NCBI GenBank assembly: GCA_025359485.1 | Contig: JANYGA010000243.1 | Span: 1 to 37,405 of the forward strand | Source: Rhodospirillales bacterium | Lineage (GTDB): Bacteria; Vulcanimicrobiota; Vulcanimicrobiia; Vulcanimicrobiales; Vulcanimicrobiaceae | Length of the DNA: 37,405 nucleotides | Direction of reading: 5' to 3' | Shown: positions 1 to 37,405 of the stretch, piece after piece | Layout: each line of letters begins with the position of its first letter | Position numbering within the stretch: position 1 is the stretch's first letter | The notes under the pieces: generated by a model | What the model saw: only the letters and a program-made list of their open reading frames with translations | What the model was told of the DNA's origin: nothing | Databases searched by the model: none | Translations under genes and position numbers: made by a program

Positions 1-90
1 GTTTTTGCGCGGACGGCGACCGCCGACGAGGCTGCGGTAGCGATGTCCGGCTCCACAAACGTACCTCCTGGAGAACACGATGATCGATAG
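1..90 (+). CDS. C-terminal end of an upstream ORF, possibly ribosome-binding factor A
   Basis: Frame 1 is open from base 1 to TAG at 88-90 (VFARTATADEAAVAMSGSTNVPPGEHDDR*) and overlaps the next ATG at 80. The rbfA guess rests only on the following nrnA-truB-ribF order. Confidence 0.4.
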   Translation, partial: VFARTATADEAAVAMSGSTNVPPGEHDDR

Positions 91-1060
91 CCAACCGCGC
101 GCCTCCTCGACGCAAGAGGTGGTGGCCGAACTGCGCAAGCGCTCGGCCTTCGTCTTCGTCAGTCATGTCAAACCCGATGGCGATACGCTCGGCGCCGGGC
201 TCGCGCTCGGGATCGCTTTGAGGCATATGGGCAAGCGCGTGGCATATTTCCAACAGGATCCCGTGCCGCGCAATCTTCGCTTCTTGCCCGATGCGGATCG
301 CGTCGCGCGTGAGATTCCCGCCGATTTCCCGAGCGATGCGCTCTGGGTCTTCTGCGACATGAGCGATACCGGTCGTGCGGGGGAGTATCTGCCCAAACTC
401 GACCGAGCGAACGTGCTCGACATCGATCATCATCTCGGCAACACGCACTTCGGTGCGTTCAATTACGTGCTCAGCGACGAATGCTCGACCGGCACGTGCG
501 TGCTCCGTTTGCTCCGCGCGATGGACGCCCCGATTACGAAAGAAATCGCGACCAATCTGCTTACGACGATCATGACCGATACCGGCGGGTTCATGCATTC
601 GAATACGACGGCCGATGTATTGCGGATCTCAGCCGAACTCACCGATCTCGGCGCCGATAAAGAAGAAATCACCGAGAAGATCTTCGCGAACAAGCGCATC
701 GCTGCGATTCGCATCGTCGGTCGCGCGCTCGCGGAGTCGCGGCTCGAGATGGACGGCAAATTTTGCTGGTCGCTCGTCGATGAGAAGATGCTCATGGAGA
801 CGGGTGCCGACGGTGAAGATACCGAGGAGATCATCCAGCATCTGCGCTCGGTCGAAGGTGTCGACGTCGCAGCGCTCTTCAAGAATTACGATGGCGATAT
901 TCGCGTGAGCCTGCGAGGCAACGGTCGCGTGAACGTACAACTCGCCGCCGGCCGACTCGGTGGCGGCGGCCATCACCGCGCATCGGGTCTCACGTATCGC
1001 GGAACGCTCGCCGATGCGATCGTAGCGGTGCGCGAAGCGATTCTCGCGGAAGGCCTGTAG
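80..1060 (+). CDS. nrnA: DHH/DHHA1 family phosphoesterase, NrnA-like oligoribonuclease/pAp phosphatase
   Basis: Motifs SHVKPDGDTLGAGLAL, DIDHHLGN and C-terminal GGGGHHRASG; located upstream of truB. Confidence 0.9.
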   Translation: MIDSQPRASSTQEVVAELRKRSAFVFVSHVKPDGDTLGAGLALGIALRHMGKRVAYFQQDPVPRNLRFLPDADRVAREIPADFPSDALWVFCDMSDTGRAGEYLPKLDRANVLDIDHHLGNTHFGAFNYVLSDECSTGTCVLRLLRAMDAPITKEIATNLLTTIMTDTGGFMHSNTTADVLRISAELTDLGADKEEITEKIFANKRIAAIRIVGRALAESRLEMDGKFCWSLVDEKMLMETGADGEDTEEIIQHLRSVEGVDVAALFKNYDGDIRVSLRGNGRVNVQLAAGRLGGGGHHRASGLTYRGTLADAIVAVREAILAEGL

Positions 1061-1074
1061 CCACCCCGATTACG

Positions 1075-1944
1075 ATGCTCGGGTTCGTCAATCTCTTCAA
1101 GCCCGCGGGGCCGTCCTCGACCCAGGCGGGCGTCCGCGTACGTAAACTCTATTCGCAACTCGGCGGCGGCAAATTGCCGCTCGGGCATCTCGGCACGCTC
1201 GACCCGATGGCGGCGGGTGTCTTGCCGCTCGCAATCGGCAAGGCCACGCGGCTCATTCCCTTGATCGACGATCGACGCAAATCGTACGCGTTTACGCTCG
1301 TGCTCGGGCGCTCGACGACGACGGGCGATGCGACGGGTGACACGCTGCGGAAAACGCGCATTCCGCAAGATGCGCGCGAAGCGCTCGAAGCGGCGATCCC
1401 ACACTTCGTCGGCGCGATCGAACAGATTCCGCCGATGTACAGTGCCGTATCGATCGACGGCGAGCGACTCTACACGCTCGCACGCCGCGGCGAGATCGTC
1501 GAACGACCGCCGCGTAAAATTACGATCTACGGACTCACGTTGCTCGGGTACGAGCACGGCGTCGCGCGCATGTCGCTCGCGTGTTCCGAAGGGACCTACG
1601 TCCGAACGCTCTGCGAAGATCTCGGGACGGCGATCCACTGCGCCGCGCATATGGGTGCGCTCCTACGTGATGGCGCTGGGCCGTTCGTCTTGTATGAAAG
1701 TCGCACGTTCGACGAGATCGCAGCCGACCCGCACGCGGCGTTGATCGCTCCCGAAGCGATCTTACCGTTTCCCACGATCGTGCTCGATGGCCGCGGCTCG
1801 GCGGATTTTCGCGCCGGGCGACTCGTGCCACTGCCCAATGGATCGGCATCGAAGCATCTTTTCGTGCGCGATTCGTCGCGCGCGCTCGTCGGCGTCGGCG
1901 AAGCCGTCGGCGCGCTGCTCGCACCGCGAAAGGTCTTTCAGTAA
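1075..1944 (+). CDS. truB: tRNA pseudouridine(55) synthase TruB
   Basis: GFVNLFKPAGPSSTQAG, GHLGTLDPMAAGVLPLAIGKATRL, PPMYSAVSIDGERLYTLARRG. Confidence 0.95.
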   Translation: MLGFVNLFKPAGPSSTQAGVRVRKLYSQLGGGKLPLGHLGTLDPMAAGVLPLAIGKATRLIPLIDDRRKSYAFTLVLGRSTTTGDATGDTLRKTRIPQDAREALEAAIPHFVGAIEQIPPMYSAVSIDGERLYTLARRGEIVERPPRKITIYGLTLLGYEHGVARMSLACSEGTYVRTLCEDLGTAIHCAAHMGALLRDGAGPFVLYESRTFDEIAADPHAALIAPEAILPFPTIVLDGRGSADFRAGRLVPLPNGSASKHLFVRDSSRALVGVGEAVGALLAPRKVFQ

Positions 1945-1948
1945 GCCC

Positions 1949-2875
1949 GTGAAGATCCATCATCACATCGAAGCGCCATCCGCTTCTCGGCCGCTCGTGT
2001 TGGCGCTCGGCTTTTTCGATGGATTCCACCTGGGACATCGTGAGATCGTGCGGACGCTCTTGCGTCAGCGACGCCCGGGCTACCGTGCCGCGGTCCTGAC
2101 GTTTCGCAATCATCCCGCGACGTATCTGCGGCCGGAACTCGTGCCGCCGCTCATCACGACGGTCGAAGAACGCGTGAATTTACTCGCGGCCGCGGGCGTC
2201 GACGAGCTCTACCTCTTGCCGTTCGACGAGCGAATCGCCAACGTCGACGCGCGTGCGTTTTGCCTCGATGTCATTTTTGGTGCGCTCGGTGCGAAGACGC
2301 TCGTGGTCGGTGAAAATTTCCGATTCGGAGCGGGTCGCACGGGCGATGCCGATCTCGCACGGGAGACGCTCGCGACCGTCGGCACCGAGGTCGTCGCCGT
2401 CGAGCGCATCACCGATACGGGCGACCGCGTTTCGAGCACGCGCATTCGCGAAGCGATCCTGCGTGGCGACATGACGACCGCCGACGGGCTGCTCGGCGGC
2501 TCGTACGAAGTTCGCGGCCGCATTACCCTTGGAGCCGGGCGCGGTCACGATCTCGGCTTTCCAACGGCCAATCTGACGGTCGCGCCGGAGAAGACGCTTC
2601 CCGCCGACGGCGTCTACGCGATCGTCGGGCGGCATGACGGCCGTGATTATCGTGGACTCGTATCGATCGGTACGAACCCGACGTTCGACGGCACCACACG
2701 CACGGTCGAAGCGTGGCTGCTCGATTTCCAGCGCACGGTGTATGGCGAGGAACTCGCGCTACGCGATTTCCGCTTCGTTCGCGAGCAGCGCAAATTCGCG
2801 TCGGTCGACGAGTTGCTCGTGCAGATGCGCGACGACGCGTCGCATGCGCCGTATCCATCGTTTCAGGCACGCTAG
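1949..2875 (+). CDS. ribF: Bifunctional riboflavin kinase/FAD synthetase
   Basis: LGFFDGFHLGHREIV nucleotidyltransferase motif; SSTRIREAI; GRGHDLGFPTANL riboflavin kinase motif. GTG start at 1949 preferred over the long ORF start at 1787. Confidence 0.92.
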   Translation: MKIHHHIEAPSASRPLVLALGFFDGFHLGHREIVRTLLRQRRPGYRAAVLTFRNHPATYLRPELVPPLITTVEERVNLLAAAGVDELYLLPFDERIANVDARAFCLDVIFGALGAKTLVVGENFRFGAGRTGDADLARETLATVGTEVVAVERITDTGDRVSSTRIREAILRGDMTTADGLLGGSYEVRGRITLGAGRGHDLGFPTANLTVAPEKTLPADGVYAIVGRHDGRDYRGLVSIGTNPTFDGTTRTVEAWLLDFQRTVYGEELALRDFRFVREQRKFASVDELLVQMRDDASHAPYPSFQAR

Positions 2876-2946
2876 ATCGCAGGCCGCAACCGGGAACGCC
2901 GACTCAGGGTCGGTACATCGCAAGCTTCAATGCCGGGAGACCCGTC

Positions 2947-3453
2947 TTGACCAAATCTCGAATCATCTCGCGAAACGTGCGAACGGCTGCCGCGGCCGCG
3001 GCATTCATCGTCTTCGCTCCGCTCGTTGCGAGCGCGGCGCCGCATGCGGGTGATGTCGCGCCGGCGTTCTCGCTTCCCAAGCCGACGGGAGGCACGCTCT
3101 CGCTCGCGCAGTATCGCGGGAAGCCGACGTATCTCAACTTTTTTGCGTCGTGGTGCGGGCCGTGTAATAGCGAAGCCACGACCGTCGCCCAAATGTACGC
3201 AAAATACCATCGACGCGGGCTCGCCACGATCGGCGTGAACGAACAGGAAGACAAAACCAAGGCGCTCGATTTCGCGCACAAGTACAAGTGGCCGTTCGCG
3301 ATCGGTCTCGACGACGGAACGATGGGCAAGGATTACGGGGCGATCGGTTTACCAATCCACGTCTTCATCGATAAGACGGGGAAGGTCAGCACCTACCGGA
3401 TCGGCGAGATGGAGCGCGCCGAAGTGGAAGACGCGATCAAGAAGATCCTGTGA
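2947..3453 (+). CDS. Secreted TlpA/ResA-like thioredoxin-family protein
   Basis: N-terminal signal-like segment [18 protein letters not shown] and [18 protein letters not shown] (CGPC). TTG start at 2947 inferred. Confidence 0.82.
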
Positions 3454-5627
3454 GTGCGCCACCGAGTGCGATCTCGTACTCCGACGCGTTGCGCGATCGG
3501 CTCGAGCGTGCGCTCGAAGCGCAGGTCTCATGCGGCGACGCGCCGCGCACGCGGCATCGCGACGGGTTACTACCGTTCTTTACCAATCGTCTGATCCTCG
3601 AAACGAGCCCCTACCTGCGCCAACACGCGCACAATCCGGTGAATTGGTATCCGTGGGGCGATGAGGCATTCGACGAGGCGCGACGCAGTGGGCGACCCGT
3701 GTTTCTCTCCGTCGGCTATTCGACGTGTCACTGGTGTCACGTGATGGAAGAAGAGTCGTTCGAAGATATCGGCATCGCAACGTTGCTCAACGAGCAGTAC
3801 GTCGCGATCAAAGTCGATCGCGAAGAGCGCCCCGACGTCGATGCCGTGTATATGACCGCGTTGCAAGCGCTCACGCGACAGGGTGGTTGGCCGATGAGCG
3901 TATGGCTCGACGCTGAGCGGCAACCGTTTTTCGCCGCGACCTACCTGCCGCCGCACGATGGGACGCGCGGCTCGCGACGCGGCTTCGCTTCGATTTGCGC
4001 CGACCTCGCACGCATCTATCGCGACGATCCCACGAAGATCGCGCAGTCGGCCGAGTCGATCGTCGGCGCCGTGCGTGCATCGATGAACGGCTTTCCGGCG
4101 GGTGGCGAACTTCCGGGAACGGCGGTCCTCGACCGCGCGCGTGGCGATTACGCACGCATCTTCGATCGCGAGCACGGCGGCCTGCAGGGTGCGCCGAAAT
4201 TTCCATCGAGTCTGCCCGTGCGCTTCATGCTTCGCGAGCACGCGCGAACGGGTTCGGCCGAGGCGCTCGCGATGGCAACGGCGTCGCTCGAAGCGATGGC
4301 GGCGGGCGGCATGTACGATCAACTCGCGGGTGGCTTCGCACGCTATTCGACCGACGAGCGTTGGCTCGTGCCGCACTTCGAGAAGATGCTCTACGATAAC
4401 GCGCTCCTAGCGGTCGCGTACGCAGAAGCGTATCAAATCACCGGCCGCGCGGTTTTCGCGCGTGTTTTGCGCACCACACTCGACTACCTGATCCGCGAGA
4501 TGACGTCACCCGGCGGTGGATTTTACAGCGCGACCGATGCCGATAGCGAGGGCGAAGAAGGCACATTCTTCGTATGGAGCGAGGCGGAGATCCGCGCAAT
4601 TCTCGGCGACGATGCCGGTCGTTTCATCGCATTTTACGGCGTCACCGAGCACGGAAATTTCGAAGGGAAGAACGTTCTCTTCGTGCCGCGCCCCGATGAA
4701 GCGGAATGGCTCGCACTCGCAGACGCGCGCGAGCGATTGCGGATCGCGCGCGAAGCGCGTCCGCATCCCATACGCGACGATAAGATCCTCGCCGCATGGA
4801 ACGGTCTGGCAATGTCGGCATTTGCACTCGGCGGATTCGTGCTCGACGAACCGCGATATATCCGAGCCGCAGAACGCGCGGCCGCATTCGTTGCGAGCGA
4901 TCTCACGCACGAGGGTCGTCTCGCGCGAAGCTGCAAAGACGGCCAGATCTCCGGTGCGGGCTTTCTCGAAGACCATGCGTTCGTCGTCGCTGGGCTTCTC
5001 GATCTCTACGAAGCGACGTTCGAATCGCGCTATCTCTCGCGCGCGCTCGAACTCGCGCGCGCGATGGAGCCGCTCTTCGGCGATGCGGGAAACGGCGGGT
5101 GGTTCCGCAGTGCAGCCGATCACGAGCGCCTCATCGCGCGCGAAAAACCCAGTCACGATGGTGCGGAGCCGACGGGCGCATCGGTTGCGATTCGCAGCGC
5201 GCTGCGGCTGCATGCGATGACGGGCGACGATGCATGGCGCACGATTGCCGAACGCGCGCTTCGTGCCTATTCGGCGATCCTCGAACAGGCCCCGACGTCG
5301 CTTGCCGAGATGCTGCTCGCGATCGATTTCGCCTGCGACGTCGTCCCGGAGATCGTCATCGTGCGCGCACGCGAGAGCGACGCGCGCGATCCGTTTATCG
5401 ATACGTTGCGCCGGAGGTTTCTGCCCAATCGCGCTCTGCTCGGCGCGCACGACGGTAAGGGTATCGCGATCCTTGCGGATCTCGCGCCGATCGTTGCGGG
5501 GAAGGCGACGATCGACGACGAGACCACGGCGTACGTTTGTCGCATGGGAGCCTGCCGCTTGCCCACAACCTCGACGACGACGATGCTCGACGAACTGACG
5601 TCGCTTACGGTTCGTGATGTTCGTTAA
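3450..5627 (+). CDS. Thioredoxin-domain protein of the DUF255/YyaL (SSP411) family
   Basis: [85 protein letters not shown] start overlaps the preceding TGA. Confidence 0.92.
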
Positions 5628-5778
5628 GGTACGGTCTTTATGGGTTTCGTTGCGCCCTTAACCGTTCGTCGATAAAAGCGTTGAGTTCGTCGAAGAGGAC
5701 GAAGAAGCGTCGGCGATTCGTCGGAACGTGATCGACGCAGCCACGCCAACGGTGCGGGTCATCGCTTTCCGTTTCGGG

Positions 5779-6180
5779 CTAAAACCGCACGACGAAGACC
5801 TCGTCGGGCGGCGCATCGAACGCGCTCAACGCATCTTCGAGCGCGACTGCAGCTGCAAAATATGGCGAAGCATCGACCGCTTTCACACGCAATTGATCGC
5901 CGCATTGCGACGTCGGAGCGAACGTATGTCGCGTCCGATCTAACGAGCGCTTCGAGCGTTGCGCGTTGCTCGACACGCCGGCCCTGTCGCATCGCGTGCG
6001 AAGACGGCGCGCGCTCGAACGGCAGCAACGGCATAACGCCCCGCCCGCGCGCGGCAATTCCCGCGTTCGTAGTGTCGCGCGTACGATCGCGAGAAACGCC
6101 AAGATCGGCAGCGATTTCGGCAGGCCGCGAAATTTGACGAGCGTGCCGTCGACGTCCGCGTACGCGACGGCTGACAGCAA
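5779..6180 (-). pseudogene. HAD-like fragment, probably degraded or frameshifted
   Basis: Minus frame begins LLSAVAYADVDGTLVKFRGLPKSLPILAFL (HAD motif I-like) and ends LRVKAVDASPYFAAAVALEDALSAFDAPPDEVFVVRF*. The middle is Arg/Ser/Cys-rich, while a neighbouring frame reads more naturally (MPLLPFERAPSSHAMRQGRRVEQRATLEALVRSD). Confidence 0.4.
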
Positions 6181-6254
6181 GGACGTGTCATGTTCGGAGC
6201 CCAGCCTTCGACTCCGTCCATGTACGTCTCGTTAACACCGCAACGGCACTCGGT

Positions 6255-8201
6255 TTACGCGGCGACGACCTCGATGCGTTCGGCATCGCGCAATTCGATG
6301 CGTGCCGCGCCGCCCTCTCTGATCGCGCCGCTTAGGATCGCCGTCGAGAGTTGATTCGTCACGAGTTTTGCGATCGTGCGCGCGACGTAGCGTGCGCCGC
6401 TCCCCGCGGAAAGCGATTCCATCGCGAGGAAGTGCCGGGCGTCGTCGGTGAGCACGATCGAGACGCGGAGTGCGCCCAAACGCTGCGCGACCGCATGCAT
6501 CTGCAGGTCGACGATCGCTTCGATCTCTTTCGCGCCGAGGGCGTTGAAATGAACGACGTCGTCGATGCGGTTGAGGAGTTCGGGGCGCAGATAGATTTCG
6601 AGTTCCGTCGGATCGGCGTTGCTCGTGAGGATGACGATGGCGTGGCGGAAATCGATCGCACGGCCCTTCGCATCGGTAACGCGTCCGTCATCGAGAATTT
6701 GGAGCAAGATCGCCGCGACGTCGCCGTGCGCTTTTTCGAATTCATCGAAGAGCACGACGCTGTACGGCCGCCGACGAACGGGTTCGGTAAGTTGGCCCGG
6801 CTCGTCGTGACCCGCGTATCCCGGCGGTGCGCCCAAGAGGCGCGAGACGGTATGCGACTCCGTGTATTCGGTGAGATCGATGCGCACGAGCGCGTCTTCG
6901 GTGCCGAAGAGTTCCGCCGCGATCGCGCGTGCCAGTTCGGTCTTGCCCACGCCGCTTTGGCCAACGAATAAAAAGCCACCGACGGGTTTGCGCGGATCTT
7001 TGAGGCCCGCGCGCCCGCGACGGATCGCCTGTGCGACCGAAGCGATCGCGGCATCTTGGCCGACGACGCGTTTGGCAAGCGCGCTTTCCAGCGCGAGGAG
7101 CGTCCGCGACTGTTCCTCGGTCAGCGCGCCCTGCGGGATGCCCGTCCACTTCGAGACGATGGCGGCGACGTCGGCGACGTCGACGGTCGTGCGACCCGAG
7201 AGCCCGACGGAAGCCGAAGCTTCGTCGATAAGATCGATCGCCTTGTCGGGTAAGAAGCGATCGACGATATAACGCGCCGAGAGCGCTGCGGCCGCGTCGA
7301 TTGCGGCATCGGTAATCGTGACGTGATGGTGATCGGCGTACTTCCTGCGAAGGCCGCGCAAGATGCCCGCGGTCTGCTCGATCGTCGGCTCGGCGACGGT
7401 GACCGGTTGGAAGCGGCGTTCGAGCGCGGCATCGGTCTCGATGTGTTTGCGATACTCATCGAAGGTCGTGGCTCCGATGCACTGCAGTTCGCCGCGCGCG
7501 AGCTCGGGCTTGATCATCGATGAGAGATCGAGCGAACCTTCGGCCGCGCCGGCGCCGACGAGCGCATGAAGTTCATCGATGAACAAAATCACCTCGCGCG
7601 ACGAACGCTTCACTTCTTCGAGGATGCGTTTGATGCGGCTTTCGAATTCGCCGCGATATTTCGTGCCCGCAACGAGCGGTCCCAGCGAGAGCGAGAGCAC
7701 GCGCTTATCGCGCAAACTCGTCGGCACGTCGCCGCGCGCGATGCGCTGCGCGAGGCCTTCGACGACGGCGGTTTTGCCCACGCCGGGCTCGCCGATGAGG
7801 ACGGGATTATTTTTGGACCGCCGCGAGAGAATCGCGACGACGCGCTCGATCTCGGTATCGCGGCCCACGACGGGATCGAGTTCGCCCGCTTTCGCAGCCG
7901 CCGTGAGATCGCGCGAATAGGCCGAGAGCGTGGGCGTCGTCGTGCGCAAACCCTTGGCCCACTCGCGTGGATCCGCGCTACCCGAGCTGCGGTCGCTACG
8001 CTGGAAGCGATCGATCGCGACGGTCGTGCCGACGGCGAGGGCGACGGCGGCGAGCGCCGAGCCGAGCAACGGCACGATTGCCATGCGACGACTCCGCGCG
8101 CAGGCATCGCACACGTCGGCTTCCATCCACGAACCCGAACGCAGGGTATAGTCGCGAACGGTTGCGGGGCGTTGGCCGCACGATTCACACGAGGTCGTCA
8201 T
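6255..8201 (-). CDS. ClpE/ClpC-like double AAA+ ATPase with N-terminal zinc-finger and hydrophobic segment
   Basis: N-terminus [18 protein letters not shown]...[10 protein letters not shown] then [24 protein letters not shown]. Walker [17 protein letters not shown] and [15 protein letters not shown]; Walker [12 protein letters not shown] and [22 protein letters not shown]. Start set at the ATG at 8201. Confidence 0.88.
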
Positions 8202-8337
8202 CGAATCACCATTGGGCCGCGCTTCGCGATGGGTGATAACGAGGCATGCGAACGTGAAAAGTCGCAAGGGACCCCTGGTTCGTCCGCCGCATTACGCCAG
8301 CCAGTTTTCGCGTTTGAAAGGGTCTTCACAGCTAGCC

Positions 8338-8580
8338 ATGGCCTACATCATCACCGAACCGTGCATCGGTACCAAAGACAAGTCGTGCGTCGACGTTTGT
8401 CCCGTCGATTGTATTCATGGCAAAGAGGGCGATACGCAGCTCTTCATCGATCCCGAAGTGTGTATCGATTGTGGCGCGTGCGTCTCGGCGTGTCCCGTCG
8501 AAGCGATCTACGCCGACTCCGACGTGCCCGATAAATGGAAGAACTTCACGGAGATCAACGCCGCGTATTTCAAGAACTAG
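8338..8580 (+). CDS. Ferredoxin with two Fe-S cluster motifs (FdxA-like)
   Basis: MAYIITEPCIGTKDKSCVDVCPVDCIHGKEGD...CIDCGACVSACPVEAIYADSDVP. Confidence 0.93.
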   Translation: MAYIITEPCIGTKDKSCVDVCPVDCIHGKEGDTQLFIDPEVCIDCGACVSACPVEAIYADSDVPDKWKNFTEINAAYFKN

Positions 8581-8613
8581 GTCCGCGCATGCGATGGATC
8601 GCGCGGCGATAAC

Positions 8614-9291
8614 GTGCGACGCATCGTAGCGCTCGAACTCATGGACCGGCCCGGCGTCGACGTCGGAGAATTTCGCGCGAACTTCGACGACATCGAATTC
8701 GCGAATCGATACTTCGGCGGTTCGAGGCCGGTGACGCGCGAGGTTCTCTCCCACGCCGCATCGCGCGGCGACTTCGGCGTCCTCGACGTCGGATGCGGGA
8801 GCGCCGATATCGCGCGCGCGCTCGTACGTGCGACGACGACATCGCTCACCGTCGTCGCACTCGATAGCAATGCCGACATTCTCGCGATCGCGCGCGAACG
8901 CACGCCCGCAACGGCACCGATCTCATTCGTGCACGCCGAGGGCGGCGCGTTGCCGTTCGAGGATGCGTCGTTCGATCTCGCCATGTGTAATCTCGCACTC
9001 CATCATTTCGAACCGCAGGACGCGGTTGCGATGTTGCGCGAATTACGACGCGTTTCGCGCGTCACGCCGCTCGTCTGCGATCTCGTGCGATCGCGCATCG
9101 CGTTTATCGGCGCGTGGCTCTTCGCACGAATCCTCGCGAAAAACCGTCTCACGAGACACGATGGACCGCTCTCCGTACGCCGTGCCTACACGCCGAGCGA
9201 AGCACTCGCGCTCGCACGCGACGCAGGTTGGCGTGCGCCTCGCGTCACGCGCGAACCGTTCTTTCGGATGGTCCTAACCGATGGCATCTAA
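8614..9291 (+). CDS. Class I SAM-dependent methyltransferase
   Basis: VLDVGCGSADIARALV motif I; ALPFEDASFDLAMCNLALHHFEPQDAVAMLRELRRV. Start may be 8614 (GTG) or 8641 (ATG). Confidence 0.85.
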   Translation: MRRIVALELMDRPGVDVGEFRANFDDIEFANRYFGGSRPVTREVLSHAASRGDFGVLDVGCGSADIARALVRATTTSLTVVALDSNADILAIARERTPATAPISFVHAEGGALPFEDASFDLAMCNLALHHFEPQDAVAMLRELRRVSRVTPLVCDLVRSRIAFIGAWLFARILAKNRLTRHDGPLSVRRAYTPSEALALARDAGWRAPRVTREPFFRMVLTDGI

Positions 9292-10459
9292 CGTCGTGAT
9301 CGTCGGCGGTGGGCCCGCAGGTTCGGCGTGCGCGCTCGCGCTCGTCCGCGCGGGCATCGACGTCACGATCGTCGAGCGTCAACGATTTCCGCGCCGTAAA
9401 GTTTGCGGCGAATATCTCAACGGTGGTGCCGTCGCGGCACTCGACGCACTCGGAGTCGGCGACGCGGTGCGTGCGGTCGCGCGTCCGCTGCGCGGCATTC
9501 GCATCGTGCCCCCGGGCACCGAAGCGATCGAGCTTCCTTTTCCGACGCCCGCACTCGCATGCGCGCGCGAGTTGCTCGACGACGTGTTGTTGTGTGCGGC
9601 GCGCGACGCGGGCGCGACGGTGATGCGCGGACAGGCGGAAGACCTCGTGCGCGATGGTTCGCGCGTGAGCGGCATCATCGTCCGCGACGAAGCGGGCGAA
9701 CGCCGGACGCTTCGTGCGCGCTACGTCGTCGGTGCCGATGGGGCCGGCTCGCTCGTCGCGCGCAAGCTCGGGCTCGATGTGACGAAACGCGGAACGAGGC
9801 GGTTCGCCGTTGGCGGGCATTACCGTGGATTCGGCGATCTCGACGAACACGTGGAGATGTACGTCGGGACGGGTGCGTATTTCGCGATCAACCCGCTCGC
9901 AGCGGATCGTTCGAACGTGATGGTCGTGGTCCGCGATCGCGACCTCGCGACGTGGTCGGGCGCCGTCGACGACGGCATGCGCGGAAAGGCGGCGGATCTC
10001 GGCCGCGGCCATCGCAGTTTTACGGGCGCCGAGCGCGTCGGAGCGCGCGTTTCGGTCGGGCCGCTCGCCTTCGACGTGAGCGCCGTCGTCGCCGATGGCG
10101 CCGTGCTCGTCGGCGATGCGGCGGGCTTTCTCAACCCGTTCACGGGTCAAGGTGTCTTCCTCGCGCTTCGCGGTGCGAGCGATGCGGCAGTCGCGATCGA
10201 GCGTTCGCTCGATGACCGCGCGCATGCGGCGGATGCGCTCGGCGAATATGCGAGCCGTCGTGCATCGGATTTCGCCGTGCGACGGAAACTCACGAAACTC
10301 GTCGACGTGCTCGTCGACGTTCCCATTCTCGCGCGTCGTGCGGCATCGCGCTTGCGCGCTCGTCCCGACCTCGGTGCCACACTTTTGGGCGCGCTTGCGG
10401 GCACGGTCGCGCCCGAACGTGCGCTCTCGCCCGCACTTGTGGGCAGACTCGTCCTATGA
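9281..10459 (+). CDS. FAD-dependent oxidoreductase, geranylgeranyl-reductase family
   Basis: VVIVGGGPAGSACALALVRAGIDVTIVERQRFPRRKVCGEYLNGG; GADGAGSLVARKLGL; VLVGDAAGFLNPFTGQGVFLALRGA. Overlaps the methyltransferase end by 11 nt. Confidence 0.88.
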   Translation: MASNVVIVGGGPAGSACALALVRAGIDVTIVERQRFPRRKVCGEYLNGGAVAALDALGVGDAVRAVARPLRGIRIVPPGTEAIELPFPTPALACARELLDDVLLCAARDAGATVMRGQAEDLVRDGSRVSGIIVRDEAGERRTLRARYVVGADGAGSLVARKLGLDVTKRGTRRFAVGGHYRGFGDLDEHVEMYVGTGAYFAINPLAADRSNVMVVVRDRDLATWSGAVDDGMRGKAADLGRGHRSFTGAERVGARVSVGPLAFDVSAVVADGAVLVGDAAGFLNPFTGQGVFLALRGASDAAVAIERSLDDRAHAADALGEYASRRASDFAVRRKLTKLVDVLVDVPILARRAASRLRARPDLGATLLGALAGTVAPERALSPALVGRLVL

Positions 10460-10905
10460 CACACATGTCGAGTGAGGTCGCGATCAAAGCACCGACCCAG
10501 AAGATTTACGCGATGGCTGCCGCGACCGAGACGTGGCCCGCGATTTTGCCCCATTATCGATACGTGCGCGTCCTTTCCGACGACGGCCGCAAGCGCGTGG
10601 TCGAGATGGGCGCATCGCGCGATGGCATTCCGATTTCGTGGACGGCCGAACAAATCAACGATCCGCACGAGCCGCTCATTTCGTTTCGCCATGTGCGTGG
10701 CTGGACCAAAGGCATGGAGGTTGCGTGGCGTTTCGCCGAACGCGACGGCATCACACGCGTCACGATCGAGCATCATCTGCAATTCGCTTTTCCGGTCGCG
10801 AGCGACTGGCTCGGGCGCAACGTCGTCGGCGGATTCTTCGTCGATAACGTTGCGGGCAAGACGCTCGCGCGCATGAAGATGCTTGCGGAAGCCGCCGCCC
10901 GATGA
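10456..10905 (+). CDS. SRPBCC-fold protein, polyketide cyclase/aromatase-like
   Basis: EVAIKAPTQKIYAMAAATETWPAILPHYRYVRVL...; ATGA overlap with both the preceding and the following gene. Confidence 0.72.
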   Translation: MTHMSSEVAIKAPTQKIYAMAAATETWPAILPHYRYVRVLSDDGRKRVVEMGASRDGIPISWTAEQINDPHEPLISFRHVRGWTKGMEVAWRFAERDGITRVTIEHHLQFAFPVASDWLGRNVVGGFFVDNVAGKTLARMKMLAEAAAR

Positions 10906-12146
10906 TCGCCGAGCATCGCGTCGTCGTTACCGGAATTGGGATCGTCTCGCCGATCGGCACGGGCGTGCGTGCGTTCTGGGATGGTGCGCTCTCCGGTCGC
11001 GTCGGCACGGCACCGCTCACGCGCTTCGACCCGAGCGACTTCGATTCACACGTCGCCGCGCAGGCCGACGATTTCGACGCGGGCGATTACTTAGATACCA
11101 AAGTGTATCGCCGAACCGATCGTTTCGCACAATTCGCCCTCGTCGCATCGCAACTCGCCCTCGACGATGCGTCGCTCGCGATCCCCGCCGAAGGTCGCGA
11201 CGACGTGGGCGTCTACATCGGTTCGGCGCTCGGTGGCCTCGCGTTCGCGGAGACGCAACACGACGCGTTCCGTGCGACGGGCGCGCGCGCGGTACGGCCG
11301 TTGCTCGCGATCTCGGTCTTCGGCGCGGCGTCGACGAGCAACGTCGCGCTCGCTTTCGGATTGCGTGGCCCCGGCGTCGCCAATGCCAACTCGTGTGCGG
11401 CGGGAGCGGTCGCCATCGGCGATGCATTTCGTGCCGTCGCGCGCGGCGACGTGCGTGCCGCACTCGCGGGTGGGGCCGAAGCACCGCTCTCGCCGCTGAT
11501 CTTCGGCGCGTTCGCGGTCATCAAATCGATGTCGACGCGGAACGACGATCCGACACGCGCGAGCCGTCCGTTCGATCGCGATCGCGATGGCTTCGTGATG
11601 AGCGAAGGCGCGGCGATGCTCGTCCTCGAGCGTCACGACGATGCGGTCGCTCGCGGCGCGCGCATCTACGGCGAGATCGCGGGCTTCGGCCTCACGGCGG
11701 ATGCCTATCACATGACGGCGCCGCAACCCGAGGGCCGGAACTCGTCGCGGGCGATGCACGCGGCGCTCACCGAAGCGCGCGTCGGTGTCGACGAAGTCGA
11801 ACTCGTCGACGCGCACGGCTCGTCGAGTCTCCTTAACGACGCGACGGAAACGATCGCGCTCAAGGCACTCTTCGGCGAACGCGCTTTCGACGTGCCGATC
11901 GTCGCAACCAAGGGTCAGCACGGCCACGCACTCGGCGCGAGCGGTGCGTGGGAGGCGGCGCTTTCGCTGCTCATGATTCACGAGGGCCGCGTCCCCGGCG
12001 CCGTCAATCTCGAGCATGCCGATCCCGCGTGCGACCTCGATTACGTTCGCGACGTCAGAGCTATGGCGCCCCGCGTGGTCCTTTCCAATTCGACGGGCTT
12101 CGGCGGGATCAACGCCGCGCTCGTGCTTCGAAAGATCGAGAACTAA
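10902..12146 (+). CDS. Beta-ketoacyl-ACP synthase (KAS II/FabF-like ketosynthase)
   Basis: VVVTGIGIVSPIGTGV; NANSCAAGAVAIGDAF (Cys), VDAHGSSSLLNDATE (His), ATKGQHGHALGASGAWEA (Lys/His), SNSTGFGGINAALV. Confidence 0.88.
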   Translation: MIAEHRVVVTGIGIVSPIGTGVRAFWDGALSGRVGTAPLTRFDPSDFDSHVAAQADDFDAGDYLDTKVYRRTDRFAQFALVASQLALDDASLAIPAEGRDDVGVYIGSALGGLAFAETQHDAFRATGARAVRPLLAISVFGAASTSNVALAFGLRGPGVANANSCAAGAVAIGDAFRAVARGDVRAALAGGAEAPLSPLIFGAFAVIKSMSTRNDDPTRASRPFDRDRDGFVMSEGAAMLVLERHDDAVARGARIYGEIAGFGLTADAYHMTAPQPEGRNSSRAMHAALTEARVGVDEVELVDAHGSSSLLNDATETIALKALFGERAFDVPIVATKGQHGHALGASGAWEAALSLLMIHEGRVPGAVNLEHADPACDLDYVRDVRAMAPRVVLSNSTGFGGINAALVLRKIEN

Positions 12147-12153
12147 GCTACCG

Positions 12154-12882
12154 ATGGATTCCGAAACCCTCGCCCCGCCCGCATCGAAGAGTTCCAACTC
12201 GCTCGCGACGACGACCACGGCGCGCGCGATCGATGCGGTGAAATTCTACACGGGCGCGGGCGACGAGCCCGTGCACGCACTCGACGGCGTCTCCCTCGAG
12301 ATTCGAGCCGGGGAGATGGTGGCGCTCGTGGGCCCCAGCGGCTGCGGGAAAAGTACGCTCCTGAACCTCATCGGCTGCGTCGATCTGCCGACGCGCGGCA
12401 CGATCGAGGTCGACGGTCGCGCGACCTCGTCGCTCAACGACGATGCGCTCACGGGGTTACGTCGCGAACGCATCGGGACCGTCTTTCAGTTCTTCAATTT
12501 GTTGCCGGCGATGACGATTGCGGAAAACGTCGGCTTGCCACTCGTGCTGCAACGTGTTCCGCGCGGCGAGATCGACGCGCGCGTCCGCGCCGCACTCGAA
12601 GCGGTCGGGATTTTCGAAAAAGCCGGCGCCTACCCGAGCCAAGTCTCCGGTGGCCAGATGCAACGCGCCGCGATCGCGCGCGCCACCATCCACAAGCCCG
12701 CGATCGTCCTCGCCGACGAGCCGACGGGAAATCTCGATTCGACGAGCGGTGCAAACGTGCTGCGGCTCTTGCGCGACGTGGCCTCCAACGGTCAGGCAAT
12801 CTTGATGGCAACGCACTCGATGGAAGCGGCCGCGGTGTGCGACCGCGTGATCCACATGCAAGACGGCAAGATCGTCGCCTAG
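12154..12882 (+). CDS. ABC transporter ATP-binding protein (LolD/MacB/AttE-like)
   Basis: [17 protein letters not shown] Walker [15 protein letters not shown] signature; [13 protein letters not shown] Walker [12 protein letters not shown] at 12154. Confidence 0.92.
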
Positions 12883-12965
12883 CGCCGCACCGTAGCGGAC
12901 GTGCGATCCGTCACGTTGGGTCGTCGGTCGTAACATCGCGCGGTCGCCGCGATAGGGGGCCGAGA

Positions 12966-13880
12966 ATGGTGTTTGCGATCGTCACGACACTCGCCCTTGC
13001 AACACTCCTAGCCTTGCGGGCGACGTACTGGGCCACTCCGCGAGACGACGATTCGATACCGCCGATTCCGCAGCCGATCGATCCGATCGAGCTCGCCTAT
13101 TTGCGTCGCGGACCGGGCGATGCGGTCCGTGTCGCAGCGGTGGCACTCGCCGAACGCGGGATCATCCGCATCGCAGACGACGTGCTCTCGACGACGGGCG
13201 AGCCGTTGGGCTCACGCGACGACGCATTTGCGAACGCCATCTACGACGGGTTGCGCGTCGCGAGGACGTTTCCCGAACTCGTCAAGATCATCGAGCTTCC
13301 GTTTCGCGCGGCGCTCGAACCACTCGATCGTCGGCTCCGCGAGGAGGGTTTGTTGCGGCGCTCCATTCCCGCCGGAATGCAGGCGATCGGTACGCTCGGG
13401 CTCGTGCTCGTCGGCATCATTGCAGCCGTGGCGTCCCGACCGATCGGTGCGCGTGACGGATTCTTCGCGGTCGCGCTCTTGCTCACGTCGTTGACGGCGT
13501 TCGAAATCGTCGCGTTCGGGACTTTGATGCGGCCACGCCTCACACGTCGTGGCAAGCGTTATCTCGCGCAATTTCAAACCGGATTTCCGTCCGATACGCT
13601 ACGCGCATCGATGCGGCACGAGCGCGCCTCCGCGCTTTTCGCCGCGCCGCTGCTCGTCGGTCTCTACGGCATCTCCGCGCTCGCCGCTACGCCGCTATCG
13701 GCGGCCGCGCTCGCCATGCGTCGCCCGCGTCGGTCGACGGGGTCGGGCGGTGGCTGCGGCGGGTGCGGAACCGGATGGAGCGGTGGCTGCGGCTGCTGCT
13801 CGGGATCGAGCGGCTCGAGTTGCGGGAGCGGTTGCAGTAGCGGATGCGGCGGCGGATGTGGTGGCGGGTGCGGGGGATGA
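12966..13880 (+). CDS. TIGR04222-like multi-pass membrane protein with Gly/Ser/Cys-rich C-terminal tail
   Basis: 304 aa. N-terminal TM, soluble region IDPIELAYLRRGPGDAVRVAAVALAERGIIRI, further hydrophobic segments, and tail TGSGGGCGGCGTGWSGGCGCCSGSSGSSCGSGCSSGCGGGCGGGCGG. Family name from recall of the layout, not a search. Confidence 0.72.
   Translation: MVFAIVTTLALATLLALRATYWATPRDDDSIPPIPQPIDPIELAYLRRGPGDAVRVAAVALAERGIIRIADDVLSTTGEPLGSRDDAFANAIYDGLRVARTFPELVKIIELPFRAALEPLDRRLREEGLLRRSIPAGMQAIGTLGLVLVGIIAAVASRPIGARDGFFAVALLLTSLTAFEIVAFGTLMRPRLTRRGKRYLAQFQTGFPSDTLRASMRHERASALFAAPLLVGLYGISALAATPLSAAALAMRRPRRSTGSGGGCGGCGTGWSGGCGCCSGSSGSSCGSGCSSGCGGGCGGGCGG
13737..13877 (+). other. Coding segment for the 47-residue Cys-rich tail (10 Cys), candidate modification substrate
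   Basis: Direct translation in the frame of 12966-13880; Cys mostly separated by runs of Gly/Ser. Confidence 0.7.
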
Positions 13881-14710
13881 GCGCCGGTTCACCCGTCGGC
13901 ATGCTCTTTCGCAAGCGATATCTTGCCGATCACTTGCGCGATCGTGAGGGTGTCGATTTTCTCGAACTCTGCACCGACCACTATCTCGACAATACGCCGA
14001 GCGTCGCAGACGAACTTGGTTTGCTCGTAAAGCATTTTACCTGCGTTCCGCACGGCATCGATCTCTCGCTCGGAAGTCGCGACGGTATCGTCGAGTCGTA
14101 TCTCGATGATGTGCTGCGCGTCGTGGAACAGATACGGCCGCCGTGGTTTTCCGATCATCTCGCCTTCACGCGTGCGGGTGGCTACGAAATCGGGCACCTC
14201 GCGCCGATTCCCCTCACGCGTGATGCGCTCGATACGCTCGCGCGGAACGTCGCCCGCGTTACGGCTCGCACGCGCGTGCCGTTCGCACTGGAAAACGTCG
14301 CGGCGACCTTCGCGTTTCCCCACGCCGAAATGTCACCGGGAGCGTTCGTGCGCGAACTCGTCGCGCGAACCGGATGCGGTCTCGTCATCGACGTCGCGAA
14401 TCTCGCGTGCGACGAAATCAACCTCGGCCACGCGCCCGAAGCATTCATCGACGCCGTCCCGCCCGAGGCGATCGTGCAGGTGCATCTTGCGGGCGCTCAC
14501 GACGATGGCGGCATCGCCGTCGATAGCCACTCGAGCCCGGTTCCGCCGCGTGTCTGGCAGCTTCTCGAACGCGTCGTCGATGTGGCGCCACACGCGTGGC
14601 TCACGCTCGAACGCGAAGAAGCGCTCCCGCCGTATCACGAAATCGCGCGCGAACTCGACGCGGCACGAGCACTCGCCGCGCGCGTGCGCAACGGTCGCGT
14701 GCCGGCATGA
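13877..14710 (+). CDS. DUF692/MNIO (multinuclear non-heme iron oxidase) family protein, MbnB/TglH/BufB-like
   Basis: VPHGIDLSLGSRDG, PPWFSDHLAF, GHLAPIPLTRDAL, PFALENVAATF, GLVIDVANLACDEINLGH, VQVHLAGAHDDGGIAVDSHSSPVPPRVWQLLE, LEREEALPPYHEI match the order of DUF692 motifs. ATGA overlap with the upstream stop. Confidence 0.88.
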   Translation: MSAGSPVGMLFRKRYLADHLRDREGVDFLELCTDHYLDNTPSVADELGLLVKHFTCVPHGIDLSLGSRDGIVESYLDDVLRVVEQIRPPWFSDHLAFTRAGGYEIGHLAPIPLTRDALDTLARNVARVTARTRVPFALENVAATFAFPHAEMSPGAFVRELVARTGCGLVIDVANLACDEINLGHAPEAFIDAVPPEAIVQVHLAGAHDDGGIAVDSHSSPVPPRVWQLLERVVDVAPHAWLTLEREEALPPYHEIARELDAARALAARVRNGRVPA

Positions 14711-15213
14711 GCGCGCGCTTCGCGGCAACGACCGTGACCGACGAGATGCAGATCGAATTCGCGCGGCTCGTCACGTCGCCCGCGGCGCGCGCGCGCTTTG
14801 CGAACGCGCCGAGCGAGGAAGCCCCCGCGCTCGCGGATCTTTCATCGCAATCGGTGACGTACTACGCAAACGCGCTGCTCGCGAAGCGCCTGCACGAAAT
14901 ACGTCGATTGCTGCCGAGCATCGGTCGCCGAGGTGATCTGCGCGCCCGCTTCGCCGCGCATGCGATGGGCTTCGCGCCCGGCGGGCACGGCCGTCATCGC
15001 GAAGATGCCATCGCCTTCGCGCGGACACTCGGCGATGATGCCCGCCTCGATCGTCTCGCGCTCGAAGCTACGCGTGGCGACCGTTTCGGCGCATTGGCGA
15101 TCGCGCACGGTCACCTCTCGTGGTGGTTTCGTCCGTGGAAGCACGCGCGGTTATGGTCGGGTCGCCTCGCCGTCCCACGTCGGCGCACGGGCGAATCCGA
15201 GCAACGGCGGTAA
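14707..15213 (+). CDS. Small Cys-free protein in the position of an MNIO partner (MbnC/TglI/DUF2063-like position)
   Basis: 168 aa; ATGA overlap with the DUF692 gene; SSQSVTYYANALLAKRLHEIRRLLPSIGRRGDLRARFAAHA is loosely reminiscent of MNIO partner/DUF2063 proteins. Confidence 0.6.
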   Translation: MSARFAATTVTDEMQIEFARLVTSPAARARFANAPSEEAPALADLSSQSVTYYANALLAKRLHEIRRLLPSIGRRGDLRARFAAHAMGFAPGGHGRHREDAIAFARTLGDDARLDRLALEATRGDRFGALAIAHGHLSWWFRPWKHARLWSGRLAVPRRRTGESEQRR

Positions 15214-15309
15214 CGCAGGCGATCCTTCGCGATCGGCGAGCGGGAATGCGCCCAACCGCAACGATTCGGAAGCTTGGTGGCGTCCAACGGCCGATATGGT
15301 CGGTAACCC

Positions 15310-17892
15310 GTGAACGCACTCTTTCAAGGCCTCGTCCTCGGACATCTGCGGGCGAACAAGCTGCGCGCGCTCGTCACGCTCGTGGCCGTCGGCCTTGGGG
15401 TCGCGATCTCACTTGCGATCGATCTCGCCAACGCCACCGCCGTCGCGTCCTTCGCCTCGAGCGTCAATATCGTCGCCAACCACGTGAATCTCCAAGTGGT
15501 CGGTGTCGGGCGTGGCTTCGACGAGCGCGCGCTCGTGCGCGTCCAGCACGTGGACGGCGTGTCGTACGCGAGCCCGACGATCGAAGAATCGGTCGTCGTC
15601 GGTGCGAAGCCGGGCGATCCGTTCAGTGGTGAAATATTACGCGTCCTCGGCGTCGATCTATTGCGACCGCTGCCGAGCGACGACACCGCGCGCGTCGCGA
15701 CACCGGGCGAGTTCGTGAGCAGTAGCGGCGCGGGACCCGATCCGTACGCCCTCATCGCGAATCGTGGCGCGATCGTCTCCAAACGTATCGCCGTTAAGCG
15801 CCATCTCAATCTCGGCAGCAATCTCGTCGCGCTCGCGGGCGATCGCACGGTGAAATTTCAAATCGGTGCGATTTTGCCCGCGGCGGTTGCGGGCATCGAT
15901 ACGAGCGTGATGTTCGTCGACATCGCGACCGCGCAAGAACTCTTCGAAAAGGTTGGCTATCTCGATCGCATCGATATTGTCGCCGACGAAAAGCGCGTCG
16001 ATACCGTGCAGAAGGCGATCGCCGCGGTCTTGCCACACGGCGCGCGCGTGATCAAACCCGCCGTGCGCACGAACGAGATCAAGCGCATGTTGCGTAGCTT
16101 CCAACTCAACTTGGCCGCACTGTCGTACATCGCGATGCTCGTGGGCATGTATCTCATTTACAACACGGTGGCGATCTCCGTCGTGCAGCGGCGCCCCGAA
16201 GTCGGCACGCTACGTGCGCTCGGCGCCACACGCGGGCAGATCTTCCGCACGTTCATTCTCGAAGGTGCGCTCTTCGGCGTTGCGGGCTCGCTCCTGGGGC
16301 TCGTGCTCGGCGGATTGCTCGCTCAACTCTCGGTCGGCGCGGTTTCGCGCACGGTCGATGCGCTCTACGTCGCGACGCATGCGGACCGCGTGTTTTACGA
16401 TCCGCTGGTCTTGCTCAAAGCCTTCGTCGTCGGCACGGTGCTCGCGACGCTTTCGGCGCTCTTCCCCGCGCTCGAAGCGGCATCGACGGCGCCCGCACTC
16501 ACGATGCGCGCGCAAGGCTTCGAAACGCGACGCAAACGTCCGGGTGTTGGGCTCGCAATCGGTGGTGCGGTGCTGCTCGTCTTCGCATACGTGCTCACGT
16601 TCCCACCGCCGATCGACGGCATTCCGGTCAGCGGCTATGCCGCGGGCTTGTTGATCATTTTCGGCGGGTCGCTCTGCGTGCCGCTCGCAATCGCGCTGGT
16701 CTCCGCTGCCGCGCGGTCGCTCACGGCGAAGATCTCGCCCGCGGGCCTCATCGGCGCGACCAACCTCGGTGCGTCGATTCGACGCAACAGCGTCGCGGTC
16801 GCGAGCCTCATGGTCGCTATCGCGATGATGGTCTCGGTCGCGATCCTCATCGGGAGTTTTCGCACGACCGTCGTTGCGTGGGCGGATGAAACGCTCAAGG
16901 CCGATCTCTTCGTGCGACCCCTCGGCCTCCAAGACGCAAGCTACGACGCGCGATTTAGCGCCAACGTCGCCGAGCGCATCCGCGCCGTGCCGGGCGTTTT
17001 CGCCGTCGATACGTTCCGCGCGATTTCGATCCCGTACAAGGGTTCGCTCACGACGATCGCCGCCGCAGATTTCAAGACGATCGCCGATCGCAATAAGCTA
17101 CGTTTTCTCGGCGCGGTCGATACGCGCGCGCTCGCGCACACGATGCCGAACACCGAGAATATCGTGATCAGCGAGCCCTTTTCGACGCGCTTCGGGGTGA
17201 CCGCGGGAGATTCGGTCGAGATCGATACGCCGGGTGGTCTCACGCGTTTCCACGTCAATGCGATCTACAACGATTATTCGAGCGACGCTGGGATCATGCT
17301 CGTCGATTCGCGCACGTTCGCGCGCCTGTTTCACGACACGAGCGTGAATTCGCTCGCCATCTACGCGAAACCGGGTGCGGACCTTCCGGCACTTCGAACC
17401 GCGGTCATTCGCAGCGTGTTGCCGTTGCGCATCGACGTGCAGACGACGCGCGAACTCCGTAAACTCGTGATCGAGATTTTCAACCGTACCTTCGCGATCA
17501 CGTACGCGCTCTATATCATCTCGATTACGATCGCGGTGCTCGGGGTCGTGAGTACGCTCTTCGCCCTGGTTCTCGAACGGCGCCGCGAAATCGGCCTGTT
17601 GCGCTATCTCGGGCTCACCACGGGCGACGTGCGGCGCATGGTCTTTTACGAGGCTGCGTACATCGGCGGGCTCGGCGGCGTGAGCGGCGTGATTGCGGGC
17701 GTGCTCATGGCGCTGCTGCTCATTTTCGTGATCAACCGCCAGGCCTTCGGATGGCTCATCGAGTTGCACATGCCGTGGGATTTCCTGGGTGAAGCGATCG
17801 TGCTCGTGATCGTCGCGGCGCTCATCGCCGGCATTTTCCCCGCGTCGGTTGCGGCGCGCATGAAGACGGCGGAAGCGGTGCGAACCGAATGA
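15310..17892 (+). CDS. ABC transporter permease with two FtsX-like domains
   Basis: N-terminal LRANKLRALVTLVAVGLGVAISLAID; VVQRRPEVGTLRALGATRGQIFRTFILEGALFG; VLERRREIGLLRYLGLTTGDVRRMVFYEAAYIGG. GTG start at 15310. Confidence 0.92.
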   Translation: MNALFQGLVLGHLRANKLRALVTLVAVGLGVAISLAIDLANATAVASFASSVNIVANHVNLQVVGVGRGFDERALVRVQHVDGVSYASPTIEESVVVGAKPGDPFSGEILRVLGVDLLRPLPSDDTARVATPGEFVSSSGAGPDPYALIANRGAIVSKRIAVKRHLNLGSNLVALAGDRTVKFQIGAILPAAVAGIDTSVMFVDIATAQELFEKVGYLDRIDIVADEKRVDTVQKAIAAVLPHGARVIKPAVRTNEIKRMLRSFQLNLAALSYIAMLVGMYLIYNTVAISVVQRRPEVGTLRALGATRGQIFRTFILEGALFGVAGSLLGLVLGGLLAQLSVGAVSRTVDALYVATHADRVFYDPLVLLKAFVVGTVLATLSALFPALEAASTAPALTMRAQGFETRRKRPGVGLAIGGAVLLVFAYVLTFPPPIDGIPVSGYAAGLLIIFGGSLCVPLAIALVSAAARSLTAKISPAGLIGATNLGASIRRNSVAVASLMVAIAMMVSVAILIGSFRTTVVAWADETLKADLFVRPLGLQDASYDARFSANVAERIRAVPGVFAVDTFRAISIPYKGSLTTIAAADFKTIADRNKLRFLGAVDTRALAHTMPNTENIVISEPFSTRFGVTAGDSVEIDTPGGLTRFHVNAIYNDYSSDAGIMLVDSRTFARLFHDTSVNSLAIYAKPGADLPALRTAVIRSVLPLRIDVQTTRELRKLVIEIFNRTFAITYALYIISITIAVLGVVSTLFALVLERRREIGLLRYLGLTTGDVRRMVFYEAAYIGGLGGVSGVIAGVLMALLLIFVINRQAFGWLIELHMPWDFLGEAIVLVIVAALIAGIFPASVAARMKTAEAVRTE

Positions 17893-19088
17893 GCCCGCGC
17901 GGTCTCGGCAGTTTGCAATCGCATCGAAAAGGATCGGCTTCGTTGTTCCATCGTCTCGTCGCTTCGGTCACCGCGATCGTCATACTCGCCACGACGTTGG
18001 CATCGCCGAGCGATGCGGCGATCACGCCGAGCGGATTTACGATTGCTACGGCACCGTACCAGTTCGTCTTCCCGCGCGATCATGGCGCCCACCCGGGGTA
18101 TCAGAGCGAGTGGTGGTACTACACGGGCCATCTCAAGACGACCGACGGTCGCCGCTTCGGGTACGAGCTCACGTTTTTCCGCGTCGGACTCAAGCCGGGC
18201 GATCCGCAACCCGGCCCCACGCAGAGTCGCTGGCGCGGACACGAACTCTATCCCGCGCACTTCGCGCTCACCGACGAAGCGGGTAAGACGTTCTTCCACG
18301 TCGATCGGTTCGCTCGTGAAGCGATCGGAATGGGCTCGGCGGCGAAAGGCAAACTCGACGTTCGCGCCGACGATTGGTCGCTCGCGGGCTCGCCTGCGGG
18401 CGGAGCCGATCGCGAGCGCATGACGATGCACGCGCGCGCGCAAACGCCCGATGGCGTCGACGCGATCGATCTCGTGCAGATGCCCGCAAAGCCGCCCGCG
18501 ATCCACGGTCACGACGGCATCTCGAGAAAAGCGCAGTGTCCGAGTTGCGCGTCGCATTATTATTCGTACACGCGTTTACGAACGACGGGCTCGCTGACGT
18601 TTCACGGCAAGAAACTCGCCGTCGATGGACTCTCGTGGATGGATCACGAGTACGGCTCGGACGAACTCCAGCGCGACCAAGCGGGTTGGGACTGGTTCGC
18701 GATTCAACTCGACGATAAGCGCGAGCTCATGCTCTACTTGCTCCGGCAAAAAGACGGGAGCGTCACGCCGCAATCCAGCGGCAGTCTCGTCAATCCCGAT
18801 GGCAGCGTCACGTATCTTCGCCGGAGTGATTTTGCGATCGAGAAAACGGCGACGTGGCACTCACCGCACACCGGTGGCACGTATCCCAGCGGCTGGCGCG
18901 TGAAGATCGCCTCGCACGATGTCGATCTCGTGCTCGCGCCGACGGTCGCGGATCAAGAGCTTGCGGGAACATCGACCGGCGTTTCGTATTGGGAAGGCGC
19001 GGTCGACGTCCTCGATGCATCGGGCAAGACGCCGCTCGGCGTCGGATACGTCGAAATGACGGGTTACGCGGGCGCGATCTCGCTCTAG
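17889..19088 (+). CDS. Secreted AttH/CrtC-like lipocalin-family protein
   Basis: FVFPRDHGAHPGYQSEWWYYTGHLKTTDGRRFGYELTFFR...; LSWMDHEYGSDELQRDQAGWDWFAIQLDD; ATGA overlap with the permease. Confidence 0.82.
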   Translation: MSPRGLGSLQSHRKGSASLFHRLVASVTAIVILATTLASPSDAAITPSGFTIATAPYQFVFPRDHGAHPGYQSEWWYYTGHLKTTDGRRFGYELTFFRVGLKPGDPQPGPTQSRWRGHELYPAHFALTDEAGKTFFHVDRFAREAIGMGSAAKGKLDVRADDWSLAGSPAGGADRERMTMHARAQTPDGVDAIDLVQMPAKPPAIHGHDGISRKAQCPSCASHYYSYTRLRTTGSLTFHGKKLAVDGLSWMDHEYGSDELQRDQAGWDWFAIQLDDKRELMLYLLRQKDGSVTPQSSGSLVNPDGSVTYLRRSDFAIEKTATWHSPHTGGTYPSGWRVKIASHDVDLVLAPTVADQELAGTSTGVSYWEGAVDVLDASGKTPLGVGYVEMTGYAGAISL

Positions 19089-19098
19089 GGGAAACTTC

Positions 19099-20769
19099 AT
19101 GCAGTGGATGGCCGATATCTCCGCACCGAGCGATGCCGCGCTTGCCCAAACGTACGCGCGCATAAACGCCGGGCTCGATGCGGAACCGAACGTCGCAGGG
19201 TGGCGCGCGTCATTCGATGCGTGGGACGGCGCGCGGCGATCGTGGAAATCGTGGTCGAATCTGACGCGATTGCGTTACAGCCAAGATACACGACGCGATG
19301 ATTTTCGTTCGGCACAAACCGAACTCGATCGCCGAACGCCCGGTATGACGTCGCTCGATACCGCGATGAAGCAACGCTTTCTTACATCGGATGCACGGCC
19401 CGGTCTCGAAGATGCACTCGGCACGCATGCATTCGAACTCTGGGATGCCGACGTCACGACCTTCGACGATGCGATCGCGAGCGATCTCGTCCGCGAATCG
19501 GAGCTCGCGCGCGAGTACACGGAATTGCTCGCGACGGCGACCGTCGCATTCGACGGTGAAGAACGCAGCCTCGGTGGGCTCGGTCGCTATCTGCAAGACG
19601 GCGATCGCGGCGTGCGTCACGCGGCCGAGAGCGCGCGGTGGTCCGCGTTTTCGCAACGCTCCGAGCGCCTCGATGCGATCTTCGGCGACCTCGTAGCGAC
19701 GCGCGATCGCATGGCGCGCACGCTCGGCTTCGCAAACTATATCGAGCTCGGCTACAAACGCATGCGTCGTGTCGGCTACGGCGCGACCGATGTCGCGAGC
19801 TATCGCGATGAGGTGGCGCGCGTCGTCGTGCCTTTCGCACACGATCTCGTCAAACGCCACGGCGCTGCGGCCGGGTACGATCGCGTTCGCTTTTGGGACG
19901 AGACTTCGCTCGGCGTCGGCGGCCCGATCGCGCCGCGCGGCGATCGGCCGTGGACGCTCGATCGCACCCGAGAAGCGCTCGCCGCCATCGATCCCGCACT
20001 CGGTGAATTCGTCAACATCATGCTCGACGGCGATCTGCTCGACGTCGATAATCGTCCGGGCAAGGCGCTCGGCGCGTATTGCACGATGTTTCCGACGCGG
20101 AAGGTGCCGTTCGTCTTTGCGAACTTCAACGGCACGCGTGGTGACGTGCGCACGCTGATGCACGAACTCGGGCACGCATTTCAAGCCTATAGCAGTCGAG
20201 ATAAAATCGCCGTCGATTATCTCACGCCGACGTACGAATCGGCCGAGATTCACTCGATGTCGCTCGAGTATCTTTCGTGGCCGCAGATGGAGCGCTACTT
20301 CGGCGACGATGCCGATGCGTATCGGCGCGAGCATCTGCTCGATGCGATGCTCTTCCTGCCCTACGGCGTCGCCGTCGATCACTTCCAACATCTCATCTAC
20401 GCGAACCCGTCGGCGACGCCCGCCGAGCGGCATGCGATGTGGCAAGAGATGGAACGACGGTATCTTCCGTGGCGCGATTACGGCGATCTCGCGCACCCCG
20501 CCATGGGTGGGCTCTGGCAAGAGAAGCGCCACATCTATGTCGCGCCGTTCTACTACATCGATTACACGCTCGCGCTCTGCTGTGCGTTGCAGTTTTGGGT
20601 GAAGGCGCAATCCGATCGCAGCACGACGCTCGCGGAGTACATCGCGCTCTGCAGCCGTGGCGGCGAGGCATCGTTCGGAACGCTCGTCGCGTCGGCGGGG
20701 CTGCGCAATCCCTTCGAGCCTGGCGCCCTCGCGGGCGTGGTTAGCGCCGCACGCGCAGCGTTCGCGTAG
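19099..20769 (+). CDS. M3 family metallopeptidase (oligoendopeptidase F-like)
   Basis: LMHELGHAFQAYSSRDK (HExxH) and TYESAEIHSMSLEYLSWPQMERYF. Confidence 0.9.
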   Translation: MQWMADISAPSDAALAQTYARINAGLDAEPNVAGWRASFDAWDGARRSWKSWSNLTRLRYSQDTRRDDFRSAQTELDRRTPGMTSLDTAMKQRFLTSDARPGLEDALGTHAFELWDADVTTFDDAIASDLVRESELAREYTELLATATVAFDGEERSLGGLGRYLQDGDRGVRHAAESARWSAFSQRSERLDAIFGDLVATRDRMARTLGFANYIELGYKRMRRVGYGATDVASYRDEVARVVVPFAHDLVKRHGAAAGYDRVRFWDETSLGVGGPIAPRGDRPWTLDRTREALAAIDPALGEFVNIMLDGDLLDVDNRPGKALGAYCTMFPTRKVPFVFANFNGTRGDVRTLMHELGHAFQAYSSRDKIAVDYLTPTYESAEIHSMSLEYLSWPQMERYFGDDADAYRREHLLDAMLFLPYGVAVDHFQHLIYANPSATPAERHAMWQEMERRYLPWRDYGDLAHPAMGGLWQEKRHIYVAPFYYIDYTLALCCALQFWVKAQSDRSTTLAEYIALCSRGGEASFGTLVASAGLRNPFEPGALAGVVSAARAAFA

Positions 20770-21985
20770 CGACGCTGCCGTCGGCCATGGTCGAGATGAT
20801 TCGCACGTCGACCACGCCCGAACCGTGATCGACGACGGCGATCGTCGCTTCGAAGAAACCGTTTGCATCGGCGACGGCATCGACGGTCGTCGACGCATCG
20901 CTCGCATCGACGAATCCGAGCCCGGCAGCGCTCGCATTTGCCGATAGCCGGAGACGCGCACGTGGGCGCGTGTAACCGCTCACCGCGAAAGGGCGTTGAC
21001 CGACGTTCGCACCGCTAATCGGTTCGAGGCCTCCGATATAATTCGCATCGGGACCCTCACGCGTCGTAAACGACCACCGTTCGGAGAAACTTTCGCGGTC
21101 GGGCGTGCGGCCGACGAGGGAAACGTCGTGCGTGCCCGGCGCGAGATCGATCGGTACGTCGACGACGAACGCGCGATCGGAAAGGTACGGTCGTGAAATG
21201 ATTTCGACGCCGTCGATCGCCACCCGAAGCGATGCGGGATCGACGCTCTCGGCAAACGTTGCGGAGATCTCAGGGCGGTGCACGGCGATCGTCGTCCGCG
21301 GCGCGGGTTCGACGCGCAGGAGATGGAGTGCGATCGGAATGCCGGGCGGTCGCGGCAAGAGCGGTGGAGCGGGCGTCACGACGATACTTGGAGCGAGCGT
21401 CGGTGAGACCGAGGGCAACGCGGTTGGAGCCGCCGTGCTCGATACGCTCAAGCGATCGCGCGGAACGAAGCGCGGTGCGGTGACGTCGACGACGCGCGTC
21501 GCGGAATCGTAGGCGACCCTCGCGCCGAGCGCCTGCGAAACGAAGCGGAGCGGAACGAGGGTGCGACCCGCGATCACGACCGGCGGTGCATCGAGATTCT
21601 GGACGATGCCGTCGACCGTTGCCGATGCTTCGCCGATCTGCAGGCCGATCGTGTGCGGCCCGGCGGTCGCCGCGATGCGACCCGCCGAAAAAACGACGGC
21701 CGCGCCGAGGCGTTCGAAGATGCCGCGAAGCGGTACGTAGACCCGGCCGTCGCGCGTGAGCGGCGGCTGATCGAAGACGATCGCCGTGCCGTTGATAACG
21801 ACGCTGAGATCGCGTAGCGGCGTCGCGGTCGGGCTCGCATCGGGACTGGCGCTCGAACTCGCGCTCGGTGTCGGCGACGAGGTGGGAGTCGGTGCGGCTC
21901 CGCCGCTGGCTGGGACCAGCAGCGATGCGATGGTGAGCCACGAAGCAAGCGCCGGGCGGAATCGTGGGACGCGACGTTCGTTCAA
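20741..21985 (-). CDS. Secreted protein with copper-amine-oxidase N-terminal-like (stalk) domains
   Basis: LSVVINGTAIVFDQPPLTRDGRVYVPLRGIFERLGAAVVFS and ...VVIAGRTLVPLRFVSQALGARVAYDSATRVVDV; Pro/Ser/Thr linker after the signal peptide. TTG start at 21985 preceded by AAAAGGATCC. Confidence 0.75.
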   Translation of the reverse strand: MNERRVPRFRPALASWLTIASLLVPASGGAAPTPTSSPTPSASSSASPDASPTATPLRDLSVVINGTAIVFDQPPLTRDGRVYVPLRGIFERLGAAVVFSAGRIAATAGPHTIGLQIGEASATVDGIVQNLDAPPVVIAGRTLVPLRFVSQALGARVAYDSATRVVDVTAPRFVPRDRLSVSSTAAPTALPSVSPTLAPSIVVTPAPPLLPRPPGIPIALHLLRVEPAPRTTIAVHRPEISATFAESVDPASLRVAIDGVEIISRPYLSDRAFVVDVPIDLAPGTHDVSLVGRTPDRESFSERWSFTTREGPDANYIGGLEPISGANVGQRPFAVSGYTRPRARLRLSANASAAGLGFVDASDASTTVDAVADANGFFEATIAVVDHGSGVVDVRIISTMADGSVATRTLRVRR

Positions 21986-22041
21986 GCGCGGATCCTTTTG
22001 GGCGGTCGTGCTAGCAACGCGCGACCGCGACCGTTCGTCGG

Positions 22042-22215
22042 CTACGCGGCGCGTGGAACGGGATCGACGATCATGACGAGCGCGAGTTCGGTCGCCTCGC
22101 GGAAGCGGACGTCGAGGTCGCAATCGAGGCACAATACGCGAACGCCGAGTGCGGCGCTTGCGGGTTCATCGTGCCATTCGCGGCACTGCGGACATTCGAA
22201 GAGCAGTTCCAGCAT
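22042..22215 (-). CDS. 57-aa zinc-ribbon-like small protein (not in the supplied ORF track)
   Basis: Own translation: MLELLFECPQCREWHDEPASAALGVRVLCLDCDLDVRFREATELALVMIVDPVPRAA*. Two CxxC pairs and a GGAGGAA Shine-Dalgarno before the ATG. Confidence 0.7.
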   Translation of the reverse strand: MLELLFECPQCREWHDEPASAALGVRVLCLDCDLDVRFREATELALVMIVDPVPRAA

Positions 22216-22277
22216 GAGCGTTCCTCCACGCCCATGACATCACGGCAGTGTGCCACCAGTATGGCACGATCGCACGA

Positions 22278-22568
22278 TTAAATCTGCTCGACGCGTTCGA
22301 TTTCGGGGCACCGCGCCACGACCGTCGCTTCAATCGCGCCTTTAAGGGTCGACATCGCCATCGCGCACCCTCCGCACGCACCGACCATTTGCACGAGTGC
22401 GACGGGGCCATCGACGCGGATCAGCCAGACATCGCCGCCATCGCGGTGGATGCCCGGTCGCACTTCATCGAGTGCCGCGTTGATGCGCGCCTCGAGCGTC
22501 GGAGCTTCGGTCACGTTCGACGTAACCGCACGGCAACGCGTATTCGTTTCGCGCGCGATCGATCTCAC
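22278..22568 (-). CDS. NifU C-terminal-domain Fe-S scaffold-like protein
   Basis: LDEVRPGIHRDGGDVWLIRVDGPVALVQMVGACGGCAMAMSTLKGAIEATVVARCPEIERVEQI (GACGGC). GTG start at 22568 overlaps the UbiA stop; alternative GTG at 22514. Confidence 0.85.
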   Translation of the reverse strand: MRSIARETNTRCRAVTSNVTEAPTLEARINAALDEVRPGIHRDGGDVWLIRVDGPVALVQMVGACGGCAMAMSTLKGAIEATVVARCPEIERVEQI

Positions 22569-23554
22569 GTGCGTAGCCCCGTGAGATGAGCGAGCAACGC
22601 GTCGAACGAGACCACGAAAAAGAACGCGACGCCATTGCCCGCGAGGGCTTCGTCGTCGTCTTCAGCACCGGGTCTGGCGCGCGCGGCAAATCTTCGTGCG
22701 AGCCCGATGCCGAGCGGCACCGTCGTCGCCTCCACGAATCCGAGTGCCGGTGGGGCGCCCGTAACGATCGCGATCCCGATGGCGACGTACGCCGCGATGA
22801 CGGCGGAAATGCCGAACGCGCGAGCTCGGCGCGGACCCGCGCGCACCACGAGATTGCGCTTCCCGCCCACCGCATCGGAGGCGAGGTCGGGATACTCGAC
22901 CGCGAGCATCATCGCGAAGATCGCGGCTGCGGCGGGGAGCGTGGTCGTAACCGCGATCGCGAACCCTCCGAGCGGCGGCACTTGCGCCGCGAACGCGCAG
23001 AGCGGAACGAGCACCGCGACCACGAGCGCCGTATCGACTTCGCCGAGTCCGCGTGCGAGCAGTCGCATCGGTGGTGCCGAATACGCCCACGCGAGCGTGC
23101 CGATCGCGAGCCCGAGCCACGCGGCGATCGGAGCGCGTGCGACGAGCGCGAGTGCGAGTGTGCCCGCACATCCGATCGACGCACAGACGACGGCGGCGGT
23201 GCGTGCGACGCGCGGATCGAGCGAGCCGTCGACGAGCGCGCCGCTGCCGCCCGAATACGGCGTACGCTCCGATCGCACGTCGGCCGCCCGATCGAAGTAG
23301 TCGTTCGCGTAGTGCGTCATGAGATGGAACGCCGTTATCGTGAGCTGCGCGAAGACGTATGCAACGAGCTCGAATCGCGCTCCGAGATGAACCGCGATCG
23401 ACGTGCCCAATGCTCCGCCGGCGAAGCCGCCGGCGAGAAACTTCAGCCGTGAAAGACGTACGAACGCGAACACGGCTTTCGGCACGGGCGCGGCGTTCGC
23501 ACGGGAGCGGGAGCGCCCTGCGCTTCGAGCGAAACGCCTTTTCGTAAGGTGCAA
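22565..23554 (-). CDS. UbiA-family prenyltransferase (MenA-like)
   Basis: HLMTHYANDYFDRAADVRSERTPYSGGSGALVDG (NDxxD-type motif), YSAPPMRL, VEYPDLASDAVGGKRNLVVRAG; multiple hydrophobic segments. Start uncertain. Confidence 0.82.
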   Translation of the reverse strand: MHLTKRRFARSAGRSRSRANAAPVPKAVFAFVRLSRLKFLAGGFAGGALGTSIAVHLGARFELVAYVFAQLTITAFHLMTHYANDYFDRAADVRSERTPYSGGSGALVDGSLDPRVARTAAVVCASIGCAGTLALALVARAPIAAWLGLAIGTLAWAYSAPPMRLLARGLGEVDTALVVAVLVPLCAFAAQVPPLGGFAIAVTTTLPAAAAIFAMMLAVEYPDLASDAVGGKRNLVVRAGPRRARAFGISAVIAAYVAIGIAIVTGAPPALGFVEATTVPLGIGLARRFAARARPGAEDDDEALAGNGVAFFFVVSFDALLAHLTGLRT

Positions 23555-23587
23555 ACTTCAAACGACGAACGACCGAAGCTCCGGCGC

Positions 23588-24373
23588 ATGAGCGGCTCGG
23601 GCCGCCCGAAAGTTCAGTCTGTCGATCGCACGCTCGACGTTCTCGAAGCCCTCGCGTCACGTCGCGGTGCGACCGGCATTAGCGATCTCGCGCAGATTGT
23701 CGGCCTTCACGTGAGCACCGTGCATCGTTTGCTCGCGACGCTCGTCGACCGCGGGTACGTTCGTCAAGATCCCGATAGCTCGCGCTACCATCTGGGCTCG
23801 CGCGTTTTCACGCTCGCGAACGCGGCCGACTTGCACCTCGATCTGCGCTTGGTGGCGCGACCGTATCTCGAGCGCATGATGCGCAATTCCGGCGAGACCG
23901 CGAATCTCGTGACGTCGAGCGATACGGAAGTCATCTATCTCGATCAGGTCGCGAGCATGCATTTGGTAAAGATGTTTACGACGCCCGGCATGCGCGCGCC
24001 GCTCCACTGCACGGGCACGGGCAAGGTGATGCTCGCACATCGCTCGGCCGAAGACGCCGAAGTCGTGCTCGCGGCGCCGATGAAACGGTACACGCCCAAA
24101 ACGATCGTCACGCGCGGCGCACTGGAATCTGAGTTGCATCTCATTCGCAAAAACGGCTTTTGCGTCGATAACGAAGAGATGGAAGAAGGCGTCCGCTGCC
24201 TCGCGGTGCCGATCTTCGACCGACGCAATCTCTGCGTCGGAGCGATGTCGGTCTCGGGGCCGACGACGCGCATGACGACCGAACGCGTCGATAAGCTCAG
24301 CGCGACGGCGAAAGCACTCGCGCTCGAACTCTCGCGTCAACTCGGCTTCGAAACCGCACTGCCGCAACCGTAG
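23588..24373 (+). CDS. IclR-family transcriptional regulator
   Basis: VQSVDRTLDVLEALASRRGATGISDLAQIVGLHVSTVHRLLATLVDRGYVRQDPDSSRYHLGSRVF; effector domain LHCTGTGKVMLA...GVRCLAVPIFD. Confidence 0.93.
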   Translation: MSGSGRPKVQSVDRTLDVLEALASRRGATGISDLAQIVGLHVSTVHRLLATLVDRGYVRQDPDSSRYHLGSRVFTLANAADLHLDLRLVARPYLERMMRNSGETANLVTSSDTEVIYLDQVASMHLVKMFTTPGMRAPLHCTGTGKVMLAHRSAEDAEVVLAAPMKRYTPKTIVTRGALESELHLIRKNGFCVDNEEMEEGVRCLAVPIFDRRNLCVGAMSVSGPTTRMTTERVDKLSATAKALALELSRQLGFETALPQP

Positions 24374-24380
24374 CGCTGCG

Positions 24381-25688
24381 CTACCAGTAAGCGAGCGCTC
24401 GAGCGAAGAGCGCTTCGAGTTCGCCCGAGCCCGTCGCGCGCGGTGCATTTGCGAGCAAGCGTTGTTGCGGAAGTGCGCCATCGCGGAGCATCGCGCCGTC
24501 CCGCGCGTCGAAGCCGACACCGCTCGTGCCGTTGGGCATACCCGTCGCGCGCATGAGCGCTTCGATGCGCGTCGCGAGAATTTCACCCGCGTCCCGCTCG
24601 TCGACGCCCGCGATATCGGCACCGAGTAAGCCTGCGGCTTCGAGATGGCGCACCGGATTTGCTTCGGCGGTAAAGCGAAAGACGGCGGGTGCGTTGACGA
24701 CGACGGCCATGCCGTGCGGCACGATCGCATCGTTTGGGGGATAGTCCGGCGCGCGATACGTGCGCACGGAACCCGCGATCGCATACGACATGGCGTGCGG
24801 AATATGCACGCCCGCATTGCCGAAGCCGATACCCGCGAGCGTCGCTGCGAACATCATGCGTTCGCGCGCTTGCGCGTCGCTCGGGTCGGTCGCCGCGCGC
24901 ACGATATTGCCGCCGAGAATGCGCATCGCTTCGCGGCATGCCATATCGGAGAACGGATTCGCTCCCTGCGACGTCGGCCGCGGCGCGCTGCTCGTGGGCT
25001 TGGCACGCGCGGTGTAGGGCCGCGCGGTGAAGCTTTCGAGGGCGTGGGAGAGGACGTCGAAGCCACTACATGCGACCACGGTTTTCGGTAGGCTCATCGT
25101 CACATCGGGATCGATGATGCCGAGCGTCGGCCGAATGCGCTTGGAGACGATGCCGGTCTTCGCGTGATGCGCGAGATAATCGAAGATCGCGATGCCCGTC
25201 ACTTCCGCGCCCGTGCCGCACGTGGTGGGGCAGGCGATATGCGGTCGCAGCGCGCCTGGGACCGCTTTACCGCGTCCGATCGGTGCGTTGACGTACGCAT
25301 CGAAATCGTCGGGAAACGTCGCGTAGAGATTCGCGGCTTTTGCCGTATCGATCGCCGAGCCGCCACCGATGGAGACGTAACCATCGAAATTTCCCGCGCG
25401 TGCGAATGCGGTGGCGTCGGCAAAAGAACGATCCGTCGGCTCGACGCGCGCGTCGGCGAAGATCGCGACGTCGCAGCCGGCCGTGCGGAGCGATGTAACG
25501 ACGGTATCGACGAACGGCATCGTCACGAGACCGGGATCCGTCACGAGCATGACGCGCGACATTCCCAGATCGCGCGCGTCGACGCCGATTTCGCGTAGCG
25601 CGCCCGAACCATATTTGATGCGCGACGTATCGACTTCGAACGTCGTGTCACAACCGTCGACGAAAGGGTATCCCGCGCAGCAAATCAT
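24381..25688 (-). CDS. Iron-containing alcohol dehydrogenase, hydroxyacid-oxoacid transhydrogenase (ADHFE1)-like
   Basis: IKYGSGALREIGVDARDLGMSRVMLVTDPGL, SIGGGSAIDTAKAANLYATFPDDFDAYVNAPIG, CPTTCGTGAEVTGIAIFD, SGFDVLSHALESFTARPY, NAGVHIPHAMSYAIAG. Confidence 0.88.
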   Translation of the reverse strand: MICCAGYPFVDGCDTTFEVDTSRIKYGSGALREIGVDARDLGMSRVMLVTDPGLVTMPFVDTVVTSLRTAGCDVAIFADARVEPTDRSFADATAFARAGNFDGYVSIGGGSAIDTAKAANLYATFPDDFDAYVNAPIGRGKAVPGALRPHIACPTTCGTGAEVTGIAIFDYLAHHAKTGIVSKRIRPTLGIIDPDVTMSLPKTVVACSGFDVLSHALESFTARPYTARAKPTSSAPRPTSQGANPFSDMACREAMRILGGNIVRAATDPSDAQARERMMFAATLAGIGFGNAGVHIPHAMSYAIAGSVRTYRAPDYPPNDAIVPHGMAVVVNAPAVFRFTAEANPVRHLEAAGLLGADIAGVDERDAGEILATRIEALMRATGMPNGTSGVGFDARDGAMLRDGALPQQRLLANAPRATGSGELEALFARALAYW

Positions 25689-25747
25689 GCCCGCGCTTTC
25701 CGATGCGGGCAAGGTGCGTCCCTGGCGCAGGGAGTACGCTCGTTGCG

Positions 25748-27358
25748 ATGCTACTGGGCGCGATCGATGTCGGTACCAACTCGATTCATTTGATCGTCGT
25801 CGAACTCGATCCACGCTTCGGCACGTCGCGCACGATTCTCAAGGCGCGCGAGATGGTTCGACTGGGCGGCGGCGATGCACTCGCGCGCGGACATCTCAGT
25901 AAGAAGGCCGTCCAGCGCGGCGTCGCTGCGATCGCGAAATTTGCTGCGGCCGCGCGGGCCGCGGGCGCGAGTGACATCCGCGCGGTCGCGACCTCGGCCG
26001 TGCGCGAATCGTCCAATCGCGAGGAGTTCCTCGCCGCGGTCCGCGCGACGTGCGGTGTGGTCGTCGACGTGCTCGACGACGTTGAGGAGGCCCGGCTCAT
26101 CCATCTCGGCGTGAGTCGCGGCTACCCGCTCGGCGACCGCGTCGCGTGTATCTTCGACATCGGCGGCGGCTCGACGGAGTTCGTCGTTGGCGATGCGGAT
26201 CGCGCGTTCTATCTCCATAGCGTTCGCGCCGGAAGTTTACGTCTGTACGATGAGTTTCTGCGCGACGAAAGCGCGGGAAATATCGGATACAAGGCGCTCG
26301 AGAAACACGTCCGAGCGACGATCTCGCCGGTCGCCGCGCAACTCGCCGATTATCGGTTCGATACGCTGATCGGTACCTCGGGTACCGTGCTCGGCCTCGC
26401 CGCGCTCGACGTTGCCGAGACGGGAGTTTCGACGCAACGTTCGCACGGCTACGTCTTACGTCTCGATCGCGTTCGCGCGCTGCAGAAGACGATGATCAAA
26501 CTCGGCCCGATCGAACGGCGCAAGATGCCGGGAATGAATCCGCGCCGCAGCGACATCATCGTGGCCGGCACCGCGATCGTCATCGCCGTGATGGAGGCGC
26601 TCGGGCGCGAGGAACTCGTGGTGAGCGAACGCGCGCTTCGCGAGGGCATCGTCGTCGATTATCTCGAGCGAAACATCGCGATCGCACGTAAACTCGGCAA
26701 CGAGCAGACGCGCCGCTTCGACGCCGCCCTCGGTCTCGCGCGCCATTTCGGAGAGCTCGGCGCGCATCAATACCATGTCGGCTCGCTCGCGTTGCAAATG
26801 TTCGATGGCCTCTCCGAGCTCCATCGCTTCGAGCCCGCCGATCGCGACGCGCTCTTTGCGGCGGCCATCGTGCACGACGTCGGTCGTGCGATCGCGATCA
26901 GCGCGCATCACAAGCACGGGGCGTACATCGTTCGTAACGCAGGCCTTGCGGGTTGGCGACCGGAGGAAGTGGAGCTCATCGCGGCGCTCGTGCGCTATCA
27001 TCGAAAATCTCCGCCGAAGCCCGCGCACGTCGAGTGGGCGAACGCGACGCCCGCGTTACGACGAAAGATCGAGGGTCTCGGTGGGATCCTTCGCGTGGCC
27101 GATGGGCTGGACCGGCGGCGGCTCTCCGTCGTTTCGGCACTGAACCTTTCCGTTTCGGCCACGACGATCGATTTCGTGCTCGAGACGACGCAAGACGCGC
27201 GATCTGAAATCGACGGCGCGCGATTCAAAGGCGACCTGCTCGAACGCGCCTTCGGGCGAACGCTCGCGTTTACGACCGTCGAACGTGCCGGTTACGCGAC
27301 CACGTTCGATAACGAACCGAGCGTTGCCGAGATCGACGCGGCGAGCCTCTCGGGATAG
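25748..27358 (+). CDS. Ppx/GppA family phosphatase with HD-like C-terminal region
   Basis: MLLGAIDVGTNSIHLIVVELDP, FDIGGGSTEFVVGD, GTSGTVLGLAALD, AAIVHDVGRAIAISAHHKHGAYIVRNA. Confidence 0.9.
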   Translation: MLLGAIDVGTNSIHLIVVELDPRFGTSRTILKAREMVRLGGGDALARGHLSKKAVQRGVAAIAKFAAAARAAGASDIRAVATSAVRESSNREEFLAAVRATCGVVVDVLDDVEEARLIHLGVSRGYPLGDRVACIFDIGGGSTEFVVGDADRAFYLHSVRAGSLRLYDEFLRDESAGNIGYKALEKHVRATISPVAAQLADYRFDTLIGTSGTVLGLAALDVAETGVSTQRSHGYVLRLDRVRALQKTMIKLGPIERRKMPGMNPRRSDIIVAGTAIVIAVMEALGREELVVSERALREGIVVDYLERNIAIARKLGNEQTRRFDAALGLARHFGELGAHQYHVGSLALQMFDGLSELHRFEPADRDALFAAAIVHDVGRAIAISAHHKHGAYIVRNAGLAGWRPEEVELIAALVRYHRKSPPKPAHVEWANATPALRRKIEGLGGILRVADGLDRRRLSVVSALNLSVSATTIDFVLETTQDARSEIDGARFKGDLLERAFGRTLAFTTVERAGYATTFDNEPSVAEIDAASLSG

Positions 27359-27759
27359 GGCGGTTCCGCGCCGCGCCAGAGCGCGCGCACGGCTTCGAGC
27401 GCACGCGTACGCTCGCGCTGCGCGCGGTCGCCAAGTGTCTCGAGGCCCGGACGCCGAGGATCGTTCGGAGGTAAAGCTTTGGCGAGGCCGTCATACGTAC
27501 GCCCGAACGTATCCGCATCGGCGAGATCGCCCAAGCGTTCTTGAAGGAGCGCGAGGAGATCGAGCGCGCCGTGCGCTTCGTCGCGCGCGATCGGCACGGC
27601 AAGCTCGAGCGTGTACCGCAGGCGTTTGACGTCGATCCGTAGCGCGTGGAGCTCGTCGTCGTGACCACGCTTGAAAGCCCCAGGCGCATCGCGGAGGAGC
27701 GCGCGCGAGCGTTTGCGGATGACGCGCGCGAGCATCGGTCCAAATCTCCGGTCAGGCAT
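27292..27759 (-). CDS. C-terminal half of a CHAD domain as a separate ORF
   Basis: MPDRRFGPMLARVIRKRSRALLRDAPGAFKRGHDDELHALRIDVKRLRYTLELAVP; second CHAD helical-repeat motif. Confidence 0.72.
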   Translation of the reverse strand: MPDRRFGPMLARVIRKRSRALLRDAPGAFKRGHDDELHALRIDVKRLRYTLELAVPIARDEAHGALDLLALLQERLGDLADADTFGRTYDGLAKALPPNDPRRPGLETLGDRAQRERTRALEAVRALWRGAEPPYPERLAASISATLGSLSNVVA

Positions 27760-28207
27760 CGTTTGCCCCCGGAAAGAGATCGCGATCGAATTGCGAGAGT
27801 TCGATTGCGAACGCCGCGAGCGCCGTGCTTCGCATAGCGGTCAGCGTTTCGATCGCGTAGGCGATGCCGGCACGATCGACACTCGGAGCGCCGGCGAGCG
27901 CCGCTCGAAGGACCGCGAGATGGACGTCGGCATCGCGCACGGGCCCGAGTTTGCGGCCGATATGGCGCGCCGAGCGGCGCATCAACCGGAGGCGCTTCGA
28001 AGCGAACGACTCGCCAAAGGTTGCGAGCGCCGAGCGTAGGCGGCGGATCGAAACGCGCATGTCGTGAACCGCTCGCGTATCGTCACCGCGCAAGACCGCC
28101 GGCGCCGCGCGCATGGTGTCGGCAACGAGAGCTTCGATGACGATGCCCGCGGCGACCGACGTGTCGAGGTCGGCGAGGAGACGATCGTAGCGCGGGGCTT
28201 TTGCCAT
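27752..28207 (-). CDS. N-terminal half of a CHAD domain as a separate ORF
   Basis: DDTRAVHDMRVSIRRLRSALATFGESF...IGRKLGPVRDADVHLAVLRAAL; ends at TGA overlapping the next ATG (ATGCCTGA). Confidence 0.75.
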   Translation of the reverse strand: MAKAPRYDRLLADLDTSVAAGIVIEALVADTMRAAPAVLRGDDTRAVHDMRVSIRRLRSALATFGESFASKRLRLMRRSARHIGRKLGPVRDADVHLAVLRAALAGAPSVDRAGIAYAIETLTAMRSTALAAFAIELSQFDRDLFPGANDA

Positions 28208-28270
28208 CGAAACCCCCGTCGTGCGACGTAGCAAAGGTGCGGTCGTCCGCGAAGCCAACACGTCGAACGT

Positions 28271-28972
28271 ATGGTCGCGACCGTCCCGAAGTTGAAAAAG
28301 ATTCTGATCGTCGACGATGAGTCGGCGATCCTTCAGACGTTGCGTTTTAACTTGGAACGTAACGGCTACACCGTCGCGACGGCCGGTGACGGCCGCACGG
28401 CGGTCGCCCTCGCGGGCAGCGAAAACCCCGACCTCATCATCATGGATATCATGCTGCCGGTGCTCGACGGCATCGAAGCGTGTCGGGAGATCCGCAAAAC
28501 GAGCGGCGTTCCGATCATCATGCTCACCGCTCGCGATCAAGAGATCGATAAGGTGCTCGCGCTCGAACTCGGCGCGGACGACTACGTGACCAAGCCCTTC
28601 TCGCTGCACGAATTTCTCGCGCGCGTCAAGGCGCGTCTGCGTCGGCAGAATGGTGACGCCTCGGGCCGTAGCGATGCGATCTCGGTCTCGGGCCTGGTGC
28701 TCGATCCATCGCGGCAGTCGCTCATGGTGCGCGATAAAGCCGTCGCCCTCGCACCCAAAGAATTCAATCTCCTACATGTTTTGCTTGAAAATCGTGGTCG
28801 CGTCGTCACGCGCCAGACGCTCTTGGACAAAGTCTGGGGTTACGATTTCGAAGGCGAACATCAGACGATCAGCGTGCACGTCCGCTGGCTCCGCGAGAAG
28901 ATCGAGATCGATCCCAACAACCCCGCACACATCATCACGGTCCGCAGCCGCGGCTACATGTTCAAAGAGTAG
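28271..28972 (+). CDS. OmpR/PhoB-family response regulator
   Basis: ILIVDDESAILQTLRFNLERNGY, IIMDIMLPVLDG, GADDYVTKPFSLHEFLARVKARLRR, winged helix GYDFEGEHQTISVHVRWLREKIE. Confidence 0.93.
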   Translation: MVATVPKLKKILIVDDESAILQTLRFNLERNGYTVATAGDGRTAVALAGSENPDLIIMDIMLPVLDGIEACREIRKTSGVPIIMLTARDQEIDKVLALELGADDYVTKPFSLHEFLARVKARLRRQNGDASGRSDAISVSGLVLDPSRQSLMVRDKAVALAPKEFNLLHVLLENRGRVVTRQTLLDKVWGYDFEGEHQTISVHVRWLREKIEIDPNNPAHIITVRSRGYMFKE

Positions 28973-28975
28973 CGA

Positions 28976-30130
28976 TTGATCGCCGAAGTCATCCTCGCTG
29001 CGAGTGCGGGTGTGGCGGCCGGGGTCGTTTTCGCGCGGCGGCCGTCCGCTGCGGTCGGGAACGGCGAGAGCGCGCACGTGGAGACGCCGGGTGCCGAGGG
29101 GTCCGATTCTCGCTTCGATCAATTGCTTCGATCCTTAACCGTCGGCATCGTCACCGTCAACGCGCGCGGCCAGATCGATTCGCTCAACGCGGCCGCGGCG
29201 ACGATCTTCGAACTCGGTGCGCGGCCCGTGCTCGGGCGCGCGCTCATCGAAGCGATTCCGTCGTTCGAACTCGATCGGCGCGTACGCGAGGCGCTCGGCG
29301 GTCACCCGTCGCGCGGGCGAATCACGTTTGGGGCGGCGAGCGATGCGCCGACACTCGCGGTCGCGACCTTGCCGCTCGATGGCACCGATGGCGCGCTCGT
29401 GATCGCGAGCGACGAAACGCGACTTTTCGAGCTCGAACAAACGCGACGCGACTTCATCTCGAGCGTCTCGCACGAACTGCGCACGCCGCTGTCGTCGATC
29501 AATCTCATGATCGAAACCGTGCTCGACAACGATGGCGATCAGGAAGCACTCGATCTCTTCTTGCCGCGCATCAAACAAGAAGTCGATCGGATGACGCATC
29601 TCGTCGTCGATCTTCTCGAACTCGCAAAAGCCGAATCGGGGCGGTTGCGATTACGCCGCGAGACGATCGACGTTTCCAAGATCGCGACGACCGCACTTGC
29701 GAACTTCGAGCCGCGCGCCGAACGCCTCGGCGTCCGATTGGGCTTTATGGGCGAGGCCGCACGCCTCGACGGCGATCCCGATCGACTCGCGCAAGTCTTC
29801 GTGAACCTCATCGATAATGCGCTACGCCATACGCCGTCGGGCGGAAGCGTCGACGTTTCGGTCGTGCCGCAGGAAGGCGCGCTTACGATCGTCGTGAGCG
29901 ACACAGGCGTCGGCATTCCATTTAACGATCTGCCGCATATCTTCGAACGTTTCTACGTCGTCGATCGCTCGCGCGCGCGCGACGCCTCAGGCACGGGCCT
30001 CGGCCTCTCGATCGTGAAGCAAATCGTCGAGGCTCACGGTGGAACGATCGTTGCGGACTCCGTGTTCGGGCGGGGCGCGACGCTTACGTGCGTGTTTCCG
30101 GTCGCGCGGGCTGCCGCGACCCCGGCTTGA
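28976..30130 (+). CDS. PhoR-like sensor histidine kinase
   Basis: DFISSVSHELRTPLSSINLMIETVL H-box, NLIDNALRHTPSGG N-box, VVSDTGVGIPFNDLPHIFERFYVVDRSR; adjacent to the PhoB-like gene. Confidence 0.9.
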   Translation: MIAEVILAASAGVAAGVVFARRPSAAVGNGESAHVETPGAEGSDSRFDQLLRSLTVGIVTVNARGQIDSLNAAAATIFELGARPVLGRALIEAIPSFELDRRVREALGGHPSRGRITFGAASDAPTLAVATLPLDGTDGALVIASDETRLFELEQTRRDFISSVSHELRTPLSSINLMIETVLDNDGDQEALDLFLPRIKQEVDRMTHLVVDLLELAKAESGRLRLRRETIDVSKIATTALANFEPRAERLGVRLGFMGEAARLDGDPDRLAQVFVNLIDNALRHTPSGGSVDVSVVPQEGALTIVVSDTGVGIPFNDLPHIFERFYVVDRSRARDASGTGLGLSIVKQIVEAHGGTIVADSVFGRGATLTCVFPVARAAATPA

Positions 30131-31313
30131 CGCGGCTCCAATCGAACGCGAAATTCTGCGCCTTATTCGTGCCCAAAATCGGCCGCTCGACGAAATAGGT
30201 CAGGGCCGTTGCGATTGCGATCGAAAGCGCCCAGCCGCTCGCGATATAGACGAATTTCCACTGCGGATCGCCGTGCGGATCGCCGTTGCGAGTCGGAATC
30301 GCATCGTGCTTCCAGAGCCAGATCATGACGAGCGTGTGCCAGAGGTAGACGTTGTAGGAAACGAGTGAGAAGAAGATCGTGATCGGATTTGCGACGAGCG
30401 CGCGCCAGAAGCGCACGGCAAAACACGACGCGAAGATGAGCACGCTCGTCGCGAGTGCGAAGAGCGTGCGATTGGGCAAGATCCATTTTTCGCGACCGCC
30501 GATATCGTATTGAATCGCATTCGCCGATTCCATAAGCGCGAAGGCACCGAGCGCCGCTGCGAGTGCGACGACGGTAGCGATCGGTCGCGCGCGCGCCAAA
30601 AATTCTTCGTTATCGCGGAGCCGTGAAACGCCGTACGCGCCGAGCATGCCGCCGGCAAAGATATCGACGAACGCCGGCAGCTGTCGATTGACCGGTTCGA
30701 CTTGCAAACAGCAGTGCGCGACACCGTAGCGATAGGCGAGTGCGAGTGCGACCATCGCGGCTGCGACGATGAAAGGTCGCCGGACGAAGATCCACGCGAG
30801 TGCGGGAAAGACGAGGTAGAACTGCGCTTCGATCGCGAGGCTCCAGAAGACGGAGTTCGCTTGACCGAAATTATCGGAGAAGAAGTTTTGGATCAACAGT
30901 GCGTGTTGGGCAAGTGCGGGCCCGAGCGCGACGTCGATGTGTAACGATCGCACCGAGATCGCGGTAACGACGAGCGCGATCGCATAGGAGGGCACGATTT
31001 TGAGAAATCGCCGGAACGCGAACGTGCGTAGCGACGCGGGCGCGCCGCCGCGAAAATGCCGTTCGACGATCGGAAAGAATAAGACGAAGCCGCTGATCGC
31101 AAAAAACAATTCGACGCCGAGATAGCCCGTGCGCGCGAAGACATCGACGGGAAGCGCGAACCCGAAGAGGTGCGCCTCCGGCGTGTACCATGAGAAGAGC
31201 CAGGTGTGGTACACGAGGACGAGCACGATGGCGATACCGCGAAAGCCGTCGAGCACTTCGGTGCCGCCGCGTGCATGTTCGCGCGAGACGTCGCGCGTCG
31301 TTAAGGGCGCCAT
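30084..31313 (-). CDS. Acyltransferase family 3 (OafA/YrhL-like) membrane protein
   Basis: LDGFRGIAIVLVLVYHTWLFSWY, GYLGVELFFAISGFVLFFPI, FWSLAIEAQFYLVFP, SYNVYLWHTLVMIW. ATG at 31313 inferred. Confidence 0.88.
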   Translation of the reverse strand: MAPLTTRDVSREHARGGTEVLDGFRGIAIVLVLVYHTWLFSWYTPEAHLFGFALPVDVFARTGYLGVELFFAISGFVLFFPIVERHFRGGAPASLRTFAFRRFLKIVPSYAIALVVTAISVRSLHIDVALGPALAQHALLIQNFFSDNFGQANSVFWSLAIEAQFYLVFPALAWIFVRRPFIVAAAMVALALAYRYGVAHCCLQVEPVNRQLPAFVDIFAGGMLGAYGVSRLRDNEEFLARARPIATVVALAAALGAFALMESANAIQYDIGGREKWILPNRTLFALATSVLIFASCFAVRFWRALVANPITIFFSLVSYNVYLWHTLVMIWLWKHDAIPTRNGDPHGDPQWKFVYIASGWALSIAIATALTYFVERPILGTNKAQNFAFDWSRVKPGSRQPARPETRT

Positions 31314-31352
31314 AATCCGCCGATAAGCTCCCTCGGCGATACTACAGTTCCT

Positions 31353-31517
31353 ATGGACCAGCGCGAAGGCTCGCAAGAACGGCTTCGGATGCTCGCCTTC
31401 GTGGAGCAGCACTGGCGCGAACTTACGTTACGTGAAGCGCGTTCCATACGCGTGGAACACATCGAGATCTTCGCGCAGTCGGCTCCGAGCATTAACGGTT
31501 CCTTAACCTGTCGTTAA
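31353..31517 (+). CDS. Possible 54-aa ORF between the acyltransferase and pstS
   Basis: Own translation: MDQREGSQERLRMLAFVEQHWRELTLREARSIRVEHIEIFAQSAPSINGSLTCR*. No clear Shine-Dalgarno; 3' end overlaps the Pho-box-like repeat. Confidence 0.35.
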   Translation: MDQREGSQERLRMLAFVEQHWRELTLREARSIRVEHIEIFAQSAPSINGSLTCR

Positions 31518-31535
31518 ACTATGCTTATGGTCGGA
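31492..31535 (+). promoter_or_regulatory. Pho-box-like tandem repeat upstream of pstS
   Basis: TTAACGGTTCC-TTAACCTGTCG-TTAAACTATGC-TTATGGTCGGA: four units with TTAA/TTAT cores starting at 31492, 31503, 31514 and 31525, exactly 11 bp apart. Confidence 0.72.
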
Positions 31536-31592
31536 CTGCGAGTATCGTCATCGCTGTCTTTCGGCTTCTTTTAAAACCCAGGAGGTTGTCTC

Positions 31593-32441
31593 ATGCTCCG
31601 GACCGCTCGATTCGCGGCCATTCTTGCCTGCGCGACACTTCTCGCGCCGAGCGTCGCCTTCGCAGACGTTTCGATTTCTGCAGCCGGTTCGACGGCGCTT
31701 CAGCCACTCGTCCAAGCTGCGGCTGAAGCGTACCAGGCCCGTAATCCCGACGTCAAAATCAGCATCACGGGCGGTGGCTCGCGTACGGGCCTGGCGCTTG
31801 CAGCCTCGGGTTCGGCCGATATCGGTAATTCCGACATCCTGGCATCGAAAGAGCAGACCGAGGCTTCCAGCGATGGTAAAAAACCCGGCCTCGTCGATCA
31901 CAAAGTCTGCGCGGTGGGATTCGCGGTCGTCGTTCATCCCGACAACGGCGTGAAAAACCTCACGAAAGCTCAGATTCAAGATATTTTCGGCGGGAAAATC
32001 AAGAACTGGAAAGACGTTGGCGGTAAAGATCTCGCGATCACCGTGATCAATCGTCCTGCGAGCTCCGGCACGCGCGCCGTCTTCGTGAAGACGATCATGG
32101 GCAAGGCCGAACTTTCGCGCGACACACTGGTCGAAGATGCCACGGGCACGGTCGTCCAAAAAATCACCCAGACCGCCGGCACGATCTCGTACGCATCGTT
32201 CTCGGGAACGCACGGCAAGGCCGGCATCAACGAACTTTCGATCGACGGCATCGCGCCGACGGAAGAAAACATCGAGACGGGCAAGTATCCGTTCTGGTCG
32301 TACGAGCACATGTACACCAGCGGCCCGCCGAACAAAGACGTCTCGCGATTCCTCGCATTCGTTCAGAGCAATAGCGCGCTCGTGCGCAAACTCGGCTACA
32401 TCCTCACGCGCGATATCCAGAAACCAGAAAACGACCGTTAA
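31593..32441 (+). CDS. pstS: Phosphate ABC transporter substrate-binding protein
   Basis: Signal peptide; SISAAGSTALQPLVQAAAEAYQ, GGGSRTGLALAASGSADIGNSD, NRPASSGTRAVFVKTIMG; AGGAGG Shine-Dalgarno; followed by pstCAB. Confidence 0.94.
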   Translation: MLRTARFAAILACATLLAPSVAFADVSISAAGSTALQPLVQAAAEAYQARNPDVKISITGGGSRTGLALAASGSADIGNSDILASKEQTEASSDGKKPGLVDHKVCAVGFAVVVHPDNGVKNLTKAQIQDIFGGKIKNWKDVGGKDLAITVINRPASSGTRAVFVKTIMGKAELSRDTLVEDATGTVVQKITQTAGTISYASFSGTHGKAGINELSIDGIAPTEENIETGKYPFWSYEHMYTSGPPNKDVSRFLAFVQSNSALVRKLGYILTRDIQKPENDR

Positions 32442-32512
32442 GGTCTAGGAAAGCGGTCGAGGCGGTTGAAAAGCCGTCTCGTCCGCTTCTGTCCGAGAGG
32501 AACGATTCCAGC

Positions 32513-33394
32513 ATGGTCGGCGTTCGCGCCAACAAAGCGCATCGCGACGAGCGATTCGCCCTCATCGTCCTCGTGACGTGCAGCGGCATCTTCGTCGTGG
32601 CCATCGCGCTGATTCTCGGTTTTCTCGCCTTCAGCGGAACGCGGCTTTTCTTTCACGATCACGTCTCACCGTTCGAATTTTTATTCTCGACGAATTGGGA
32701 TGGGCTCGGCGGTCATTTTGGCGCCGCACCGTTCATCGTCGGGTCGCTCATCGCGACGGGCTTTGCGATTCTCGTCGGTGGACCGCTCGGCGTCGCGATC
32801 GGCGTTTTCTTTTCCGAGCTCGCGCCCAAGCGTGTGGCCGATGCCATGAAGCCCGCAATCGAAGTGCTCGTCGGCATTCCTTCAGTGGTGTACGGTTGGC
32901 TCGGTTTGACCGTTCTCGTGCCCCTGATCGGATCGATCTTCCATACCGGTGGCGATGGCTTACTCGCCGCGGGAATCGTCCTTTCGATCATGATCTTGCC
33001 GACGGTCATCTCGCTCTCGGAAGATGCCCTGCGCGTCGTTCCCGATTCGATGCGTGAAGGTTCGGCAGCCCTCGGGGCGACGCGCTGGGAAACGATCTCG
33101 CGCGTTCTCGTCCCCTCCGCAAAAAGTGGACTTGCCGTCGCCGTCATTCTCGGGATCGCACGTGCGATCGGCGAGACGCTCGCGGTTCAACTCGTGCTCG
33201 GCAACGCACCGGTTTTCGTAACATCGCTCTTACGACCGGCATCGGCACTCACGTCGGAGATCGTGATGGATATGGGCGACGCCCCCGACGGCACGGCATT
33301 CCAACACGCACTCTTCTCTATGGCGTTTCTGTTGCTCTTGATCGCGATGGGGTTGATCCTGCTCATTCGCTTCGCGCTGCGGAAGCGAACTTAA
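32513..33394 (+). CDS. pstC: Phosphate ABC transporter permease
   Basis: GSLIATGFAILVGGPLGVAIGVFFSELAP, VLVGIPSVVYGWLGL, EGSAALGATRWETISRVLVPSAKSGL. Confidence 0.94.
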   Translation: MVGVRANKAHRDERFALIVLVTCSGIFVVAIALILGFLAFSGTRLFFHDHVSPFEFLFSTNWDGLGGHFGAAPFIVGSLIATGFAILVGGPLGVAIGVFFSELAPKRVADAMKPAIEVLVGIPSVVYGWLGLTVLVPLIGSIFHTGGDGLLAAGIVLSIMILPTVISLSEDALRVVPDSMREGSAALGATRWETISRVLVPSAKSGLAVAVILGIARAIGETLAVQLVLGNAPVFVTSLLRPASALTSEIVMDMGDAPDGTAFQHALFSMAFLLLLIAMGLILLIRFALRKRT

Positions 33395-34318
33395 ATGGCG
33401 CAAGCCGTCGCTCGAGTCGCGTCATCCGATACGCTCGCGAGCAACAACGCGCGGTCGCGGCGCATCGTCGATCGCATCGCGACGGGCTCGCTGTGGACGG
33501 CGGCGGGTTCGGTCGTCGCGCTGCTGGTGATCTTCATCGGGTATCTGTTTTATAAGGGCGCCTCGGTCATCTCGTGGCACTTTCTCTTCGGTTATCCCTC
33601 GTCTGCCAATGCGGGCGGCGGCATCGGGCCCGAGATATTCAACTCGTTTTATATCTTGATTCTGACGCTCGTTTTTACGCTACCGATCGCGGTGTGCGCC
33701 GGCATGTATCTTCAAGAATACGCGGGGCCCGGACGCTTTCGCGATCTCGTGCAGTTCAGCGCGGAATCGCTCGCAACCGTACCGTCGATCGTGATGGGTC
33801 TCTTCGGCTTGCTGATTTTCGTGCAGATGTTTCATTGGCATTTTACCGCGCTCGGCGGCGCGCTCACGCTGACGTTGCTCAACCTCCCCGCGATGATGCG
33901 CGTGACGCAAGAAGCGCTCGCGGGCGTGCCGGGGACGTATCGCGAGGCATCGATGTCGCTCGGTGCGACGCGGTGGCAGACGGTCGTCAAGGTGATCCTC
34001 CCGAGTGCCATCGGGCCGCTCATTACGGGCGTCGTGCTCGTCTCCGGACGCATCTTCGGAGAGACGGCCGCGCTCATCTATACGGCAGGCGCATCGGTGT
34101 CGTTCGGAAAGAGCGCGTATGATTTCAATCCGTTCCACACGGCGGAAACGCTCGCCGTCCATCTCTATTCGACGCACCGCGAAGCGCTCGTTCCCGACGC
34201 CGATGCGATCGGTAACGGCTCGGCGCTCGTGTTGCTCGTGATGGTCCTGCTCTTCAACGTCGTCGCGCGCGTCGTCGGACGTCAGCTTACGATCCGCTTC
34301 ACGGGGAAGGCCTCATGA
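33395..34318 (+). CDS. pstA: Phosphate ABC transporter permease
   Basis: [79 protein letters not shown]. Confidence 0.94.
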
Positions 34319-35097
34319 TCCAAACACCAGATGCGACGTCACTTCACGATAAAATGAACGTCGTCGATCTCGATGTGTTCTACGGGAATTTCCAAGCGAT
34401 CAAAAAGGGCAATCTCGCCGTCCCCGATCATCGCGTGATGGCGCTCATCGGACCGTCGGGTTGCGGCAAGTCGACGTTCATTCGCGCGCTCAATCGGATG
34501 CACGATCTCACGCCGGGCGCCCGTGTCGAAGGCACGATCACGCTCGACGGCACGGACATCTACGCGCCCGACATCGACCCCGTAACGGTCCGTCATCGCA
34601 TCGGGATGGTCTTTCAGCGGCCGAATCCATTTCCCAAATCGATCTTCGAAAACGTCGTGTACGGCCCGAAGATCCACGGTGAGAAAAATGCGAAGCGCCT
34701 TCTCGAGATCGCGGAGAAGAGTCTGCGTGCGGCGGCACTTTGGGACGAAGTCAAGGATCGGCTCAATCGTTCGGCACTCGACCTTTCCGGCGGCCAGCAG
34801 CAGCGGCTCTGCATCGCGCGCGTACTCGCCGTCGAACCCGAAGTGATCCTCATGGACGAGCCCGCATCAGCGCTCGACCCCATCGCGACATCGAAGATCG
34901 AAGATCTCATCGGCGAGCTCAAGAAAAAATACACCGTCATCATCGTGACGCACTCCATGCAGCAAGCCGCACGAATCTCGGACTTTACGACGTTTTTTCT
35001 TTTGGGCGAACTCATCGAAGTCGGGACGACATCGGATATCTTTACGCGACCAAAAGATAAACGGACCGAAGATTACATCACGGGCCGCTACGGCTAG
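34315..35097 (+). CDS. pstB: Phosphate ABC transporter ATP-binding protein
   Basis: [102 protein letters not shown]. Confidence 0.96.
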
Positions 35098-35112
35098 GCG
35101 GAGCGCTAACAG

Positions 35113-35721
35113 CTAGCCGTTGATCAAGGCACCCGTTCCAAAACGAGGTGGGCGAGCCAATCGCCGCTCGAGATCGGTCTTCACTTTGCGCCACTCGCTC
35201 GCGATAATGCTGTAGACGGCGCTATCGCGTTCGAAGCTGTTGATCGCCCGAGCGCGATGCGAGCGAAGCGTACCTTCATATACCGCACCGATGCGGACGA
35301 GCGCCGCGCGCGAACGACCGTTCTGCGCATCGGTGTAGAAGGCGACGCGCAACATCTCACGCACTTCGAACGCTTCTCGAAAAAGCAGATATTTCGCTTC
35401 GGTATTCGCGGGCGTTCGCTGGTGCTCGGGCGCGAGCCACGTCCAACCGATTTCGAGTGCTCGTTCGCTCGGCTTGATATCGAGATAGCGCGTCGATCCG
35501 ATCGCCTTCCCGCTCGACTTATCGACGATGGCGAAAGGCTCTTCACTGCCGGATTCCGCATTCGCGCGTGCGAGCTCGATCCAGCGTTCGACGTCGGCTT
35601 CACTCGTGAAACCGCGCAGGGGCATGTATCGCCAGATCTCCGGCCGCGCCGCCGCTGCGAAGAGATCGCGCGCGTGGGCCGCGTCGAGGGGTTCGAGACG
35701 TACGAATCGACCTTCGAGCAT
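35113..35721 (-). CDS. GNAT-family N-acetyltransferase (RimJ/RimL-like)
   Basis: LEGRFVRLEPLDAAHARDLFAAA, IGSTRYLDIKPSERALEIGWTWLAPEHQRTPANTEAKYLL, NGRSRAALVRIGAVYEGTLRSHR. Confidence 0.9.
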   Translation of the reverse strand: MLEGRFVRLEPLDAAHARDLFAAAARPEIWRYMPLRGFTSEADVERWIELARANAESGSEEPFAIVDKSSGKAIGSTRYLDIKPSERALEIGWTWLAPEHQRTPANTEAKYLLFREAFEVREMLRVAFYTDAQNGRSRAALVRIGAVYEGTLRSHRARAINSFERDSAVYSIIASEWRKVKTDLERRLARPPRFGTGALING

Positions 35722-35851
35722 CCTCGCGGTCTTTCTCCGCATATGCCCGTGGCCTTTGTCAGCAGTCGATGTATCGCTCGGCCAAGGGAACGCCCGTCCG
35801 CATCACGGCACGAAGACGTGTTTACTCAAGAACGCACGTAAGGAGACGGAT

Positions 35852-36331
35852 ATGGATAAGACTCGCATCGTTTCGATCGTCGCCCTCGCTACGCTGGTGA
35901 TCGCGCAGACGGCAGCTTCGGCCGTCGAGGTCGCATACACGGGGCCAGCCGGCTGGTCGCACGTCGACGTCGGTGCGCCCGTCGATGCGAAACACGCATT
36001 CGCGCAGTGGCACATCGCGGGCGACATTTCGACCGTCACGTATATCGCGGACGGCACGACGGCCTACGCCGACGCGCTCGCGAATATCCGTAAGAACTTT
36101 AGCGATAATCACATCAAGCCGAGCATCGATAAGGACGTTTCGTGTCGTGGTGCGTCGGCGCACGTCATCGAGTTTTCCGCTGGTCCCGACGGGAAGAAAG
36201 TCGTGATCAACCGGATGCTCGTACCCGCGGGCGACGGTGTCGTGACGATCACGTACGCGCGTTCCGACGGGTCGACGTTCGATCACGATGTGGAAAAATC
36301 GGAATCGACCTATTGCGGGGCGACCTCGTAG
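35852..36331 (+). CDS. Secreted protein of unknown function
   Basis: AAGGAGACGGAT Shine-Dalgarno before ATG; signal peptide MDKTRIVSIVALATLVIAQTAASA; no family recognised. Confidence 0.68.
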   Translation: MDKTRIVSIVALATLVIAQTAASAVEVAYTGPAGWSHVDVGAPVDAKHAFAQWHIAGDISTVTYIADGTTAYADALANIRKNFSDNHIKPSIDKDVSCRGASAHVIEFSAGPDGKKVVINRMLVPAGDGVVTITYARSDGSTFDHDVEKSESTYCGATS

Positions 36332-36404
36332 TTTGGGCCTTCCTCGCGCCGCGGGCAAGTCCCGAGATTCAGGTCCGCCGGGATGGCTGCCGATAATCTG
36401 CCAT

Positions 36405-37172
36405 ATGCGATCGCTGCGACTGTTGCTCTTGGGCGTCATGGCGTGTACGGGTTGCTCCATGACCGTGTCGGAGGTAATCCCGAAGGCGCACCATGGCAAA
36501 TCGTACGTCGTCCATTTCGTGCCGTCGGAAAAGCTGCCGGCGGCTTCTCTCCGAGAGCGAAAGATGGTCGGCATCGCGGCCGAGACCGATGCTGTCACGC
36601 TTCGGTCGCTCGACCCGACGAAGGGCGCTCCCGCGGGGAGCGGCAGCATCGAGGATGTGATCGCTACCGCCGTGCGGATCCCGTCGCTTCTCGACGGCCT
36701 CCGTCACGATGTCGTCATCGCTTCGGCGGTGCTCGGAACGATCGGGGTCGTCAATATTGCCTTCGTCATTGCGGCGATTCGACGTCGCCGCGCGACGATC
36801 GACTGGAGGGATCAGGTGGCACTGCCTGCGGTCGCGTTGCCGATCGGGAGATCGCTCGTGACAACGACGGTTGAGGTCGCGGAGCCGCCGGTCGGGAACC
36901 GAGAAGCGCTAATCTCGGGCGGTTCCGCCGCTACCGCCGTCCCGCGATGTGCCTGTGACGCGCCGATCTCCGCACGTTCGCGGACGGGTCGTTGCCGTCG
37001 TTGCGCGCGAAATGCTCGCGTGCAGCACGCCGAAACTCCGCCAATTGCGACGCCGATCACGCTCACGATCGCCGCAGGTACGGGGGTCGACGAAGACGTG
37101 GAAGTCTCGCGCGCTGTGCTCAAGTCCTCGCGTATCGGTAAGCAGACGGAGTACTACTCGGTCGTCGCATAG
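36405..37172 (+). CDS. Putative lipoprotein with internal TM segment and C-terminal Cys-pair motif, function unknown
   Basis: MRSLRLLLLGVMACTGCSM lipobox-like start; VVIASAVLGTIGVVNIAFVIAAIRRRR TM; CACDAPISARSRTGRCRRC. Weak RBS; start uncertain. Confidence 0.5.
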   Translation: MRSLRLLLLGVMACTGCSMTVSEVIPKAHHGKSYVVHFVPSEKLPAASLRERKMVGIAAETDAVTLRSLDPTKGAPAGSGSIEDVIATAVRIPSLLDGLRHDVVIASAVLGTIGVVNIAFVIAAIRRRRATIDWRDQVALPAVALPIGRSLVTTTVEVAEPPVGNREALISGGSAATAVPRCACDAPISARSRTGRCRRCARNARVQHAETPPIATPITLTIAAGTGVDEDVEVSRAVLKSSRIGKQTEYYSVVA

Positions 37173-37405
37173 ACTTCCGACGCGTGAGATCGTGTTCGGC
37201 TGCCTCTTCGGATTGATGGTCGGATTTATCGTTTCACGCGTGGTCGAGGGAGTGATGAAGCGAAAATCGTCCGACGCAAAGATGCACAACATCTCATAGC
37301 GGCGCCGCCAAAACGCGACCGCCGCAATTTTATGATACGGCAACCCTTTCGGACCCGTTCAGACGCGCGTCGAGCGAAGGCCACTGCACTCAAAAAAAAA
37401 ACGCC

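Follow-up and report, generated by a model that had tools for sequence, protein, structure and literature searches.

Do MNIO enzymes modify the tails of large proteins, rather than peptides? This question is raised by a three-gene locus of a Candidatus Eremiobacterota (Vulcanimicrobiota) genome, in which a gene for a TIGR04222 membrane protein is followed by genes for an MNIO (DUF692) oxidase and a small partner protein; we refer to the whole 37,405-nucleotide stretch of DNA analyzed as the window. The pairing itself is not new, having already been published as a hypothesis: In a computational study, Antoine et al. 2025 described more than 3,500 TIGR04222 proteins and proposed that MNIOs act on Cys-tailed subsets of them, noting PME-type 2 partners (PMC12452194); both the three gene types and the tail-substrate proposal are those that we consider here. 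That paper was the only place in which we met the term TIGR04222 in the open literature searched, where we found no TIGR04222 tail tested and no chemistry demonstrated. A term search of the same paper found no Eremiobacterota, no fusion in this group, no proteins with a tail but lacking transmembrane (TM) segments, and no glycine-rich-domain extensions. What we add is linkage across seven phyla, the frequency of the partner, an enzyme–partner fusion, a slot within an ABC transporter operon, TM-less relatives, and Cys tails in MNIO-free genomes on proteins with an N-terminal extension. On balance we favor the reading that the three genes form one modification cassette, in which the MNIO oxidizes tail cysteines, with 5-thiooxazole as the probable product and a metal-binding tail as the result. 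If the tail is indeed modified, MNIO chemistry extends to metal ligands anchored on proteins, in phyla that have received little study; if it is not, a large enzyme clade is left without a substrate.

All three genes lie on the forward strand: the TIGR04222 gene, encoding the putative substrate, at 12966..13880 (304 aa, with an ATG start at 12966), the MNIO gene at 13877..14710 (277 aa), and the partner gene at 14707..15213 (168 aa). Upon re-derivation of coordinates and frames, the genes proved to be joined by ATGA overlaps at 13877-13880 and 14707-14710, just as the original prediction had it. The claim that they form a unit is likewise supported, since the same gene order and overlaps of 4-10 nt recur in homologues and the arrangement is thus not due to chance. 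The cassette is flanked, also on the forward strand, by genes for an ABC transporter ATPase (12154..12882; ABC_tran E 2e-34) and an FtsX/LolCE-type permease with orthologues in relatives (15310..17892; FtsX E 3e-37). The intergenic spaces measure only 83 nt on the 5' side (12883-12965) and 96 nt on the 3' side (15214-15309), and within the cassette the genes overlap, so that a separate short precursor gene would not fit, in line with the original prediction. A genome search returned a single MNIO gene and a single TIGR04222 gene, both in the cassette, and the viral contigs searched gave no match.

The DUF692 assignment of the second gene held up in an HMM search, in which PF05114 matched 13877-14710 with 243 bits (E 4e-72) against a gathering score of 25. 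Nine positions of the enzyme (H59, H94, E139, D172, N175, H203, D216, H218, and E245) correspond by motif and spacing to the nine iron ligands of TglH (H71, H107, E151, D184, N187, H216, D229, H231, and E258; PMC10880893), and are invariant in 9/9 relatives. The enzyme has no signal peptide and is cytosolic. At the same time, it falls below the cut-offs of all the named NCBIfam equivalogs, scoring 197 bits against BufB (NF050167, cut-off 310), 157 against the HvfB type (NF003818, cut-off 360), and a distant 51.6 against MbnB (cut-off 325), with ApyH and ChrH likewise under their cut-offs; it therefore stands outside the named chemical types, and their known chemistry is not directly transferable. 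A tree of 44 MNIOs divides 34 TIGR04222-type rows from 10 bufferin-type rows with support of 100/100, although this tree is not a survey, as sampling was seeded with cassette enzymes and the bufferin rows come from Eremiobacterota only. Six of the 34 rows lack a Cys-tail label under the automatic local criterion. In four of these (L079, L074, L080, and L210) the TIGR04222 gene lies slightly farther upstream, L061/L040 lies at a contig edge, and L082, from Plesiocystis, is a true exception. Bufferin-type MNIO genes with partner genes of DUF2063 length occur in other Eremiobacterota (L019, L020, L022-L027, and L065), on the separate enzyme branch.

The third gene product matches no family in Pfam or NCBIfam; in particular, the suggested search for PF09836 (DUF2063) drew a blank, and phmmer, hmmsearch, and PHROGs searches with the partner as query gave nothing useful. 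In a profile–profile comparison, the partner aligned with DUF2063-type partners over 122 colinear columns (E 1.2e-4, probability 55%), versus a probability of 0.1 for a control comparison with the MNIO profile, and it is on this remote match that we describe it as DUF2063-like, a candidate PME-type 2 partner. Assigning partner classes by eye in 32 loci with TIGR04222-linked MNIOs, we found a separate full-length partner gene downstream in 26, mostly with a 4- or 10-nt overlap. The remaining six comprise one fusion, three loci whose partner ORF is short (70-101 aa), and two enzymes with only a C-terminal extension, of 69 or 91 aa. The fusion, the only one found, is a 529-aa ORF in genome G132 (L061, reverse strand), in which the MNIO is joined to a DUF2063-like partner domain. 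By comparison, the previous study noted PME-type 2 genes in 10% or more of TIGR04222 clusters, many of which seemed partnerless (PMC12452194).

What, then, might the enzyme act on? The first gene product had been described as TIGR04222-like, and the TIGR04222 model bears this out with 73.6 bits (E 1.8e-20) against a curated cut-off of 43. Its last 47 residues form a Gly/Ser/Cys tail (13737..13877), the putative modification site, with 10 cysteines, seven of them followed by Gly; the predicted tail is thus confirmed, and it holds every Cys of the protein. Structure prediction with AF2 from an alignment of 17 sequences reached a pLDDT of 73.7 (the sequence alone gave 44, which is unusable), and the resulting model has a winged-helix-like N-domain, three TM helices, a broken segment-4 helix, and a disordered tail (pLDDT about 41-44); compared with solved structures, it had no match (best E 1.4). 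TM1 (residues 1-19, 12966..13022) is evident from hydropathy and summed insertion free energy and corresponds to model helix 2-22. It is followed by the N-domain (residues 40-126, 13083..13343; pLDDT 69-91), a helix-helix-two-strand wing-helix-helix arrangement carrying the conserved motif DPxEIAYLRGG, which alignments show to be still present in TM-less relatives. Next comes a TM2-TM3 hairpin (residues 138-184, 13377..13517; model helices 136-156 and 163-187), recognized by hydropathy and flanking charge, with the basic motif RLTRRGKR directly after it. Segment 4 (residues 223-241, 13632..13688) is a weakly hydrophobic LALxVALFGxxAL-type helix with an invariant glycine, G235, at which the modeled helix breaks (222-234, then 236-241). 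It may serve as a recognition helix; its occurrence in MNIO-free TIGR04222 members as well implies that recognition, if real, is not its sole role.

As to topology, we lean toward an N-out protein with three TM segments whose N-domain and tail are cytosolic, on the enzyme's side. Such a topology is favored because the positive flank is strongest after TM3 (up to +5) and because segment 4, broken at G235 in the model, is a poor TM segment in most members; for the TM-less relatives, a cytosolic N-domain and tail must hold in any case. Across MNIO-linked homologues, TM1, TM2, and TM3 stand out as the best hydrophobic stretches, and segment 4 is weak with its Gly invariant: On a crude scale that has no position or length terms, the summed free energy has a median of +4.7 for segment 4 versus -1.7 for the best-scoring window of the TM2/TM3 region. 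A variant of the main reading, to which we give a substantial but smaller chance, has the tail modified before or during insertion and ending up periplasmic. Antoine et al. predicted such a location, and bufferins are exported once modified (PMC12452194); the window protein, moreover, has a fairly hydrophobic segment 4 (KD 1.94). The charge peak after TM3, the poor quality of segment 4 as a TM segment in most members, and its break at the invariant glycine in the model argue instead for the cytosolic tail.

Relatives that have lost the TM segments bear directly on this choice. In genome G122, the slot between the ATPase and permease genes encodes a 224-aa protein that lacks TM1, TM2, and TM3 but keeps the Cys/His/Gly tail and the N-domain motif (IDPIEVAFVRKG in G122 versus IDPIELAYLRRG in the window); it matches the window protein in tblastn with E 5e-13, a score to which the low-complexity tail contributes. 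The TIGR04222 model gives no hit on this protein, and thus misses such TM-less cases. The slot protein of G118 is TM-less in the same way, with its N-domain and tail in different frames, indicating that this copy is broken or mis-sequenced and leaving G122 as the intact case. Given the loss of TM1-3 in these proteins, what stays beside the enzyme is the N-domain, segment 4, and the tail. The original prediction had placed modification at the C-terminus of an integral membrane protein: The tail stands as the likeliest substrate, whereas the restriction to membrane proteins is too narrow in light of G122 and G118. As a candidate substrate that is short and probably soluble, the G122 protein also makes the idea of tail modification testable.

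The linkage of enzyme and tail was assessed by scanning genome contigs with enzyme peptides alone (a four-member alignment), which yielded 16 loci in seven phyla: Eremiobacterota, Planctomycetota, Actinomycetota, Pseudomonadota, Verrucomicrobiota, Myxococcota, and Bacteroidota. A Cys-tailed TIGR04222 gene lies immediately upstream in 15 of them, the exception being Plesiocystis, so that the linkage expected from the original prediction is conserved across genomes. Viewed from the other side, of the TIGR04222 genes lying no more than 3 kb from an MNIO, 24 of 25 encode a tail of at least three Cys, and the exception is the second of a tandem TIGR04222 pair whose other member has the tail. Tandem TIGR04222 genes of this kind, one with a Cys tail and one without, are seen 5' of a single MNIO in L240 / L074:4032-5890. 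Strains of Methylocystis contain the full cassette.

Cys tails are, however, also found where the enzyme is not. In a comparison set drawn from Eremiobacterota, Actinomycetota, and Planctomycetota, 16 genomes, some of which may be incomplete, encode TIGR04222 proteins with tails of 3-8 Cys, and no MNIO gene was found in them; we accordingly rejected the Cys tail alone as a mark of an MNIO substrate. Related figures have been published, with one-third of TIGR04222 genomes lacking an MNIO and over one-quarter of TIGR04222 proteins lacking tail Cys (PMC12452194). The tail is thus useful without the enzyme, and either predates its link to the enzyme or extends more widely than that link. This keeps alive a competing explanation, to which we assign a minor share of the probability, under which the thiol-rich tail binds metal without being modified and the MNIO acts elsewhere, on a precursor encoded at another place in the genome or on a non-Cys residue of the TIGR04222 protein. 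Two Cys-tailed paralogues without an adjacent MNIO (G137:C10 and G138:C134) would fit, as would the modification of Asp, Asn, or Phe by some MNIOs (PMC12452194). Against it, the operon gaps hold no other candidate precursor, the enzyme is tied to TIGR04222 in nearly all of the enzyme-seeded loci, and the tail is still there where TM1-3 are lost. Furthermore, 12 of the 16 MNIO-free tailed proteins are built differently: at the N-terminus they carry an additional domain, about 190 aa long (motif VDxxWHxHLxYT...HHxPS), that bears a weak likeness to GRDP (E 0.11). Among TIGR-seeded proteins, 0/15 with this extended architecture are MNIO-adjacent, versus 16/25 of the others (p 3.6e-5, which is indicative only since related sequences are not independent; G277 was placed in the extended set by eye). 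In the non-extended TIGR04222 proteins, having a Cys tail is not significantly associated with lying next to an MNIO (p 0.06). The extended proteins (L208, L209, L211-L218, L222, L227, L228, and L233, and also L207) are about 480-540 aa long, Cys-tailed, and never MNIO-adjacent; their extra domain carries the motifs VDxxWHxHLxYT and HHxPSxGG, and their architecture resembles that of glycine-rich-domain proteins.

Returning to tail modification by a cassette, for which the iron ligands, the linkage, the joint movement and loss of the genes, the tail kept in TM-less relatives, and the enzyme–partner fusion all speak, we can outline how it would proceed. The cytosolic MNIO and its DUF2063-like partner would bind the TIGR04222 protein through the N-domain, segment 4, or both, and with Fe and O2 would oxidize cysteines of the Gly/Ser/Cys tail, the presumed substrate. 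The likeliest product would be 5-thiooxazole at several Cys, a four-electron oxidation with loss of 4 H (about 4 Da) per residue, and the modified tail would then act as a soft-metal chelator, probably for copper. We consider 5-thiooxazole and copper binding likeliest because of the precedent of an MNIO with a DUF2063-type partner: Together with PME1, an MNIO forms 5-thiooxazole, with 4 Da lost per Cys, at repeated KCG motifs (PMC13097082). Compared with the EGKCG context of proven thiooxazole substrates, the window tail shares Cys-Gly (7/10 cysteines) in a Gly/Ser setting, and has no Lys. The bufferins and captophorins (BufA-BufB-BufC, HvfABC, and FonABC) are similar in combining an MNIO and a DUF2063-type partner with repeated Cys, often as Cys-Gly; their precursors are short with Sec signal peptides and their partners belong to PF09836, whereas the window has a large multi-domain membrane protein as candidate substrate, a partner without the PF09836 signature, and an enzyme on a separate branch. 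TglHI and MbnBC share the nine-ligand iron site and the heterodimer of MNIO and small partner, but differ from the window cassette in substrates and partner families. More tentatively, MNIO–partner complexes might modify the tails of whole folded proteins, membrane-bound or TM-less, in the cytosol, with the N-domain and LALxxALFG helix replacing a RiPP leader and the product being an anchored thiooxazole-type chelator in at least seven phyla.

The position of the cassette raises one further possibility, namely that it belongs functionally to the FabF / ABC ATPase / FtsX permease / CrtC operon around it, as might be suggested by its lying, in the window, G118, and G122, between the genes for ATPase and permease. 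We regard this as very improbable. Orthologues of both transporter genes occur in about two dozen relatives, and in most of those without the cassette they directly adjoin, leaving the slot empty; other cassettes lie elsewhere in G061, G073, and G095, with the ATPase–permease pair intact in G061, and in other phyla the cassette is found on unrelated contigs. In support of the cassette as a unit, G094, which is the nearest relative judged by the permease (81% identity), has none of the TIGR04222, MNIO, and partner genes. The permease tree makes the window sister to this empty-slot genome (100/100), and the enzyme tree groups it with G118, G121, and G122 (96/94); we infer one ancestral insertion followed by several losses of the whole cassette, repeated insertion being the alternative. 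In G036, an 85% complete draft genome, the slot (L055:4779-6034) retains a TIGR04222 domain in a tail-less gene, with tail, MNIO, and partner all absent, and contains in place of the latter two a gene of the MntP family (PF02659, E 5e-30), a putative manganese exporter. In G093, about 1.9 kb without a recognizable gene separate the ATPase and permease genes (L114:5036-6969), possibly a decayed insert. Beyond the transporter genes, the window encodes, at 8614-12146 and 17889-20769, a methyltransferase, an FAD oxidoreductase, a polyketide cyclase-like protein, a FabF-type ketosynthase, a CrtC/AttH-type lipocalin protein, and an M3 peptidase, and the neighborhood has the appearance of a lipid or polyketide locus that includes an ABC exporter.
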